64,000 nt of DNA from an uncultured Pelagibacteraceae bacterium (GTDB taxonomy: Bacteria > Pseudomonadota > Alphaproteobacteria > Pelagibacterales > Pelagibacteraceae): the NCBI GenBank assembly GCA_902628275.1, contig CACOMI010000004.1:1-64000 (forward strand). Reading direction: 5' to 3'. Positions 1-64,000 of this stretch are shown here, piece by piece. The stretch's first letter is position 1, and every line of letters starts with the position of its first letter. The notes beneath the pieces were generated by a model, which was not told the DNA's origin, searched no databases, and saw only the letters and a program-made list of their open reading frames with translations. Both the position numbers and the translations under genes were made by a program.

Positions 1-1
1 C

Positions 2-352
2 GAAATTGATGGAGTAATAGCATTTCATCCAGCACGTTCTGGAAAATTTGCTAAAGCCAAAAATCCTCACAATGGTTGGATAAATTGGAGAAAATATAAA
101 ATATCATTAATCAAAGTAGAAAAATTAGAAAATGTATTAGTCTTTAGTCATACAAAAGATAAATATGAGAATCCAAGAACTTCAAAATTTTTATCTGACT
201 CAGAAAATGTAAAATTTGTCGATGTGAGTGACACAAAATGTAAAGGCAAAATAATTTATGGTGGATATCATGGAATAGCTTTAACAAAGTGTTTTGCAGA
301 CGAGGATCCCAGAAGCAATGAGATAATTAAATATTTAAATAAAATTTATTAA
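2..352 (+). CDS. C-terminal part of a conserved protein, possibly alpha/beta hydrolase fold (5' end outside window)
   Basis: An open frame runs from the window edge to a TAA at 350-352 and gives about 116 residues. I do not recognise the family with certainty. The layout resembles the tail of an alpha/beta hydrolase: a hydrophobic strand ending in FHPARSG near the start, a second strand ending in HTKDKYE that could hold the catalytic acid, and a late GGYHG that could hold the catalytic histidine. The nucleophile would lie upstream of the window. It stops one base before the mtnA start codon, so the two are probably co-transcribed. The function is inferred only from these weak motifs. Confidence 0.55.
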   Translation, partial: EIDGVIAFHPARSGKFAKAKNPHNGWINWRKYKISLIKVEKLENVLVFSHTKDKYENPRTSKFLSDSENVKFVDVSDTKCKGKIIYGGYHGIALTKCFADEDPRSNEIIKYLNKIY

Positions 353-353
353 T

Positions 354-1427
354 ATGAGAATAGAAGGAAAAGAATATCGAACCATATGGTACGAGGGGAA
401 AGTAGTTAAAATAATTGATCAAACTAAGCTACCACACAATTTTGTTATTAAAGAACTCAAGACTGTAAAAGACGCAATTAAAGCAATAAAGATAATGGAG
501 GTAAGAGGTGCTCCACTTATTGGAGCAACAGCTGCTTATGGAATTGTTTTGGCAATTCAAGAAAGAAATGATTTTGAATTTATTAAAAAAAGCTCAGAAG
601 AATTAGTTAAATCTAGACCTACAGCAATAAATTTAAAATGGTCTGTAGATCGTATGATGAAAAAATTATCTGGCATTAATAGTGACCAAATTTTAGATAT
701 AGCTTTAAAAGAAGCTAAAGAAATATGTGATGAAGATGAAAAGTTTTGTGAGAATATAGGTATTAATGGATTGAATATAATTGAAGAAATTTATAATAAA
801 AAAAAAGATACTGTAAATATTTTAACTCATTGCAATGCAGGCTGGTTAGCAACAATTAATTGGGGGACTGCCACATCGCCAATTTATCATGCACATAAAA
901 AAGGTATTCCAGTTCATGTATGGGTAGATGAAACAAGACCAAGAAACCAAGGTGCAAATTTAACATCTTATGAACTGAATGAAGAAGAAATTCCAAACAC
1001 AATTATTGCTGACAACACAGGTGGTATTTTAATGCAAAGAGGTGAGGTTGATATGTGCATTGTTGGTACTGATAGAACTTTATCCAATGGCGATGTTTGT
1101 AATAAAATTGGTACGTATCTAAAAGCTTTAGCTGCACATGACAACAATGTTTCTTTTTATGTAGCACTTCCAAGCTCAACTATTGATTGGGATATTAACA
1201 ATGCAAAAGATATTCCTATTGAGGAAAGAAATTCAGATGAATTATCGCACGTAGAAGGAGTTGATGAAAATAATGAAATTAAGAAACTTTTAATTTATCC
1301 TAGCAAAAGTAAAGCAATGAATTTAGCTTTTGATGTAACTCCTGCAAAATATGTTACTGCTTTAATAACAGAAAAAGGAATTTGCGAAGCATCAACCGAA
1401 GGTTTAAAAAAATTATTTAATAAGTAG
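354..1427 (+). CDS. mtnA: S-methyl-5-thioribose-1-phosphate isomerase MtnA
   Basis: This cytoplasmic enzyme converts 5-methylthioribose-1-phosphate to methylthioribulose-1-phosphate in salvage of methylthioadenosine, the by-product of spermidine synthesis. The 357-residue length is usual for the family. Visible signatures are RGAPLIGATAAYG near residue 51, the catalytic cysteine in THCNAG (C160), the block VDETRPRNQGANLTSYEL near 191, and GTD with the catalytic aspartate D240. C160 and D240 match the positions described for the Bacillus enzyme. The ATG lies immediately after the previous stop, and asparaginase II follows after four bases. A polyamine/aldolase pair about 3.5 kb downstream gives the pathway context. 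eIF2B-alpha relatives share the fold, but the Cys/Asp pair argues for MtnA. Confidence 0.95.
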   Translation: MRIEGKEYRTIWYEGKVVKIIDQTKLPHNFVIKELKTVKDAIKAIKIMEVRGAPLIGATAAYGIVLAIQERNDFEFIKKSSEELVKSRPTAINLKWSVDRMMKKLSGINSDQILDIALKEAKEICDEDEKFCENIGINGLNIIEEIYNKKKDTVNILTHCNAGWLATINWGTATSPIYHAHKKGIPVHVWVDETRPRNQGANLTSYELNEEEIPNTIIADNTGGILMQRGEVDMCIVGTDRTLSNGDVCNKIGTYLKALAAHDNNVSFYVALPSSTIDWDINNAKDIPIEERNSDELSHVEGVDENNEIKKLLIYPSKSKAMNLAFDVTPAKYVTALITEKGICEASTEGLKKLFNK

Positions 1428-1431
1428 CTAT

Positions 1432-2409
1432 ATGGAAAGTGTAAGAATGGTTGAAGTTACAAGAAGTGGTGAGATTGAAAGCTTTCACCACGGAGCAGCG
1501 GTGTTAATTAATTCATCAGGAAATATTTTAAAAGAATGGGGTAATTCGGAATTAAATATATATCCTAGATCTGCATTAAAACCAATTCAAACTCTAAATC
1601 TTTATAAAGACGGAATGGCAGATTCTATGAAACTCTCAGAAGAACAATTAGCAATTACAACAGCATCACATCACGCTGAAAAATTTCATCAAGAAATAAT
1701 TTCAAATTGGTTAAAAAAAATTAATATTAGTGAAGAAAATCTTGCTTGTGGTCATGACTGGCCATGGAATTTGGAGGACAAATTTAGAGAAAAATTAGAG
1801 AAGAAAAATAAAAGAAGAATTTATCATAATTGTTCGGGAAAACATTGTGGGCATCTTGCAGTATGTAAACATAAAGATTTAACTTTAGAAAAATACTATG
1901 AAAAAACACATCCTTTGCAAAAGGATTTAATTAAATTAATTGAAGATTTGTCAGATTATAAGATAAAAAATATTGGAGTTGACGGTTGTACTCTTCCAAA
2001 TCCTTTGATGCCTTTAAAAAAATTTGCATTAGCAGCATCTCGATTGACAGATGATAAAAAATTAAATGAAAATACAGATATAGCAAAAAAAATATTCAAC
2101 TCCTGTATAAATTTTCCAGAGATAACTGGAGGCACAAATAGTACTAATTGTATCTTAACAAAACTGTCAAAAGGAAGAATATTTTTTAAAAATGGTGCTG
2201 AAGGAGTATTTTTAGCTTTAATACCTGAAATTAAATCTGCACTTGTAGTTAAAATCTTAGATGGCGCAGCGAGAGCAGCTGAAACTGCAATAGCAGGATT
2301 AATTTCTGAGCTAAATATTATTGATGAAAATGAGCTAGCAAAGATTAAATCTAGTGAAGTTATAAATTCTACAGGTCAAAAAATTGGAAAATTGAGATTT
2401 GCGTTATAA
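1432..2409 (+). CDS. Asparaginase II family protein (Rhizobium etli type L-asparaginase)
   Basis: This is predicted to hydrolyse L-asparagine to aspartate and ammonia. The 325-residue protein matches the asparaginase II family (DUF/PF06089 type), which is unrelated to the E. coli AnsA/AnsB enzymes. Evidence is the N-terminal VEVTRSGEIESFHHGAAVL block, the motif YPRSALKPIQ near residue 45, ASHH near residue 78, and NCSGKHCGHLAVC near residue 133, with conserved Ser/Lys/Cys residues. A conserved DGCTLPNPLMPL follows near residue 185. It starts four bases after mtnA and ends in a six-base convergent overlap with the DUF1015 gene. There is no signal peptide, so it should act in the cytoplasm. Substrate is taken from the family and not shown here. 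Confidence 0.88.
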   Translation: MESVRMVEVTRSGEIESFHHGAAVLINSSGNILKEWGNSELNIYPRSALKPIQTLNLYKDGMADSMKLSEEQLAITTASHHAEKFHQEIISNWLKKINISEENLACGHDWPWNLEDKFREKLEKKNKRRIYHNCSGKHCGHLAVCKHKDLTLEKYYEKTHPLQKDLIKLIEDLSDYKIKNIGVDGCTLPNPLMPLKKFALAASRLTDDKKLNENTDIAKKIFNSCINFPEITGGTNSTNCILTKLSKGRIFFKNGAEGVFLALIPEIKSALVVKILDGAARAAETAIAGLISELNIIDENELAKIKSSEVINSTGQKIGKLRFAL

Positions 2410-3498
2410 TTCAGAACAAATTAATCCATCCAATGGCTTTGGATGAAACCAAGTTGACTTTGGGGGCATAAATTTTTTTTTATCAGCAATTTTCATAACA
2501 CTTGAAATATTTGTGGGGCAAAGCTTAAAAGCAATATTAAATTTTTTTGAATTTACTAACTTCTTAAGAATTATTGAGCCATCGATTCCAGAAATAAAAT
2601 CAATTTTATTAACTTTTATTTTACTAATAATATTTTCATGAAGAGTTGTTACATCTAATTTATTATTGTTTTTAATTTGTTTTAGTGAATACCATTGATG
2701 GTTAGTATACATTTCCATATTACCTTTTTTTAAACTTTTAGAATTATTCTTAATTTTTTTTATTTTAAAATTTTTACTGATAATATTAAAAATTTTTTCG
2801 ATACTTAATTTACTTTTTAATACTCTATTATAATCTAATATTTGAATTTGATTGTGAGGGAAAGCAATTATCATTGGTGATATTTTTTTATTACTATTAA
2901 TCATACCTTGGATTCTATGATGACCATCACAAATGTATATTTTGTTAATTTTATTAATTAATTTTTTTAAAGATTTTTGATTTTTTTCTTTATCAACAAT
3001 CCATACTTGATGATTAAATTTATCCAATGATCTAAACGAATAAATTGGCTTTGATTTTGTAGTTTTTATTAAAAAATTTTGTAGATATTTATTTTGTTTA
3101 TACACTGTATAAATTGGGCCAATTTGAGTTGAAATATTTAAAATTTGTTTTTTTCTCTCAGAAACTCTATTTTTAAAAGTTTCTTCATGACCTAAAATAT
3201 TTTTGTTATCATACTTATTTAAATCTATTTTCCCAATTATTCCTATTTGTAGATGATTTTTGTTGGAAATTTTGTATATATAATAACAATTTCTAATTTC
3301 CTTAGTTATTATTTTTTTATTCTTCATTTTTTTAAAATATTTTTTTGATTGAGTTAAGTTTTTATTAGTTAAAATCTTAAAATAACCAATTTTTGGATAA
3401 GATTTTAAATTATTAAAATATTTGGGATTGGGTGTGGAAATCTTACTAGCTAGTTTTTGTATTGGTCTTAAAGCTTTAAATGGATTTATTAAACTCAA
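2404..3498 (-). CDS. DUF1015 family protein (COG4198-like)
   Basis: This 364-residue conserved protein has no firmly assigned function. Family membership is supported by an N-terminal NPFKALRP block, the central CDGHHRIQGM motif near residue 190 (equivalent to the DGHHR signature of DUF1015 proteins), and a C-terminal MPPKSTWFHPKPLDGL block equivalent to the MPxKST(F/W)F(Y/H)PK tail. It is somewhat shorter than the roughly 400-residue relatives and very lysine- and asparagine-rich. It sits eight bases downstream of the TrpB2 gene on the same strand, so the two are likely one transcript. In other bacteria DUF1015 genes often lie near serine or amino-acid genes; a role in amino-acid metabolism is only a guess. 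Confidence 0.75.
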   Translation of the reverse strand: MSLINPFKALRPIQKLASKISTPNPKYFNNLKSYPKIGYFKILTNKNLTQSKKYFKKMKNKKIITKEIRNCYYIYKISNKNHLQIGIIGKIDLNKYDNKNILGHEETFKNRVSERKKQILNISTQIGPIYTVYKQNKYLQNFLIKTTKSKPIYSFRSLDKFNHQVWIVDKEKNQKSLKKLINKINKIYICDGHHRIQGMINSNKKISPMIIAFPHNQIQILDYNRVLKSKLSIEKIFNIISKNFKIKKIKNNSKSLKKGNMEMYTNHQWYSLKQIKNNNKLDVTTLHENIISKIKVNKIDFISGIDGSIILKKLVNSKKFNIAFKLCPTNISSVMKIADKKKFMPPKSTWFHPKPLDGLICSEL

Positions 3499-3506
3499 AC
3501 TAAAAA

Positions 3507-4868
3507 TTAAGCAATTTTTGGAAGATCTTCTAGTGCTTTATCCATACTTCCTTTATCAAACTTATCTTCTGCAAGGTTACCTTCGAAATAATCTCCGTAT
3601 GCTTTCATATCAAAATGACCATGGCCACATAAATTAAATAATATAGTTTTGGTTTCTCCATTTTTTTTACATTCTAATGCAGCATCAATCGCGCCTTTTA
3701 CTGCATGGGTTGCCTCTGGCGCTGGTACAATTCCCTCAGTTCTTGCAAAATTTACTCCTGCTTCAAAACATTCTTTTTGACCGTATGCCTTAGCTTCAAG
3801 AGCATTAATTTCTTTTAGGTGACTTACTAATGGTGCCATACCATGATATCTTAAACCACCTGAATGAGTAGCTGGAGGAATAAATTGAGATCCAAGTGTA
3901 TGCATTTTTACTAACGGTGTTAATTTACCAGTATCACCAAAATCATAAACATATTTACCCTCTGTTAATGTTGGGCAAGATTTAGGTTCGCATGCAATAA
4001 CTCTTGTTTTTTTTCCTTCCCTAAAATTTTTTCCCAAGAAAGGATTTGCTAATCCTGAAAAATTACTTCCACCACCTGTACATCCAACCAAAATATCCGG
4101 ATAATCATCTGCCATCTCCATTTGAAGTAGTGCTTCATTTCCTACAATAGTTTGGTGCATTAACACGTGATTTAAAACACTTCCTAATGCATATTTTGTA
4201 TCAGGATTTTTTGCAGCCATCTCAACTGCTTCTGAAATTGCTATACCTAAACTACCTGTATTGTTTGGATCTTTTGCTAAAATTGCTTTTCCGCTATCAG
4301 TTTCATTTGATGGACTAGCAACACATCTAGCACCGTAAGTTTGCATAACTAGTTTTCGATATGGTTTTTGCTCAAAACTAACTTTTACCATATACACATC
4401 TAATTCAATTCCAAATAGTTTACACGCAAATGCTAATGAAGTTCCCCATTGACCAGCACCAGTTTCTGTAGTTATTTTTTTTGTACCCTCTTCTTTATTA
4501 TAAAATGCTTGTGCTACAGCTGTGTTAGGTTTGTGACTACCAGATGGGCTTACACCTTCATATTTGTAGTAAATTTTCGCTGGAGTATCTAAATGTTTTT
4601 CTAATTTCCTAGCTCTATATAAAGGAGACGGTCTCCACTGTTTATAAATTTCTCTTACAGGTTCAGGTATTTCTATCTCTCTTTCTTGAGAAACTTCTTG
4701 GCCAATTAAAGCCATTGGAAATAACGGAGCTAAATCATCAGGACCAATTGGTTTTAAAGTACCTGGATGAAGTGGTGGTTCCATTGGTTTTGGTAAATCA
4801 GCACAAATATTATACCAAGTCTTTGGCATTTTACTTTCTTCTAGAAAATATTTTATTGTATCTGTCAT
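3507..4868 (-). CDS. trpB2: Tryptophan synthase beta-like protein TrpB2 (PLP-dependent)
   Basis: This is a 453-residue fold-type II PLP enzyme of the TrpB2 group, longer than standard TrpB (about 400). Features are the TrpB2-type N-terminal extension (residues 1-75), the PLP lysine K113 in SGSHKPNTA, the TETGAGQWG loop near 135, and a glycine-rich phosphate-binding GCTGGGSNFSGL near 263. TrpB2 proteins convert indole and serine to tryptophan, but many act without TrpA, and a serine deaminase role has been suggested for some. No trpA is nearby. Only the DUF1015 gene shares the transcript, and the aldolase is divergent 54 bases away. The main alternative is a second TrpB for indole rescue. Confidence 0.88.
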   Translation of the reverse strand: MTDTIKYFLEESKMPKTWYNICADLPKPMEPPLHPGTLKPIGPDDLAPLFPMALIGQEVSQEREIEIPEPVREIYKQWRPSPLYRARKLEKHLDTPAKIYYKYEGVSPSGSHKPNTAVAQAFYNKEEGTKKITTETGAGQWGTSLAFACKLFGIELDVYMVKVSFEQKPYRKLVMQTYGARCVASPSNETDSGKAILAKDPNNTGSLGIAISEAVEMAAKNPDTKYALGSVLNHVLMHQTIVGNEALLQMEMADDYPDILVGCTGGGSNFSGLANPFLGKNFREGKKTRVIACEPKSCPTLTEGKYVYDFGDTGKLTPLVKMHTLGSQFIPPATHSGGLRYHGMAPLVSHLKEINALEAKAYGQKECFEAGVNFARTEGIVPAPEATHAVKGAIDAALECKKNGETKTILFNLCGHGHFDMKAYGDYFEGNLAEDKFDKGSMDKALEDLPKIA

Positions 4869-4922
4869 TTTAAATATTTTGTAGTCTGATATTAAATTAA
4901 GTTAAAATCAAGAGATTTTTTA

Positions 4923-5558
4923 ATGAATAAAATAAAGGGTGAAATAATCAAGTATTCCAAGATGTTAAATAGTAGAAAGCTGTCTGCTTTAAGATCTGGA
5001 AATATTTCAGTACGACATAAAAATGGTTTTTTTATTACCCCATCAGGAAAAAAATATTCTTCACTAAAAAATACAGATATTGTTTTTGTTTCAATTGATG
5101 GAAAGTTTGATAAAAAAAAAGGAACACCTTCCTCTGAGTGGAAATTTCATCAAGATATTTATAAAATTAAGAAAGAAGCAAAAGCAATAGTCCATGCGCA
5201 CTCAACAAATGCTACAGCCGTTTCTACTCATAAGAGAGGCATTCCTGCATTTCACTATATGGTGGCAATGGCAGGAGGTCATGACATTAAATGTGCAAAA
5301 TATGCTACTTTTGGAACCAGGGATTTATCAAAAAATATTTTAAAAGCTTTAAAAGGAAGAAAAGCTTGCTTGATTGCAAATCACGGTCAGATTGCATTTG
5401 AAGATAATTTGGCTAAAGCTTTTGAGTTGGCCGAAGAGGTTGAAAATATATCGCTTCAGTATATAACGAGCCTCAAGTTGGGTAAGCCAAAGATTCTTTC
5501 ATTTAAAGAAATGAACAAGGTTTTATCCAAGGCTAGAAATTATAAAAAGGATAATTAA
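4923..5558 (+). CDS. Class II aldolase/adducin family protein (fuculose-phosphate aldolase-like; possible methylthioribulose-1-phosphate aldolase)
   Basis: This is a 211-residue zinc aldolase of the FucA/AraD/MtnB superfamily. The four active-site residues align with E. coli FucA: E72 in SSEWKFH, H91 and H93 in HAH, and H154 in NHG. The phosphate-binding SGNIS and TPSG motifs are near residues 25 and 39. It overlaps the SAM decarboxylase-spermidine synthase fusion by one base (TAATG), which strongly implies co-expression. With mtnA nearby, a plausible substrate is methylthioribulose-1-phosphate, split to DHAP and methylthioacetaldehyde as in the Ald2 (DHAP) shunt. MtnB dehydratase belongs to the same superfamily and is the main alternative, but the SSEW signature is FucA-like. 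Family is certain; substrate is inference. Confidence 0.85.
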   Translation: MNKIKGEIIKYSKMLNSRKLSALRSGNISVRHKNGFFITPSGKKYSSLKNTDIVFVSIDGKFDKKKGTPSSEWKFHQDIYKIKKEAKAIVHAHSTNATAVSTHKRGIPAFHYMVAMAGGHDIKCAKYATFGTRDLSKNILKALKGRKACLIANHGQIAFEDNLAKAFELAEEVENISLQYITSLKLGKPKILSFKEMNKVLSKARNYKKDN

Positions 5559-6598
5559 TGACTAAAGTTGGTGAACATATCACTCTAGACATTATTGGAA
5601 CTACAAAAGAATACGATCCATCTGTATTTGAAAAGGTAATTCATAAAATTGCAAAAGCTGCAAAAGTAACCATACTTAATATCTCTAAATATAAATTTGA
5701 ACCACAGGGATTTACAATTCTTGCATTATTAGCAGAAAGTCACATTAGCTTTCATACATTTCCTGAAAAAGGAATTATTAGTTTTGATTTTTTTACTTGT
5801 GGAAAAATTAATCCATCAATTGCAATTGATATTATAAAAAAAGAATTTGAACATAAGAGAATAGTAAAAAAAGAATTTAATCGAGATACAAAATCTTTGT
5901 ATCACGATATCTATAGTTCACCAGGTTTACAAAAATCTTATGTTGTAAATGATGTTTTGGAAGATTTTAAATCTAAGGTTGGTCAACATATAGAAATATT
6001 GGATTTAGAGCAGTTTGGAAAATCTTTATTTATTGATGGAGAAATTCAAGTAGCTGCGACGGATGAACATTTATATAGTTCAACTTTTGTAGGTTCAGGT
6101 TTAAATTTAAATAAAGATAACGAACGAGCTGCAATTATAGGTGGTGGAGATGGTGGTATAGCGAGAGAATGCATTTCAAAAAAATTTAACTTTATAGATT
6201 GGTATGAGCTTGATCCTGAGGTGGTAGATGTTTGTAATAAACACCTGGGAGAAATAGGAAATAAAGCGACTGAAAAAAATTCTGTTAAATGTGTTTGGGG
6301 AGATGCTTTCGAAAGTATAAAATCAATTGGAGACGATACATACGATCATATCTTTGTTGATCTAAATGATGATCAATTTTGTATAGATCTAGCTGCCAAA
6401 AATATGGACTCTTTAGTCAGAATTTTAAAGCCAAAAGGTGTTATTACAGCTCAAGTTGGAAGTCAGGATAAAAAACCACAACAGGTTGAAAATTGGTTAA
6501 ATGTTTTTAACCATAATTTTGGTAACGCAAAATTATCAAGGGTATATATACCAAGTTTTGATTGTTCTTGGAATTTTTCTTCATCAATAAATCATTAA
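5558..6598 (+). CDS. speDE: Fused S-adenosylmethionine decarboxylase - spermidine synthase
   Basis: One 346-residue chain carries two consecutive polyamine enzymes. Residues 1 to about 112 are a prokaryotic SpeD: the autocleavage site AE/SHISFHTFPE (E60/S61, the serine becoming the pyruvoyl group), H66, and the catalytic C81 in FTCG. Residues about 113-346 are an aminopropyltransferase: the substrate segment DGEIQVAATDEHLY (159-173), GGGDGG at 195-200 for decarboxylated SAM, acidic ELDPEV at 217-222, and VDLNDD with D268/D271 in the catalytic position. The usual YHE triplet reads YSS (173-175), so amine specificity may differ. Cleavage would leave the synthase joined to the SpeD alpha chain. 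It follows the aldolase with a one-base overlap. The expected by-product is methylthioadenosine, which mtnA would help recycle. Confidence 0.93.
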   Translation: MTKVGEHITLDIIGTTKEYDPSVFEKVIHKIAKAAKVTILNISKYKFEPQGFTILALLAESHISFHTFPEKGIISFDFFTCGKINPSIAIDIIKKEFEHKRIVKKEFNRDTKSLYHDIYSSPGLQKSYVVNDVLEDFKSKVGQHIEILDLEQFGKSLFIDGEIQVAATDEHLYSSTFVGSGLNLNKDNERAAIIGGGDGGIARECISKKFNFIDWYELDPEVVDVCNKHLGEIGNKATEKNSVKCVWGDAFESIKSIGDDTYDHIFVDLNDDQFCIDLAAKNMDSLVRILKPKGVITAQVGSQDKKPQQVENWLNVFNHNFGNAKLSRVYIPSFDCSWNFSSSINH

Positions 6599-6645
6599 TT
6601 TTTCTTTTTTATTTTTTAAAATTGTGAAATAATTGTCACTTACTT

Positions 6646-6657
6646 AAGGAGATAATA
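6646..6657 (+). promoter_or_regulatory. Strong Shine-Dalgarno site of the amino-acid binding protein gene
   Basis: TTAAGGAGATAATA precedes the ATG at 6658, an unusually complete Shine-Dalgarno (AAGGAG) at good spacing for this window, where most starts have weak or no such site. This fits the high expression expected of a periplasmic binding protein. Confidence 0.6.
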
Positions 6658-7509
6658 ATGAATATATTTAAAAAAACTATTTTAACAGTTCTTGCTTCTT
6701 TATTTATCATCGGAAATGTATCTGCTGAGAAAATAAAAATTGGAACTGAGGGCGCTTACCCTCCGTGGAATTCAAAAGATGCTTCTGGCAATTTGATTGG
6801 TTTTGAGGTTGAGCTTGCTCAAGAACTTTGTGCATTAATGAAATATGAATGTACAATTGTTGAACAAGATTGGGATGGAATGATCCCTGCTTTAGTAATG
6901 AGAAAGTTTGATGCAATAATGGCCGGAATGTCTATTACTGCTGAAAGACAAAAAACAATTACTTTTTCTCAAGGTTATGCTGACGAAGTAGCTTCTCTTG
7001 CAGTAATGAAAGGCTCAAGTTTAGAGGGAATGGATACTCCCGAAGGTATTAATTTATCGCTAGGCGGTTCTGATGTTAAGAAAGCTCTTAAAACTTTGAC
7101 AGGTGCTTTAGCTGGTAAAACTGTTTGCACTCAAACAGGAACAATTCACCAAAACTTTTTAGATTCTGGTGATGTTGGAAGTGTAAATGTAAGAACTTAT
7201 AAAACGCAAGATGAGGTGAACCTTGATCTGACATCTGGTAGATGCGATGTTGCATTAGCTGCTGCAGTTGCATTTACAGACTATGCTGATAAATCAGGTA
7301 AACCAGTTGTACTAGTTGGACCAACTTTTTCAGGTGGTGCATTTGGAAATGGTGTTGGTGTTGGCATTAGACAAGCAAGTGATAGCGCTATTGGAAAAAG
7401 AGACGCTAAAATTTTAAAAGACTTTAATAAAGCCATTGATAAAGCTAGAAAAAAAGGAATTATTAGTAAACTTGCTATTAAGCACTTTGGTTTCGACGCT
7501 TCTATGTAA
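6658..7509 (+). CDS. Periplasmic polar amino-acid binding protein (family 3 SBP, octopine/nopaline/LAO type)
   Basis: This solute-binding component of a polar amino-acid ABC importer has a Sec signal peptide (basic MNIFKK, hydrophobic core, cleavage after NVSA near residue 23). The mature domain starts IKIGTEGAYPPWN, followed by GFEVELAQELC and DWDGMIPAL, the ligand-pocket signatures of family 3. An AGMSITAERQKTITFS block lies near residue 91, and CTQTGTIHQNF starts the second lobe near 160. At 283 residues it is normal length. Ligand cannot be read with certainty; arginine, ornithine, lysine or opine-like compounds are usual. Two permease genes follow after a strong intergenic hairpin. Confidence 0.9.
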   Translation: MNIFKKTILTVLASLFIIGNVSAEKIKIGTEGAYPPWNSKDASGNLIGFEVELAQELCALMKYECTIVEQDWDGMIPALVMRKFDAIMAGMSITAERQKTITFSQGYADEVASLAVMKGSSLEGMDTPEGINLSLGGSDVKKALKTLTGALAGKTVCTQTGTIHQNFLDSGDVGSVNVRTYKTQDEVNLDLTSGRCDVALAAAVAFTDYADKSGKPVVLVGPTFSGGAFGNGVGVGIRQASDSAIGKRDAKILKDFNKAIDKARKKGIISKLAIKHFGFDASM

Positions 7510-7521
7510 TTATTTTCAGAT

Positions 7522-7548
7522 TTGGCGACTATAATATATAGTCGCCAA
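7522..7548 (+). promoter_or_regulatory. Perfect 12-bp stem-loop between binding-protein and permease genes
   Basis: The arms TTGGCGACTATA (7522-7533) and TATAGTCGCCAA (7537-7548) are exactly complementary with three bases between. No T-run follows (next bases TCTATATGG), so it does not look like an intrinsic terminator. Such hairpins after binding-protein genes typically stabilise the upstream mRNA 3' end and lower permease expression relative to the binding protein. Confidence 0.7.
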
Positions 7549-7553
7549 TCTAT

Positions 7554-8246
7554 ATGGAACTTCTCACATTTGGTAAAACTGGTTGGGGGGATGAATTATT
7601 TTTCGCAACCTTGATGACGATTGCAGTATCGGTTACAGCAATGCTAGTTGGTTTTGTTTTCGCATTAATTTTTACACCATTAAAGCTTTCAAAGTATAAA
7701 ACTTTAAACCTAGTTGGAAATTTTTATACAACAGTTATTCGTGGTGTACCTGAGCTTTTAGTCATTTATCTATTTTTTTTTGGAGGTAGTGGAGCAATTA
7801 TGTATGTAGCATCCATATTTGGATATTATGAATACATTGAAATTAATGCATTTATTACGGGCTCAATGGCAATTGGAATTATTTCAGGTGCATATTCAAC
7901 GGAGGTTTTTAGAGGTGCAATACAATCCATAGACAAAGGTCAGTTTGAGGCTGCTAAGGTTTTGGGAATAAATAAATTTGGTCAATTTTATAAAATTATA
8001 CTCCCTCAAATGCTAAGGTTAGCAATTCCAAATTTGAGTAATGTTTGGCAAATAACTTTAAAAGATACATCTTTGATTTCAGTCACAGGTTTAGTTGAAA
8101 TTATGAGGCAATCATATATTGCAGCAGGTTCTACAAGAGACCCGTTATTCTTTTACTCTTTTGCAGCAGTTTTATATTTGATGCTTACTTATTTGAGCAT
8201 GAAACTAATTAATAAATTAGAACTTAAGTATAGCAAGGGGTATTAA
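7554..8246 (+). CDS. Amino-acid ABC transporter permease (OccQ/HisQ type)
   Basis: This is a 230-residue inner-membrane permease of the HisQM family. Hydrophobic spans near residues 15-40, 60-80, 95-115 and 190-215 are clear. The family signature FYTTVIRGVPELL sits near residue 57. The cytoplasmic EAA loop, which docks the ATPase, reads FEAAKVLGINKFGQFYKIILPQ near residue 130. It ends in an overlap (TAATGG) with the second permease, so the pair should form a heterodimeric channel for the binding protein upstream. No ATPase gene follows, so the ATP-binding subunit must be encoded elsewhere or shared with another system. Confidence 0.9.
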   Translation: MELLTFGKTGWGDELFFATLMTIAVSVTAMLVGFVFALIFTPLKLSKYKTLNLVGNFYTTVIRGVPELLVIYLFFFGGSGAIMYVASIFGYYEYIEINAFITGSMAIGIISGAYSTEVFRGAIQSIDKGQFEAAKVLGINKFGQFYKIILPQMLRLAIPNLSNVWQITLKDTSLISVTGLVEIMRQSYIAAGSTRDPLFFYSFAAVLYLMLTYLSMKLINKLELKYSKGY

Positions 8247-8923
8247 TGGATTTTGAACTAATGATTACTAGTTTTCCTAAACTTTTAGGAGCAACTCTAA
8301 TTACGTTAAAACTTTTGACAGCATCCATATTTTTTGGATTATTTTTAGGTCTTTTCTTTGCAATTTTAAGATTAAATAAAAATATATTTGTAAGTAGATT
8401 TGCTTATGGTTACTCTTATGTTTTTAGAGGCACCCCTTTATTAGTTCAGATTTTTATTATTTATTTTGGGCTGGGTCAGATTGAATATTTAAGAACAACA
8501 TTTTTATGGGTAATTTTGAAAGAGCCATATTGGTGTGCAATTATAGCATTTACATTAAATACTGGTGCTTACACATCAGAAATATTGAGATCAGCATTCC
8601 AGACCATAAAACCAGGAATAATAGAAGCTGGTAAAAGTCTAGGGATTTCAAATAAAATAATCTTTTATAAAATTCAAATTCCAATTGCTATCAGACAATC
8701 ACTACCAGCTTATGGAAATGAAATTATATTAATGATGAAGGGAACTTCCTTGGCAAGTACTGTAACTTTAATGGATTTAACTGGTGTTGCTAAATATATC
8801 ATTTCGACAACATTTAAGCCTATCGAAGTATTTATAGTGGCTGGAGGAATTTATTTATTTATGACTTTTATTATCCATAATGTTATTAAATACTTAGAAA
8901 AGAAATATAGTTTTCAACAATAA
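8246..8923 (+). CDS. Amino-acid ABC transporter permease (OccM/HisM type)
   Basis: This is the second 225-residue HisQM-family permease. The signature YVFRGTPLLVQIF is near residue 57, and the EAA loop IEAGKSLGISNKIIFYKIQIPIAIRQSLP is near 130-158. It has about five hydrophobic spans. It overlaps the first permease by one base and is followed three bases later by the PhyH-family gene, which may share the transcript. Partner proteins and the missing ATPase are as described for the neighbouring permease. Family is secure; substrate is not. Confidence 0.9.
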   Translation: MDFELMITSFPKLLGATLITLKLLTASIFFGLFLGLFFAILRLNKNIFVSRFAYGYSYVFRGTPLLVQIFIIYFGLGQIEYLRTTFLWVILKEPYWCAIIAFTLNTGAYTSEILRSAFQTIKPGIIEAGKSLGISNKIIFYKIQIPIAIRQSLPAYGNEIILMMKGTSLASTVTLMDLTGVAKYIISTTFKPIEVFIVAGGIYLFMTFIIHNVIKYLEKKYSFQQ

Positions 8924-8925
8924 AA

Positions 8926-9714
8926 ATGTTTTTATCCGATAAACAAATTAAAGATTATCAAAATGATGGTGTATTAATAATAAAAGATATATTTAAAGAT
9001 TGGATAAAGCCACTTAAAAAGGGATTTCAAAAAGTTTTAGACAATCCAAGTAAACACGGAAGAGAGAATGTAGCTAATGATGACGGTAGATTTTTTGAGG
9101 ATTATTGTAATTGGCAAAGAATAAAAGAATTTAAGGAATGTTTATTTAATTCTCCTGCTGCTCAAATCATTGCCGAAGCAACAAATTCAAGATCTACTCA
9201 AATTTTTCATGAACATATTTTTATTAAGGAGCCAGGTACTCATAAAGAAACGCCATGGCACCAGGATATGCCTTATTATTGCGTTGATGGTAATGATACT
9301 GGAAGTTTTTGGATACCCCTAGATGAAGTTGATGAGAATAATAACCTAAAATTGATTTTAGGGTCTCACCAATGGCCAAAGTTAATTAAACCTACAAAAT
9401 GGTCTAATAATAAATCTTGGTATAAAGATGATAGTTCTTTTATGGATTTACCTTCGTTAGAAAATTTCAAAAAAGATATATTTATACCTGAATTAAATTT
9501 AGGGGATGCTGTTTTATTTAATTTTAAGATTGTTCATGGCTCAACTGGAAACAATACTTCAAAATCTAGAAGGGCATTTTCAATGAGGTTTATTGGAGAT
9601 GATGTTAGATATATTGATAGAGGAGGTCCCACATCACCTCCATTTGATGGAATAAATTTAAAAACAGGAGATTTGATGAGAGATGATTGGTTTCCTAAAG
9701 TTTTTAGTAGCTAG
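8926..9714 (+). CDS. Phytanoyl-CoA dioxygenase (PhyH) family Fe(II)/2-oxoglutarate oxygenase
   Basis: This 262-residue member of the PhyH/EctD-like oxygenase family would hydroxylate a small molecule using Fe(II) and 2-oxoglutarate. The iron ligands are visible: H and D in the PWHQDMPYY segment (near residues 111-113), and the distal H in IVHGSTGNN (near 203). The 2-oxoglutarate-binding arginine is in the SRRAFSMRFIGDD block that follows. It begins three bases after the permease stop. That position suggests it acts on the imported amino acid or a related compound, but the substrate cannot be deduced. The 3' end overlaps the convergent DUF6165 gene by 11 bases. Confidence 0.85.
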   Translation: MFLSDKQIKDYQNDGVLIIKDIFKDWIKPLKKGFQKVLDNPSKHGRENVANDDGRFFEDYCNWQRIKEFKECLFNSPAAQIIAEATNSRSTQIFHEHIFIKEPGTHKETPWHQDMPYYCVDGNDTGSFWIPLDEVDENNNLKLILGSHQWPKLIKPTKWSNNKSWYKDDSSFMDLPSLENFKKDIFIPELNLGDAVLFNFKIVHGSTGNNTSKSRRAFSMRFIGDDVRYIDRGGPTSPPFDGINLKTGDLMRDDWFPKVFSS

Positions 9715-10093
9715 TATATTCTTTAATTTCTTTAATACTTGATCCAGTGTGATTATTAATTTCTAATTTAATTTTAGCTCGATCATCATTTAAAAAATGT
9801 ACATCTCTTGATAATTTTATAAATTTCTCACCAAAGTCTTTATTTTTTTCACATTCTCTTTTATCGTCTTCTATAATCCAAAGTTTGGCATTAATTTCTT
9901 TTAAATCTCTAAATAATTTATTTAGTTTATCGTCAGATTTAACATTTTTTTCTAATTGATCTTTAAGAATCAAGTGTTCATTTGATATAAAATTTAATTT
10001 TTCAGGATCTTTAATTTTTTCTTTTTTAATTTCTAGGATTGAAATTTTGTCTAAAAGCTCACCCACTGATACTTCTACTATAATTTTATTCAT
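9704..10093 (-). CDS. DUF6165 family protein
   Basis: This small 129-residue soluble protein opens with IIVEVSVGELLDKISILEIKKEKI, the conserved start of DUF6165 proteins, and is rich in Lys/Glu with predicted helical segments. No catalytic motif is evident and the biochemical function is unknown to me. Members are often found beside lipopolysaccharide glycosyltransferases, and here a GT9 gene is divergently transcribed 32 bases away, which supports a link to surface polysaccharide. It overlaps the PhyH gene tail-to-tail by 11 bases. Confidence 0.7.
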   Translation of the reverse strand: MNKIIVEVSVGELLDKISILEIKKEKIKDPEKLNFISNEHLILKDQLEKNVKSDDKLNKLFRDLKEINAKLWIIEDDKRECEKNKDFGEKFIKLSRDVHFLNDDRAKIKLEINNHTGSSIKEIKEYTSY

Positions 10094-10125
10094 AAAATTT
10101 TATACTGTGTTAAATTGTTTAAAAT

Positions 10126-11067
10126 ATGTCTAATATTTTAATCATTAAACATGGTTCTTTGGGTGATATAGCTCAAGCTAGTGGTGCAATTCAAGATATT
10201 TCTGAGAACCACAAAGAGGATGAAATTCATTTGTTAACGACAAAACCGTATTTTGATTTATTTAAAAAAAATCCACATATTTCAAATGTTATTCTTGATA
10301 AGAGATTGTCAAGACTGAACCTTATCTATTTATACTCATTAATGAAAAATATTAAAAAATATAATTTTTTCAAAGTTTACGATCTTCAAAATTCAAGCAG
10401 AACAACTTTTTATAAAAAAATTTTATTTCCAAAAGCAACAAAAGAAAAATGGTCATCAACCGAAACCACATTGCCTGAAGGAACTAATAAAAAAGACTTT
10501 GATAAAGACTCTGTTTTGTCTAGATTCGATTATCAATTAAAAAGTTCAGGTGTAAATACAATTCATACTTTAAGTCCTAATTTTTCATGGAGCACATGTG
10601 ATATATCTCAAATAAAAAATTACTATCAGTTGGATAAATATATTATTCTTTTTCCATTTTGTTCGACTCATTTAACTTCAAAGAAATGGCCTTATTATAA
10701 TGAATTAATTTCTATGATTAATAAAAAGTCAGGGATCAAATTTAAATTAGTTATTGCACCTGGACCAGATGAAATAGAAGAAGCATCAAATATTGATGCA
10801 CTCTGCATTTTAGATAATGGTAAAGCATTAGATATTTCCCAGTTAGCAGCATTAATTAAAGATAGCTCATTTGTAGTAGCAAATGATACGGGCCCAGCAC
10901 ACATGACTGCTCATTTAGGATCGAAAGGAATTGCTTTATTTGGATCTCACACAACACCTTTTAAAGTTAGTATAGAAAGAGAAAATTTTAAAGCAATACA
11001 AACTCCTGAATTATCCAAGCTATCAGCAGAAAAAGTTTTTGAGAGACTCTCAGAATTTATTTATTAA
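10126..11067 (+). CDS. Glycosyltransferase family 9 protein (heptosyltransferase-like)
   Basis: This 313-residue GT-B enzyme resembles ADP-heptose:LPS heptosyltransferases. The N-terminal acceptor-side domain starts ILIIKHGSLGDIAQASGAI, the GT9 hallmark. The C-terminal donor-side domain has LFPFCSTHLTSKKWPY near residue 170 and the diagnostic FVVANDTGPAHMTAHLG near residue 247, followed by LFGSHTTP. It probably adds a sugar to the lipopolysaccharide core on the cytoplasmic face. The neighbouring DUF6165 gene is divergent. Its last bases overlap a degraded minus-strand remnant. The exact sugar and acceptor cannot be told from sequence. Confidence 0.85.
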   Translation: MSNILIIKHGSLGDIAQASGAIQDISENHKEDEIHLLTTKPYFDLFKKNPHISNVILDKRLSRLNLIYLYSLMKNIKKYNFFKVYDLQNSSRTTFYKKILFPKATKEKWSSTETTLPEGTNKKDFDKDSVLSRFDYQLKSSGVNTIHTLSPNFSWSTCDISQIKNYYQLDKYIILFPFCSTHLTSKKWPYYNELISMINKKSGIKFKLVIAPGPDEIEEASNIDALCILDNGKALDISQLAALIKDSSFVVANDTGPAHMTAHLGSKGIALFGSHTTPFKVSIERENFKAIQTPELSKLSAEKVFERLSEFIY

Positions 11068-11182
11068 TTTTTTCTAATACTCTTAAAAAGACAGGAACTG
11101 TGAAAAGTATAAAAAGTAATCTTATTATATGGTGAAAAACAACAAAGTCTGGGTTTAAATCAAAAGCAATTTTACAAAACCT
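11057..11182 (-). pseudogene. Remnant of an AbrB-family membrane protein (C-terminal end only)
   Basis: Read on the minus strand, the gap after the GT9 gene encodes an open stretch of about 41 codons ending in TAA (11057-11059) and preceded by an in-frame TGA. It contains FDLNPDFVVFHHIIRLLFI and ends TVPVFLRVLEK, which resembles the final transmembrane segment and tail of AbrB/COG3180 duplicated membrane proteins. No start codon or upstream part survives. I read it as the last piece of a deleted gene. The similarity is from memory of the family, so confidence is moderate. Confidence 0.45.
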
Positions 11183-11195
11183 TCAAGAAGAAAGA

Positions 11196-12083
11196 TTAAG
11201 ATTTAATATCTATTCTTTTTCTTATTATTTCCTTATCTAATTTCATTTCTCTATAAGAAATAATAAATATACCTAAAAAAATTATACTTGCACCGATCCA
11301 TGTATAAAGATCTGGTGTTTCACTAAATACAAAAAATCCAATAATTGAAGCAAAAACCAGGTTTAAAAAAGAATATGGTTGTGTCATGCTTACATCTACA
11401 AGTTTGTAAGAGTGATTTAACGCCAAATGTAAAACAGTCCCACATATTGCTGACAAAACTAAATAAATTAAAGTTTTTGTACTTGGGGCTTCCCAAAAAA
11501 ATAAAACAACAATAAAACTAAATAAAGTCATAAAAACTGATTGGTATGCTAATATTGTAATTGAACTATCATCTTTAGAAATTTTTTTTGTAATTATTAT
11601 AACAATTGACCAAAGAAAAGATGAAAATAGAGCCATATAAACTCCTATAGAAATATCAATGAAACCAGGCCTCAGGATTATTAACATTCCTCCAAAACCA
11701 AGTATTAAAGCTAAGGTTCTATAAATATAAATTTTTTCTCCAAGAAAAAATACTGCAAGCACAGTTACTATTAGAGGTACTACAAAAGAAATTGCTGTAA
11801 CTTTTTCTATGGGCAACATCACCAAAGTAGAAAAGTACAAAAGCATAGCTGGTAAATTTAAAATAGATCTAAAAAAATGCTTTTTTAAATGAATAGTTCT
11901 AAAAACAGTAAAATTTGTTCTAATTATATATGGAGATATGATTAGAAGACCTATAAAAAATCTAAAAAATCCAGCAACGTAAACATTAACTTCCTCCTGA
12001 GCTAATTTTAAAAAAGTAAGCATTAAAGTTGCAAATAATACAGAGGTAATAATTAAAAAAATAGCAAGTTTATTTTTTGACAT
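11196..12083 (-). CDS. DMT superfamily (EamA) transporter
   Basis: This 295-residue inner-membrane protein has about ten hydrophobic helices arranged as two EamA repeats (residues about 8-140 and 148-280). Signatures include VAGFFRFFIGLLIISPYI after helix 2, an AISFVVPLIVTVLAVFFLGEKI block near residue 100, and the parallel TQPYSFLNLVFASIIGFFVFSE in the second half. Such proteins export or import small metabolites; the substrate is not predictable. It lies 29 bases downstream of glpD on the same strand. Confidence 0.85.
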   Translation of the reverse strand: MSKNKLAIFLIITSVLFATLMLTFLKLAQEEVNVYVAGFFRFFIGLLIISPYIIRTNFTVFRTIHLKKHFFRSILNLPAMLLYFSTLVMLPIEKVTAISFVVPLIVTVLAVFFLGEKIYIYRTLALILGFGGMLIILRPGFIDISIGVYMALFSSFLWSIVIIITKKISKDDSSITILAYQSVFMTLFSFIVVLFFWEAPSTKTLIYLVLSAICGTVLHLALNHSYKLVDVSMTQPYSFLNLVFASIIGFFVFSETPDLYTWIGASIIFLGIFIISYREMKLDKEIIRKRIDIKS

Positions 12084-12112
12084 AAATTTTAGATACTAAT
12101 TACTTTAATAAA

Positions 12113-13264
12113 TTAAATAAGTTTTTTCTTATCCGTCCAAGACTTTATTGAGTTTTTTGGTAAATATTTTGACAATCTATTTAAAACATTTTCAGATAAT
12201 TTTCTATAAGTAGTTAATTTACCCCCATAGATGCTTAATAATGGTAAATTATTATGAATATTTAAATCAAATATATAATCTCTAGTAACTTTTGTAGCTT
12301 CATTAAAATCCTCAATTAAAGGTCTTATACCTGAATAAGTATCAACAATATCTTTACTAGATATCTGTTTTTTAAAATAACCATTAACACAATCTATTAA
12401 GTATTTTATTTCACTGACATCTATACCATTTTTTTCTGGCGAATTTACCTCAATTTCAGTTGTCCCAATCAAGGAAAATTTTTCTTTATAAGGAATAACA
12501 AATATAATCCTATTATCAAAATTTTGAAGTGTAAAAGCTATTTCTTCATCATAAATTTTATTTGTTATTATGTGACTTCCTTTTACTAATCTTATTTTTT
12601 TATTTGAATTAATTTTTATTATATTTTTTAAAGTTTCATTTATCCAAGGACCTGAAGCATTAATTAATATTTTAGATTTTATTGTTTTATTATTTTCTAA
12701 AAAAATTTTCCAATGATCAGAAGTCTGCTCTATATTAATAACTTTAGTATTCTCTAAAACTTTTGCATTATTTTCAATAGCATCTTTAATATTTAGTTTT
12801 GTTAATTTTTTGTCATCTACTTGTAAATCATAATATTGAAATCCCTCATTAAATTCTTTTTTTAAAATATTAGGAAATTTATTTGATAAATTAATTGTTG
12901 ACGATTTCGGAATTGAAGTTTTACCACCTAAACTATCGTATAAGAATAAACCTATTTTAATTAACCACTTTGGTCTAAGATTTTTGGTATAAGGAATTAT
13001 AAATGGAATAGGTTTTGTTATTCCGCGAGCAATATTGTAAATAACCTCTCTTTCTTTTAAAGATTCTCTTACAAGTTTGAATTCGTAGTTTTCTAAATAT
13101 CTTAATCCACCATGTATGAGTTTTGTAGACCATGAGGATGTTGCGCCTCCAAATTCTCCTTTATCTGCCAAACATACTTTTAAATTTCTACCAGCAGCAT
13201 CTCTAGCTATTCCAGCTCCATTAATTCCACCACCTATAATAAATAAATCAAATACCTCAGACAT
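12113..13264 (-). CDS. glpD: Glycerol-3-phosphate dehydrogenase (FAD), short form lacking the C-terminal domain
   Basis: This FAD enzyme oxidises sn-glycerol-3-phosphate to DHAP at the membrane and passes electrons to quinone. The FAD-binding GGGINGAGIARDAAGR is near residue 11, followed by STKLIHGGLRYLE near 47. The catalytic-domain block INASGPWI is near residue 202, and LPLLSIYGGKLTTYRKLSE lies near 345-363. The protein ends at residue 383, whereas standard GlpD is about 500 residues. The whole C-terminal cap domain is absent, and the sequence continues directly into a non-homologous spacer and the next gene. No glpK or glpF is nearby. It is probably functional as a short form, but this is unproven. 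Confidence 0.85.
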   Translation of the reverse strand: MSEVFDLFIIGGGINGAGIARDAAGRNLKVCLADKGEFGGATSSWSTKLIHGGLRYLENYEFKLVRESLKEREVIYNIARGITKPIPFIIPYTKNLRPKWLIKIGLFLYDSLGGKTSIPKSSTINLSNKFPNILKKEFNEGFQYYDLQVDDKKLTKLNIKDAIENNAKVLENTKVINIEQTSDHWKIFLENNKTIKSKILINASGPWINETLKNIIKINSNKKIRLVKGSHIITNKIYDEEIAFTLQNFDNRIIFVIPYKEKFSLIGTTEIEVNSPEKNGIDVSEIKYLIDCVNGYFKKQISSKDIVDTYSGIRPLIEDFNEATKVTRDYIFDLNIHNNLPLLSIYGGKLTTYRKLSENVLNRLSKYLPKNSIKSWTDKKKLI

Positions 13265-13268
13265 AATT

Positions 13269-14354
13269 TTAATTTAATATATTTTTGTAACTACTAATTA
13301 TTTTTGACCACAGAAACTTATCAACAAATTCTTGAGCATTTTTTCCATACTCTATATATTTTTTATTTTCGAGCATTACACTTATTGAGTAATAAATATC
13401 TTCTAGATTGTTCCCATCACATATTAGTCCAGTTCTTTCATGATCTATGGCATCTGAAGCACCACCATCTTTTCCACCAATCGATGGTATACCGTATTGA
13501 GCAGCTTCAACATAAGCAATACCAAAACCTTCAACAGATTTTTTATGAATTATTGTAGGCATTACAAATAGATTTGACTTTGATATTAAAGCATTTTTTA
13601 AATCATTACTTATATCCTTAAAAAACATAACTTGAGCTTCAAGATCTAACTCTTTAACAAGTTTTTTTATGTTTTCTTCCTCTTCTCCATATCCTACACA
13701 AACATAAACTATATCTGGATAAATTTGTTTTAAATTTCTTAAAGCCATAATTATTTTTTCATGATTTTTACGTTTGTCAAATCTTGAAACTGTAATTAAT
13801 CTTGGCTTTTTAAATTTAAGGATACTTTCAACTTTATCTAAAGTTTTTTTATTTAATTTTTGAGCAGGATCTATACCTGGATTAATCACAACCACTTTAT
13901 TTTCATTAACTCCAACTTCTATAGCTAAATTTTTTGTAAACTGAGAATTTGCTATTACTTTATCAATATTGTTTAAAACATTAATAACTCTTTTGTTTTG
14001 ACTTGAGCCCTTAGGGTGATTGATTTCTTTACTATGGATTAAGCAGTATTTTTTTTTTGATGTTTTAATAAGTTCTAAACTTTTCCAATGATCAGCAATT
14101 ATGCCTTCAACTTTATTTTCTTTGATATATTCGTTTATTAATTGTGCTTTCCTATATTTTCTTAATAATTTTATTCCACTAATTCTTTCAATAGAAAAAG
14201 AGGCTTGTTCATCAAATTCTTTGTGACCCTCAATATGATCTGCAAAAACCTTTATCATATAGTTTTTAGATAGCTCTCTTGATAAACCCCACATTAAACT
14301 CTGCATTCCTCCAAGCTCAGGTGGAAATGATCTAGTTACAATTAGATACATCAA
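13269..14354 (-). CDS. Glycosyltransferase family 4 (group 1) protein
   Basis: This 361-residue GT-B glycosyltransferase begins with RSFPPELGGMQSLMWGLSREL, the typical acceptor-side start of GT4 enzymes. The donor-binding half contains INPGIDP near residue 158, TVSRFDKRKNHE near 190, and the retaining E-x7-E region EGFGIAYVEAAQYGIPSIGG near 275. It likely works on a surface polysaccharide or glycolipid. Its start overlaps the redoxin gene by four bases and it ends four bases before glpD, so redoxin-GT4-glpD-DMT form one minus-strand transcript. Donor and acceptor are unknown. Confidence 0.85.
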   Translation of the reverse strand: MMYLIVTRSFPPELGGMQSLMWGLSRELSKNYMIKVFADHIEGHKEFDEQASFSIERISGIKLLRKYRKAQLINEYIKENKVEGIIADHWKSLELIKTSKKKYCLIHSKEINHPKGSSQNKRVINVLNNIDKVIANSQFTKNLAIEVGVNENKVVVINPGIDPAQKLNKKTLDKVESILKFKKPRLITVSRFDKRKNHEKIIMALRNLKQIYPDIVYVCVGYGEEEENIKKLVKELDLEAQVMFFKDISNDLKNALISKSNLFVMPTIIHKKSVEGFGIAYVEAAQYGIPSIGGKDGGASDAIDHERTGLICDGNNLEDIYYSISVMLENKKYIEYGKNAQEFVDKFLWSKIISSYKNILN

Positions 14355-14905
14355 TCATACTTCCACTTAATACCACAGCCTGCACTAGGTATTTGATTCT
14401 TGGGACCTTTTCCGGTTTGAGCTATTTGTTTCATAGCTGTTAGAAGATCACTTTCTCCCTCTTTAACTGGGATAAATTTTTTAAGCTCTCTCAATCGTCC
14501 TCTGTATTGAAGTTCTAAATTTTTGTTATAACCAAAGAAATCAGGAGTACAAACTGCATCATACGCTTTAGCAATTTCTTGAGTTTCATCGTGTAAATAT
14601 GGAAAATTAAAATTTCGCTGATTGGAAAATTTAATCATGTTATCAAATGAGTCATCTGGATAATTAACAAAGTCATTTGAGCATATAGCAACTGTATTGA
14701 TACCAATTTTTTTCAATTCGCTACAATCCTCAACTAATTCTTTTGTAATTGCTTTTACATACGGACAATGATTACAAATGAACATTATCAAAGTTCCATT
14801 TTCACCTTTGACATCATTTAATGAAAGAATTTTATTTTCAATAGATTTTAATTCAAATGGAATAGCTTTTTGACCAAAATCACATATTGGAGTTTCTATA
14901 GGCAT
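14351..14905 (-). CDS. Thioredoxin-fold redoxin (AhpC/TSA family) protein
   Basis: This 184-residue cytoplasmic protein has a thioredoxin fold of the AhpC/TSA-redoxin class. The redox motif C44-NH-C47 lies in FICNHCPYVKA, followed by the family's CSNDFVNYPDDSFDNM region near residue 93 and TPDFFGYN near 130. No signal peptide is seen. Proteins of this group are annotated as thiol-disulfide oxidoreductases or peroxiredoxin-like; the physiological substrate is unknown. It is the first gene of a minus-strand set with GT4 and glpD (four-base overlap) and is divergent from the carbonic anhydrase gene 19 bases away. Confidence 0.85.
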   Translation of the reverse strand: MPIETPICDFGQKAIPFELKSIENKILSLNDVKGENGTLIMFICNHCPYVKAITKELVEDCSELKKIGINTVAICSNDFVNYPDDSFDNMIKFSNQRNFNFPYLHDETQEIAKAYDAVCTPDFFGYNKNLELQYRGRLRELKKFIPVKEGESDLLTAMKQIAQTGKGPKNQIPSAGCGIKWKYD

Positions 14906-14924
14906 AATATAAAATATATAGATT

Positions 14925-15437
14925 ATGTTTTACGATTTAAAAGATAAAAAACCAAAAAACTCTGGCGAAAATTGGGTAGCCCCAAATGCTACTATAATAG
15001 GGGATGTGACATTAGAAAAAAATACGAGTATTTGGTTTAATGCAGTTCTAAGAGGCGATATTGAAAATATTTTAATTGAAGAGGGATCTAATGTTCAAGA
15101 TGGAAGTGTTTTACATACAGATCCAGGATGTCCTTTAAAAGTTGGAAAAAATGTAACTATTGGACATTTAGTTATGCTTCATGGATGCACTATCGGAGAC
15201 AATAGTTTAATTGGTATAGGTGCAGTCATATTAAATAAAGCGAAAATTGGAAAAAACTGTATCATAGGAGCTAAAGCTTTAATTACAGAAAATAAAGTCA
15301 TACCTGATAACTCTTTAGTTGTTGGATCTCCAGGTAAAGTTATTAGAGAAGTTACAGAGGAAGAAAAAAAAGCAGTATTTGAAAACACAAAACATTATCA
15401 AGATAATTGGAAAAAATATTCCAAATCAATTTTTTAG
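14925..15437 (+). CDS. Gamma-class carbonic anhydrase family protein (YrdA/PaaY type)
   Basis: This is a 170-residue left-handed beta-helix protein with hexapeptide repeats from about residue 18 to 140. Three zinc-ligand histidines are in place: H64 in LHTDPG, H81 in GHLVM and H86 in LHGCTI. The motif VLRGDI near residue 41 carries the conserved arginine and aspartate. Family members form trimers with metal sites at subunit interfaces. Some hydrate CO2, while others (YrdA, PaaY) act in different metabolism, so anhydrase activity is likely but not certain. It is followed 19 bases later by a DMT transporter gene on the same strand. Confidence 0.9.
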   Translation: MFYDLKDKKPKNSGENWVAPNATIIGDVTLEKNTSIWFNAVLRGDIENILIEEGSNVQDGSVLHTDPGCPLKVGKNVTIGHLVMLHGCTIGDNSLIGIGAVILNKAKIGKNCIIGAKALITENKVIPDNSLVVGSPGKVIREVTEEEKKAVFENTKHYQDNWKKYSKSIF

Positions 15438-15456
15438 TTATATTTAATTTGTATTA

Positions 15457-16377
15457 ATGACTAGACACCCCCATCATTTTAAAATTGCTTTTGCTTTAGC
15501 ATTATCAGCTGGGTCTTGGGGAATTTATTGGTTACCACAAAGAATACTTGTTGAAGGTGGTCTTACAGGTGGGTGGGGGACTATTGCTCAAATGATAATA
15601 GGATTTTTAATCTTATTACCAATTGCTATTTGGAGATTAATTAAAAAAAAAGAAACTGGTTTGGAGTTACCGGTCACTGGTTTGCTAGTTGGTGGTGGTT
15701 TCATTTGTTATGCTTTAAGTTTTCTTTTAACTGATGTTGTTCGAGCATTAATATTATTTTATATGACGCCAATTTGGACAACAATATTTGAAATATTATT
15801 TCTTAAAAAAAGACCTGGTTTAGAAAGGGTACTAACCTTGGGCCTGGCTCTAGGCGGTTTATGGATAGTTTTTAGTAAACAAACGATTATACCTCTCCCA
15901 GAAAATGCTGGAGATTGGTTGGCGTTAGTGGGTGGTGCAATATTTGCTGGAGGAATGATAAGACTTGAAGTTGTTAAAACTGATGGTGTATTTCCAATCG
16001 TATTTTCTTTTTTTTTCTACGGAGCTTTATTTAATATAGTTGCTGGATTTTTTTTAGTTGATTACCTTGGAGAAATGCCTGCTATTGAAGCTTTCATTTC
16101 AATGTCTTCTTTTCTATTTGTAATATCTGTTTTTTATTTTATTCCTACAGCAATAGTAATACTCTGGGCTCCAAGTAAATTAGGCGCAGGATTATGCTCA
16201 ATTCTTTTTCTTGCAGAAATTGTTGTTGGAGTAATAAGTTCAGGTATGCTTACAAACGAACCATTTGGTTGGAGAGAGATAGCGGGTAGTTCGTTGATAG
16301 TTTTAGGAGGAATTTTAGCAGTTGTACTTGCTCCTAAAGAAGAAAAATTGATAAATTCAAATATTACAAATGTGTAA
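15457..16377 (+). CDS. DMT superfamily (EamA) transporter
   Basis: This 306-residue inner-membrane protein has ten predicted helices. The first repeat begins ALALSAGSWGIYWLPQRIL and contains a glycine-rich LVGGGFICYALSFLLTDVVRALILFY helix region near residue 78. The second repeat includes SFFFYGALFNIVAGFFLVDY near 190 and ends WREIAGSSLIVLGGILAVV. The substrate is unknown. It belongs to a plus-strand series (carbonic anhydrase, this gene, DUF1330, secreted metallopeptidase-like protein). Confidence 0.85.
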   Translation: MTRHPHHFKIAFALALSAGSWGIYWLPQRILVEGGLTGGWGTIAQMIIGFLILLPIAIWRLIKKKETGLELPVTGLLVGGGFICYALSFLLTDVVRALILFYMTPIWTTIFEILFLKKRPGLERVLTLGLALGGLWIVFSKQTIIPLPENAGDWLALVGGAIFAGGMIRLEVVKTDGVFPIVFSFFFYGALFNIVAGFFLVDYLGEMPAIEAFISMSSFLFVISVFYFIPTAIVILWAPSKLGAGLCSILFLAEIVVGVISSGMLTNEPFGWREIAGSSLIVLGGILAVVLAPKEEKLINSNITNV

Positions 16378-16405
16378 AAAAACGATTTTTATATAGGAGA
16401 AAACA

Positions 16406-16696
16406 ATGCCAGCAGGATACGTTATAGCACAGCTAAAAATTACAAACCCTGAAAATTATAAAGAATATGTGCAAAAAGTTACACCACTAGTAAAAAAATT
16501 TGGTGGAGAATTTTTGGTAAGAGCTGGTGAATTTCAAATTTTTGATGGAGAAACAAAATTTCCTAGAATCATTGTTCTTAAATTCCCTAGTTATGAAAAA
16601 GCGCTAGAGTGGTATAATTCTGAAGAGTACAAACCAATAAAACAAATAAGACTAGATAATTCTGAGGGGACAAATATAATTATTAGAGGTGTATGA
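16406..16696 (+). CDS. DUF1330 domain protein
   Basis: This 96-residue single-domain protein has a ferredoxin-like alpha+beta barrel fold. Family signatures are PAGYVIAQLKITNPENYKEY at the start, FLVRAGEFQIFDGE near residue 36, and RIIVLKFPSYEKALEWYNSEEYKPI near 55-80. The biochemical role is unknown. A good Shine-Dalgarno (TAGGAGAAAACA) precedes the ATG. The stop overlaps the start of the next gene by four bases (ATGA). Confidence 0.88.
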   Translation: MPAGYVIAQLKITNPENYKEYVQKVTPLVKKFGGEFLVRAGEFQIFDGETKFPRIIVLKFPSYEKALEWYNSEEYKPIKQIRLDNSEGTNIIIRGV

Positions 16697-17619
16697 GAAA
16701 AATATTTTTAATTTTTATCGCTTTAGTTTTTTATTCTACCTCAGTCGTTGCTGTTGAAAAATTTAAGTTTAAATATAACTTGCATGAAAATTTACCAAAG
16801 AAATGGGTTACTGAATTCAAAAATATAATGAATATTGTGCAAGAAGTTATGCCTATTAATGAGAACACTAACCATTGGGTCAAGAATAATATGACATTAA
16901 TGAACATGAAGCAGGGCTATGGAATGGACATTTTTGCATGGAAAAGTACAAAAAATCCTTTTCCAGAAAAGCGTGCTAATATGAAGTATTCAGGTCTTGA
17001 AGGAATTAATTCACCTGCACCATGGGTGCAATTAGACATAAACCCAAATGATTTAAAAAGTTCAGTTAATAAAATTCGAACTTACTCTGTTGTTGTGCAT
17101 GAGTATTTTCATGTGTATCAAAGAGCACTTTCTCATGACAAAATTTTAGATCGAAACTCTCCAAAATGGTTATTTGAGGGGGGTGCCAAGGTTTTAGAGG
17201 AGATTTACTTAAGGCAATATTATAAAAAATACCTTTTAAATAATGATCTTAAGCAAAGTGATAATTGGAGTATTAAAAGGGTATCAAAAGAAACTAAATT
17301 ATATGAAAAATATAATACATCACCACAAAAAAAAGGATTTGATAACAATTACTCAGGCTCTGCATTCATAGTTCTAGCTCTAGTTAACGAGTTAAAAAAA
17401 AATAATATTTCTGAAGAAAAAGCATTTGAGTTGGTTTTTAGAGAATTCTGGATACAGAGGGGTAAGCAACCCCAGGGCTGGAATTGGCAACCATCTTTTC
17501 AAAATACTTTTGGTATGACTGTACCTGAATTTTACGAAAAATTAAGTAAATACAAAAGAAAAGATCTTAAACAAATCCTCCCAAGTAAGTCTTTAAAGAT
17601 ACAGGATATTTTTAGCTAA
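16693..17619 (+). CDS. Secreted HExxH protein, putative zinc metallopeptidase-like
   Basis: This 308-residue exported protein begins with a clear signal peptide (MRKIFLIFIALVFYSTSVVA). A gluzincin-like zinc site is visible: H136-E-Y-F-H140 in VVVHEYFHVYQRAL, with a third ligand candidate E162 in PKWLFEGGAKVLEE, the WLxEG pattern of MA-clan peptidases. The rest is unfamiliar and tryptophan-rich near the C-terminus (GWNWQPSFQNTFGM). It overlaps DUF1330 by four bases. I infer a periplasmic peptidase or an inactive relative; no specific family is assigned and the cleavage target is unknown. Confidence 0.65.
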   Translation: MRKIFLIFIALVFYSTSVVAVEKFKFKYNLHENLPKKWVTEFKNIMNIVQEVMPINENTNHWVKNNMTLMNMKQGYGMDIFAWKSTKNPFPEKRANMKYSGLEGINSPAPWVQLDINPNDLKSSVNKIRTYSVVVHEYFHVYQRALSHDKILDRNSPKWLFEGGAKVLEEIYLRQYYKKYLLNNDLKQSDNWSIKRVSKETKLYEKYNTSPQKKGFDNNYSGSAFIVLALVNELKKNNISEEKAFELVFREFWIQRGKQPQGWNWQPSFQNTFGMTVPEFYEKLSKYKRKDLKQILPSKSLKIQDIFS

Positions 17620-17630
17620 AATCAAATTTA

Positions 17631-17834
17631 TTAATTAAATAAGAGATCATTGAGTGAATAAACTATCAACCCAATAATAATAATTAATAGAATTAAAAAA
17701 GAAATTGTTCCACTTAATTGAGCTTTTATTCTTGTTTTTCCTTGTTTAAATTTTTTAAAGTGAATACTCCCAAATCTCATTACAGCTAATCCTAAAATAA
17801 TAAGAAAAGCTGTAAATATATATCCAGTAATCAC
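17631..17834 (-). CDS. Small two-helix membrane protein, function unknown
   Basis: This 67-residue protein has two hydrophobic helices (about residues 4-24 and 45-63) separated by a strongly basic loop (HFKKFKQGKTRIKAQ), so the loop is expected in the cytoplasm. It begins directly after the stop of the oxidase-like gene upstream on the same strand, which supports it being a real gene in that operon. I do not recognise the family. Confidence 0.6.
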   Translation of the reverse strand: MITGYIFTAFLIILGLAVMRFGSIHFKKFKQGKTRIKAQLSGTISFLILLIIIIGLIVYSLNDLLFN

Positions 17835-18434
17835 TTAAGGAACTAACCAATTTTCTTTATTATTTTCCAAATCAAATCTAGCTCTTCGATGACCTTTAGC
17901 TGCTAAGTAAAGCCATTCTATAGATTTAATCTTACACTGAATGACAGTAAAGTTTTTATAACCTTCTTCACTTTGTTCCTTGGTATAATCAAAATTATCT
18001 AATTCTGGTTTTAGTCCAGAGGTTGGTAGATCTGATTCAGTTCCTGGACCATTTTCAACTAAATAACATTTTCTAGATATGTGCTGAGTTTTAGACCAAG
18101 ATTCTTTGGTTATTTCATTTTCATGATTAATAATACATTCCACTTTTAATCTAACCTGTATCTTTTCATCTTTGTCATAAAATAACATGGCAGCATTTTT
18201 ATTAGCTTTTAATTTTTCAATTTTATCTGATCTAATATCGCTATGAAATTGTACAATATTATTTGTTTGATCTGATTTTCTTAAAACAACAATTCTTCCA
18301 TCAATATCATCTTGATTTCCACAGGCAAATACTGGAGTCCTGAATGGTGAACTCCGGTCTTTAACAGCATTATCTAGTAATGACCAAACTTTTTTTTTAA
18401 TTTCTGAGAAATCCTCATAGTATGAGGGTTGCAT
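17835..18434 (-). CDS. Pyridoxamine 5'-phosphate oxidase-like FMN-binding protein
   Basis: This 199-residue flavin-binding split-barrel protein is PNPOx-like, of the Alr4036-type group. The barrel motif RIVVLRKSDQ near residue 47 and FHSDIRSDKIEKL near residue 63 correspond to FMN-phosphate contacts, and AAMLFYDKDEKIQVRLK follows near 83. The C-terminal ALL-barrel strand IEWLYLAAKGHRRARFDL near 172-190 matches the PNPOx C-terminal region. True PdxH carries specific PLP-binding residues that I cannot confirm, so a general flavin oxidoreductase is possible. It lies between the beta-hydroxyacid dehydrogenase (one base apart) and the small membrane protein. Confidence 0.78.
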   Translation of the reverse strand: MQPSYYEDFSEIKKKVWSLLDNAVKDRSSPFRTPVFACGNQDDIDGRIVVLRKSDQTNNIVQFHSDIRSDKIEKLKANKNAAMLFYDKDEKIQVRLKVECIINHENEITKESWSKTQHISRKCYLVENGPGTESDLPTSGLKPELDNFDYTKEQSEEGYKNFTVIQCKIKSIEWLYLAAKGHRRARFDLENNKENWLVP

Positions 18435-18435
18435 A

Positions 18436-19305
18436 TTACTTCCTAAATCTTTTAATTAAACTTGAAGTATCCCATCTATTACCTTTCATCTCCTGGACTT
18501 CTCCATAATATTTATCCACTATTTCAGTGATGGGTAATAATGATCCATTATTTTTAGCCTCATCCATAGCAATTTTTAAATCTTTTCTCATCCAATCTAC
18601 TGCAAAACCAAAATCAAATTTATCATCAATCATTGTTTTATATCTATTTTCCATTTGCCATGATTGAGCTGCTCCTTTTGAAATAACTTCGATTACGTCT
18701 TCCATATTTAATCCCGCTTTCATACCGAAATTTATTCCCTCTGATAAACCTTGAACTAATCCAGCAATACATATTTGATTAACCATTTTTGCTAGCTGAC
18801 CACTACCTGCTGATCCCAACAACTTCATTTTTTTGCTATAGCAATCAATTTTATCTTTTGCTTTTTCAAAATCTTCTTGATCTCCCCCAATCATTACTGT
18901 TAAAGCACCATTTTCTGCACCTGCTTGCCCACCAGAGACTGGAGCATCTAAAGATCCAAATCCATTTTTTTTTGCATATTCATAAATTTCTCTAGCAATT
19001 GTTGCTGAAGCTGTTGTGTTATCAATATAAACTGCACCTTTTTTTATAGTTTTGAATGCACCATTGTCACCAAAAGTAACTTCTCTTAAATCATGATCAT
19101 TTCCAACACAGGTAAAAATATATTCAGCATCTTTTGCTGCCTCTGCAGGAGTTTCTGCCATTTTACCATTATATTCACCAATCCATTTTTCTGCTTTTGA
19201 TTTTGTTCTATTAAAAACAGTTACATTATGGCCACCTTTTGATATATAACCAGCCATTGGATAGCCCATAACACCAAGACCTATGAAAGCAACATTACAA
19301 GTCAT
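18436..19305 (-). CDS. NAD(P)-dependent beta-hydroxyacid dehydrogenase (3-hydroxyisobutyrate / tartronate semialdehyde reductase type)
   Basis: This 289-residue enzyme belongs to the HIBADH/GarR family. The Rossmann motif is GLGVMGYPMA (residues 9-18), and an arginine follows the second strand (FNRTKSK), which tends to favour NADP. The substrate-binding DAPVSGGQAGAENGALTVMIGG is at about 120-141, and the catalytic lysine K173 lies in GSGQLAKMVNQ. The C-terminal helical domain is complete, ending in DTSSLIKRF. The substrate may be 3-hydroxyisobutyrate, tartronate semialdehyde or a succinate-semialdehyde-like compound. The MFS transporter gene is divergent 11 bases away. Confidence 0.88.
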   Translation of the reverse strand: MTCNVAFIGLGVMGYPMAGYISKGGHNVTVFNRTKSKAEKWIGEYNGKMAETPAEAAKDAEYIFTCVGNDHDLREVTFGDNGAFKTIKKGAVYIDNTTASATIAREIYEYAKKNGFGSLDAPVSGGQAGAENGALTVMIGGDQEDFEKAKDKIDCYSKKMKLLGSAGSGQLAKMVNQICIAGLVQGLSEGINFGMKAGLNMEDVIEVISKGAAQSWQMENRYKTMIDDKFDFGFAVDWMRKDLKIAMDEAKNNGSLLPITEIVDKYYGEVQEMKGNRWDTSSLIKRFRK

Positions 19306-19316
19306 AATTTTTTTCT

Positions 19317-20522
19317 ATGTTTAAAAGTTTAAGTTTAAAAGTAATTCTATTTGGATTTATCTTTACATTTTTTTCAAGCTTTGGACAGAGTTTTTTTCTA
19401 GGATTGTTTAATTCGAGCATTAGAGATGCTTTATCAATAACACATGGACAATTTGGCTCAATTTATGCATCAGCAACTTTATTGAGTAGTATTATTTTAG
19501 TTTGGATTGGAAAAAAAATAGATGATGTAAATATCTTGAAGTTTGCATCTTATGTAATAATTTTTTTATCTGCTTCTTGTTTTATATTTTCAAAAATTTC
19601 ATCTGTTATTTTTCTATTTATTGGAATTTTTTTAATGCGTTTAGCGGGCCAAGGTTTATCGAGTCATACAGCAACAACAACAATATCTCGTTTTTTTGAA
19701 AAAAATAGAGGAAGAGCTTTGAGTACAGGTTGGTTAGGATTATCTTTAGCAGAATTTATAATGCCAGTCCTAATCGTTTTTCTTTTAACATTTATTGAAT
19801 GGAGAGATATATGGGTATCAATTTCAGTCCTAGTAATAATTATATTACCTATTGCAACTTTTTTTTTAGTTAAGGAAGTTAAGCTTGACACAAGGGAAGA
19901 AACTAAAATTGATGAAACTAATATAGAGATTAAACAATGGAAAAGAATTGAGGTAATAAAAGATTATAGATTTTATATTATATGTATGACGATGTTAGCT
20001 ATGCCATGGATAGCTACAGGATCTTTTGTTTATCAATCATTCATATCTACTTCTAAAGAATGGGGCCCATATGTGATTGCTCAATCATTTATGGCGTACT
20101 CAATTTTGTCTGTAATCACACTTTTTATATCTGGTTTTTTAATAGATAAATTTTCAAGTAGAAAATTACTTATCTATATGAATATTCCATTGTTTTTTGC
20201 AACTATAGTACTTTATTTTTTCAATGATCCATTATCTTCATTTGTGTTTTTTGCCTTGATTGGACTAACAAATGGACTAGCAAATGTTCTAGGTTCCTCA
20301 ACTTGGGCTGAGATTTATGGTGTAAAATATATTGGATCTATAAAGGCCTTAACAACCGCACTAATGGTATTTTCCACAGCTTTTGGTACAGCTTTATTCG
20401 GTTTCTTAATTGATATTGGTTTTGCAATTGAACAGATAGCTATTGTTTCTGGAACCTACATCTTTGGATCTATTATCCTTCTTTATTTGGTCAAAAATAA
20501 GCTAAATCCAAATTATTTATAA
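19317..20522 (+). CDS. MFS transporter
   Basis: This 401-residue inner-membrane protein has about 12 hydrophobic helices in two halves. The loop after helix 2 reads WIGKKIDDVNI, a degenerate MFS motif A, and GFLIDKFSSRKL near residue 275 is the corresponding loop in the second half. RLAGQGLSSHTATTTISRFFEKNRGRALS near residue 105-130 is typical of monocarboxylate-porter-like MFS members. The substrate cannot be predicted. It is divergent from the beta-hydroxyacid dehydrogenase gene, which might act on a transported acid. Confidence 0.85.
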   Translation: MFKSLSLKVILFGFIFTFFSSFGQSFFLGLFNSSIRDALSITHGQFGSIYASATLLSSIILVWIGKKIDDVNILKFASYVIIFLSASCFIFSKISSVIFLFIGIFLMRLAGQGLSSHTATTTISRFFEKNRGRALSTGWLGLSLAEFIMPVLIVFLLTFIEWRDIWVSISVLVIIILPIATFFLVKEVKLDTREETKIDETNIEIKQWKRIEVIKDYRFYIICMTMLAMPWIATGSFVYQSFISTSKEWGPYVIAQSFMAYSILSVITLFISGFLIDKFSSRKLLIYMNIPLFFATIVLYFFNDPLSSFVFFALIGLTNGLANVLGSSTWAEIYGVKYIGSIKALTTALMVFSTAFGTALFGFLIDIGFAIEQIAIVSGTYIFGSIILLYLVKNKLNPNYL

Positions 20523-20530
20523 AATAGCTC

Positions 20531-20565
20531 TTGATTTTTTAAGACTCACTGTGTAGATACTGCGC
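20531..20565 (+). promoter_or_regulatory. Candidate promoter of rpoZ giving a leaderless transcript
   Basis: TTGATT (20531-20536) and TAGATA (20554-20559) are separated by 17 bases. A start six to seven bases after the -10 would fall on or next to the ATG at 20566. No Shine-Dalgarno is present in CTGCGC before the ATG, consistent with leaderless translation. This is inference from sequence only. Confidence 0.5.
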
Positions 20566-21102
20566 ATGGCTAGAGTAACTGTAGAAGACTGTATAGATAA
20601 AGTAGAGAGCCCGTATGAATTAGTGCTAGTTGCTAAAGAGAGAGCCACTCAATTGAATGCAGGGATAGAACCAACAATTGACAGGGATAACGATAAAAAT
20701 ACAGTTATATCATTAAGAGAAATTGCGGAAGAAAAAATTAAAGTATCAGATTTAACTGATAGCGCTGTTTATAAATTAAGAAAACATGTTGAGCAAGTGG
20801 ATGACATTGCCGAGGATGACGAAGAAATAGGTGATGATTTTGAAAATCTCTATAAAGGTGAAATTTCAAAAAGTGGAACACCAATCTTACCTTCAAAAAG
20901 AGCAAGAAAAACTCCTGAAAAAATTCAAGTAACAAAAGAAGATTTAGCTGAGCTATCTGAAACAGCTACAGCAGATGTTGATAATTCAGTAGGTGAAGAA
21001 ACTATGAATGAGCAAGGAGAAGTTTCTTTAGATGAAGTGTCAGAATCAGAAAACCAAGAAGCAGACGTATCTTCAGATGACACTGAAGCTTCAAACACTT
21101 AA
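20566..21102 (+). CDS. rpoZ: RNA polymerase omega subunit with long acidic C-terminal extension
   Basis: Omega helps assemble RNA polymerase and binds the beta' subunit. The start MARVTVEDCIDKVESPYELVLVAKERATQL (split here across residues 1-30) is the omega signature, followed by the IDRDNDKNTVISLREIAEEKI region at 38-60. Alphaproteobacterial omega is usually 80-130 residues, but this protein has 178. Residues from about 80 onward form a low-complexity tail rich in Glu, Asp, Ser and Thr with short stretches such as DDIAEDDEEIGDDFE. dusA follows after 22 bases. Confidence 0.92.
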   Translation: MARVTVEDCIDKVESPYELVLVAKERATQLNAGIEPTIDRDNDKNTVISLREIAEEKIKVSDLTDSAVYKLRKHVEQVDDIAEDDEEIGDDFENLYKGEISKSGTPILPSKRARKTPEKIQVTKEDLAELSETATADVDNSVGEETMNEQGEVSLDEVSESENQEADVSSDDTEASNT

Positions 21103-21124
21103 AAAAATAATATAAAGTTATACC

Positions 21125-22117
21125 ATGAATAGGAAAGTATCAGTTGCTCCTATGATGGATTGCACGGATCGTCACGAACGATTTTTTCTTAGATTAATAT
21201 CTAAAAATACCCTTCTTTACACCGAGATGATAGTTGATGAAGCTATAAATAGGGGAGATAAAAAAAAGTTGTTAGAGTTTAATATTAATGAGAAACCTGT
21301 TGCACTCCAATTAGGAGGTTCTTCTCCAAAACTTTTAAGTGAAGCTACAAAAGTAGGTGAGGATTTTGGCTATGATGAAATTAATTTAAACTTAGGTTGC
21401 CCTAGTAAAAAAGTTGAAAAAAATAGATTTGGAGCTTGTTTAATGAAAGAGCCAAATTTAGTAGCTGATTGTTTAAGTAAAATGCAAGCAGTAACTAAGT
21501 TACCTGTCACTATTAAAACTAGAATTGGGTATGATGAGGTAGAGGATTACGAAAATTTACATAATTTTATTTCAACTATAAAGACAACTGGTATTAAAAC
21601 CTTTATTATTCATGCAAGAAAAGCAATGTTAGGTAAATTTACACCAAAGCAAAATTTAAATATCCCACCTTTAAAATATGAGTATGTGTATAAGTTAAAA
21701 GAAGATTTTCCTAATGAAGAAATTATCCTCAATGGAGGAATTATATCTGTTGATCAAATAAAACCTCTTTTAGAAAAAACTGATGGTGTAATGATTGGAA
21801 GAGCTGCTTATCATACCCCTTATCTACTTGCAGATATTGAAAGAGAAATATTTAATAATGAAGATATTCCAAGTAGACAAGATGTAATTGAACAACTTAT
21901 TCCTTATATAAAAGATGAATTAAAAAAAGGAACAAGGTTAAATCAAATTATGAGGCATACTCTTGGTTTATTTCACGGACAGACAGGGGCTAGTTATTGG
22001 AAAAGATATTTAAGTGAAAATATGTGCGTAAGAGATGCAGATGTGAAAAAAATTGATCACATTATGGATAAAATTAAATTCAATAACGTTGATACTAGAG
22101 TAGGGCAGTCTGCTTAG
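21125..22117 (+). CDS. dusA: tRNA-dihydrouridine(20/20a) synthase
   Basis: This is a 330-residue FMN-dependent enzyme that reduces uridine to dihydrouridine in the tRNA D-loop. It has a TIM-barrel start VAPMMDCTDRHERFFLR, which is the DusA-type opening (other Dus proteins read APMAGVTD). QLGGSSPKLL is near residue 61, and the catalytic cysteine is in LNLGCPSKKVEKNRFGACLM near residue 98. KTRIGYDE is near 125, FIIHARKAMLGK near 161 and the FMN-phosphate motif NGGIIS near 200. The C-terminal helical tRNA-binding domain contains RHTLGLFHGQTGA. Cytoplasmic. Confidence 0.95.
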   Translation: MNRKVSVAPMMDCTDRHERFFLRLISKNTLLYTEMIVDEAINRGDKKKLLEFNINEKPVALQLGGSSPKLLSEATKVGEDFGYDEINLNLGCPSKKVEKNRFGACLMKEPNLVADCLSKMQAVTKLPVTIKTRIGYDEVEDYENLHNFISTIKTTGIKTFIIHARKAMLGKFTPKQNLNIPPLKYEYVYKLKEDFPNEEIILNGGIISVDQIKPLLEKTDGVMIGRAAYHTPYLLADIEREIFNNEDIPSRQDVIEQLIPYIKDELKKGTRLNQIMRHTLGLFHGQTGASYWKRYLSENMCVRDADVKKIDHIMDKIKFNNVDTRVGQSA

Positions 22118-22157
22118 TTCAATTATAGCAAACGAGTATAGTTATATTATTTTATTA

Positions 22158-22943
22158 ATGGCTTTAACAGCCATACCGGTTGGTTTTGTTGCTGGGTTGT
22201 TCGGTATTGGTGGAGGTTTAATAACAGTACCATTCCTATACTATATATTTGGATCTCTAGGTGTTGATCAACAATTTATAATGCACTTAGCTGTAGGAAC
22301 TTCATTTGCAATAATTGTACCTACGTCAACTGTTTCAGTTTTAACACATCATAAATTGAAAGCAGTTGATTTTGATATAGTCAAAAACTATGGTTTGTAT
22401 GTAGTAATTGGGGTTATTATTGGAACAATATTTGCCGCTTCTCTAAAAACAAAATCTTTACTTTTGTTTTTTTCGATTATGATTTTCTTTTTTGGTATTT
22501 ACTTTCTTCTAAGTAAAGAAAAAGAACAGAGTATTATTTCAGAAATGAAATTATATATTAAAGTCATATTTGGACTAGTAGTTGGTTTTATATCCGCACC
22601 AATGGGTATTGGAGGAGCTATTATGAATGTACCAATTCTAAAATTTTTTGGTTATTCAATAAATAAAGCCATTGGTAGTTCAGCTGCAATTGGTTTTTTA
22701 ATTGCTTTATTTGGAGCATTAGGATTCTTAGTTTCAGGTAATTATTTAAAATCAAGTCTTCCGTTAAGTATAGGTTTTATAAATATTCCAGCTTTTTTAA
22801 TTTTTATTCCAATAACAACATTTATGGCGAGAATAGGTGCCAAAACGGTTCATAGTATTGACAAAAATAAAATCAGCAAGTTTTTTGGAATTTTTTTGTT
22901 GGCAGTCTCTGTTAAGTTTTTTTACGAATACCTAAAAGTATAA
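22158..22943 (+). CDS. TauE/SafE family membrane transporter (sulfite exporter-like)
   Basis: This 261-residue membrane protein has about eight hydrophobic helices in two repeats. Each repeat carries the family's glycine signature: GLFGIGGGLITVPFL near residue 13 and GFISAPMGIGGAIMNVPIL near residue 140. TauE/SafE proteins export or import sulfite, sulfoacetate or other small anions; the substrate here is unknown. The ATG at 22158 leaves a very short N-terminus, and a longer start upstream is blocked by a stop within about 12 codons. A structured intergenic region follows. Confidence 0.85.
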   Translation: MALTAIPVGFVAGLFGIGGGLITVPFLYYIFGSLGVDQQFIMHLAVGTSFAIIVPTSTVSVLTHHKLKAVDFDIVKNYGLYVVIGVIIGTIFAASLKTKSLLLFFSIMIFFFGIYFLLSKEKEQSIISEMKLYIKVIFGLVVGFISAPMGIGGAIMNVPILKFFGYSINKAIGSSAAIGFLIALFGALGFLVSGNYLKSSLPLSIGFINIPAFLIFIPITTFMARIGAKTVHSIDKNKISKFFGIFLLAVSVKFFYEYLKV

Positions 22944-22948
22944 GGAAT

Positions 22949-22987
22949 AAAAAAAAAGAGGTGATTTCAGTCTCCCTCCATCACCTC
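22949..22987 (-). terminator. Intrinsic terminator-like hairpin reading on the minus strand
   Basis: An 8-bp stem, GAGGTGAT (22958-22965) with ATCACCTC (22980-22987), is bordered by nine A residues at 22949-22957. On the minus strand this gives a stem followed by nine U residues, a textbook intrinsic terminator, although no minus-strand protein gene lies upstream. This suggests a minus-strand non-coding transcript. Confidence 0.5.
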
Positions 22988-23100
22988 ACAATTAACTCTA
23001 GGTGATTCTTTAATTATTTAGGAACACTTATTAGTTGAAAATACATTTTATCAACTAATTTAAATTCTGCTATCTAAAGTTGTATTTAGCTTTATTAAAA
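22949..23100 (-). ncRNA. Candidate structured small RNA downstream of tauE
   Basis: The 216-base gap between tauE and the coiled-coil gene holds two hairpins: GAGGTGAT/ATCACCTC at 22958-22987, and TTAGTTGA/TCAACTAA at 23031-23058. A third element, AGGTGAT at 23000-23006, can pair with ATCACCT, competing with the first stem, so alternative folds exist. On the minus strand the transcript would end at a U9 tract. On the plus strand the first loop displays TCTCCCTCC, which is complementary to Shine-Dalgarno sequences, so a tauE 3'-UTR-derived RNA is also possible. Strand and limits are uncertain; I recognise no known RNA family. Confidence 0.35.
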
Positions 23101-23159
23101 ACTCATTTTAGCCACACGTATTATTTAGTGATATTATCATAATTGATACTTTAAAAAAA

Positions 23160-24236
23160 ATGGTCTCAATAAAAGACATTAATAAACAAATTAAAAAAAA
23201 TTTATTTGATCCATTAGATAAAACAAAAAACAAATTCTCCTCATTTTTAGACAACATAAAAAAAAATAAAGTTAAAAAAGATTTAGCGTCAAAAAAACAA
23301 TTAGAGAAAGAGAAAAAAAAAGAATTAATTTTAGAAAAAAAATTAGCAAAAAAAGCTAAACTAGATGAACTCAAAGAAGAAAAAAAGAAAATTATTTTCC
23401 AAAAAAAATTAATCATTGAAAATGATAAGCAAGAAAAAAAAAATGAAGAGAGAAAACAAAAAATAGAAGCTCAAAGAATTAAAATAGAACAAAAAAAAAT
23501 TAAAGATGAAGAAGCAAGAAAACTTAGAGAGGAATCAAGAAGAGTTAAACAAGAAGATTTAAGACTTAAAATGCTTGAGAGACAAAGAATTCGAGAAGAA
23601 AATTTTAAGATTAAAGAAGAAGAATTAAGAAACAAAGAACTTGAAGCTCAAAAGAGAAGAGATGAAAAAGAAAGAGAAAGACAAGAAAAATTAAGAATCA
23701 AAGAAATAGAAAGAAAAAATCGACTTGAAGAAGAGCAAAGATTAAGAGTGGCAGCTAGAAAGCTGAAATATGAGCAGGAAAAACTTAAAGAAATGGAACA
23801 AAGATTAAGAGATCTTGAAAGTGAAAGACAGCAGGAAATTCAAAGACAGATTTTAAAAGAGGAGGCTGAGCAAAGAGCCAAGGAAGAGGAATTAAGAATT
23901 AAAGAAAAAGAACTTAAAGAAGCAGAACGTGATAGATTAAATCGAGAAAATGAAAGACGTAAAAGAGAAAGAGAATCGAAAATAGAGGAGGAAAAACAAA
24001 AAAGAATTGAAGAAGAAAACGAGAGAATTCGATTAGCTGAAATTGCTAAAAAAGAGAGAATTGAAGAGGAAAATAGGCGAATGAAGGAGTGGGAGAAAAA
24101 GTTTGATGAAGAGCAAAAATTAAAAGAGGAAGAACTGGTTAGAAAATTTTACAGTGATGAAATTTATGAGCAGGAAAACAATCAGAGCGCTGACAGTTTA
24201 GAAACTAGAACTGATAAAGATAATTTAAAAAATTAA
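23160..24236 (+). CDS. Highly charged long coiled-coil protein, function unknown
   Basis: From about residue 60 to 335, this 358-residue protein is almost entirely a Lys/Glu/Arg-rich helix with heptad-like spacing of leucine and isoleucine, for example repeated LRIKEEE- and RIEEEN-type blocks. There is no signal peptide or membrane segment. The N-terminus (VSIKDINKQIKKNLFDPLDKTKNK) is basic and the last 25 residues are acidic and probably disordered. It would form a very long rod, perhaps a scaffold or filament. Low-complexity composition makes database similarity unreliable. It ends in a four-base convergent overlap with the phosphohexomutase gene. Confidence 0.7.
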   Translation: MVSIKDINKQIKKNLFDPLDKTKNKFSSFLDNIKKNKVKKDLASKKQLEKEKKKELILEKKLAKKAKLDELKEEKKKIIFQKKLIIENDKQEKKNEERKQKIEAQRIKIEQKKIKDEEARKLREESRRVKQEDLRLKMLERQRIREENFKIKEEELRNKELEAQKRRDEKERERQEKLRIKEIERKNRLEEEQRLRVAARKLKYEQEKLKEMEQRLRDLESERQQEIQRQILKEEAEQRAKEEELRIKEKELKEAERDRLNRENERRKRERESKIEEEKQKRIEEENERIRLAEIAKKERIEEENRRMKEWEKKFDEEQKLKEEELVRKFYSDEIYEQENNQSADSLETRTDKDNLKN

Positions 24237-25687
24237 ATTTTCTGATCATATTCACCGACCTTACCGGTTTTTTGTAACAAATCGTCAATAAAATTAAAGA
24301 TTTCTCTCTTTCTTTCATCTGATGTTGGGCTTTCAGTAACAATAACCAAAGATGGTTTATTTGAAGATGCTCTTATAAGTCCCCAAGAACCATCTTCGAA
24401 TGAAAATCTTACTCCATTTACTGTTAAAATATCATTAATAACTTGACCACCTATTTCAGTTTTGTTTTCTTTTAAATTTTTAATTTTCTTAAACAGCTCT
24501 TCTACAACAATGTATTTCTCTTCATCTTTACAAAATGGTGCCATTGTTGGCGTTTGAAATGTGTTAGGTAATTCACTAATAATATCACTGATTTTTTTAT
24601 TTTGATTATCTAATAAGTGACACACTTGAATTGCTGAGTTGATTCCATCATCATAACCATATCCCAAAGGCTGATTGAAGAAAAAATGTCCACTTTTTTC
24701 AAATCCAGCTAAAGCTTTTTCAGTTTTGACTTTTCTTTTAATATGAGAATGACCTGTTTTCCAATAAATTGTCTCACAATTGTTTTCTAATAAGATTTTA
24801 TCTTTTGAGTATAAGCCTGTTGATTTAACATCTACTACAAATTTTGAATTTTTATGTTTATCTGATAAACTTCTAGCTATTATAAGCCCTATTTTATCTG
24901 AAAATATTTCACTACCTGTATCATCAATAACACCAACCCTATCTCCATCACCATCAAATCCAAAACCTATATCAGCATTATTTTCCTTCACAACTTTAGC
25001 AATTTCATGAAGCATCTCTAAATCCTCTGGGTTTGGATTATATTTAGGAAAATTCCAATCCAGGTTACAATCTAACTCAATTACTTCACAACCAATACCC
25101 CTCAATATATCTGGAGCAAAAACTCCTGCAGTCCCATTACCACAGGCAACCACAGCTTTAATTTTTTTTTTTATTTTATTTTTATTAATCAAGTCATCTT
25201 TATAAATTTTATTAAAATTAACTATTTTTTTTTCTTTTCCTTGCCCTTTAGAAAACTTTTGTTTTAATGTAATTTCTTTTAATTCTTTCATTTCTTCAGG
25301 TTCATGAGTTAGACCTTTTTTGATACCCATTTTCACACCCGTCCAACCATTTTCGTTATGACTTGCTGTAACCATAGCAACGGCATCTGCGTCTAATTTA
25401 AATTGTGCAAAATAAACCATGGGTGATAATGATAAACCTACATCTTCTATATTGCACCCAGTTGAAATTAATCCTTTTATAAGAGCCCTCTTTATTTCCT
25501 CACTATATGATCTATAATCATGTCCAACAATTACCCTTGGATTCGCTTTTGCAGTATGTTTTATAATTTGTGATCCGAATCCTTTGCCAAGATTTGTGAT
25601 TCCTTCGCTGTTAATATCTTTTTTATACAACCAACGAGCGTCATATTCTCTGAAACCGTGTAGATCTATTTTTATTTTTTCAGACAT
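24233..25687 (-). CDS. Phosphomannomutase/phosphoglucomutase
   Basis: This 484-residue alpha-D-phosphohexomutase interconverts hexose 1- and 6-phosphates for nucleotide-sugar and polysaccharide synthesis. The phosphoserine loop is TASHNENGWTGVKMG with S109, the Mg2+ loop is FGFDGDGDRVGVID near residue 240, and the sugar-binding loop GFEKSGHFFF is near 330. The phosphate-binding loop RASSNKPSLVIVTES lies near 440 in domain 4. The order and length match the AlgC/ManB (PMM/PGM) subgroup rather than GlmM. It appears to be a single-gene transcript, divergent from nrdA. Confidence 0.92.
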   Translation of the reverse strand: MSEKIKIDLHGFREYDARWLYKKDINSEGITNLGKGFGSQIIKHTAKANPRVIVGHDYRSYSEEIKRALIKGLISTGCNIEDVGLSLSPMVYFAQFKLDADAVAMVTASHNENGWTGVKMGIKKGLTHEPEEMKELKEITLKQKFSKGQGKEKKIVNFNKIYKDDLINKNKIKKKIKAVVACGNGTAGVFAPDILRGIGCEVIELDCNLDWNFPKYNPNPEDLEMLHEIAKVVKENNADIGFGFDGDGDRVGVIDDTGSEIFSDKIGLIIARSLSDKHKNSKFVVDVKSTGLYSKDKILLENNCETIYWKTGHSHIKRKVKTEKALAGFEKSGHFFFNQPLGYGYDDGINSAIQVCHLLDNQNKKISDIISELPNTFQTPTMAPFCKDEEKYIVVEELFKKIKNLKENKTEIGGQVINDILTVNGVRFSFEDGSWGLIRASSNKPSLVIVTESPTSDERKREIFNFIDDLLQKTGKVGEYDQKI

Positions 25688-25721
25688 TTGTTAATTACTT
25701 ACATTTTTTTAAATTTTTTTA

Positions 25722-25750
25722 TTGATAAATATTTTGTCGCGTTCTATAAA
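25722..25750 (+). promoter_or_regulatory. Candidate distal promoter of nrdAB
   Basis: TTGATA (25722-25727) and TATAAA (25745-25750) are spaced by 17 bases, a good sigma-70-type match. It lies upstream of both NrdR-like boxes, so a repressor bound there would block elongation or clearance. Confidence 0.5.
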
Positions 25751-25766
25751 TGTTCTGTTGATTTAA

Positions 25767-25813
25767 AGTTTATATAGTATATCAACTCAAAACGCCTACA
25801 ACATATAGTTGTT
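25767..25813 (+). promoter_or_regulatory. Tandem NrdR-box-like operators upstream of nrdA
   Basis: Box 2, ACAACATATAGTTGTT (25798-25813), is a near-palindrome resembling the 16-bp NrdR box. A second site at 25767-25782, AGTTTATATAGTATAT, shares the core ATATAGT in the same register. The two are exactly 31 bp apart (about three helical turns), the spacing typical of paired NrdR boxes. NrdR represses ribonucleotide reductase genes when dATP is high. No nrdR gene lies in the window. Confidence 0.6.
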
Positions 25814-25837
25814 TTCGTTAAAATAACAAATTATAGT
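25809..25837 (+). promoter_or_regulatory. Candidate proximal promoter of nrdA, overlapping NrdR box 2
   Basis: TTGTTT (25809-25814) and TATAGT (25832-25837) are separated by 17 bases. The -35 overlaps the second NrdR-like box, a sensible place for repression. Initiation about seven bases after the -10 would fall at 25844-25845, giving a leaderless nrdA mRNA; no Shine-Dalgarno precedes the ATG. Confidence 0.45.
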
Positions 25838-25844
25838 AATATTT

Positions 25845-27785
25845 ATGAATAAGATTCTATCACAAGCATTAAAGAAAGCTGTCTCTGAATATAGCCCAAA
25901 CGTTAAGGAAGTATCTAAAGATAATAGACCAGATTTATTCTCTTTGAATAATGAAACAGAATTATTCCAAAATGATAAAGGAATTATAATTAAGATTGAC
26001 AGATCAAGAGACGTTAATCTTACTGACTTTGGTAAAGCAACCTTAAAAGATAGATATCTTGGTCCAAACGAATCTTATCAGGATTTATTTGCTAGAGTAG
26101 CCAGCACATATTCAGATGATAATTTACATGCACAAAGAATTTATAACTACATTAGTAATCTTTGGTTTATGCCTGCAACACCAGTTTTATCAAATGGTGG
26201 TACAAAAAGAGGTTTACCAATTTCATGTTTTTTAAATGAAGCTTCAGATAGTTTAAGTGGAATTTTAGATCTTTGGAGTGAAAACGTTTGGCTTGCTGCT
26301 AAAGGTGGTGGTATCGGAAGTTATTGGGGCAACCTAAGGTCCATAGGTGAAAAAATTGGTAAAGTCGGAAAAACTTCAGGAATAATTCCTTTTATAAAAG
26401 TTATGGATTCTTTAACTATGGCAATTAGTCAAGGATCATTAAGAAGAGGGTCAGCTGCTTGTTATCTGCCAGTTGATCATCCAGAGATTGAAGAATTTAT
26501 AGAGATGAGAAGACCAACAGGGGGAGACCCAAATAGAAAGTCATTGAATTTACATCATGGTGTTTTAGTTTCAGATGCGTTTATGCGAGCTGTTGAAACA
26601 GATGAACAGTGGGCATTAAAAAGTCCTGCTGATGGAACCATACAACAAACTATTTCAGCAAGAAATTTATGGATTAGGTTATTAACAGCTAGAATAGAAA
26701 CAGGTGAACCATATATAATTTATATTGATACAGTTAACAGACAAATCCCACAACATCACAAGTTAGCAAATCTAACAGTAAAAACTTCAAACCTATGTAG
26801 TGAGATTACATTACCCACTGGTATAGATAAAGATGGCAAAGATAGAACAGCAGTTTGTTGTTTATCATCTTTAAATCTTGAGAAGTATGATGAATGGAAA
26901 GATGACCCAGACATGATTAGTGATGTGATGAGATTTTTAGATAATGTCTTGTCAGATTTTATTAATAAAGCACCTGAACAATTTAAAGATGCAAAATATT
27001 CTGCAGAAAGAGAAAGAAGTGTAGGATTAGGTGTTATGGGATTTCATTCATTTTTACAAAAAAATAGAATTCCTTTAGAGTCAGTTATGGCTAAGTCTTG
27101 GAATAAAAAAATATTCAAAAATATCGATGAAAAAGTTAATCAAGCTTCAAAAGATCTGGCTGAGGAGAGAGGCGCTTGTCCAGACGCTGCTGAATATGGT
27201 TACAAAGAAAGATTTTCAAATAAAACAGCAATTGCTCCAACTGCTTCTATTTCAATAATCTGTGGAGGAGCATCTCCTGGAGTAGAACCTATTGCAGCAA
27301 ATAGCTATACACACAAAACATTATCAGGTTCATTTAATGTAAGAAATCGATACTTAGAAGAAATATTAGAAAGTCATGGCAAAAATGATGATGAAACATG
27401 GTCAACAATTACTACAAATCAAGGATCTGTTAGTCATTTAGATTTTTTAACTGAATTAGAAAAAGATGTTTTCAAAACAGCGTTTGAACTTAATCAAAAC
27501 TGGATAATTGAACTTAGTGGAGATAGAACTCCTTATATTTCCCAAGCTCAATCTGTAAATTTATTTTTACCAGCAGATGTTCATAAAAAAGAATTACATA
27601 AAATTCATTTTGATGCTTGGAAGAAAGGTTTGAAAAGCCTTTACTACTGTAGATCAAAATCAATTCAGAGAGCTGAAAATATTAATGATGCAAAATCAAC
27701 TGATATTACAGCTAATGTTTATAAATCAAAAAATCAACAAACCAATGAACAACCAGAATACGAGGAGTGTCTTTCATGTCAGTAG
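25845..27785 (+). CDS. nrdA: Class I ribonucleotide reductase large (alpha) subunit, no ATP-cone
   Basis: This subunit reduces ribonucleotides to deoxyribonucleotides using a radical delivered by the beta subunit. Signatures are PATPVLSNGGTKRGLPISCF (about 108-127) with the first redox cysteine, the catalytic-site segment SNLCSEITLPT near residue 324, the second cysteine region AVCCLSSLNLEKY near 345, and the nucleotide-loop TAPTASISIICGGASPGVEP-like block near 470. The tail ends CLSCQ with the C-terminal cysteine pair for thioredoxin or glutaredoxin. At 646 residues it lacks the N-terminal ATP-cone activity domain of E. coli NrdA, so overall dATP inhibition may be absent. It overlaps nrdB by about ten bases. 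Confidence 0.95.
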   Translation: MNKILSQALKKAVSEYSPNVKEVSKDNRPDLFSLNNETELFQNDKGIIIKIDRSRDVNLTDFGKATLKDRYLGPNESYQDLFARVASTYSDDNLHAQRIYNYISNLWFMPATPVLSNGGTKRGLPISCFLNEASDSLSGILDLWSENVWLAAKGGGIGSYWGNLRSIGEKIGKVGKTSGIIPFIKVMDSLTMAISQGSLRRGSAACYLPVDHPEIEEFIEMRRPTGGDPNRKSLNLHHGVLVSDAFMRAVETDEQWALKSPADGTIQQTISARNLWIRLLTARIETGEPYIIYIDTVNRQIPQHHKLANLTVKTSNLCSEITLPTGIDKDGKDRTAVCCLSSLNLEKYDEWKDDPDMISDVMRFLDNVLSDFINKAPEQFKDAKYSAERERSVGLGVMGFHSFLQKNRIPLESVMAKSWNKKIFKNIDEKVNQASKDLAEERGACPDAAEYGYKERFSNKTAIAPTASISIICGGASPGVEPIAANSYTHKTLSGSFNVRNRYLEEILESHGKNDDETWSTITTNQGSVSHLDFLTELEKDVFKTAFELNQNWIIELSGDRTPYISQAQSVNLFLPADVHKKELHKIHFDAWKKGLKSLYYCRSKSIQRAENINDAKSTDITANVYKSKNQQTNEQPEYEECLSCQ

Positions 27786-28786
27786 CAGAAAAAGTAGATA
27801 AAAAAGAAATCATACAACCAAAAAAGATGGGACTTTTAGTTGAGAACCCTGTTTACAAACCATTTAGATATCCTTGGTGTTATGATGCCTGGTTAACTCA
27901 ACAAAGAATTCATTGGTTACCAGAGGAAGTTCCTTTAGGTGATGATGTTAGAGACTGGCAAAAAAATTTATCACAACCAGAAAAAAATTTAGTTACTCAA
28001 ATATTCAGATTTTTTACACAAGCTGATGTAGAAGTTAATAACTGCTATTTAAGACATTATACTAGTGTGTTTAAACCTACAGAGGTCTTAATGATGATGA
28101 CTGCTTTTGCTGCAATGGAAACTGTTCACGTAGCAGCTTATTCTCACTTACTAGATACAATTGGAATGCCTGAGTCAGAATATTCAGCTTTTATGAAATA
28201 TAAAGAAATGAAAGATAAGTATGATTATATGCAAGGCTTCAATGTAAATTCCAAAGAAGATATAGCAAAAACTGTAGCAGTCTTTAGTGCTTTTACAGAG
28301 GGATTACAACTATTTGCAAGTTTTGCAATTCTTTTAAATTTTCCAAGACACAACAAACTAAAAGGTATGGGTCAGATTGTTACCTGGTCAGTTAGAGATG
28401 AAACTCTTCATTGCAATTCAATGATTAGAATTTTTAAAGAATTCATTAAAGAAAACCCAGAAATATGGACACCTAAATTAAAAAAAGAACTTTATGAAGC
28501 GTGCAGAACAATTGTAGAGCATGAGGATGCGTTTATTGATCTTGCTTTTGAAATGGGACCAATGAAAGGATTAACTGCTAAAGAAGTTAAGGATTACATT
28601 AGGTTTATCGGAAATAGAAGACTAGTTCAACTTGGATTAGAACCTATCTATGATGTTCAAAAAAATCCGTTAACGTGGCTTGATACTATGCTTAATGCTG
28701 TAGAGCATATGAACTTTTTTGAAGGTAGAGCTACAGAATATTCAAAAGCATCGACTCAAGGTACTTGGGCGGAAGCTTTTGCTTAA
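27776..28786 (+). CDS. nrdB: Class I ribonucleotide reductase small (beta) subunit
   Basis: This subunit houses the dimetal-tyrosyl cofactor that generates the radical for NrdA. I start at ATG 27776 rather than the in-frame GTG at 27767, because AGGAG at 27763-27767 is then correctly spaced and overlaps the GTG. With this start, metal ligands fall at D84, E115 and H118 and the tyrosine at Y122 (METVHVAAYSH), the same numbers as in E. coli NrdB. The second ligand set lies in SAFTEGLQLFAS and RDETLHCNS. At 336 residues there is no ATP-cone at the N-terminus. It overlaps the end of nrdA, so the two are translationally coupled. Confidence 0.95.
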   Translation: MSVAEKVDKKEIIQPKKMGLLVENPVYKPFRYPWCYDAWLTQQRIHWLPEEVPLGDDVRDWQKNLSQPEKNLVTQIFRFFTQADVEVNNCYLRHYTSVFKPTEVLMMMTAFAAMETVHVAAYSHLLDTIGMPESEYSAFMKYKEMKDKYDYMQGFNVNSKEDIAKTVAVFSAFTEGLQLFASFAILLNFPRHNKLKGMGQIVTWSVRDETLHCNSMIRIFKEFIKENPEIWTPKLKKELYEACRTIVEHEDAFIDLAFEMGPMKGLTAKEVKDYIRFIGNRRLVQLGLEPIYDVQKNPLTWLDTMLNAVEHMNFFEGRATEYSKASTQGTWAEAFA

Positions 28787-28808
28787 AATAAAATAGGTCA
28801 TTTTTTGA

Positions 28809-29372
28809 ATGGAGAGTAATTTTTTTTCACGGCGTAGGTCTGTTTTAGCAAGAAAAATGTCTCCTAAAAATATTCCTGATGAAGATCTAAATAAAATTTT
28901 AGCTGCAGGGATTAGAGTGCCTGACCACGGAGCGCTAAACCCTTGGAAAATATGTGTAATTAAAGGTGATAAGCTTAAATTAATTGATGAAAATATTATT
29001 TTAAGCGAGTTTAAAAAAGAAAATCCTAATGCTAGCGAAATACAGGTAGAAACGGAGTCAAAAAGATTTCAAAGAGCTTCTGTAATTTTAGCAGTAATAT
29101 CAACTCCTTTAGAACATCCAAAAATACCTACTTGGGAAATGACTTTGTCTTCAGGTGCAGTTTGCATGAATTTATTATCTTGTGCTCAATCATTAGGGTA
29201 TGCAGCGCAATGGTTAACAGAATGGTATGCATATAATGATAAAATGCTTGAATATTTAGGCGGACGAACAAAGATCGATAGAATATCAGGTTTTATATAT
29301 TTAGGTCATAAAGTTGAGGAACCAAACGAAAGAAGAAGGCCAGACCCTAAAGCAGTCATAAGTTATCTGTGA
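28809..29372 (+). CDS. Nitroreductase family protein
   Basis: This is a 187-residue FMN-dependent oxidoreductase. It opens with FFSRRRSVLARKMSPKNIP, where the RRS triplet normally contacts the FMN phosphate. A VPDHGALNPWKICVIKG block is near residue 37, and LSSGAVCMNLLSCAQSLGYAAQW near 118-140 is the helix that covers the flavin. The C-terminus FIYLGHKVEEPNERRRPDP is typical of YdjA/nitroreductase proteins. The natural substrate is unknown. It follows nrdB after 22 bases and precedes a heme-monooxygenase-like gene by seven bases. Confidence 0.88.
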   Translation: MESNFFSRRRSVLARKMSPKNIPDEDLNKILAAGIRVPDHGALNPWKICVIKGDKLKLIDENIILSEFKKENPNASEIQVETESKRFQRASVILAVISTPLEHPKIPTWEMTLSSGAVCMNLLSCAQSLGYAAQWLTEWYAYNDKMLEYLGGRTKIDRISGFIYLGHKVEEPNERRRPDPKAVISYL

Positions 29373-29379
29373 GGAAATT

Positions 29380-29682
29380 ATGTTTATAGCAATGAATAGA
29401 TTTAAAATAGTATTAGGTAAAGAAATGGAATTTGAGAAAGTGTGGAGAGAAAGAGATACTCATCTAGAAGGTACTAAAGGTTTTAAAGAATTTCATTTAG
29501 TTAAAGGTGAAAAAAATACTGAATATTCTCTTTATGCGTCGCATACTGTATGGAATTCAAGAGAAGATTTTATTAATTGGACAAAGTCAGAAGCTTTTCG
29601 ATTAGCTCATAAAAATGCAGGCCAACATAAAGATTTATATTTGGGCGCCCCTCACTTTGAAGGATTTGAAATAGTTTTATAA
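29380..29682 (+). CDS. Antibiotic biosynthesis monooxygenase-domain protein (heme-degrading HmoA/IsdG-like)
   Basis: This is a 100-residue ferredoxin-like ABM-fold protein. Conserved positions of the heme-degrading subgroup are present: N6 in MFIAMNRF, W in HTVWNSREDFINWTKSEAF near residue 58-68, and the histidine in FRLAHKNAG near 77. Such proteins dimerise and can open heme to release iron, which would suit an iron-limited habitat. Distinguishing a true heme oxygenase from other ABM proteins needs experiment. RBS GAGGAAATT precedes the ATG. Confidence 0.75.
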   Translation: MFIAMNRFKIVLGKEMEFEKVWRERDTHLEGTKGFKEFHLVKGEKNTEYSLYASHTVWNSREDFINWTKSEAFRLAHKNAGQHKDLYLGAPHFEGFEIVL

Positions 29683-29683
29683 A

Positions 29684-30073
29684 ATGTTTGCAGAATTAAT
29701 TATTTTTCTTCCAACTATAGTCTTAGGAATAATGCTATTTTTTTCTTTTATTGTTGCGCCAATAACTTTTAAGTCATTGAATGAGGAGAATGCAAGAATA
29801 TTTATAAGAAAAATATTTCCCTATTATTATAATGTAAATCTGACTATATGCTTAATAGCTACTTTATGTTTTGTTTTGATTAAGAATTATTCTTTAAATT
29901 TTTACTTAATCTTATCAACAACAATTCTTTTTGGTATTTCTAGTTTTATACTTATGCCATTAATTAATAAATTTAGAGATAATAAAGAGGATACAAAATT
30001 TAAATATTCTCACCTCATATCAGTAATAATTAATTTTATCCAAATCGTTTTTTTATTACTGATAATTTTTTAA
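29684..30073 (+). CDS. DUF4149 family membrane protein
   Basis: This 129-residue inner-membrane protein has four hydrophobic helices (about 3-25, 45-63, 70-92, 108-128). The family pattern FFSFIVAPITFKSLNEENARIFIRKIFPYYY is visible after helix 1. The function is unknown. It follows the ABM gene with a one-base gap and converges tail-to-tail with prpC, separated by a single junction. The three plus-strand genes after nrdB may form one unit. Confidence 0.75.
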   Translation: MFAELIIFLPTIVLGIMLFFSFIVAPITFKSLNEENARIFIRKIFPYYYNVNLTICLIATLCFVLIKNYSLNFYLILSTTILFGISSFILMPLINKFRDNKEDTKFKYSHLISVIINFIQIVFLLLIIF

Positions 30074-31198
30074 TTATCTTTGATTAAGCTGCATTACTTT
30101 TCGATGCTTATTTCCTTTGTAACTTGCTAATGGTCTAATAAGTTTATTAGCTGCATGTTGTTCCATAATATGTGCTGACCAACCTGTAATTCTTGAAATC
30201 ACAAATATAGGGGTGAAAAAATCTGTATCAAATCCCATTAAATGATATGTTGGTCCTGTTGGATAATCAACATTCGGGTGAATATTTTTCCTTTTAATCA
30301 TTACCTTTTCAACAATGTCGTAAATTTTTTCAAATTTTTTATCTTTTTTAATTTTGGCAACTTTACCAAAATATTTTCTCATTGTAGGAACTCTCGAATC
30401 TCCAGATTTGTAAACTCTATGACCAAATCCCATCACTACATCTTTATTTTTAAGAGCATTATTGATCCATTTTAAAGCGTTTTCTGGTTTTTTAATTTTG
30501 TTCATCATGAGCATAACTTCTTCATTAGCTCCTCCATGCAACGGGCCTTTCAAACTTGCTATTGCACCCGTTATTGCACCGTGGATGTCTGATAAACTAC
30601 TTGTAATTGTTCTAGCAGTAAAAGTTGAGACGTTAAAACTATGTTCAGCATATAAAATCAAAGAAACATCAAATGCTTTGACTATTTCTTTTTGAGGCAC
30701 TTTTCCAAAGCACATATAGAAAAAATTTTCTGAGAAAGTTAAGTCTTTTTTAGGTTTAATAATTTTCTTACCTTTTCTAATTCTATAAAAAGCTGCTAAG
30801 GCGGTAGGTGTTTTTGCAAAAATTCTTAATGCTTTTCTCATATTTGCTTCAGGTGAAGAGTCTGTTGTTTCTTTATCTTCTAATCCCATCACACTTACAG
30901 CAGTCCTAGCCACATCCATTGGGTGAGATTTTTTTGGCATATGTTTAATTATTTCATAAAGATTTTTTGTAAGCTCCCTATTATTTTTTTCCTCTTTTTC
31001 AAATTGCTTAAGTTCTATAGAATTAGGTAAATCTTTATTTAAAATTAAATATGCCACCTCTTCAAATCTGCAATATTCACATAAATCCTGGGCTGCATAA
31101 CCTCTATAAGTTAGAGAGTTTATTTCAGGCATAACTTTTGAAACTTCAGTTTCATCAACAACAATACCTAATAGTCCTTTTTTAATATCTTCACTCAT
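30074..31198 (-). CDS. prpC: 2-methylcitrate synthase / citrate synthase
   Basis: This 374-residue enzyme condenses propionyl-CoA with oxaloacetate in the methylcitrate cycle. Citrate-synthase signatures are LKGPLHGGANEEVMLM with the first catalytic histidine near residue 225, MGFGHRVYKSGDSR with the second near 260, and VDYPTGPTYHLMGFDTDFFTPIFVISRITGW with the catalytic aspartate near 310. The N-terminus GIVVDETEVSKVMPEINSLTYRGY is the short PrpC-like type. The gene overlaps prpB by one base and lies in a prpD-prpB-prpC order, which identifies the substrate. Plain citrate synthase activity may coexist. Confidence 0.92.
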   Translation of the reverse strand: MSEDIKKGLLGIVVDETEVSKVMPEINSLTYRGYAAQDLCEYCRFEEVAYLILNKDLPNSIELKQFEKEEKNNRELTKNLYEIIKHMPKKSHPMDVARTAVSVMGLEDKETTDSSPEANMRKALRIFAKTPTALAAFYRIRKGKKIIKPKKDLTFSENFFYMCFGKVPQKEIVKAFDVSLILYAEHSFNVSTFTARTITSSLSDIHGAITGAIASLKGPLHGGANEEVMLMMNKIKKPENALKWINNALKNKDVVMGFGHRVYKSGDSRVPTMRKYFGKVAKIKKDKKFEKIYDIVEKVMIKRKNIHPNVDYPTGPTYHLMGFDTDFFTPIFVISRITGWSAHIMEQHAANKLIRPLASYKGNKHRKVMQLNQR

Positions 31199-32094
31199 TA
31201 CTCGTGTCCATCTGTATTAAAATTATAAATTTTTTCATCTAAAGAATTATATTTTTCATAATCCACTAATTCATATAATCTTTTTCTAGTTTGCATTTTA
31301 TCTATTATATTATTTTGGTGTCCATTTGCATAAATGTCCCTTAATCCGTCTTCTACATTTTTCATAGCTAGTCTTTGTGTTGTAACTGGGTAAATAACTA
31401 TATTATAGCCAAAATTTTCTAATTCTTTGTAATTAAAAAGCTTAGATTTTCCAAACTCAGTCATGTTCGCTAACAAATAACATGAAAGTTCTTTTCTCAC
31501 CTTTTCAAAATCTTTTTCATCTTGTAAAGCCTCAGGAAAAATTATTTCAGCACCAGCATCTATGTATGCTTTGCATCTGTTTATCATTTTATCAATACCC
31601 TCAACACTTTTTGCATCTGAGCGAGCGATAATTTTAAAATTCTGATCTTTTTTTGCACTGACGCACTCCTTAATTTTTTTAACCATTGCTTCTGCAGAAA
31701 TAAGTTCTTTATTATCAAGATGTCCACATCTTTTTCTTTCAATTTGATCTTCTAGGTGAACACCAGTTATTCCAAACTCTTCAAATGTTTCAATAGTTTC
31801 TTTACAAGATTTAAATCCAGTATCTATATCAACTATTGTTGGAAGATTTGTTACTCTAGAAATTAAATAGGATCTTGTACTAACGTCTTGTAATGTTGTT
31901 AAACCAATGTCGGGAAATCCAAGGTCATTAGCCATAACTCCACCAGAAACATAAACCGCATCATATCCAATTTCCTCAATTAATTTTGCTGTTAAAGGGT
32001 TGTATGCGCCTGGTACTCTTAATATTTTATTGGATTTTAATTTTTGATCAAAATCTATTCTTTTTTGACTTGGTTCTTTTTCAACAAAATGCAT
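31198..32094 (-). CDS. prpB: Methylisocitrate lyase
   Basis: This 298-residue ICL/PEPM-superfamily lyase cleaves 2-methylisocitrate to pyruvate and succinate. Evidence is VPGAYNPLTAKLIEEIGYDAVYVSGG near residue 27, DIDTGF near 93 (Mg2+ aspartates), the catalytic-cysteine loop IERKRCGHLDNKEL near 118, and IIARSDAK near 155. Length and the RCGH loop fit PrpB rather than isocitrate lyase. It lies between prpD (directly adjacent) and prpC (one-base overlap) on the minus strand. Confidence 0.94.
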   Translation of the reverse strand: MHFVEKEPSQKRIDFDQKLKSNKILRVPGAYNPLTAKLIEEIGYDAVYVSGGVMANDLGFPDIGLTTLQDVSTRSYLISRVTNLPTIVDIDTGFKSCKETIETFEEFGITGVHLEDQIERKRCGHLDNKELISAEAMVKKIKECVSAKKDQNFKIIARSDAKSVEGIDKMINRCKAYIDAGAEIIFPEALQDEKDFEKVRKELSCYLLANMTEFGKSKLFNYKELENFGYNIVIYPVTTQRLAMKNVEDGLRDIYANGHQNNIIDKMQTRKRLYELVDYEKYNSLDEKIYNFNTDGHE

Positions 32095-33597
32095 TTAAAA
32101 AATTCCTTTTTTACGATTACTCTTTATTTTACTCTTTTTTACCTCAATATTTAATTTACTTAATTGACCTGATTTTAAATTTTTTAAATTTTGAACAGTC
32201 CTTAAAAATCTATCACTCTCTTTTTTTTCAAGAATTTGATGTGTTAAGGTTAAAAATTTATTAATATAATTTTCTCTTTTAAATGGCCTTGCCCCATAAG
32301 GATGAGCATCTGCTCGGTCGAGTTCCTCAGTGATTTTTTTTCCATTATTCAATGTTACAACTACTTTTGCACCAAATGATTTTTTTCTTGGGTCAGGATC
32401 GTGATATTTCTTGGTCCATTTTTTATCCTCATAAGTTTTTATGGATTTCCAAATCTTAATTGTACTTTTTCGTTTAGCTCGTGCTTTAGTATAAGATTTG
32501 ACATGGTGCCAATCTCCATCTTCCAAAGCTACAGCAAAAATATACATTATAGAATGGTCAAGGGTTTCTCTGCTAGCATTTGGATCCATTTTTTGTGGGT
32601 CATTAGCACCTGTTCCAATAACATAATGCGTGTGATGACTTGTAAAAATATCAATTTTTTTAATTATATTTAAGTTGGGTATTTTCGTTTTTAGTTTTTT
32701 TGCAAGATCAATTAATGCTTGAGATTGATATTCTGCTGAATACTCTTTTGTATATGTTTCCAGAATAGCTTTTTTACTTTCACCTTTTTTTGGTAAAGGC
32801 ACTTTGTATTTTGCTTTTTTTCCATCTAAAATTCTTGCTATCACACTATCTTCACCTTCATAAATGGGACTAGGTGCTCCTTCACCTCGCATAGCTCTAT
32901 CGACAGCCTCAATTGCAAGTTTACCAGCATGAGCAGGTGCATAAGCCTTCCAACTTGAAATTTCTCCTTTTCTAGATTGCCTTGTAGATATTGTTGTATG
33001 TAGTGCTTGTTGAACAGATTGATAAATTGTTTCTACATTTAATTTTAACATGGTTCCTAATCCAGCAGCTACACTTGGGCCTAAATGAGCAATATGATCA
33101 ATTTTATGTTTGTGCAAACATATTCCTTTAACTAAATTTACTTGAACTTCATAAGCGGTAATAATTCCTTTTATTAAATCTAAACCACTTTTATTATTTT
33201 GTTGCGCCACACTTATAAGAGGGGGGATATTATCTCCTGGATGACTATAATCTTGAGCTAAAAAAGTATCATGGAAATCTAGTTCCCTAACAGCTGTGCC
33301 ATTTGACCATGCTGCCCATTCACAATCAAATTTTAGTTTTGAGTTAATACCAAATATAGTTGCACCATTTTTTCTTGGATGATTTAAAGCCATTTCTCTC
33401 GATGAAATTACTGGTTTTCTATTTAATGATGCGATTGCAACAGAAGCATTATCTATTATTCTATTTACAACCATTTCAATTGAATCATTATTTAATCTAG
33501 CATTATCACATGCTATCTCTGCTATTTTCCAGGCAAGTTGCTTTTTCTTCGTAAGATGAATTTTTGATGGGTAAACTTTAATAGTATGTAATAACAA
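32095..33597 (-). CDS. prpD: 2-methylcitrate dehydratase (MmgE/PrpD family)
   Basis: This 500-residue MmgE/PrpD-family protein dehydrates 2-methylcitrate to 2-methyl-cis-aconitate. Signatures are GAATIFG-like [36 protein letters not shown] (about 70-108), [16 protein letters not shown] near 117, [16 protein letters not shown] near 148, GLGTMLKLN near 180 and [19 protein letters not shown] near 210. The C-terminal domain includes [19 protein letters not shown]. It is the first gene of prpDBC. The tail beyond residue 480 is lysine-rich. An aconitase-like enzyme (acnD/prpF or acnB) needed to finish the cycle is not in the window. Confidence 0.92.
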
Positions 33598-33650
33598 AAT
33601 AACTCCAATGTTGAGATTTTGTTTTAATAGTTAAAATAAATTAATCAATA

Positions 33651-34331
33651 TTAAAGATATTTGGATATTATTTTTTCAATACCAACAAAGTCTTTAATTA
33701 GGTGATTATGATAAATTTCATCAATATTTTTTTCTGTATATCCATCTTCTATCAAAATCATTGGAATTTCTGCTGCCTTAGCAGCGTTAGCATCCGACTC
33801 ACTGTCACCAATCATAATTGATCTGCTTTTATCACCGTCTAAAATTTCTATTATTGAAGTTATATGTCTTGGATCAGGCTTGCAGTAATCAAATGTATTA
33901 TAGCCAGCAACATATTCAAAATAATCATAAATTTTAATTTTTTTTAAAAGATCAATTGCAAGATGATCAGTTTTATTTGTACATACCGCCATTGATATAT
34001 TTTCATTTTTACACCAATTTAAAAAATTTTTTACCCCTTTAATTAAAGTACTTTTATTTAAAATATTCTTTCCATAAAAAGAAATAAATTCATTAGTCAT
34101 TTCATTTTTTATTTTTTCATTAATTGAAGTTAACTCTTTTTTAGCCTGGCTCCATATAGATCTACCAATCATCGCCCCAGCCCCTTGACCAACTGAACTT
34201 TTTAAATCATCAAGAGATTTTGTCGGATAACCAAATTTTCTCATAACATGGTTATGAGCAAGCATTAGATCTGGAGCTGTATCTACCAATGTACCATCTA
34301 AATCAAATAAAACTGTAAATTTTTGTTTCAT
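33651..34331 (-). CDS. gph: Phosphoglycolate phosphatase-like HAD hydrolase
   Basis: This 226-residue HAD-superfamily phosphatase has a Gph-type C1 cap. Motif I is LFDLDGTLVDTAPDL (nucleophile D near residue 10), motif II is AVCTNKT near 117, motif III lysine is in YCKPDPRHI near 151, and motif IV is MIGDSESDANAAKAAEIPMI near 175. The cap contains GQGAGAMIGRS near 48. It should dephosphorylate 2-phosphoglycolate from DNA repair or oxygenation, though HAD enzymes are promiscuous. It is divergent from the GlmU-like gene. Confidence 0.88.
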   Translation of the reverse strand: MKQKFTVLFDLDGTLVDTAPDLMLAHNHVMRKFGYPTKSLDDLKSSVGQGAGAMIGRSIWSQAKKELTSINEKIKNEMTNEFISFYGKNILNKSTLIKGVKNFLNWCKNENISMAVCTNKTDHLAIDLLKKIKIYDYFEYVAGYNTFDYCKPDPRHITSIIEILDGDKSRSIMIGDSESDANAAKAAEIPMILIEDGYTEKNIDEIYHNHLIKDFVGIEKIISKYL

Positions 34332-34400
34332 AATTAAAGTATTTTAAAGAAATAAATTGTGAATTAATCAAAATATATACTTAATGTAAATCAAACATAA

Positions 34401-35012
34401 ATGGAAGATTTAAATCAAAAAAAACTTAGAAACAAATTTTTAAAATCAGGAGTTAAAATGATTAGTCCTGAAACTATTTTTTTTTCAAATGATACCAAGA
34501 TTGGTAAGAATGTTACCATCGAACCTTACGTTGTAATCGGTTCTAAAGTAAAAATTAGTAATAATGTAATTATAAAATCATTTTCTCATTTAGAGGCTTG
34601 CAAAATTGAAAGTAAAGTTGAAGTTGGCCCGTACGCAAGAATAAGACCACATACAATCCTAAAAGAAGGTTCTAAGGTAGGTAATTTTGTTGAAATTAAA
34701 AAAAGCATCTTGGGTAAGAAATCTAAAGTTAACCATTTATCTTATGTAGGAGATACAGATGTTGGTAATTCGGTAAATATTGGTGCAGGCACAATTACAT
34801 GTAATTATGATGGTGTGAAAAAAAATAAAACAAAAATTAAAGATAAAGTTTTTATAGGTTCAAATTCCTCTTTAGTAGCTCCACTTATCATAAATAAAGA
34901 GAGTGTAATTGGAGCAGGATCTACCATAACAAAAAATGTAAAAAGTAAATGTTTAGCGCTAACAAGATCGCAGCAATTTGAAATTAAAAATTATAAAAAA
35001 AACAAAAAATAA
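34401..35012 (+). CDS. Stand-alone GlmU C-terminal (acetyltransferase) domain protein
   Basis: This 203-residue left-handed beta-helix protein matches only the acetyltransferase half of GlmU, which makes N-acetylglucosamine-1-phosphate for peptidoglycan and LPS. GlmU-specific blocks are the linker KSGVKMISPETIFFSNDTKIG (16-36), EVGPYARIRPHTIL (74-87), the catalytic-site VNHLSYVGDTDVGNSVNIGAGTITCNYDGVKKNKT (about 111-145) and GAGSTITKNV. The uridylyltransferase domain (about 230 residues) is missing. Only 69 bases separate the start from the divergent gph, so it is not simply mis-started. glmS follows after three bases, which supports a role in the same pathway. Confidence 0.85.
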   Translation: MEDLNQKKLRNKFLKSGVKMISPETIFFSNDTKIGKNVTIEPYVVIGSKVKISNNVIIKSFSHLEACKIESKVEVGPYARIRPHTILKEGSKVGNFVEIKKSILGKKSKVNHLSYVGDTDVGNSVNIGAGTITCNYDGVKKNKTKIKDKVFIGSNSSLVAPLIINKESVIGAGSTITKNVKSKCLALTRSQQFEIKNYKKNKK

Positions 35013-35015
35013 TTT

Positions 35016-36836
35016 ATGTGTGGAATAATTGGTATATCAAGTAATAAACCTGTCTCAGCAAATATAATAAACTCATTAAAAAAATTAGAGTATAGAGGTT
35101 ACGACTCAGCTGGCTTAGCAACACTTTCAGATGGTGAAATTAATGAAGTAAAATCAGAAGGTAGAGTTGATAATTTAGAAAATAATTTTGACTTAAAAAA
35201 TTTAAAGGGAAATATAGGTATAGGTCATGTAAGATGGGCAACACACGGTATTCCCAATAGTATTAATGCCCATCCACACTCATCTCACAATGTTTCAGTT
35301 GTTCATAATGGAATTATCGAAAACTCGACAATATTAAAAAAACTTTTAGTTAATAAAGGACATAAATTTAAGTCTCAAACAGATACCGAAGTTATTGTTC
35401 ATTTAATAACTGAGCATTTAAAGATTTCAGATCTGGAAGAAGCTATAACAAAGACTTTAAAACAACTTCACGGAAGTTTTGCTCTTGGAATAGTATTTAA
35501 AGATAAGCCAGATTTAATTGTTGGTGCGAGAAGAGGTTCACCTTTAGCAGTTGGTTATGGACCAAATGAAAATTACCTAGGTTCAGATTCATATGCTTTA
35601 AAATCTATGACAAATAAAATTACTTATCTTGATGATGGTGAATTTTGTATTGTTAAAAAAGATCAAGTTATTTTTTTCAATGAAGAAGGGAAAAAAGTTA
35701 ATAAAAAAATATTAAAATTATCGTCAAATGAAGCGAGTTATGACAAAGGTGATTTTAAACATTTTATGGCAAAAGAAATTGAAGAACAACCAACAACAAT
35801 AAAAACTGGAATTAAAGAATATATAGATATTATGAATAAAGAGATAAATATTTTTAACTTTCCATGGAAAATAGAAGAGATTAATTCAATAACTTTAATT
35901 GGTTGTGGAACTGCATTTCACTCTTGTTTGATGGCAAAATATTGGTTTGAAGATCTAACAAATTTAGACGTTAATATAGATATAGCTTCAGAGTTTAGAT
36001 ATAGAAAAAATAGATTTAAAAAAGACTCTTTATACATTTTTGTTTCTCAATCAGGAGAAACAGCAGATACCTATGCTGCATTAGATCTATGTAATAAAAA
36101 TAAAATGAGAACTTGTGCAGTTGTGAATGTGATTGAGAGTTCAATAGCAAGAGAATCAAATTTTGTGCTTCCAATTCATTGTGGTCCAGAAATTGGAGTA
36201 GCGTCGACGAAAGCATTTCTTGGTCAAATACTTGTTTTGTATATTTTATCTCTAAAACTTGGATCAATGAGGAATGAAATTAAAAAAAAAGAATATAAAG
36301 AAAAAATTAAAGATTTAATATATTTACCTGGATTAATTGAAAAAACTTTACTACATGATAATGACATCCAATCAATATCCTCAACTTTTAATGATGTAAA
36401 AGGTTCAATGTTTTTGGGAAGAGGTTTTTCTTACCCAATAGCATTGGAAGGTGCATTAAAACTTAAAGAACTTTCGTATATTCATGCAGAAGGTTATCCA
36501 GCAGGAGAAATGAAACATGGACCGCTAGCTTTAATTGAAGAAGGTATGCCTGTTGTGGTTCTGGCCCCGAGAGATAGTTATTACAAAAAAACAATTTCAA
36601 ATATGCAAGAAGTTATAGCACGTGGTGCAAAAGTTTTACTAATTACAAATAAAAGTAAAAATGAAATAGTTTCAGAAAATATTTGGGAAACTATTGAGGT
36701 GGAAAACACAAATGATGATTTACTACCATTTCTTTTGACTATCCCATTACAAAAACTTGCTTATTATTCTGCACTTAAAAAAGGTTATGACATAGATAAG
36801 CCAAGAAATTTGGCTAAATCTGTAACTGTTGAATAA
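35016..36836 (+). CDS. glmS: Glutamine--fructose-6-phosphate aminotransferase (isomerizing)
   Basis: This enzyme makes glucosamine-6-phosphate from fructose-6-phosphate and glutamine, the first step of amino-sugar synthesis. At 606 residues it is full length. The N-terminal glutaminase domain has the nucleophile C2 in MCGIIGI, GHVRWATHG near residue 72 and HNGIIEN near 96. Two SIS domains follow: LIGCGTAFHSC near 290 with FVSQSGETADT near 343, and FLGRGFSYPIALEGALKLKELSYIHAEGYPAGEMKHGPLALI near 465-510. The C-terminus ends DKPRNLAKSVTVE, as in GlmS. It is three bases downstream of the GlmU-like gene. Confidence 0.96.
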   Translation: MCGIIGISSNKPVSANIINSLKKLEYRGYDSAGLATLSDGEINEVKSEGRVDNLENNFDLKNLKGNIGIGHVRWATHGIPNSINAHPHSSHNVSVVHNGIIENSTILKKLLVNKGHKFKSQTDTEVIVHLITEHLKISDLEEAITKTLKQLHGSFALGIVFKDKPDLIVGARRGSPLAVGYGPNENYLGSDSYALKSMTNKITYLDDGEFCIVKKDQVIFFNEEGKKVNKKILKLSSNEASYDKGDFKHFMAKEIEEQPTTIKTGIKEYIDIMNKEINIFNFPWKIEEINSITLIGCGTAFHSCLMAKYWFEDLTNLDVNIDIASEFRYRKNRFKKDSLYIFVSQSGETADTYAALDLCNKNKMRTCAVVNVIESSIARESNFVLPIHCGPEIGVASTKAFLGQILVLYILSLKLGSMRNEIKKKEYKEKIKDLIYLPGLIEKTLLHDNDIQSISSTFNDVKGSMFLGRGFSYPIALEGALKLKELSYIHAEGYPAGEMKHGPLALIEEGMPVVVLAPRDSYYKKTISNMQEVIARGAKVLLITNKSKNEIVSENIWETIEVENTNDDLLPFLLTIPLQKLAYYSALKKGYDIDKPRNLAKSVTVE

Positions 36837-36871
36837 TACTAAAACTCTGTTAAAACAATCTCGAGTTGAAT

Positions 36872-38251
36872 ATGAAAAAATGGAAAATAAACAGTTGGAG
36901 AAACTATCCAGTAAAGCACATTCCTGAGTATCAGGATAAAAAAGAATTAGATCAAGTTTTAAATAAAATAAAAACTTTTCCCCCACTTGTTTTTGCCGAG
37001 GAAACAAGGCATCTAAAAAAACAATTAGCTGATGTAGTAGATGGTAAAGCATTCTTACTTCAAGGAGGTGATTGCGCTGAAAGTTTTGCAGAATTTAATC
37101 CAGATAATATAAGAGATTATTTTAAAGTAATTCTTCAGATGTCATTAGTTCTGACTTATTCAGCATCGCTGCCAGTAATTAAACTTGGAAGGATAGCAGG
37201 TCAATTCGCAAAACCAAGAAGTGCGCCTACAGAAAAACAAGGAGATCTAGAATTTCCTAGTTATCTTGGCGACAATGTAAATGGCATTGAATTTTCTGAG
37301 AAGGCAAGAAAACATGATCCAAAAAGGTTGTTTAGAGCTTATTCTCAATCAGCTTCAACATTAAATCTTTTAAGAGCTTTTTCACATGGTGGTTTTGCAG
37401 ATTTAAAAAAAGTTCACTTATGGAATTTAGGTTATATTAAAAAAAGTCCACAAGCTAAGAAATTTAAAGAGTTAGAGGATAAAATAGCTGATGCTTTATC
37501 ATTTATGGATGCTTGTGGAATTAACTCAGAATTTAATAGAAGACTGAAGACTGTAAATTTTTGGACTTCCCATGAAGCGTTGCATTTACCCTTTGAAGAA
37601 AGTATGACAAGAATAGACTCTACCACAGGTGAATATCATGCAACTTCAGCTCATTTTGTCTGGATAGGTGACAGAACAAGACAGCTTGACGGAGGTCACG
37701 TAGAATATTGTCGTGGAATTGAGAATCCAATTGGAATAAAATGTGGACCTACAAGTAAACCAGAAGAGATAGTTAAAATTTGTAATTTAATAAATCCAAA
37801 TAACGAAAAAGGAAAAATAACTTTAATTTCAAGATTTGGTCATGATAACGTTGAAAAATTTTTACCTAAACTTGTTAGAGGAGTTAAAAAAGAGGGTGTA
37901 AATGTTATTTGGTCATGTGATCCAATGCATGGGAATACAATTCAGTCTACGACTGGGTATAAGACAAGACGTTTTAATAATGTATTAAAAGAGGTTAAAG
38001 ATGTTTTTGCGGTTCATCAAAGCGAAGGATCATACGCTGGAGGTTTGCATATTGAAATGACAGGACAAAATGTGACTGAATGTACTGGTGGTGCTAAAAA
38101 TATTCAGGATCAAGATTTATCAAGTAGGTATCATACACATTGTGATCCAAGACTTAACGCTGATCAGGCTTTAGAGCTTGCATTTTTAATTTCTGATGAG
38201 ATAAAAAAGAATACCAGCTATTCCAAAAATGCTATTCAAGCGGCATCTTAA
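36872..38251 (+). CDS. aroG: Class II (plant-type) 3-deoxy-7-phosphoheptulonate synthase
   Basis: This enzyme condenses erythrose-4-phosphate and phosphoenolpyruvate, the first step of the shikimate pathway. Class II features are the start WKINSWRNYPVKHIPEYQD, FLLQGGDCAESFAEF near residue 66, KLGRIAGQFAKPRSAPTE near 105, HLWNLGY, WIGDRTRQLDGGHVEYCRG near 265, GIKCGPTS, and WSCDPMHGNTIQS near 355. About 459 residues is the usual size. I prefer ATG 36872 over an in-frame TTG at 36866. nadE follows after 38 bases. Confidence 0.94.
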   Translation: MKKWKINSWRNYPVKHIPEYQDKKELDQVLNKIKTFPPLVFAEETRHLKKQLADVVDGKAFLLQGGDCAESFAEFNPDNIRDYFKVILQMSLVLTYSASLPVIKLGRIAGQFAKPRSAPTEKQGDLEFPSYLGDNVNGIEFSEKARKHDPKRLFRAYSQSASTLNLLRAFSHGGFADLKKVHLWNLGYIKKSPQAKKFKELEDKIADALSFMDACGINSEFNRRLKTVNFWTSHEALHLPFEESMTRIDSTTGEYHATSAHFVWIGDRTRQLDGGHVEYCRGIENPIGIKCGPTSKPEEIVKICNLINPNNEKGKITLISRFGHDNVEKFLPKLVRGVKKEGVNVIWSCDPMHGNTIQSTTGYKTRRFNNVLKEVKDVFAVHQSEGSYAGGLHIEMTGQNVTECTGGAKNIQDQDLSSRYHTHCDPRLNADQALELAFLISDEIKKNTSYSKNAIQAAS

Positions 38252-38289
38252 GCTGTTGTTTTAAAAAATTATATTGATAAATAAACATT

Positions 38290-39027
38290 ATGAATTCTAA
38301 GGAAAAATCTAAATTTATATCTAACTGGATAAAAGATTACGTTGAACAAATGCCTAATAAAGCTCAGTCTTTGGTAATTGGTATTTCTGGAGGAATTGAC
38401 TCTTCTGTATCTAGTACATTAAGTGCAATGACTGGTTTAAGAACTATAGTTTTATCGATGCCGATTAAACAAAAAAGTGCTCAGCATGATTTGAGTTTAG
38501 CTCATCAAGAATGGTTAAAAAAAAATTATAAAAATGTTGAAGGTCATACAATTGAATTAGATGGTTTGTTCAAGTCTTTTGAGGGAACTTTAAATAATTT
38601 TTCAAATGAGCATGGAATGGCAAATTCAAGAGCGAGATTACGAATGACAACACTTTACCAAGTTGCAGCTGCAAACAAAGGGATAGTGGTTGGAACTGGA
38701 AATAAAGTAGAAGATTTTGGTGTTGGGTTTTATACTAAATATGGAGATGGTGGTGTAGATATTTCTCCAATTGCTGACTGTAATAAAACTGAAGTCTGGG
38801 AGCTCGGTAAAGAACTTGGTATTTTAGAAGAAATTATAAATGCAGCACCAACAGATGGATTATGGGATGATGGTAGAACAGACGAAGGTCAATTAGGTTT
38901 AAGTTATAAAGAACTTGAAGAAGCTATGAATAATGAAAATTCAGTAAATAGAGAAAAATACAATTCAATTCGTAACGCAAATTTGCACAAAATGGAGCCA
39001 ATTCCAGTGTGTAAAATTCCAAATTAA
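38290..39027 (+). CDS. nadE: NAD+ synthetase, ammonia-dependent type
   Basis: This 245-residue N-type ATP pyrophosphatase amidates nicotinate adenine dinucleotide to NAD+. The P-loop is VIGISGGIDSSVS near residue 26. VVGTGNKVEDFGVGFYTKYGDGGVDISPIADCNKTEVWELGKELGI (about 137-182) contains the acceptor-site residues, and APTDGLWDDGRTDEGQLGLSY lies near 190. The glutaminase domain of longer NadE forms is absent, so free ammonia is the expected nitrogen donor. It lies between the DAHP synthase and cysS on the same strand. Confidence 0.93.
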   Translation: MNSKEKSKFISNWIKDYVEQMPNKAQSLVIGISGGIDSSVSSTLSAMTGLRTIVLSMPIKQKSAQHDLSLAHQEWLKKNYKNVEGHTIELDGLFKSFEGTLNNFSNEHGMANSRARLRMTTLYQVAAANKGIVVGTGNKVEDFGVGFYTKYGDGGVDISPIADCNKTEVWELGKELGILEEIINAAPTDGLWDDGRTDEGQLGLSYKELEEAMNNENSVNREKYNSIRNANLHKMEPIPVCKIPN

Positions 39028-39072
39028 TCAAATAGATTCACAAATCTATATTTTAAGTATATTTCTAAAACT

Positions 39073-40428
39073 ATGAGTATTGATATTTTTTTAACCAATA
39101 ATCTTACTAACAAGAAAGAGAAGTTTATACCTCAAATTAAGGATAATGTTAGAATGTATGTTTGTGGTCCAACTGTTTATGATGATCCACATATTGGGAA
39201 TGCAAGACCACTAATAGTTTTTGATATTTTATTTAAAATTTTTAAAAATAAGTATTCAAAAGTAACTTATGTAAGAAATATAACCGATGTCGATGATAAA
39301 ATAATACAATCATCAAAAGATAATAAAATTTCTATTGGAGATTTAACAAATAAAATTTTAGATAGTTTTAGTGAGGATTGTAATTATTTAAATTGTGATA
39401 CACCTAACCACCAACCAAAGGCTACAGATCATATTCCTGAGATGATTGAGATGATTACAGAATTAATTAAAAAAAAATTTGCCTATGAAAATAATAGACA
39501 CGTTTACTTCGAGGTTAAAAAATTTAAAGATTATGGAAAATTATCGAATAAAAATTTGGATGAGCTTATTGCAGGTTCTCGAATTGAAATTAGTGATAAT
39601 AAAAAAAATTCAGAAGACTTTGTTTTGTGGAAACCATCAAATGAAGATGAACCATTCTGGAACTCACCTTGGGGCAAAGGAAGACCTGGATGGCATTTGG
39701 AGTGTTCTGCTATGTCAAAAAAATATTTAGGAAAAGAATTTGATGTGCATGGAGGTGGTATTGATTTATTATTCCCTCATCATGAAAATGAAATAGCTCA
39801 ATCAAGGTGTGCTAACGATAATGAAGTTTTTGCAAAATATTGGTTACATAATGCTTTCATAACCACGTCTAATGAAAAAATGGCAAAGTCTCAGGGAAAT
39901 ATTATAAAAATAAAAGATTTTAGAGGTAAAATTAGTGGCCAAGTTTTAAGATTGGCTTTAATGAGTGCCCATTATAAACAACCTCTAGATTGGAATGACA
40001 AACTTCTAGAGGAGTGTGAGAATACAATTAGTAAATGGTATAATATGTATTCTAACATCAAAGAAAAAACGAAAATTCCTGACGAAGTTCTTAAGCCACT
40101 TTATGATGATTTAAATACACCTGGTTATATTGCTAATTTGCATAAATTATACGAGAAAGCACAAAAGGGGTCAGATGAATATAGAAACTTATTTATTTCA
40201 GCATGTCATTTTGTTGGATTATTAAATGAGTCAAAAGAGGAGTGGCTTAAATTCAAGAAAAGAAAAGTATTAATTTCTGAAAGTGAAATTTTAAATAAAA
40301 TTAACGAAAGAAATAAAGCTAGAGATAATAAAAATTATGAGAAAGCTGACAAAATTAGAGACGAGCTTTTAGACAAAGGTGTTTTAATAGAGGATAAAGA
40401 TGATAAAACGACCTGGAAATTTAAATGA
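39073..40428 (+). CDS. cysS: Cysteinyl-tRNA synthetase
   Basis: This is a 451-residue class I aminoacyl-tRNA synthetase. The Zn-binding and HIGH region reads VCGPTVYDDPHIGNARP (HIGN, near residue 31-45), followed by ITDVDDKII near 75. GWHLECSAMS near 210 and DVHGGGIDLLFPHHENEIAQS near 232 are CysS-specific zinc and substrate motifs, and the KMSKS loop appears as KMAKSQGN near 270. The C-terminus is short but includes the DALR-type helical region ending RDELLDKGVLIEDKDDKTTWK. The stop overlaps the cimA start by four bases. Confidence 0.95.
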   Translation: MSIDIFLTNNLTNKKEKFIPQIKDNVRMYVCGPTVYDDPHIGNARPLIVFDILFKIFKNKYSKVTYVRNITDVDDKIIQSSKDNKISIGDLTNKILDSFSEDCNYLNCDTPNHQPKATDHIPEMIEMITELIKKKFAYENNRHVYFEVKKFKDYGKLSNKNLDELIAGSRIEISDNKKNSEDFVLWKPSNEDEPFWNSPWGKGRPGWHLECSAMSKKYLGKEFDVHGGGIDLLFPHHENEIAQSRCANDNEVFAKYWLHNAFITTSNEKMAKSQGNIIKIKDFRGKISGQVLRLALMSAHYKQPLDWNDKLLEECENTISKWYNMYSNIKEKTKIPDEVLKPLYDDLNTPGYIANLHKLYEKAQKGSDEYRNLFISACHFVGLLNESKEEWLKFKKRKVLISESEILNKINERNKARDNKNYEKADKIRDELLDKGVLIEDKDDKTTWKFK

Positions 40429-42026
40429 GTAAAGATAGATTATATATATTTGACACAACATTAAGAGATGGGGCTCAAACACAAGGAGTAGATTTTTCAT
40501 TAGACGATAAAGAAAAAATATCTGCATCACTTGATAATTTAGGTGTTGATTATATTGAAGGAGGTTGGCCCGGTGCAAACCCAACCGACACTGAATTTTT
40601 TAACAAAGACCATAAATTTAAATCAGCTAAATTAACAGCATTTGGAATGACTAAAAAATCTGAACATAGTGCGGAAAATGATCCAATGTTATCATCATTA
40701 ATTAATTCAAAAAGTTCGTCGGTATGTTTATTTGGTAAATCATGGGATTTTCAAGTTGAAGTAGCACTTGGAATAACTAATGAGCAAAATCTCTTAAATA
40801 TAACTGAGAGTGCAAAACATATCGTAAAATCTGGTAAAGAATTTATGTTCGATGCAGAACATTTTTTTGACGGATATAAAGCTAATCCTGAATACGCTAT
40901 TTCTTGTGTTAAAGCAGCATATGATAATGGGGCAAGATGGATAGTATTGTGTGATACAAATGGTGGAACATTACCCCATGAGGTATCTAAAATTATTTTA
41001 GAAGTAATTAAGTATATTCCGGGTAAAAATTTAGGGATACACGCTCATAATGATACTGAAAATGCTGTAGCAAATAGTTTAGTTGCTGTTCAAGCAGGTG
41101 TTAGACAAGTACAGGGCACTTTAAATGGTTTAGGTGAAAGATGTGGTAATGCAAATTTAGTTTCATTAATACCAACATTTTTTTTAAAAAAAGATTTTTA
41201 TGAAAATTATGAAATTAATATCAAAAAAGAAAAACTGAAAAATTTGACTCAATGCTCAAGATTATTAGATGAAATATTAAATAGAAAACCTAACAAGCAC
41301 TTACCATATGTTGGAGCCTCGGCTTTTTCTCACAAAGGTGGAATGCATGTTTCTGCTGTTCAAAAAGATCCCAAAACTTATGAGCATATCAATCCAGCAG
41401 AAGTTGGTAACTCTAGAAATATAGTTGTTTCAGATCAAGCAGGACAATCAAATATTATGTCTAGATTAAATTCAATAGGAATTAAAGTTGAGAAAAGTAA
41501 TCCAAAAATAAAAAAACTTTTAGAGGAAGTAAAAGATCGAGAATTTATTGGTTATAGTTATGATGGTGCTGATGCATCTTTTGAGTTATTAGCTAGAAGA
41601 TTAATGGGTGAAATACCAAGATATATTTCTATTAATGAATATGATGTTTCAGTAAAGAAAGATAATGCAGGAGAAATTGTTTCATACGCAAAAGCTCAAT
41701 TAGAAGTAGATGGAGAAAAGATTTTGTGTGAAGGAGAGGGAAATGGACCTGTAAATGCTTTGGATAATGCTATTAGAAAAAATGTAAACAAGCTTGCTAA
41801 ATATTCCAAATATTTAAAAGATTTAAGACTTGTGGATTATAAAGTTCGAATTTTAAACACCGGTACAGAAGCGATAACAAGAGTAAGTATTGAAAGCACA
41901 GACTCAAAAGGTATTAATTGGTTTACTATTGGAGTGTCTCCAAATATCATAGACGCATCTTTCAAAGCTTTAGTTGATAGTCTAGATTACAAACTATTTA
42001 AGGATAAAGCCCCTGGAAGCCTGTAA
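40425..42026 (+). CDS. cimA: (R)-citramalate synthase
   Basis: This 533-residue HMGL-like acyl-transferase makes citramalate from pyruvate and acetyl-CoA, giving isoleucine without threonine deaminase. The catalytic-domain start is FDTTLRDGAQTQGVDFSLDDK, with YIEGGWPGANPTD near residue 45, the GGWPG form that marks citramalate synthases of this type. The metal motif GIHAHNDTENAVANSL is near 205 and QGTLNGLGERCGNANLVSL near 228. The regulatory LeuA-dimer domain covers about residues 400-525. It overlaps cysS by four bases and is followed two bases later by a DUF1989 gene. 2-isopropylmalate synthase is the main alternative but lacks these motifs. Confidence 0.92.
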   Translation: MSKDRLYIFDTTLRDGAQTQGVDFSLDDKEKISASLDNLGVDYIEGGWPGANPTDTEFFNKDHKFKSAKLTAFGMTKKSEHSAENDPMLSSLINSKSSSVCLFGKSWDFQVEVALGITNEQNLLNITESAKHIVKSGKEFMFDAEHFFDGYKANPEYAISCVKAAYDNGARWIVLCDTNGGTLPHEVSKIILEVIKYIPGKNLGIHAHNDTENAVANSLVAVQAGVRQVQGTLNGLGERCGNANLVSLIPTFFLKKDFYENYEINIKKEKLKNLTQCSRLLDEILNRKPNKHLPYVGASAFSHKGGMHVSAVQKDPKTYEHINPAEVGNSRNIVVSDQAGQSNIMSRLNSIGIKVEKSNPKIKKLLEEVKDREFIGYSYDGADASFELLARRLMGEIPRYISINEYDVSVKKDNAGEIVSYAKAQLEVDGEKILCEGEGNGPVNALDNAIRKNVNKLAKYSKYLKDLRLVDYKVRILNTGTEAITRVSIESTDSKGINWFTIGVSPNIIDASFKALVDSLDYKLFKDKAPGSL

Positions 42027-42028
42027 GA

Positions 42029-42889
42029 ATGAAAATTAAAAGATTTTCAGATAAACCATTAGATATTGATAGCAGAGTAGGATCAAAACCTGTTGTTTGT
42101 TATCCTTATAACAATATTGAAGAAAAGAATTTGAGTATTTTACATTCTGCTAGAGATCACTTAGTTAAAAAACATGAGGTTGTTATTCCTCCTAGAGATG
42201 CAAAAACATTTGAGGTTAAATTTGGTGAGTTTTTTAGAATCGAAAGTATAGATGGCCCACAAGTAGGAGATTTAAATTTATTCAATTTAAACAATTTAGA
42301 GGAAAAGTTTTATTCAGGAAAGACAAGAGCTCTATACGGAACACATTTATCTGTAGGAGACAAAATGTTTAGTAGTTTTCCATATCTTAGATCTTTAGCA
42401 ACGATAACTTGGGATACTTTAGACTGGTATGATTATGATAAAGATGGAGGATCAGTTCATGATGTAATTGGCACAAGATGCGATCCTTATACTTCAAAAT
42501 TACTTTCAAATAATGATTATCACTATTGTTGTCATTCAAATTTGACAAGAGCTTTAGTTAAAGAAAAAAATGTTCAGTTAGATCATGCAGAAAAAATTGT
42601 TCATGATGTATTAAATGTTTTTATGTTAACTGGATTTACAAATGATACCAAACAATACTTTATGAAAGCAAGTCCAGTCAGACCAGGCGATTATTTAGAG
42701 TTTTTTGCTGAAACAGATTTATTGGGTGCTCTTTCTGCTTGTCCAGGTGGTGATTGTGGATCTGAACATTCATCTGATGTAGCAAAATGTTATCCATTAA
42801 AAGTTTCTATTTGGACAGTAGATCCCAAATATTTAAACGATATTAAACCATCAACTATCTCTAATTATAACAGAAATCATGGCATATAA
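42029..42889 (+). CDS. DUF1989 (urea carboxylase-associated) family protein
   Basis: This 286-residue protein matches DUF1989. Characteristic blocks are VVIPPRDAKTFEVKFGEFFRIESIDGPQVGDLNLFN (about 54-90) and KTRALYGTHLSVGDKMFSSFPYLRSLATI (about 98-126). Conserved cysteines and histidines follow in IGTRCDPYTSKLL and NDYHYCCHSNLTRAL, with YLEFFAETDLLGALSACPGGDC near 225. Relatives occur with urea carboxylase or in glycine-cleavage-related clusters, but no enzyme activity is firmly known to me. The context here (cimA, trmJ) gives no clear functional link. A metal-binding site is likely from the Cys/His pattern. Confidence 0.82.
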   Translation: MKIKRFSDKPLDIDSRVGSKPVVCYPYNNIEEKNLSILHSARDHLVKKHEVVIPPRDAKTFEVKFGEFFRIESIDGPQVGDLNLFNLNNLEEKFYSGKTRALYGTHLSVGDKMFSSFPYLRSLATITWDTLDWYDYDKDGGSVHDVIGTRCDPYTSKLLSNNDYHYCCHSNLTRALVKEKNVQLDHAEKIVHDVLNVFMLTGFTNDTKQYFMKASPVRPGDYLEFFAETDLLGALSACPGGDCGSEHSSDVAKCYPLKVSIWTVDPKYLNDIKPSTISNYNRNHGI

Positions 42890-42891
42890 TA

Positions 42892-43605
42892 ATGTCTGTT
42901 AATAATATTTCTTTCATTTTACACCAACCACAACTTTCAGAAAATATAGGAGCCTGCGCAAGGGGAATGAAAAATTTCAATTTTCAAAAATTAATTGTCG
43001 TTAATCCTAAACCAATATTTCCAAATGATAAAATTTTAGCTACATCCGTTGGAGCAAGAAATATAGTCAATAAAGCAAAAAATTTTAAAAATTTAGAAAA
43101 ATCTTTAAAAAATATTGATGTTGTGATTGCAACGTCTGCACGATTTAGAAATAAAAATATTAAACATATACAATTAAAAGATTTAAAAAAAATTAATTTT
43201 GAAAAAAAAGTAGCTTTCTTATTTGGATCAGAAGCATCTGGTTTATCAAATAACGAGGTAAGTTATGCAAATTACACTCTTCAAATTCCAACAAATCCTG
43301 ATTTTAAATCATTAAATTTATCTCACAGCTTAATAATAATCGCGCAATATGTATCAAGTATAATTTATTCAAAAGCATCCTCTTTTAAGAAATCAAATAA
43401 AGTTAAATTAGCCTCTAAAAAAGACATAGTCGCTATGGCAAACTTGTGTATCAAAAATCTTGAAGATATTAATTTTTTTAAGTCGAAAGAGAAGAAACCG
43501 ATAATGCTTGAAAACTTAAGGAATATTTTTTACAGAATGGAATTATCCACGAAAGAAACACGTATTTTATCAGGTGTATTTGCTAGTTTAGGTAAAAAAC
43601 GTTGA
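42892..43605 (+). CDS. trmJ: tRNA (cytidine/uridine-2'-O-)-methyltransferase TrmJ (SPOUT family)
   Basis: This is a 237-residue SPOUT methyltransferase predicted to 2'-O-methylate position 32 of the tRNA anticodon loop. Motif 1 is FILHQPQLSENIGACARGMKNF near residue 7-28. Motif 2 is FLFGSEASGLSNNEVSYAN near 107-125, and motif 3 is QIPTNPDFKSLNLSHSLIIIAQY near 131-153, forming the trefoil knot. The C-terminal helices (MLENLRNIFYRMEL) are TrmJ-like. RlmB-type SpoU proteins are the alternative, but the N-terminal domain is absent here. The start is two bases after DUF1989. Confidence 0.88.
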   Translation: MSVNNISFILHQPQLSENIGACARGMKNFNFQKLIVVNPKPIFPNDKILATSVGARNIVNKAKNFKNLEKSLKNIDVVIATSARFRNKNIKHIQLKDLKKINFEKKVAFLFGSEASGLSNNEVSYANYTLQIPTNPDFKSLNLSHSLIIIAQYVSSIIYSKASSFKKSNKVKLASKKDIVAMANLCIKNLEDINFFKSKEKKPIMLENLRNIFYRMELSTKETRILSGVFASLGKKR

Positions 43606-43633
43606 TTGACAAAATTAAGAGTAAGTCTATAAA
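43606..43633 (+). promoter_or_regulatory. Strong candidate promoter of rpsD
   Basis: TTGACA (43606-43611) is a perfect -35 consensus that starts one base after the trmJ stop. TATAAA (43628-43633) follows after 16 bases. Initiation would be at about 43640, leaving only about five bases before the rpsD ATG at 43646. Confidence 0.65.
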
Positions 43634-43645
43634 GCCCAGTATTAA

Positions 43646-44263
43646 ATGACAAAAAGATTAAACTCTAAACATAAAGTAGACAGAAGATTAAAAGTAAACC
43701 TATGGGGTAGACCCAAAAGTCCTTTTAATACTAGAGCTTACGGACCAGGACAACATGGTCAAACAAAAACTTCAAAACCTTCTGACTACGGCATTCAATT
43801 ACAGGCTAAACAAAAGTTAAAAGCTTATTATGGTAATATTAATGAAAGACAATTTAGAAATATTTATAAAAAAGCTGTAATGCTAAAAGGTGATACAGGT
43901 GAAAACCTAATCGGCCTTTTAGAAAGAAGACTAGATGCCGTGATCTATAGAGCTAAATTTGCAACAACAATTTTTTCAGCAAGACAATTAATCAATCATG
44001 GTCATGTTAAAGTAAATGGTAAAAAAGTTAACATTGGAAGTTATTTAGTAAGAGAAGAAGACTCAATTGAGATAAGAGATAAATCTAAGCAACTAGCAAT
44101 TATTGATATTGCTCTTGCAAATAAAGAGAGAGAGACACCAGAGTATATTCAAATGGATGAAAAAAATAAAAAACTAAAATTCGTTAGAGTTCCAAAGTTT
44201 GAAGAAGTTCCGTATCCAATAGTTATGGAACCCAATTTAGTAATTGAATATTATTCTAGATAA
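43646..44263 (+). CDS. rpsD: 30S ribosomal protein S4
   Basis: This primary 16S rRNA-binding protein nucleates the small subunit. At 205 residues it is full length. Evidence is [21 protein letters not shown] at the N-terminus, [29 protein letters not shown] near 37-65, the S4 domain [45 protein letters not shown] (about 93-137), and the C-terminal [20 protein letters not shown]. It is a single gene behind its own strong promoter and converges with grxD with no gap. Confidence 0.97.
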
Positions 44264-44602
44264 TTAATTCTTAGACTTAAAATTTATATTTTTACTCTCA
44301 AAAAGTTTTGCTAACTCACCACTCTCGTACATTTCTTTAACTATATCACATCCACCAATAAACTCGTTTTTAACATATAATTGAGGTATTGTCGGCCAAT
44401 CACTAAAAACTTTAATACCCTCTCTTAAATTTTGATTTTCTAAAACATTTACACCTTTAAAATTTACTTCAAGAACTTTTAATATATTTGAAGTAGCCAT
44501 TGAAAATCCGCATTGAGGTGCATCAGGTGTACCTTTCATAAATAAACACACTTCGTTATTTTCTATTTCTTTTTTTATTAAATCATTTGTTTGTTGATCC
44601 AT
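44264..44602 (-). CDS. grxD: Monothiol glutaredoxin (Grx4/GrxD type)
   Basis: This is a 112-residue CGFS-type glutaredoxin that carries [2Fe-2S] clusters. The active site CGFS lies in GTPDAPQCGFSMATSNIL near residue 31, preceded by VCLFMKG. The glutathione-binding segments WPTIPQLYVKNEFIGGCDIVKEMYESGEL are near 68-97. The bolA gene is one base upstream on the same strand, and Grx4-BolA form a known heterocomplex for iron-sulfur transfer or sensing. It is the last gene of the purine/bolA transcript. Confidence 0.94.
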   Translation of the reverse strand: MDQQTNDLIKKEIENNEVCLFMKGTPDAPQCGFSMATSNILKVLEVNFKGVNVLENQNLREGIKVFSDWPTIPQLYVKNEFIGGCDIVKEMYESGELAKLFESKNINFKSKN

Positions 44603-44603
44603 T

Positions 44604-44834
44604 TTAGCTCTCCTTTGTTTTAATTGCTAAAGCATGTAATTCATTTCCCATTCGACCTTTCAATGAATTATAAACCATTTTATGTTGTTCAATTTTGCTT
44701 TTTCCAGAAAATTGAGATGAAGTAACTGTTGCAGAGTAATGATTACCATCACCTGCTAAATCCTGAATTTCCACTATAGCATCTGGCATTGCTTGTTTTA
44801 TAAAACTCTCAATTTCTTTAAGATCCATCGCCAT
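44604..44834 (-). CDS. bolA: BolA family protein
   Basis: This 76-residue BolA-fold protein has the conserved segments VEIQDLAGDGNHYSATVTSSQFSGKSKIEQHKMVYNSLKGRMG and ELHALAIKT. The histidine in KIEQHKMV is the likely cluster ligand, and the short beta1-beta2 loop with a histidine (GDGNHY) suits the monothiol-glutaredoxin partner type. It shares one base with the purL stop and sits two bases before grxD, which supports a functional BolA-Grx pair. Confidence 0.93.
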   Translation of the reverse strand: MAMDLKEIESFIKQAMPDAIVEIQDLAGDGNHYSATVTSSQFSGKSKIEQHKMVYNSLKGRMGNELHALAIKTKES

Positions 44835-47026
44835 TATTTACTCATGTAATTTATAAGCCAACTTTTATTCGAAGTTGATAATTCGTCAATTGTAACTTTT
44901 GTCTTGTCGTTAATATATAGTTCATTTTCTGCAATTATACCAAGTTCATCATAGTGAACCGCATTTTTATTCAATATATCGCTTACTTTTTTAAAGTCTT
45001 TTTTGTTAATTTCAACAATATACCTTCCTTGATCTTCAGCAAATAAGTATTCTATTTCATTAATTAGATATTTGGGTTTTTTAATATTTATTCCTTTGTT
45101 TCCTTTAATACACATTTTTGCAGTCGCAGTAATGATGCCACCTAGCGAAACATCATGTGCACTTTTTATTAAATTAGCATAAATCAATTTAAGCAATGTT
45201 TCTCCATTATTTTTTTCGTTAAAAAGGTTAACTTCAGGTGGTGGTCCATTTTTTTCATCTAAAATATTTCTTGCAAATAAACTTTGATCAATATGTCCTT
45301 CGGTTTTGCCAATTACTAAAACTAAATTACCAACTTCTTTAAATTCCATAGTTATCATATTTTTATAATCTTTGATTAACCCAACTCCACCGATTGCAGG
45401 TGTAGGCTTTATTCCCTCATCTTTTGTTTGGTTATAAAAAGATACATTTCCAGAAACCACTGGGAATTTTAAATATTCACTCGCCTCACCAATACCCTCT
45501 ACACATTCAACAAACTCACCCATATTTTCTTCATTTTCAGGACTTCCAAAATTTAAACAGTTAGTTATAGCAATTGGTTTAGCACCTACAGCTATAAGAT
45601 TTCTGAAACTTTCACAAACTACTTGCTTTCCACCTGTTAAAGGATGTGCCCAGCAATAAACTGCAGAAGAGTCTACTGAAGCCGCGACAGCTTTTTCTGT
45701 CCCATGTACTCTTACAACACCTGCATCTCCACCAGGTTTCTGTATCGTATCTCCCATAACTGTATGATCATATTGTTGCCAAATCCATTCTTTACTACAT
45801 ACATTTGGGTTTGATAAAATTTTTTTTAAAACATCGATAATTTTTAAATGTTTTATATCTTCTTTTTTAATCTTATTCTTTTTAGGTAGCTTTACTTTTT
45901 TCCATTTTCGATCATACATTGGAGAGTTTCCAACTAAAGTATTAATAGGTATGTCAGCAACCTTTTCTTTATCAAAATAAAGCTCTATTTTTTTTGATTT
46001 AGTCGTTTTACCAATTACTTCAAAATCTAAATTCCATTTATCAAAAATTTTTTTGGCATGTTCCTCTTTCCCATTTTCTAAAACTATTAACATTCTTTCT
46101 TGGCTCTCAGAAAGCATAATTTCATAAGGTGTCATCTTAGCCTCTCTACAAGGTACTTTATTTAAATTAATTTCAATACCGAGGTTTCCTTTTGAAGCCA
46201 TTTCAATACTTGAAGAAGTAAGACCAGCAGCACCCATATCTTGAATGGCTATTATTGAGTCTCCTTCCATTAACTCTAAACAAGCTTCAAGTAAAAGTTT
46301 TTCAGTAAACGGATCTCCAACTTGAACAGTTGGCTTCTTTTCTTCAATTTTTTCATCAAAACTAGCGGAAGCCATACTTGCACCATGTATTCCATCTCTT
46401 CCAGTTTTAGACCCAACGTAGATTACGGGTTTATCTAAACCAGCTGCTTTAGAGTAAAATATCTTATCTTTTTTGACCAATCCCAATGTCATAGCGTTAA
46501 CCAGGATATTTCCATTATAAGAGCTATCAAAACTTGTTTGGCCAGCAATTGTTGGTACACCCATACAATTCCCATAACCTCCTATGCCATGAACAACACC
46601 TCTTAATAAATTTTTGGTTTTTTTATGTTGTGGTGATCCAAAATGTATAGAATTTAAGTTGGCTATTGGTCTTGCACCCATTGTAAACACATCTCTCATT
46701 ATACCTCCAACACCAGTTGCAGCCCCTTGATAAGGTTCAATAAATGAAGGGTGATTATGACTTTCTATTTTAAAAACTATTGCATCATTATCCTCAATAT
46801 CAATAATACCAGCATTTTCTCCAGGACCTTGAATAACTTTCTTTCCTTTAGTAGGTAGTTTTTTTAAATGTAATCTTGATGATTTATAAGAACAATGTTC
46901 ATTCCACATTGCAGAAAAAATCCCTAGTTCTGTTATATTAGGAGTTCTATTTAAAAGCTCACAAATTTTAGCGTATTCATCTTTCTTTAAACCGTGATCA
47001 ATTGCTATTTTTTCATTTACAATCAT
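44834..47026 (-). CDS. purL: Phosphoribosylformylglycinamidine synthase, large subunit PurL
   Basis: This ATP-dependent subunit converts FGAR to FGAM in purine synthesis, working with PurQ and PurS. At 730 residues it is the small PurL form. Motifs include [24 protein letters not shown] near residue 37, VQGPGENAG-like [13 protein letters not shown] near 64, [27 protein letters not shown] near 90-116, and IVLVG-type blocks. The second half shows [12 protein letters not shown] and [17 protein letters not shown] near 642. It overlaps purQ by four bases and bolA by one base within the purine operon. Confidence 0.97.
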
Positions 47027-47706
47027 TTTAAGTTATTTATTAGGTTTTTAAAAAACAACGATCCATCTTCGCCAGATAATGAATTATCAATCATTCTTTC
47101 AGGGTGAGGCATCATTCCTAGTACATTTTTTTCTTTGTTAAATATGCCAGCAATATTTTTAATTGATCCATTAGGGTTAAATTGATCTTCTATTTTTCCA
47201 TTTTCATCACAATAATTAATTGCTATTTGACTATTATCTTCAATTTCTTTCAATTGATCGTTAGTGCAAAAATAATTTCCTTCATTATGAGCAATATGAA
47301 ATTCTAATACTTCGTTGTTAACGTTTTTAAAATATTTATTTCGCTTATCGTTAATTTTTACAAAAACATTTTTACATATAAATTCTAGATATTTGTTCCT
47401 AAGCAAAACTCCTGGAACTAAACCAGTTTCAACCAATATTTGAAATCCGTTACAGATACCCATAACCATGCCACCTGAATTTGCAAAATTAATTACAGAC
47501 TGCATTATTTTTGATTTAGATGCCATACTTCCACATCTTAAATAATCACCATATGAGAACCCACCTGGTAATACAACTAGATCACTTTTTGGTAATTCTG
47601 TATCTGCATGCCAAACCATTTTGTTCTTAAAACCAAATTTTTTAAGAGCCACATCCATGTCTCTATCGCAATTTGAACCAGGAAAAGTAATAACCGATGA
47701 TTTCAT
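47023..47706 (-). CDS. purQ: Phosphoribosylformylglycinamidine synthase, glutaminase subunit PurQ
   Basis: This 227-residue class I glutamine amidotransferase feeds ammonia to PurL. It starts [15 protein letters not shown], with [14 protein letters not shown] near residue 47, the nucleophile cysteine in [20 protein letters not shown] near 85, and the catalytic His/Glu in [11 protein letters not shown] near 199. It lies between purS (three-base gap) and purL (four-base overlap). The three-subunit PurS/PurQ/PurL enzyme is typical of alphaproteobacteria. Confidence 0.96.
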
Positions 47707-47709
47707 TAA

Positions 47710-47952
47710 TTACTTTGGATCAATAATTTTATAATTTTCAATTACAAGATTTGCCAAAAGCTTTTTACACATTTCTTCAACTTTTGTTTTTGCTTTATCA
47801 CTATCAGTTTCTTTTGTGTCTATTTCAAAATATTTACCTTGTCTTACTTCATTAACATCTTTAAAACCCATTCCATCCAGAGTTTGATGAATAACCTTTC
47901 CCTGTGGATCAAGAACATCTTTTTTTAAGGTTATGACGACAGAAATTTTCAT
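47710..47952 (-). CDS. purS: Phosphoribosylformylglycinamidine synthase subunit PurS
   Basis: This 80-residue small subunit links PurQ to PurL and helps channel ammonia. Family signatures are [41 protein letters not shown] at the start and [15 protein letters not shown] near the end. Its start overlaps the end of purC by four bases and purQ follows after three bases, so it belongs to the operon. Confidence 0.94.
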
Positions 47953-48734
47953 TTTTTCTTTCTTTTTACAGAAGAAAGTTGAGTGACATTAACTGCAGAA
48001 ACATTTGATTGTTCATGGAGTATTCCTAGTCTTTTAGCAACCTCAGTATAAGCAGGTATTAGATCACCTAGATCTTTTCTAAATCGGTCTTTATCTAGTT
48101 TTTTATCTGTAATACTGTCCCATAATCTACAAGTATCAGGGCTAATTTCATCTGCTAAAATAACTTCATTTTTTCCATCAATTTTAATTCTTCCAAATTC
48201 TAATTTAAAATCGATAAGTTTAATTCCAACACCTCTAAACATTCCAATCATAAAATCATTAATTCTTAAAATTAATTTTTTTATTTTATCGATTTCTGTT
48301 TTTGATGCCCATTCAAAAGCTAAAATGTGCTCTTCAGAAATTAGAGGATCACCAAGCTTGTCATCTTTCAAGCAATATTCAATTAAAGGTTCTTTTAAGA
48401 CAGTCCCATCTTCTATACCTAATCTTTTTGTAATTGATCCTGTAGCAACATTTCTGACAATAAATTCAATAGGAATTATTTCAACAAGTTTTATTACTTG
48501 TTCACGCATATTTAATCTTTTTATTAAGTGATTTTTAATCCCAATTTGTGAAAGATTTGAAAGTATATATTCCGAAATTCTATTATTCAGAACACCTTTG
48601 CCTTCAATTGTTGTTTTTTTTTGATTGTTAAATGCGGTTGCATCATCTTTAAAATACTGAATTACTAAATTTTTATCACTTGTAGCATAAATAATTTTAG
48701 CTTTGCCTTCGTATAATTTTTTTCCTTTTTTCAT
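47949..48734 (-). CDS. purC: Phosphoribosylaminoimidazole-succinocarboxamide synthase (SAICAR synthetase)
   Basis: This enzyme couples CAIR and aspartate with ATP in purine synthesis. The start [32 protein letters not shown] and the blocks [20 protein letters not shown] (about 87-106), [11 protein letters not shown] near 190 and [15 protein letters not shown] near 205 are PurC signatures. At 261 residues it carries a short C-terminal extension ([18 protein letters not shown]) beyond the usual end. It overlaps purB by one base and purS by four bases. Confidence 0.96.
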
Positions 48735-50026
48735 TATTTAAACACTCTTCTAAAAATTAAATTTACATTTTTGAAATGTTTAGCATAACTAAAAATAGTT
48801 CTTAATTTTTTTGGTGATATTTTACTCGTTATATATTTATCAGATTGGATAACTTCAAATAAATTTAAGTTTTCTGCAAAACATTTTTTTGCATAAGTTT
48901 GAACCATTTTGTAAGATTTTTCTCTACTTAAACCTGTCTTAGTTAGCTCTAGCATTAGTTCTTGTGAAAAAATAAGTCCTTTAGTTAAATTTAAATTTTC
49001 TAACATTTTTTTTGGATAAATAATCATATTATCTAGAATGTTTGTTAATCGAACTAGTGCAAAATCGAGAGTTATATTAGCGTCTGGTCCTATATTTCTC
49101 TCTACGCTTGAATGTGAAATATCTCTCTCATGCCATAATGCAATATTTTCTAGGGCAGGGGTCACGGTGCTTCTTACCATTCTAGCAAGACCAGTAAGAT
49201 TTTCACTTAGAATAGGATTTTTTTTATGAGGCATTGCTGAAGACCCTTTTTGATTTTTTGAAAAGAACTCTTGAAGTTCGTAAACTTCTGTTCTCTGCAA
49301 GTGTCTAATTTCAGTAGCAACTCTTTCTATTGATCCTGCTATTATTCCTAAAACTGAAAAATAAAAAGCATGACGATCTCTTGGAATAACTTGTGTTGAA
49401 ATAGGCTCAACTTTCAAACCTAGTTTTTTTGCTACATGTTTTTCAACATTCGGATTAATATTTGCAAATGTTCCAACAGCTCCTGAAATTGCACAAGTAG
49501 AGACTTCATCAATAGCATCTTTAAGTCTTTTTCTATTTCTCTTAAATTCCTCATAAAATGAAGCTAATTTTAATCCAAAAGTAATTGGCTCCGCATGGAT
49601 ACCATGGCTTCTTCCCATGCATGGCGTAAATTTATATTTTTTTGCCTGTCTTTTTAAAACTTTTAAAATTTGATCAATATCTTTTAAAATGATTTTACCT
49701 GATTGAACCATTTGAATGTTAAAACTGGTATCCAAAACGTCAGATGAGGTCATACCCTGGTGAAGATATCTTGCTCTAATTCCAACTTTTTCAGTAACAG
49801 AGGTGAGAAATGCTATTACATCATGTTTAACCTCAGATTCTATTTTGTGAATTCTACTTACATTAATTCTAGCTTTTTTCCTTACAACTGAAGCAACTCC
49901 TTTTGGAATTTGATCAAGTTTTTCCATTGCTTCTGCTGCAGCAACTTCAACATCAAGCCAGATTTTGTATTTATTTTCTTCTGACCAAATATCAGTTAAT
50001 TTTTTTCGCGAATATCTTTTAATCAT
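48734..50026 (-). CDS. purB: Adenylosuccinate lyase
   Basis: This 430-residue fumarase/aspartase-superfamily lyase cleaves SAICAR and adenylosuccinate. It begins [24 protein letters not shown] and has the catalytic region [14 protein letters not shown] near residue 90, the active histidine in [14 protein letters not shown] near 140, and the superfamily signature [15 protein letters not shown] near 262. [15 protein letters not shown] follows near 297. It sits between map (three-base gap) and purC (one-base overlap) on the minus strand. Confidence 0.96.
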
Positions 50027-50029
50027 TAA

Positions 50030-50800
50030 TTATAAGTATGGAGGCTTTGAGTAACTTTTAGCAGATTCTGTAAAGATTTCATAACCATTTTCAGTAATTC
50101 CTACCGTATGTTCAAATTGTGCAGATAAAGATTTATCTTTTGTAACTGCTGTCCAACCATCATTTAATATTTTAACATCATATTTTCCTGCATTTATCAT
50201 TGGTTCGATAGTAAATGTCATACCTGGTCTTAATTCCATACCTGTGTTTTTTTTGCCATAATGTAAAATATTTGGTGATTCATGAAATGAAGTACCAATA
50301 CCATGACCACAAAAATCTCTTACAACAGAAAAACCTTTTTGTTCAACAAATGACTGAATTTCATAACCAATATCTCCCAATTTAATTCCAGGTTTTAAAA
50401 TTTTAATAGCTTTCATTAAAGACTTGTGAGTAGCGTCTATAAGATTATTTAACTTAACTGAAGTTTCTCCAATACAATACATTCTACTAGTATCCCCGTA
50501 ATGTTCATCTACAATTGCTGTTACGTCAACATTTACTGCATCACCTTCTTGTAAAGTTCTATCCGATGGTATCCCGTGACATACAACGTGGTTTAATGAT
50601 GTGCATAAAGATTTTGAAAAACCTCTGTAATATAATGGGGCAGAATAGCCACCATTATCTCTTATAAATTCGTAACCTAATTTATTTATATAATCAGTTG
50701 TGATTCCTTCTTTAATATTTTCAGTTAACATATCTAATGTTCTTGCAGCAAGATTTCCAGCAATTCTCATTTTTTCAAATTTTTCTTTATAATCAGTCAT
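50030..50800 (-). CDS. map: Methionine aminopeptidase, type I
   Basis: This enzyme removes the initiator methionine from nascent proteins. At 256 residues it is type I. The metal ligands are visible: D in DAVNVDVTAIVDEHYGDTSRMYCIG (about 88-112), H in RDFCGHGIGTSFHESPNILHYG near 165, E in GMTFTIEPMINAG near 200, and E in SAQFEHTVGITENGYEIFT near 230. Its start overlaps sfsA by eight bases. It precedes purB by three bases, so it heads into the purine operon. Confidence 0.96.
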   Translation of the reverse strand: MTDYKEKFEKMRIAGNLAARTLDMLTENIKEGITTDYINKLGYEFIRDNGGYSAPLYYRGFSKSLCTSLNHVVCHGIPSDRTLQEGDAVNVDVTAIVDEHYGDTSRMYCIGETSVKLNNLIDATHKSLMKAIKILKPGIKLGDIGYEIQSFVEQKGFSVVRDFCGHGIGTSFHESPNILHYGKKNTGMELRPGMTFTIEPMINAGKYDVKILNDGWTAVTKDKSLSAQFEHTVGITENGYEIFTESAKSYSKPPYL

Positions 50801-51491
50801 CTTTAATTTTTAATTTTTTATCTATATAAATTTTTTTAGAACTTATATCACATCTATATGCTAAAAAATTTACACCAGCTTTTTTAGCTTTTAAATAATT
50901 CTTATAATATTCCTCATCTATATCTTTAGCTATTTTAAAATATTTCATATTTTGAATTTGAACTAAAAATATTAAGTAGGTTTTATAACTATTTTTTATG
51001 GCATCAATAAGAGTTAATAAATGTTTAATTCCTCTTTCGGTTGGAGCATCTGGAAATTCAGCAGTATCTTTATCTCGAAATAAAGTAACATTTTTTACCT
51101 CCACAAAGCTTTTTTGACCCTTTTTTTCTAGCAGAAAGTCAAATCTTGTTTCTTTATTAAAAAAAACTTCAGGCTTTATAGTGTCATTATTTTTAAGTTC
51201 TTTAATTAGATTATTTTGAAGACCATGCTCAACAATTCTATTTGCCATATGAGTATTTACACCAACTAAATTTTTTCTAGATTTGATAATCTCCAATCCA
51301 TATTTAAGCTTTCTTTTAGGATCATTATTAGGAAGTAAATAAACTTCATTACCCTCATCTAAAAGACCTTTCATTGATCCAGTATTAGGACAGTGAGCTG
51401 TGACAATTTCTTTTGTTAGTTTAACGTCTGTAAAGAACCTTTTATAACGCTTGATTAGTTTGCCTTTTACTAAAGACTTGGTAAATTCCAT
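50793..51491 (-). CDS. sfsA: Sugar fermentation stimulation protein homolog SfsA
   Basis: SfsA proteins are nuclease-fold, nucleic-acid-binding proteins of uncertain cellular role. I start at ATG 51491 (MEFTKSLVKGKLIKRYKRFF), which matches the family N-terminus, rather than an in-frame start at 51527 that would overlap the divergent cinA-like gene. Motifs are VTAHCPNTGSMKGLL near residue 30, LVGVNTHMANRIVEHGL near 69, and the conserved FVEVKNVTLFRDKDTAEFPDAPTERGIKHL near 122-150 with a PD-(D/E)xK-like arrangement. It is likely the first gene of sfsA-map-pur-bolA-grxD. Confidence 0.92.
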   Translation of the reverse strand: MEFTKSLVKGKLIKRYKRFFTDVKLTKEIVTAHCPNTGSMKGLLDEGNEVYLLPNNDPKRKLKYGLEIIKSRKNLVGVNTHMANRIVEHGLQNNLIKELKNNDTIKPEVFFNKETRFDFLLEKKGQKSFVEVKNVTLFRDKDTAEFPDAPTERGIKHLLTLIDAIKNSYKTYLIFLVQIQNMKYFKIAKDIDEEYYKNYLKAKKAGVNFLAYRCDISSKKIYIDKKLKIKDD

Positions 51492-51511
51492 TAGTAAATT
51501 ATATATTTCAT

Positions 51512-52261
51512 ATGGAAAAAAAAGCAAAAGTTAATGCCTCAATTTTAATTATTGGTAATGAGATTTTATCTGGACGAACTCAAGATACAAATACTTCTAC
51601 TATAGCCATTTGGTTAAATTCAATAGGGGTAAATGTTGCAGAGGTTAGAGTAATTCCTGATGTTGAAGAAACAATAGTAGAAACATTAAATTTCCTAAGA
51701 TCAACATATGACTACGTATTTACAACTGGAGGTATAGGCCCTACACATGACGATATTACCGCTCAATCTGTTTCAAAGGCTTTCGGAATTAAATATGAGG
51801 TTCATAAAGAGGCATTTAAAATTTTAGAAGATTATTACGAACCAGGGAAATTTAATGATGGTAGACAAAAGATGGCTTGGATGCCAGAGAATGCAAATTT
51901 AATTCTAAATCCAACTAGTGGTGCACCAGGTTTTAATGTAGAAAATGTTTTTTCTTTGCCAGGGGTTCCATCTATTTTAAAATCAATGCTAGGAGGCATA
52001 ACAAACAAAATTGTTGGGGGAGAACCAATTAAAAGTCTTACTATAAGTTTAAGAACTGTAGAAAGTGAAATTGCAAATTCTCTAACTAAGGTTCAAAATG
52101 ATAATATAGACGTAGAAATAGGAAGTTACCCATTTTTTCATGCTGGTAAATTAGGTGTCTCGATAGTGATTAGATCTGAAAAACAAAGTAAAATTGATAA
52201 TTGTAATTCACAGATTTTAAAATTTGTTAATGAAAAAAATATAGAAATCGTAGATCGTTAA
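51512..52261 (+). CDS. Molybdopterin-binding domain protein (CinA N-terminal type)
   Basis: This 249-residue protein has a MoCF-fold domain as in the N-terminal half of CinA. Signatures are SILIIGNEILSGRTQDTNTSTIAIWLNSIGVNVAEVRVIPD (about 9-50), FTTGGIGPTHDDITAQSVSKAFG near 70-92 and VFSLPGVPSILKSM near 148. CinA relatives hydrolyse ADP-ribose or pyridine nucleotides; the C-terminal NMN-deamidase domain is absent here. It is divergent from sfsA and abuts the GGCT-like gene by one base. Confidence 0.87.
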   Translation: MEKKAKVNASILIIGNEILSGRTQDTNTSTIAIWLNSIGVNVAEVRVIPDVEETIVETLNFLRSTYDYVFTTGGIGPTHDDITAQSVSKAFGIKYEVHKEAFKILEDYYEPGKFNDGRQKMAWMPENANLILNPTSGAPGFNVENVFSLPGVPSILKSMLGGITNKIVGGEPIKSLTISLRTVESEIANSLTKVQNDNIDVEIGSYPFFHAGKLGVSIVIRSEKQSKIDNCNSQILKFVNEKNIEIVDR

Positions 52262-52662
52262 TGTTGTATTTCGCTTATGGTAGTAACCTCCACCACTTTC
52301 AAATGAAACGTAGATGTAAAGACAGTATTTTCTTAAAAAAAATAAACTTAAAAAACTTTAGATTAACTTTTAGAAGCAAGTATAGAGCAGCAGATATAGA
52401 AGCTAAAAAAAATTCTATTGTTCCAGGTGCATTATTTGATATTTCTAAAAGTGATGAAAAAAAGTTAGATGTATATGAGGATTTTCCTATTCTTTATAAA
52501 AAATTTTATTTTTATTATTATGGAAAAAAAGTAATGACTTATACGATGGTTAATAAATCAACTTTTAGATATCCAACAGAAAGATATTTAAATATTGTAA
52601 AAAGAGGTTACAAAGATTGTAAACTTGATATTTCTGCATTAACAAATGCCCTTAAAACATAA
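52261..52662 (+). CDS. Gamma-glutamylcyclotransferase-like protein (AIG2/GGCT fold)
   Basis: This 133-residue protein opens with LYFAYGSNLHHFQMKRRCKDS, the YGSNL motif of the gamma-glutamylcyclotransferase fold. A catalytic glutamate candidate lies in VYEDFPILYKKFYF near residue 78. Family members cyclise gamma-glutamyl amines or dipeptides to 5-oxoproline, but many bacterial ones are uncharacterised. It overlaps the preceding gene by one base and is followed six bases later by a methyltransferase. Confidence 0.82.
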   Translation: MLYFAYGSNLHHFQMKRRCKDSIFLKKINLKNFRLTFRSKYRAADIEAKKNSIVPGALFDISKSDEKKLDVYEDFPILYKKFYFYYYGKKVMTYTMVNKSTFRYPTERYLNIVKRGYKDCKLDISALTNALKT

Positions 52663-52667
52663 TTAAA

Positions 52668-53366
52668 TTGATAAAACTTAATCAAAAGTCAAAAAAATTA
52701 TTATTATTACAACGTAATGAGCTTCTTACACAAAAACAAAATTGGATTAGAAAAAAATTTGGAAGATTACTTTTTACAAATATTTTTATTAATTTTTTTC
52801 AAAATAAAAATTTAGAGCAAATAACTGAAGATTTATTTTTAAGGGAAGTAAAAACGTTTAAAGATTTTTTACCTAAATCAGCAAGAAATATTATGGATAT
52901 TGGTTGTGGGTTAGGAATTATAAATATTAATTTGAATAAAATTTATACTAATGATCCAAATTTCTTCTTATTAGACAAAAATAGAATTGATAAAAAGATA
53001 AAATATGGATTCAGCTCTAATTATGAGAGCTACAATGATTTAAATGAGACAAAAAATATACTTTTGAATAATAATGTCAAAGAAAGCTGTATTCATATAT
53101 ATGATGTAGATAAAATTATTCAAATAAATAATAAAATTGACTTAGTTATTTCGTTAAAATCTATGGGCTACCATTACCCATTTAAAAAATATTTAGAGCT
53201 ACTTAGACAATGTTGTACAAGTGACACAAAGTTCATTTTTGATGTAAGTACAGATAATTTTAATGAAAATTTATTTAAAAATTATTTCGAAAGTATTAAT
53301 GTAATATATGAGGAAAAAAGTATTCAATCTTTAAAAAGATTGTATTGTCAAAATTTAAAGATATAA
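52668..53366 (+). CDS. SAM-dependent methyltransferase-like protein
   Basis: This 232-residue protein begins at a TTG (52668), as no good ATG is available. Class I methyltransferase motif I is ARNIMDIGCGLGIININL near residue 78, with an acidic strand-2 end FFLLDKNRID near 104 and a motif IV-like IDLVISLKSMGYHYPFKKYL near 165. The N-terminal 60 residues are basic (KKLLLLQRNELLTQKQNWIRKKFG). The target is unknown; sugar or lipid methylation is possible. It is the last core gene before the truncated tRNA-Leu copy. Confidence 0.72.
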   Translation: MIKLNQKSKKLLLLQRNELLTQKQNWIRKKFGRLLFTNIFINFFQNKNLEQITEDLFLREVKTFKDFLPKSARNIMDIGCGLGIININLNKIYTNDPNFFLLDKNRIDKKIKYGFSSNYESYNDLNETKNILLNNNVKESCIHIYDVDKIIQINNKIDLVISLKSMGYHYPFKKYLELLRQCCTSDTKFIFDVSTDNFNENLFKNYFESINVIYEEKSIQSLKRLYCQNLKI

Positions 53367-53383
53367 CAATGAAATTTATTAAT

Positions 53384-53430
53384 GCCCTCGTGGTGAAATT
53401 GGTAGACACAAAGAACTTAAAAGCCGAGGG
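53384..53430 (+). pseudogene. Truncated tRNA-Leu copy
   Basis: It matches the first 39 bases of the intact tRNA-Leu(TAA), from the acceptor 5' strand through the anticodon loop, with one mismatch (A for G at 53414). Then it jumps to GCCGAGGG, the 3' acceptor strand, and loses the variable arm, T arm and CCA. It cannot form a functional tRNA and probably marks one junction of mini-element A. Confidence 0.85.
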
Positions 53431-53444
53431 ATAGAAGTTAAAGT

Positions 53445-53470
53445 TAGTCCATAGTAGTCCAAGGTAGTCT
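53445..53470 (+). repeat. Three tandem TAGTC(C/T) words with 10-bp period
   Basis: TAGTCC at 53445 and 53455 and TAGTCT at 53465 form a short tandem array beginning 15 bases after the truncated tRNA-Leu. The helical period and position next to the junction resemble arm-type binding sites of tyrosine recombinases. Confidence 0.6.
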
Positions 53471-53548
53471 AAAACATCCTACAAATCTCATAACTTTATT
53501 TTAGCTTTCAATTAGGATTAGAAAATAAGGGTTAATTAATTTTGTGAG

Positions 53549-53581
53549 ACTTGCACTAGACTTGCGCATAGAGAGATAAAA
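53549..53581 (+). repeat. Left terminal repeat of mini-element A
   Basis: It begins ACTTGCACTAGACTTGCGCA and matches 29 of 33 positions of the copy at 54508-54540, in direct orientation. Internally ACTTGC recurs 11 bp apart. It lies 16 bases before the first lipoprotein gene. Confidence 0.75.
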
Positions 53582-53596
53582 AAATATAGTTAATTT

Positions 53597-53992
53597 ATGA
53601 AAAAAATTTTATTTGTATTTATTTTTTCAATACTTTTAACAGGTTGTGTAACAGCTCCTGAACCTTTAACCAAAAAAAATTCTGAACTGACACAGGGTAT
53701 GGTTCAAATGAATCTTGAGGTTGGTAAAACAACTAAAGCAGATGTAATAGAAACTTTTGGTGCACCAAATATAACCACAAGAGACTCTTCAGGAAATGAA
53801 GTTTGGACATATCAGAGACAAGCTCAAATAAGTCAGTCTTCATCAAGTTCTGGATTTATATTTGTTATTATAGCTGGTAAATCATCTGAAGCCTCAGGCT
53901 TTGAAACCTCTTCAAAAATGATGACCTTAATAATTAAGTTTGATGGAAATGATATTGTAACAGATTTTAAAAGTAGAGCGTCAAACTTCTAA
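53597..53992 (+). CDS. Lipoprotein with BamE/SmpA-like segment
   Basis: This is a 131-residue exported lipoprotein. The signal peptide MKKILFVFIFSILLTGC ends in a lipobox (LTGC, lipidated cysteine at residue 17). The mature part contains LEVGKTTKADVIETFGAPNITTRDSSGNEVW, closely resembling the GxTKxxVxxxFGxP pattern of SmpA/OmlA (BamE-like) domains. A serine-rich stretch (SQSSSSSG) and a hydrophobic FIFVIIAG follow. It is cargo of mini-element A with a second lipoprotein three bases downstream. It is probably attached to the outer membrane; whether it acts in envelope assembly or alters phage adsorption is unknown. Confidence 0.8.
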   Translation: MKKILFVFIFSILLTGCVTAPEPLTKKNSELTQGMVQMNLEVGKTTKADVIETFGAPNITTRDSSGNEVWTYQRQAQISQSSSSSGFIFVIIAGKSSEASGFETSSKMMTLIIKFDGNDIVTDFKSRASNF

Positions 53993-53995
53993 AAT

Positions 53996-54472
53996 ATGAA
54001 AAAAATTTATATATTATTACCTATTTTATTTGTTTTTATAACTGGTTGTGAAACTACCAAACCAAAAGTAAATCTTACACCACTTGATATTCAATCTATG
54101 CAATCAAGAAGTTACGAGCACTCTAAAGATTTAGTCTTTCCAAGTGTTATGTCAGTTTTTCAGGATCTGGGTTATTCAATTAATAGCGCTGATATCAACA
54201 CTGGACTTATAACAGCCGAAAGTGCTGCTAACAGTGACAAGGCACTAAAATTTTGGCTAGGTATTACAAAAGTGTCCCAAACAAAAGCCAATGCATTTAT
54301 TGAAGAGATAGGAAATGAAACCAAAGTAAGAATTAATTTTGTTGTTACTAAAAAGAAATCTTTTGGATATGGTCAAACAGATAGAGAGGATGAACAAATC
54401 TTAACACCTCAGCCTTATCAAAACGCATTTGAAAAAATAGAGAATGCAATATTTATAAGATCTAGTTCTTAA
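53996..54472 (+). CDS. Lipoprotein, function unknown
   Basis: This 158-residue protein has the signal peptide MKKIYILLPILFVFITGC and a lipobox cysteine at residue 18. The mature part (LTPLDIQSMQSRSYEHSKDLVFPSVMSVFQDLGYSINSADINTGLITAE, spanning about residues 27-75) is predicted alpha/beta and resembles lipoproteins often annotated as hypothetical in marine proteobacteria. No catalytic motif is visible. It starts three bases after the other lipoprotein, so the two are co-expressed and may form a complex. It lies inside mini-element A. Confidence 0.75.
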   Translation: MKKIYILLPILFVFITGCETTKPKVNLTPLDIQSMQSRSYEHSKDLVFPSVMSVFQDLGYSINSADINTGLITAESAANSDKALKFWLGITKVSQTKANAFIEEIGNETKVRINFVVTKKKSFGYGQTDREDEQILTPQPYQNAFEKIENAIFIRSSS

Positions 54473-54507
54473 GAATCTCAGTTTTATTTAAAGGATTTTA
54501 TAGGATA

Positions 54508-54540
54508 ACTTGCACCAGACTTGCGCACATGGAGATAAAA
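54508..54540 (+). repeat. Right terminal repeat of mini-element A
   Basis: This is the direct copy of the repeat at 53549, reading ACTTGCACCAGACTTGCGCA and again with ACTTGC at an 11-bp period. It lies 36 bases after the second lipoprotein stop and 70 bases before the intact tRNA-Leu. Confidence 0.75.
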
Positions 54541-54610
54541 TAAAAAAAATTTACTTATTAAACTTGTTCAATTATAAATATTAGCATAAACACTCATGAA
54601 ATTCACAAAT

Positions 54611-54696
54611 GCCCTCGTGGTGAAATTGGTAGACACAAAGGACTTAAAATCCTTGCCGCTTGCGGAGTGCCAGTTCGAGTCTGGCCGAGGGCACCA
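54611..54696 (+). tRNA. tRNA-Leu (anticodon TAA)
   Basis: This is an 86-base class II tRNA with encoded CCA. The acceptor GCCCTCG pairs with CGAGGGC. The D arm is GGTGAAATTGGTAGACAC, the anticodon loop CTTAAAA gives TAA, the variable arm is long (CCGCTTGCGGAGT region), and the T arm contains GTTCGAGTC. nadK begins only four bases after the CCA, so the two are likely co-transcribed and separated by 3' processing. Its 5' half is duplicated at 53384. Confidence 0.96.
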
Positions 54697-54700
54697 TTAA

Positions 54701-55471
54701 ATGAGCAAACTTCAAATAATTTCAGATAAAAATAAAAAATCGCAAAATATTAAAAAAATATTATTAAAAAAAATTAAATCTTCACAGTTTAAAAAAGAAA
54801 ATCTTATTATTGTTATTGGAGGTGACGGTTTTATGCTTCAAACTTTAAAAAAAAATAAGAATTTAAAAAAGCATTTTTATGGAATTAATTCTGGAAATTA
54901 TGGTTTTCTTATGAACAAATTTTCATCTAAAGATATTATAAAAAATCTGGCTAAAGCGAATTTAATTTCAATTTCTCCTTTAGAAATGATTGTAAAAAAT
55001 AAAAATAATCAAATTAAGAGATCAGTAGCGATAAACGAAGTATCAGTATTAAGACAGAGCAGGCAGGCTGCTGCATTGTCAATTAAACAAGGTTCAAGAC
55101 AAATAATTAAAAAATTAGTTTCAGATGGTGTATTAGTATCAACACCAGCAGGAAGTACAGCTTATAATCTTTCCGTTCATGGACCTATTTTAAGCCTTCA
55201 TTCAAAAAAACTTTCAATATCTCCAATAAGTGCTTTCAGACCTAGAAGATGGAAAGGTAAAATTGTTAATGATAAAACCAAAATTGTTATAACCAATTTA
55301 AATCCATCAAAAAGACCTATAAGTGCTGTTGCAGATAATTTAGAGGTAAGAAATGCTAAATCGATTACAGTAAAAACCAATAATAAATTTAAATTTAATT
55401 TACTATATGATAAAAATAGAAGTTTACAAAAGAAAATTAAAATTGAGCAAATTAGAAAAGAAACGAATTAA
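54701..55471 (+). CDS. nadK: NAD kinase
   Basis: This 256-residue enzyme phosphorylates NAD+ to NADP+. The NADK signature GGDGFMLQTLKK is near residue 40 and the conserved NSGNYGFLMN near 64. The NAD-binding AINEVSVLRQSRQAA is near 107, the diagnostic STPAGSTAYNLSVHGPI near 147, and the C-terminal block RPISAVADNLEV is near 206. The start is four bases after tRNA-Leu with no Shine-Dalgarno. The GFA-family gene follows after five bases. It is core metabolism caught between two mini-elements. Confidence 0.93.
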   Translation: MSKLQIISDKNKKSQNIKKILLKKIKSSQFKKENLIIVIGGDGFMLQTLKKNKNLKKHFYGINSGNYGFLMNKFSSKDIIKNLAKANLISISPLEMIVKNKNNQIKRSVAINEVSVLRQSRQAAALSIKQGSRQIIKKLVSDGVLVSTPAGSTAYNLSVHGPILSLHSKKLSISPISAFRPRRWKGKIVNDKTKIVITNLNPSKRPISAVADNLEVRNAKSITVKTNNKFKFNLLYDKNRSLQKKIKIEQIRKETN

Positions 55472-55476
55472 ATATA

Positions 55477-55920
55477 ATGCATAAATATAGCGGTCGTTGT
55501 AAATGTGAAAAAATTTCTTTTGAAATAAATGGACAACCCACCTGGAAAGTAAACTGTAATTGTAATTGGTGTCAAAAAACAAGCGGAAGTGCTTTTAGAT
55601 CTTTCGTACTTTTTAATGAAAATGAAATAAAATATCTAGGCGATAGACCAACTTCATATGAGGATAAACAAACTGATCATGGTCGATCTATGATAAATTT
55701 ATTTTGCTCTACCTGTGGTACATTAATAGGAATCAAAGTACCAAGTATGAACGAGCAACACTTCTCTATTGGCGTAATAGATCAAAGAAAAGATATTAAT
55801 ATAACTGATAATATATGGGGAGAAGAGGCTTTACAATTTATAAACTATTCAACAGACGCTGAAGTATATAAAAAAGGTTACTGGAATGGTACTGGTGAAA
55901 AAATGAAAAAAAAAAACTGA
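55477..55920 (+). CDS. GFA (glutathione-dependent formaldehyde-activating) family protein
   Basis: This is a 147-residue zinc-binding protein of the GFA/DUF636 family. Zn-ligand cysteines are arranged as GRCKCEKISF (C8, C10), NCNCNWCQKTSGSAFRSFV near residue 27-45, and LFCSTCGTLIGI near 75. Members are annotated as formaldehyde-glutathione condensing enzymes, but most are of unknown activity. Its stop codon (55918-55920) touches the duplicated tRNA-Thr fragment at 55921, so the gene abuts the junction of mini-element B and its last few codons (KMKKKN) may have been shaped by that event. Confidence 0.85.
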   Translation: MHKYSGRCKCEKISFEINGQPTWKVNCNCNWCQKTSGSAFRSFVLFNENEIKYLGDRPTSYEDKQTDHGRSMINLFCSTCGTLIGIKVPSMNEQHFSIGVIDQRKDINITDNIWGEEALQFINYSTDAEVYKKGYWNGTGEKMKKKN

Positions 55921-55972
55921 TGGTGCCCCCGCACGGATTCGAACCGCGGACCTATTGATTACAAATCAATTG
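55921..55972 (-). repeat. Duplicated 3' part of tRNA-Thr (distal att site)
   Basis: This is identical over 52 bases to 57032-57083. On the minus strand it spans the tRNA anticodon arm, variable loop, T arm, acceptor 3' strand and CCA. The D arm and 5' acceptor strand are missing and replaced by TTAAAG sequence, so it is not a functional tRNA. Confidence 0.9.
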
Positions 55973-56027
55973 TTAAAGTTTAAATAAACATTTGTTAGCA
56001 ACAATAATTCTAAAATTTTTTAGACTT

Positions 56028-56048
56028 GGCAACAATCTGACAACAATG
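56028..56048 (+). repeat. Left inner repeat of mini-element B (arm-site-like)
   Basis: GGCAACAATCTGACAACAATGG contains two RCAACAAT words 11 bp apart. It shares 16 identical bases with the right inner repeat. A further AGCAACAAT occurs 31 bases upstream at 55997. Confidence 0.7.
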
Positions 56049-56059
56049 GTAGAGTTTTG

Positions 56060-56941
56060 ATGATGAAAAAACTTTTAGGGATCGTGGTTCTTGGTTTGTT
56101 GTTAATTAGCAATCATTCTTTTGCTGATTGTTACAGTGATCTAAAAACAAGATGGGATCAAAATAAAAATAATAGTGCATATAATACTTATGATAAAGGA
56201 TGGCAAAGGAATCTTACAGGTACATTTACTTTTAATAATCCAACAAAAAATACAATTCAGATCACACAAGTTTCTATAAAAGCAAAAGATGGAAATACAG
56301 TGTATTCTGCAAATCATAATTTAATCATCGATCCTTACACCAAAGATCATCGCATAGGTGTAAAACTAAAGAATAACTTTACCGAAGAAGTAATTGAAGG
56401 ATATTATTATGCTTGTAGATATGCAAAGGCAGGTACATCATCAAAAAATCAATATAAAACAAAGAATAAAAAATCTGATAGCTGGTTTAAGTGGTGGTAT
56501 TTATTATTTATACTTCCAGCTATAGGTTTATTAAAAGGATTTTTCGAGGATATTTCAAGCAAATCAAATAATAAAAAAAATAAATCTTCAGTTAAAAAAA
56601 TTAAATCTGAAAAAGAACATCCAGGGAATTTTATTGAAGATATATGGGATGGAAAAAAACCTTTAGGAGAAACATATTGGTTATACTTTGTTTTAATAAA
56701 CGGAATAATTTCATTTGGTTCAGCATTTTTTGCAGAACTGAATGGTAATAATTTTTACTTTGTACCAGGTTTGATTTCAAATGTTGTAACAATGGTCGGT
56801 GTTTGGAATAGTTCAACATTCTACCAATTAAAAAAAATTGAAGATAAACAACCTTATGGTTGGGCGTATGCCGCAAAAATATCAGTAGTTTTAAATGGTA
56901 TCTCAATAGCTGCTACAGCAATTCAGGTTTTTACTTCTTAA
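56060..56941 (+). CDS. Secreted/multi-pass membrane protein, cargo of mini-element B
   Basis: This protein of about 293 residues starts at ATG 56060 or 56063; an in-frame TTG at 56057 is less likely. It has a signal peptide (KKLLGIVVLGLLLISNHSFA), then a periplasmic beta-rich domain of about 100 residues (LTGTFTFNNPTKNTIQITQVSIKAKDG). Four hydrophobic helices follow near residues 145-162, 208-228, 236-252 and 268-290, separated by a lysine/serine-rich linker (SKSNNKKNKSSVKK). I do not recognise the family. Its position, where an integrase would be expected, and its envelope location suggest a surface or exclusion role, but that is speculation. Confidence 0.75.
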   Translation: MMKKLLGIVVLGLLLISNHSFADCYSDLKTRWDQNKNNSAYNTYDKGWQRNLTGTFTFNNPTKNTIQITQVSIKAKDGNTVYSANHNLIIDPYTKDHRIGVKLKNNFTEEVIEGYYYACRYAKAGTSSKNQYKTKNKKSDSWFKWWYLLFILPAIGLLKGFFEDISSKSNNKKNKSSVKKIKSEKEHPGNFIEDIWDGKKPLGETYWLYFVLINGIISFGSAFFAELNGNNFYFVPGLISNVVTMVGVWNSSTFYQLKKIEDKQPYGWAYAAKISVVLNGISIAATAIQVFTS

Positions 56942-56956
56942 TTGACTTCTTGATTT

Positions 56957-56974
56957 GACAACAATCTGACAACA
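56957..56974 (+). repeat. Right inner repeat of mini-element B (arm-site-like)
   Basis: GACAACAATCTGACAACA is the direct copy of the left inner repeat, with GACAACA recurring at an 11-bp period. TTATTGTCGT just downstream (56976-56985) is an inverted version of the same word. Confidence 0.7.
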
Positions 56975-57031
56975 CTTATTGTCGTAAGAATAGTTTTTGC
57001 ATAAATTATTTTGATAAAAAAGTAAGTGAAG

Positions 57032-57107
57032 TGGTGCCCCCGCACGGATTCGAACCGCGGACCTATTGATTACAAATCAATTGCTCTACCAGCTGAGCTA
57101 CAAGGGC
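57032..57107 (-). tRNA. tRNA-Thr (anticodon TGT)
   Basis: This is a 76-base tRNA on the minus strand with encoded CCA. The acceptor GCCCTTG pairs with CGGGGGC through several G-U pairs. The D arm is AGCTCAGCTGGTAGAGC, the anticodon loop TTTGTAA gives TGT, and the T arm has GGTTCGAATCC. Its 3' 52 bases are duplicated at 55921, marking it as an integration target. Confidence 0.96.
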
Positions 57108-57123
57108 GCTATAAAGAATGCTT

Positions 57124-57151
57124 TTTATAGCAAAAAAAATTATTTATCCAA
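57124..57151 (-). promoter_or_regulatory. Candidate promoter of tRNA-Thr
   Basis: On the minus strand, TTGGAT (57151-57146) and TATAAA (57129-57124) are 16 bases apart, placing initiation about ten bases before the tRNA 5' end. The -10 lies within an 8-bp inverted repeat, GCTATAAA/TTTATAGC (57108-57131). Confidence 0.45.
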
Positions 57152-57194
57152 TTTAATTTTAATATTAATTATATAGAATATCTTTGATTCTCCC

Positions 57195-58433
57195 ATGAAT
57201 AAAAAAAAGCTTAAAATTATATCATTATTTGCAGGTGCCGGCGGTATGGACCTTGGTTTTAAGAATGCAGGATTTGAAATTATTTGGGCAAATGATTTTG
57301 ACCCAGATTCAGTAAAAACATACAAAAGAAATTTTGGTAATCATATAGTCCTAGGGGATATCGAAAAAATTAGAACAAATAATGTACCTGATAATCCTGA
57401 TGTGGTTATAGGAGGTTTTCCATGCCAAGGCTTTTCAATTGCAAATTTAGGTAGAAGTGTAGATGACAGTAGAAATAAGCTCTATAAGCAGATGCTACGA
57501 GTCATCAGAGTAAAAAAACCAAAATATTTTGTTGCTGAAAATGTTTCAGGAATTTTAACACTTGGCAAAGGTATTGTTATGCAAAAAATCATAAAAGATT
57601 TTAAAAGCATAGGTTATAAGGTTGATTACAAAATATTAAATGCTGCAGATTATGGTGTCCCGCAAGCTAGAAAAAGAGTTTTTATAATTGGAAATAGGCT
57701 AAATTTAGAAAATCCTTTTCCAAAACAATCTCATCAAGCACCAACTCAAGAAAATGGATTGTTTAATGATTTACTTGAAAATCACATTACAACTAAAGAA
57801 GCAATCGGCTTTTTATCAAAGACTTCATTAACTAATAAAACTTTATTTGTTAATAATAGGGTTATTCATAACCATATTGGTGACACTAATGTACATGATG
57901 AATTCTGGGGACGTAAGTATCCTGTAAACCAATTTGATATCTGTGATTATTTAAAAAAATGGAGAAAAAAAGCTGGAATTTCCACAAAGAAAGTCGATGA
58001 ACATTTTGGTTATGCTCATACTGCTGGTCATTGGTTTAGAAAAGATAATAATTCAGGAAGTATACCAAACCCTGATGATTGGAGAGGTTTAAAAAAATTA
58101 TTAGGATTTGATACAAAGTATGACAAACAAGTAACTACACTTGTAAAAAAGAAAATTAAATTTGAACAATCTTTAAGAATTACAAATTGGAAAACTCCAA
58201 GTGATACTTTAACTGCTACAAGTCCTGAAATTCATGTAAATTTAAAAAGAAGGTTATCTGTTAGAGAATGTGCAATATTACAAACCTTCCCAGACGATTT
58301 TATTTTTGAGGGTGCAACATTTAGAAGTATGCACAAACAAATTGGTAATGCTGTGCCAGTTTTATTAGCTGAAAAAGTTGCAAAAGAAATCAAGAAGATG
58401 ATTTTATCTAAATTATTTAGAAGAGCTGCTTAA
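57195..58433 (+). CDS. DNA (cytosine-5)-methyltransferase of a probable type II restriction-modification system
   Basis: This is a 412-residue m5C methyltransferase with all main motifs in order: I FAGAGGMDLGF (12-22), IV GGFPCQGFS with catalytic C77, VI AENV (114-117), VIII QARKRVFIIG (157-166), IX RLSVRECAILQTFPDDF (353-369) and X QIGNAVPVLLAEKV (382-395). The target-recognition region (about 170-350) holds an unusual insert, WRKKAGISTKKVDEHFGYAHTAGHWFR (256-282), resembling a helix-turn-helix-like module also seen in other methylases. It overlaps the convergent nuclease gene by four bases. The target sequence cannot be read from the protein. It is accessory DNA next to tRNA-Thr. Confidence 0.92.
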   Translation: MNKKKLKIISLFAGAGGMDLGFKNAGFEIIWANDFDPDSVKTYKRNFGNHIVLGDIEKIRTNNVPDNPDVVIGGFPCQGFSIANLGRSVDDSRNKLYKQMLRVIRVKKPKYFVAENVSGILTLGKGIVMQKIIKDFKSIGYKVDYKILNAADYGVPQARKRVFIIGNRLNLENPFPKQSHQAPTQENGLFNDLLENHITTKEAIGFLSKTSLTNKTLFVNNRVIHNHIGDTNVHDEFWGRKYPVNQFDICDYLKKWRKKAGISTKKVDEHFGYAHTAGHWFRKDNNSGSIPNPDDWRGLKKLLGFDTKYDKQVTTLVKKKIKFEQSLRITNWKTPSDTLTATSPEIHVNLKRRLSVRECAILQTFPDDFIFEGATFRSMHKQIGNAVPVLLAEKVAKEIKKMILSKLFRRAA

Positions 58434-59410
58434 AATACATATTTTTTAAAGTTAACATAATCTCTATTTAACCTTGCAGCATCACCACCTAAGATAATAC
58501 AATATTTATTTTTTTGTAAAGCTCTCACAGCATGTTCATTATGATAGTTTGGATGTTTTAAAGTCTTATCAAGATAAAAAACAAGTTTTTTACCTTTCTC
58601 TATATTTTTTAGTTTTATTTCTATCCATGAATTTTTTTTATTATCTAATGGTTTATATTTTTGATGATAGTTTTTTGTTGAGGTGATGTATTCATATGTT
58701 TTAAATCCCTGTAAAATATTACTTCTAGTGTTTTGATCTATTAATAAACCATTTGGAACACAAGCTATTGCTAAAGACAAATTTTTGTAACTTCTTTTTT
58801 TAAATTGATTTAAGTTATTAATTCCAAGACTAATACCAGCATTTTTTACTGATTGACCAGCTTCAATATTTTCAAATGAGTAATTGTCAGCATATACAAG
58901 TTTGAACATAAAGGTAAAATTTGGTTTAAAATTTTTAATAGGGTTTTGATGACCTTCGTAATGAAAACCTGAAAAGACAGTTTCATCTTCAAGACATGTT
59001 TTATAAAGAGGAGGACATTGAAATGTCATTTGATTTGGTGATATTGATATATCTTTAGCATCACCAGGGTTTTTAAGTATATTAACTGTCTTGCAGTCAA
59101 TATTTATATAACAATCATCAAGTTCGAAAATTAAATCAGAAGATATAATTGATGGAGCAAGTTTTATATTAATATTTTTTTTAAAAAAATAACTAATAAT
59201 ATGAAAAGTAACAAGTCTTTCAAAAGGTGTTGATATTAAATTTGGTCTTGTTGTTTTGGCATATAGATCTTCATAATTTTCGTTAATTTCATTTTGTGCA
59301 TTTTCACAAAAATTATGAATTTTCAAATCATTGAGTAAATTATCTTCGCAAAATTTTAGATAGAAATCTTGAAGTTTTTGAATTTCATTTATATCTATAT
59401 TTTCAGTCAT
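58430..59410 (-). CDS. Putative type II restriction endonuclease (PD-(D/E)xK fold)
   Basis: This 326-residue protein of no recognised family converges tail-to-tail with the cytosine methyltransferase (four-base overlap), the layout of many type II R-M pairs. A PD-(D/E)xK-like core is visible: E64 in STPFERLVTFHI, D92 in SSDLIFELDD, and D105-C-K107 in YINIDCKTVN, with the strand-turn-strand spacing expected. A helical N-terminus (residues 1-50) and a C-terminal domain of about 200 residues with a KNYHQKYKPLDNKKNSWIEIKL segment follow. It should cut the sequence methylated by its neighbour. Nuclease identity rests on context and these residues. Confidence 0.68.
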   Translation of the reverse strand: MTENIDINEIQKLQDFYLKFCEDNLLNDLKIHNFCENAQNEINENYEDLYAKTTRPNLISTPFERLVTFHIISYFFKKNINIKLAPSIISSDLIFELDDCYINIDCKTVNILKNPGDAKDISISPNQMTFQCPPLYKTCLEDETVFSGFHYEGHQNPIKNFKPNFTFMFKLVYADNYSFENIEAGQSVKNAGISLGINNLNQFKKRSYKNLSLAIACVPNGLLIDQNTRSNILQGFKTYEYITSTKNYHQKYKPLDNKKNSWIEIKLKNIEKGKKLVFYLDKTLKHPNYHNEHAVRALQKNKYCIILGGDAARLNRDYVNFKKYVF

Positions 59411-59507
59411 AAATAAACTTGATTATTATGACAGCTTATTAAATAGATTTAAATAATAAATAAGCTATTTATTATTAAATATTAAAGATCATTATTTTCT
59501 GAATATA

Positions 59508-60251
59508 TTAATTCTTTTTTTTCAAATAACTGAGATGATGAAATACAATTGCAGCACTATTGGAGATATTTAAACTTTCAATATCTTGATTAATATTAAT
59601 TTTAACTAAATAATCTGTATATTTATTAGTATGCTGTCTCATTCCAAATCCTTCTGATCCAAAGAGGAGGATGTTATTTCCATCCCATTTTATTTCTGTA
59701 AAATCTTTTTGACCTTTTGCATCAAAACCATAGACCCAGAAATTTTTTTCTCTTAGATTTTTTAATGTTGAATTAATATTAGATACTTGGAATATATTTA
59801 AGTGCTCCATAGAACCACTTGCTGACTTGTACATAAACTTACTATCTTTAGGAAAATGTCTTTCTTTTATTATTAATCCATCAATATCAAATGAGGCAGC
59901 ACTTCTTATTAGTGAACCAATATTTCTTGGATCAGTTACCTCATCAAGACAAACAAATGTTAAATTATTTTTTCCTTTAATAAATTGTTTTAAATCTGGT
60001 TGATCTAAATGTTCAATTTCAGCAACATAACCATTATGCATTAATTGTTCTTTTGAGGTGTATTTGTCTAATTCTTTTTTAGATTTAAAGTAGACTTTAA
60101 CATCTTCTAGAATATTTTTATTTGGGTTTTTTCTATGAATATTTTTTTTAGACTCTTCAGTTAGAAATACTCTTAAGACCTTTCTTTTAGGGTTTCTTAG
60201 TGCCTCGATCACAGCATGTTGGCCTACAATAAAAAATGATGATTTATTCAT
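59508..60251 (-). CDS. rlmB: 23S rRNA (guanosine-2'-O-)-methyltransferase RlmB / TrmH family
   Basis: This is a 247-residue SpoU (SPOUT) methyltransferase. The N-terminal RNA-binding domain starts FFIVGQHAVIEALRNPKRKVLRVFLTEESKK. The knot motifs are FVCLDEVTDPRNIGSLIRSAASFDIDGLII (about 103-132), LLFGSEGFGMRQHTNKYTD near 195 and IESLNISNSAAIVFHHLSY near 223. RlmB modifies G2251 in the peptidyl-transferase centre; other TrmH-family specificities are possible. It is a single minus-strand gene between the R-M pair and the tRNA-Tyr operon. Confidence 0.9.
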   Translation of the reverse strand: MNKSSFFIVGQHAVIEALRNPKRKVLRVFLTEESKKNIHRKNPNKNILEDVKVYFKSKKELDKYTSKEQLMHNGYVAEIEHLDQPDLKQFIKGKNNLTFVCLDEVTDPRNIGSLIRSAASFDIDGLIIKERHFPKDSKFMYKSASGSMEHLNIFQVSNINSTLKNLREKNFWVYGFDAKGQKDFTEIKWDGNNILLFGSEGFGMRQHTNKYTDYLVKININQDIESLNISNSAAIVFHHLSYLKKKN

Positions 60252-60305
60252 AAATTAACAACTGTTTTACACGTTTTTTTTCATATTTTCCTAATAAATG
60301 ACGTG

Positions 60306-60333
60306 TTGCAATTGCACAAATAAAATATATAAA
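60306..60333 (+). promoter_or_regulatory. Candidate promoter of the tRNA-Tyr/tRNA-Gly/tuf unit
   Basis: TTGCAA (60306-60311) and TATAAA (60328-60333) are 16 bases apart, about 48 bases before tRNA-Tyr. An adjacent hairpin GGGGACACTTCCCC precedes the tRNA (60364-60377). Confidence 0.5.
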
Positions 60334-60380
60334 ACGCATGTTATTTGAAGCTTTATTGAACAAGGGGACACTTCCCCAAA

Positions 60381-60466
60381 GGAGGGGTTCCAGAGCGGTC
60401 AAATGGGGCGGGCTGTAAACCCGTTGACTTCGGTCTTCGAAAGTTCGAATCTTTCCCCCTCCACCA
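60381..60466 (+). tRNA. tRNA-Tyr (anticodon GTA)
   Basis: This is an 86-base class II tRNA with encoded CCA. The acceptor GGAGGGG pairs with CCCCCTC, the anticodon region GGGCTGTAAACCC gives GTA, the variable arm is long (TTGACTTCGGTCTTCGA), and the T arm holds AGTTCGAAT. It heads the conserved tRNA-Tyr, tRNA-Gly, tuf, tRNA-Trp, secE order. Confidence 0.95.
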
Positions 60467-60511
60467 CTTAGTAAAATTTTAGATAACGTGGAGTGTTACT
60501 CTTGGGGTTGT

Positions 60512-60585
60512 GCGGGTGTAGTTCAATGGTAGAACGCTAGCCTTCCAAGCTGGATGTAAGGGTTCGATTCCCTTTACCCGCTCCA
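60512..60585 (+). tRNA. tRNA-Gly (anticodon TCC)
   Basis: This is a 74-base tRNA with encoded CCA. The acceptor GCGGGTG pairs with TACCCGC, the anticodon loop CTTCCAA gives TCC, and the T arm holds GGTTCGATTCC. It lies between tRNA-Tyr and tuf. Confidence 0.96.
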
Positions 60586-60633
60586 AGAAAATAAAATTAG
60601 AAATGAAAACAAATAAACTGAGGTAAAAACGTA

Positions 60634-61824
60634 ATGTCAAAAGAAAAATTTGTAAGAAATAAACCCCACTGTAACATTGGGACTATTGGTCATGTCGACC
60701 ATGGTAAAACAACTCTTACTGCCGCGATTACAAATGTATTAGCACAAGCCGGCGGCGGAACTGCAGTTGCTTATGATCAAATTGATAAAGCACCTGAAGA
60801 AAAAGAGAGAGGAATAACAATTTCTACAGCACACGTAGAGTACGAAACTGAAAAAAGACACTATGCTCACGTAGACTGTCCAGGTCACGCTGACTATGTT
60901 AAAAACATGATCACTGGTGCTGCACAAATGGATGGAGCAATTTTGGTTGTTAATGCAGCTGATGGCCCAATGCCACAAACACGAGAACATATTCTTTTAG
61001 GAAGACAAGTTGGTATTCCTGCAATTGTTGTTTACTTAAATAAAGTAGACCAAGTTGATGATAAAGAAATGATTGAACTTGTTGAAGAAGAAATTAGAGA
61101 ACTTTTAACTTCATATAAATACCCAGGTGACAAAACACCAATTGTTAAAGGTTCAGCTTTAGCAGCAGTTGAAGGAAGAGATGATGAAATTGGAAAAAAT
61201 TCAATTTTAGAATTAATGAAAGCAGTTGATGAACACATTCCACAACCAGCTAGAGAAGTTGATAAACCATTCTTGATGCCGGTCGAAGATGTTTTCTCAA
61301 TTTCAGGAAGAGGTACCGTTGCGACTGGAAGAGTAGAGTCAGGTGTAATTAAAACTGGAGAAGAAGTTGAAATAGTTGGAATTAGAGAAACTAAAAAATC
61401 AGTTTGTACTGGAGTTGAAATGTTTAGAAAACTTTTAGATTCTGGTGAGGCTGGTGATAACGTAGGAATTTTATTGAGAGGTATTGAAAGAACTGACATC
61501 GAAAGAGGTCAGGTTCTTTGTAAGCCTGGTTCAATTACTCCACATACTAAATTTGAAGCACAAGCGTATGTACTTAAAAAAGATGAGGGTGGAAGACACA
61601 CTCCTTTCTTTACTAAATACAGACCTCAGTTTTATTTTAGAACAACGGACGTTACAGGTGAAGTAGAATTACCAGCTGGTACAGAGATGGTTATGCCAGG
61701 TGATGATGCTAAATTTACCGTTAAACTAATTACACCAATCGCAATGGCAGAAAAATTAAATTTTGCTATTAGAGAAGGTGGAAGAACTGTTGGAGCAGGA
61801 GTAGTAACTAAAATTATAGAGTAA
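60634..61824 (+). CDS. tuf: Elongation factor Tu
   Basis: This 396-residue GTPase delivers aminoacyl-tRNA to the ribosome. The G1 motif is [10 protein letters not shown] near residue 19, switch I includes [13 protein letters not shown] near 59, G3 is DCPGHADYV near 81, G4 is NKVD near 136, and G5 is GSAL near 174. Domains II and III are complete, ending [29 protein letters not shown] leader gives a fair Shine-Dalgarno. The gene sits between tRNA-Gly and tRNA-Trp, as in many proteobacteria. Confidence 0.98.
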
Positions 61825-61834
61825 CTCTATAAAT

Positions 61835-61910
61835 AGGAGTGTAGCTCAATTGGTAGAGCGCCGGTCTCCAAAACCGGAGGCTGAGGGTTCGAGTCCCTCC
61901 GCTCCTGCCA
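61835..61910 (+). tRNA. tRNA-Trp (anticodon CCA)
   Basis: This is a 76-base tRNA with encoded CCA. The acceptor AGGAGTG pairs with CGCTCCT, the anticodon stem-loop CCGGTCTCCAAAACCGG gives CCA, and the T arm has GGTTCGAGTCC. It lies ten bases after tuf and just before secE. Confidence 0.96.
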
Positions 61911-61927
61911 ATATGAGCTTAAAAACT

Positions 61928-62119
61928 ATGAGAAACCCGATCAAATTTTTACAAGAAGTCAAGCAAGAGGCATTTAAAGTAACATGGCCAACATGGAAAG
62001 AAACACTACAAGGTGCTTTGATGGTATTTGTTATGGCAGTTGTTATGTCTTTGTTTTTTCTTCTTCTAGATCAGGTTTTGAAATTTTTCCTAGAACTTTT
62101 ACTTAAAGTGAGTATTTAA
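61928..62119 (+). CDS. secE: Preprotein translocase subunit SecE
   Basis: This is a single-helix SecE of 63 residues. FLQEVKQEAFKVTWPTWKETLQG is the conserved amphipathic and hinge region, and it is followed by one transmembrane helix (ALMVFVMAVVMSLFFLLLDQVL). Two ATGs are possible, 61913 (68 residues, only two bases from the tRNA-Trp CCA) and 61928; I prefer the second because it leaves a short leader after tRNA processing. The stop overlaps nusG by one base. Confidence 0.93.
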   Translation: MRNPIKFLQEVKQEAFKVTWPTWKETLQGALMVFVMAVVMSLFFLLLDQVLKFFLELLLKVSI

Positions 62120-62649
62120 TGAAAAACTGGTACATTGTTCAGTCTCATTCTAGCTTTGAGAATAAAGTAGCTTCTTTAATTAAAGAGGAGGCGGATAAAG
62201 CTAAAATTGCTGATAAGTTTGAAGAAATTATAGTTCCAACACATGACGTTACAGAGGTTAAAAGAGGAAAAAGAATTCAAAGGAAGAAGAAATACTTTCC
62301 TGGGTATGTTTTAATTAAGAGTGAAATGGATAATAATATTTATCACATGATTAAAAATATAAAGAGAGTTAGTGGTTTCTTAGGTACCAAAGGTATCCCA
62401 GTTCCAGTATCAGATAAAGAGGTAGAGAAGATTTTAGGTCAGATTAAAGATGGTGTTGCTCAGCCAAAATCTGGCGTAGATTACAGTGTGGGTGAAAAGG
62501 TTCAGGTTGTAGATGGTCCGTTTGCTTCATTTACTGGAATGATAGAAGAAATTGATGAAGAAAAAGCTAGACTTAAGGTGTCAGTTTCTATATTTGGTCG
62601 TCCAACACCAGTAGATTTAGAATATAATCAGGTTGAGAAGGTAAGTTAA
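62119..62649 (+). CDS. nusG: Transcription termination/antitermination protein NusG
   Basis: This is a 176-residue protein. The NGN domain opens with [21 protein letters not shown] and includes [22 protein letters not shown] (about 54-75). The KOW domain follows from about residue 122 with [46 protein letters not shown]. NusG binds RNA polymerase and couples it to Rho or ribosomes. It overlaps secE and rplK by one base each. Confidence 0.97.
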
Positions 62650-63074
62650 TGGCAAAAGAAATAAGTGGATTTATAAAATTGCAAATTAAAGGTGGTCAAG
62701 CCAATCCAGCTCCACCAGTTGGACCTGCATTAGGTCAACGTGGTGTTAACATAATGGAATTTTGTAAAGCTTTTAATGATAAAACAAAATCAATGGCGGG
62801 AAAGCCTGTGCCAGTTGAAATTACTGTTTATAAAGACAAGAAATTTGATTTTAAAATTAAATCACCTCCAGCATCATTTTATATAAAAGAAGCTGTCAGA
62901 CTTAAAGGTGGATCAAAAGAGCCTGGAAGAAATATTGTAGCCTCGATTTCGAAAAAACAACTAGAAAGTATTGCTAAGGAAAAAATGAATGACCTTAATG
63001 CAAATGATATTGAGGAAGCTATAAAAATTATCGCAGGATCAGCAAGATCAATGGGTATTGAGGTAAAAGAATAA
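62649..63074 (+). CDS. rplK: 50S ribosomal protein L11
   Basis: This is a 141-residue protein. [38 protein letters not shown] (about 8-45) is the conserved N-terminal domain, and the C-terminal rRNA-binding domain ends [14 protein letters not shown]11 forms the GTPase-associated centre with 23S rRNA. It overlaps rplA by one base. Confidence 0.97.
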
Positions 63075-63763
63075 TGACATCAAAAAGATACAAAAAATTA
63101 CCTGAAAACACAAAAGACTTAAGCGCGGAGTCTATAGAAAAATTATTACCAGAACTTAAGAAGAACTGTACAACCAAATTTGATGAGTCTTTAGATTTAA
63201 GTTTTCAAATAAACAATAAACAAAAAAAAAGTGAAGTTAATATCAGAACAGTAATTAATTTACCTGGTGGAACAGGTAAAAAAGTAAAAGTAGCTGTAGT
63301 TTGTGAAGATAGTAAAGTGCAAGATGCAAAAGACGCAGGTGCAGATATTGTTGGAGGAGATGAGTTTGTTGAAAAAATTAAAAATGGAGAATTAAACTTT
63401 GAAAAATTAATTTGTACACCTGGAATGATGATTAAACTTTCTAAATTAGGTAAAGTTTTAGGTCCTAAAGGTTTAATGCCAAACCCTAAACTTGGTTCAG
63501 TTTCTGAAAATATTAAAGAAGCTGTAACCAATGCTAAATCTGGTCAAGTTGAAATTAGAAATGATAAAGATGGAAACATTGGCGTTAGCATTGGTAAAAA
63601 ATCATTTAGTGATGATCAATTAATTAAAAATTACAATGCTATTTTAGATGCTTTAGAGAAAGAAAAATCAAACAACACATTAAAAGGTGATTTAATCAAA
63701 ACTGTATTTGCTACATCAACAATGGGTGTTTCATATAAAGTTAAATTAGGAAAATCGATATAG
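63074..63763 (+). CDS. rplA: 50S ribosomal protein L1
   Basis: This is a 229-residue protein that binds the L1 stalk of 23S rRNA. Evidence is RTVINLPGGTGKKVKVAVVCE near residue 57, AGADIVGGDEFVEKI near 88, and LICTPGMMIKLSKLGKVLGPKGLMPNPKLG near 113-143, the L1 signature. The end STMGVSYKVKLGKS is also typical. L1 often represses its own rplK-rplA message by binding a leader, though I see no clear leader mimic here because the start overlaps rplK. Confidence 0.97.
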   Translation: MTSKRYKKLPENTKDLSAESIEKLLPELKKNCTTKFDESLDLSFQINNKQKKSEVNIRTVINLPGGTGKKVKVAVVCEDSKVQDAKDAGADIVGGDEFVEKIKNGELNFEKLICTPGMMIKLSKLGKVLGPKGLMPNPKLGSVSENIKEAVTNAKSGQVEIRNDKDGNIGVSIGKKSFSDDQLIKNYNAILDALEKEKSNNTLKGDLIKTVFATSTMGVSYKVKLGKSI

Positions 63764-63765
63764 TT

Positions 63766-64000
63766 ATGATGAACAAAGAGCAAAAGAAAAATTATATTGA
63801 AGAAATGACCAGTAAGTTTGAAAATAGCAAAGCTGTTATGGTAACTCATTATCAAGGTTTAACCATGAGTCAATTAGATGAATTGAGAGCGAAAATGAGA
63901 GAACATGGTATCATTTTTAAAATCACAAAAAACAGAATTACAAAATTAGCTTTAGAAAAAACAAAGTGTAAAGATTTATCAAATTTATTTACTGGTCCTA
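63766..64000 (+). CDS. rplJ: 50S ribosomal protein L10 (3' end outside window)
   Basis: The first 78 codons of L10 are present, starting at ATG 63766 (a second ATG follows directly). The sequence NKEQKKNYIEEMTSKFENSKAVMVTHYQGLTMSQLDELRAKMREHG is the conserved N-terminal RNA-binding region, followed by FKITKNRITKLALEKT. It continues the secE-nusG-rplKAJL order and would be followed by rplL outside the window. Confidence 0.95.
   Translation, partial: MMNKEQKKNYIEEMTSKFENSKAVMVTHYQGLTMSQLDELRAKMREHGIIFKITKNRITKLALEKTKCKDLSNLFTGP

Follow-up and report, generated by a model that had tools for sequence, protein, structure and literature searches.

Comparison of SAR11 genomes around a single tRNA-Thr gene points to a widespread family of small, integrase-free cassettes that is real, mobile and of the CIME kind. 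One such unit, 1,111 bp from core to core, lies in the stretch of DNA analysed here (the window: 64,000 nt from an uncultured Pelagibacteraceae bacterium, GCA_902628275.1, contig CACOMI010000004.1, positions 1-64,000, forward strand) and is quite probably a CIME-like, non-autonomous integrative cassette that would be moved in trans by satellite or phage integrases. As judged from sequence, the comparison reveals a family with shared ends, empty sites, matched arms, movement from core to core and integrase-bearing elements with the same layout. SAR11 bacteria rank among the most numerous cells of the ocean, and few mobile elements are known from their small genomes. A minimal system of cassettes at one tRNA would account for the turnover of single genes in these bacteria, candidate anti-phage genes included.

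The window unit is bracketed by a perfect 52-bp repeat, the attachment core, with its left copy at 55921-55972 and its right copy at 57032-57083, both on the minus strand. Because ARAGORN places an intact tRNA-Thr(UGT) gene (anticodon TGT), the integration target, at 57032-57107 on the minus strand, the repeat corresponds to the 3' part of this gene, and the right copy lies within it. Each end also carries the 16-nt arm site CAACAATCTGACAACA on the plus strand, exactly 57 nt from its core copy (left arm 56030-56045, right arm 56959-56974; both located by sequence search, with the left one also supported by the matched-arms test below). The arms contain a CAACA-type word with an 11-bp period (CAACAATCTGA followed by CAACA), such that repeat, arm spacing and periodicity are all confirmed as originally described. 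At up to three mismatches, CAACAATCTGACAACA occurs in the 64-kb window only at the two arm places, although two or more matches also turned up in 37 of 100 shuffles at this setting; at up to two mismatches, the same two places are its only occurrences in the 1.14-Mb assembly.

The unit contains one cargo ORF only (56057-56941, plus strand), which encodes 294 aa from a TTG start, with an ATG at 56060. The protein is secreted or membrane-like, with a signal-peptide-like N-terminus and hydrophobic stretches as judged by eye. Its description as an envelope protein is no more than plausible, since Pfam gave no match at E 0.01 and the C-terminal part resembles DUF805 only weakly, at E 0.21. Partial relatives, 28-43% identical, occur in 8 of the 239 other genomes searched. 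An integrase HMM found no match in the six frames of the unit. The left arm lies inside a promoter-like sequence (56026-56055, plus strand; TTGGCA, 18 nt, TAGAGT, with TG ahead of the second hexamer) that agrees with the consensus at 9 of 12 positions; the promoter scan of the region found 14 sites where shuffles average 7.4 (sd 2.5), and such a consensus match is no evidence of function.

To the left of the site lies an NAD kinase gene (54701-55471, plus strand; Pfam), and a GFA-type gene (55477-55920) sits between it and the left core. Among the loci examined, GFA adjoins the core only in the window genome and in G161 (L048; protein 91% identical), where the same GFA gene and core are followed by different units. 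Beyond the tRNA, between tRNA-Thr and an rRNA-methyltransferase-like gene, positions 57195-59410 hold a C5 cytosine methyltransferase gene (Pfam DNA_methylase) and an opposed ORF that has no Pfam match, possibly a restriction pair. As the spacing from tRNA-Thr to tRNA-Tyr is about 1 kb in most relatives fetched, this stretch represents a separate insertion, on the far side of the tRNA from the unit.

The tRNA-Thr core (32-nt core, at most one mismatch) was found in 280 of 399 genus genomes, with at least two copies in 95 and at least three in 19; these tallies were counted by hand, with copy places listed for part of the genomes. Opposite-strand copies appeared in two of the 95 multi-core genomes (G138 and G153) among the matches listed, and G106 holds five cores in tandem within 7.5 kb. 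We fetched 57 loci, 37 with at least two core copies and 20 with one. The gene order in the loci examined was tRNA-Leu, NAD kinase, unit and tRNA-Thr, followed by tRNA-Tyr, -Gly and -Trp where the locus was long enough, and the Pelagibacteraceae loci examined represent one locus with common ends and differing cargo. Seven of the 20 single-copy loci are empty sites in which the end of the NAD kinase gene directly abuts tRNA-Thr. Empty sites had been suggested as a check and do exist, but it is the NAD-kinase stop rather than the GFA stop that abuts the tRNA in relatives. Among the other single-copy loci, three (L193, L200 and L206) have arms but lack a left core within the stretch fetched, and L201 and L207 hold a slightly diverged left core despite being listed as single-copy. 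L203 and L205 were left out of the unit counts for their weak left match (84-85%). The proposal of a very small tRNA-targeted element is upheld and extends to a large integrase-free family at tRNA-Thr.

The exact arm 16-mer CAACAATCTGACAACA occurs in 6 of 201 genus genomes. In the larger genome_contigs collection it was found in at least 117 stretches, at least 23 of which also hold the tRNA-Thr core, all titled Pelagibacteraceae; none of the 25 viral stretches that contain the 16-mer has this core. In large collections, the exact 16-mer lacks specificity.

Near-identical units in diverged genomes provide the clearest sign of movement. Specifically, over 1,070 bp the first of the G106 units agrees at 99.9% with the only unit of G244, whereas their flanks beyond tRNA-Thr are only 82.7% identical; the identity sets in with the first base of the left core and stops near the end of the right core. 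This confinement to the cores despite a diverged flank indicates that the units move as units. L178 and L224 are likewise 100% identical over 762 bp, with a flank at 83.4%. As to the activity that had been called recent or maintained, G106 and G244 bear out movement within the family, but not a recent move of the window copy, whose cargo has only the partial relatives given above. The view that the tRNA 3' end was duplicated locally long ago, with no mobility, has next to no likelihood: nothing in its favour came to light, empty sites exist, relatives carry different cargo at the same site, and near-identical units occur in diverged genomes. The refuting case, in which all relatives would share the same 1.1 kb with no empty site, is contradicted by the seven empty loci and the differing cargo.

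A more serious alternative, though still an improbable one, is that the units are remnants of satellites that lost their integrase and are now immobile, their variety arising by homologous recombination between cores or flanks. Left cores are indeed decayed in some loci (82% in L168, 85% in L385), the L201 cassette retains a truncated integrase beside other genes, and the available text of a study of SAR11 variation describes frequent recombination in coastal SAR11 (PMC2217521). Against decay stand the transfer from core to core with unrelated sequence on either side, the rarity of integrase traces (one of 52 units for the L154 type introduced below), the finding that L212 and L216 differ in arm type while their cargo is related (93.4% identical over 960 bp) and the retention of arms that match within units.

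We separated 45 units with class I ends and seven larger ones (3.4-9.9 kb; L179, L181-L185 and L209) with another left end. From core to core, class I units measure about 0.7-4 kb. Their arm words vary (CAACA, GCAACA, CGACACAC, GTCACAC, TAACACAC, GGTAACAC, GGCACAAT and CCGCA) but keep the 11-bp period and a near-constant place in the unit. Across 46 units (the 45 of class I plus the window unit, with related units counted separately), left and right ends agreed in their best 16-nt match at an average of 13.74 positions within units and 11.38 between units, a within-unit value that none of 20,000 permutations reached. With the right end reverse-complemented, the difference shrank to 9.93 versus 9.63, and in 10 of the 46 units the own right end fell outside the best 10%. 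The paired arm-like repeats first seen in the window are therefore a property of the family, with arms matched within units. The position of the cargo is similarly conserved, as the first cargo ORF of class I units mostly starts 136-148 nt from the first core base, while the integrase or its remnant starts at 150 nt in L154, 151 nt in G248 and 144 nt in L201. This agrees with the idea that cargo occupies the place of an integrase gene.

Integrase-bearing elements with this layout exist in viral and SAR11 sequences. The 8.9-kb viral contig L154 matches the 52-bp core exactly and encodes an integrase, which begins 98 nt past the core, as well as a terminase small subunit and an AAA-domain protein. 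Its right arm CCGCAATCTGTCCGCA, about 110 nt from the core as against mostly 73-94 nt in cassettes, matches the right arm of cassette L169_9896 at 16 of 16 positions (best of 60 shuffles 13), the left arm of that cassette also matches at 14 of 16, and two proteins of L154 have relatives among the cassette cargo (at 59% over 70 aa and at 31% over 147 aa). In the SAR11 genome G248, the NAD kinase is followed by the 52-bp core at 100% and then by an integrase 73% identical to that of L154, in an element cut by the contig end. The G248 arm CTGCAACACTACTGCAACA matches cassettes at 14/16, a level also attained by the best of 60 shuffles; its four best matches are all right arms of GCAACA-type cassettes. 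A related integrase (76% identical to that of L154) belongs to a 6.5-kb element at tRNA-Asn in G253 that also has a helicase/primase-like gene. L182 (7.7 kb, tRNA-Thr core) carries a primase-like gene together with an integrase that has an Arm-DNA-bind_3 domain; in arm sequence it is similar to the integrase-free L181 and L209 (13-15/16). Elements with the core and arm layout were thus found (L154, G248), as had been sought, but none with CAACA arms in the genomes and viral contigs searched.

Traces of the L154-type integrase were absent from the window unit and from 51 of the 52 other units, the exception being L201, whose 78-codon remnant is 66% identical to the L154 N-terminus. Relatives at E 1e-8 occur in 21 of 399 genus genomes and exceed 70% identity in two; matches in G452 and G548 reach 46% and 44%. 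Close relatives number one among viral contigs and none in the window genome. Among phage records, there were 324 matches to the L154 integrase, all below 60% identity, and no record matched 80% of the tRNA-Thr end. The full core matched two viral contigs, L154 and L153, the latter with a complete tRNA-Thr gene, and a shorter core pattern matched 22 more, of which ARAGORN finds a complete tRNA-Thr in 21 and none in L278; none of these 22 matches the L154 integrase. The post-core pattern of integrase-bearing elements picked out G120, where a decayed core, arms and cargo are present but nothing matches the integrase. In viral sequences it hit 77 stretches, and among the matches listed all but L154 are without the core and likely reflect coincidence in coding sequence. 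Integrase genes also lie near perfect partial duplicates of tRNA-Met(CAT) in six loci of other SAR11 (L249, L250, L252, L258, L261 and L262) and of tRNA-Gly(GCC) in L260, which may represent further element families.

A mover could also reside in the host. The window assembly encodes a 317-aa tyrosine recombinase (G000 C5:3890-4840, also L152:3890-4840), its only Pfam phage-integrase match, and 142 of 201 genus genomes have the gene, as might suit an enzyme that moves cassettes in the manner of an integron integrase. Pfam, however, finds SAM-like N-terminal and catalytic domains but no arm-binding domain, and a single enzyme would not account for several arm specificities, which makes this reading very unlikely. 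It is instead probable that phage-like elements targeting the same site supply the enzymes that move the integrase-free cassettes.

Among 100 class I proteins, including that of the window, 58 Pfam families had a match. Within the best 25 of these families, the N_methyl pilin motif was found in 15 proteins, and Mrr_cat, SAD_SRA, DpnI, T5orf172, NucS_C, Mom and Trypsin_2 in one or two each. PADLOC reported 28 families, of which the best 25 are mostly candidate ones (PDC-S11, PDC-S02, PDC-S57) and restriction enzymes that each match one or two proteins. These tallies suggest defence-like cargo in some cassettes but not in most. Many cassettes (L168-L224; in the window from 56060) encode a protein that begins with the near-identical signal-peptide-like start MKKLLGIVVLGLLLSGNAYA and continues into unrelated sequence, often as the second gene. 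Runs of type IV pilin-like genes with near-identical N-termini occur at L169:4345-8349, L213:440-2730 and L218:1-2735.

The available data are compatible with a model in which the cassette ends represent the two halves of a satellite- or phage-type attachment site, each composed of the tRNA-Thr 3' core and an arm site of words recurring every 11 bp, while the cargo gene takes about the start position that the integrase gene has in full-size elements. Since both arms are kept and the integrase gene is replaced by cargo, an outside integrase could act on the cassette. We infer that such an enzyme, from a satellite or phage with the same tRNA-Thr and the same arm words, would act in trans and either cut the cassette out or integrate an arriving copy within the core, thereby leaving the tRNA intact; repeated insertion would build up tandem arrays, and passage between cells by some route is implied. 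Arm binding may also control the cargo, which would use the promoter-like sequence around the left arm. A broader and tentative reading, which we hold to be possible but somewhat short of an even chance, sees the SAR11 tRNA-Thr as an integron-like cassette platform that lacks a resident integrase: integrases of infecting satellites or phages would move dozens of tiny cassettes in and out, several of them bearing nuclease or candidate anti-phage genes, the arm words would serve as an address code that pairs integrase with cassette, and an arriving integrase could switch cargo because the left arm lies within the cargo's promoter-like sequence. The matched arm words provide a code that can be tested and that ties cassettes to the integrases potentially able to move them.

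In the mostly open-access literature, we found nothing on cassettes at the SAR11 tRNA-Thr, and earlier print in subscription journals or bioRxiv is possible; the available text of papers on SAR11 ecogenomics (PMC7318151) and variation (PMC2217521) reports no such cassettes. The tycheposon parallel drawn in the original prediction holds loosely, as tycheposons span 4-200 kb (PMC10872708) and the islands described in the accessible part of that paper contain a tyrosine recombinase, whereas the window unit has 1,111 bp and no recombinase; CIMEs are closer. Nor is the window unit an autonomous phage satellite of PICI or P4 type, with its own integrase and replication genes, as it carries one cargo gene. 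The phage satellites L246, L182 and L154 share the attachment architecture of the cassettes, L154 and L182 on the same tRNA-Thr core, but, unlike the cassettes, possess an integrase along with primase/helicase-type genes and, in L154, a terminase small subunit. Additive flexible islands at tRNAs of Ca. Methylopumilus (PMC10872708) and Ca. Actinomarinales (PMC7771536) similarly present varied cassettes marked by tRNA-end repeats in streamlined aquatic bacteria; they involve other hosts and tRNAs, and the available text of both papers does not describe arm sites, arm-matched units or integrase partners. The Dehalococcoides ssrA islands are also tandem and bounded by fragments of one RNA gene, and 15 that are without an integration module were suggested to be CIMEs; they differ in using a serine recombinase and a tmRNA target, and paired arm sites are not described in the available text (PMC3146451). 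CIMEs, according to the accessible part of PMC5704250, keep attL and attR, lack integration and transfer genes and accrete in tandem at one target. The window unit resembles them in its flanking attL/attR-type repeat (52 bp, perfect, from the tRNA-Thr 3' part) and in the absence of integration genes (a single ORF with no Pfam match, and a negative integrase HMM), and the SAR11 loci do so in their tandem arrays at one target. The SAR11 units differ in being mostly 0.7-3 kb, with dozens of kinds at one site, in keeping an arm pair matched within each unit with cargo at the integrase position, and in having integrase-bearing relatives that look like phage satellites rather than conjugative elements.
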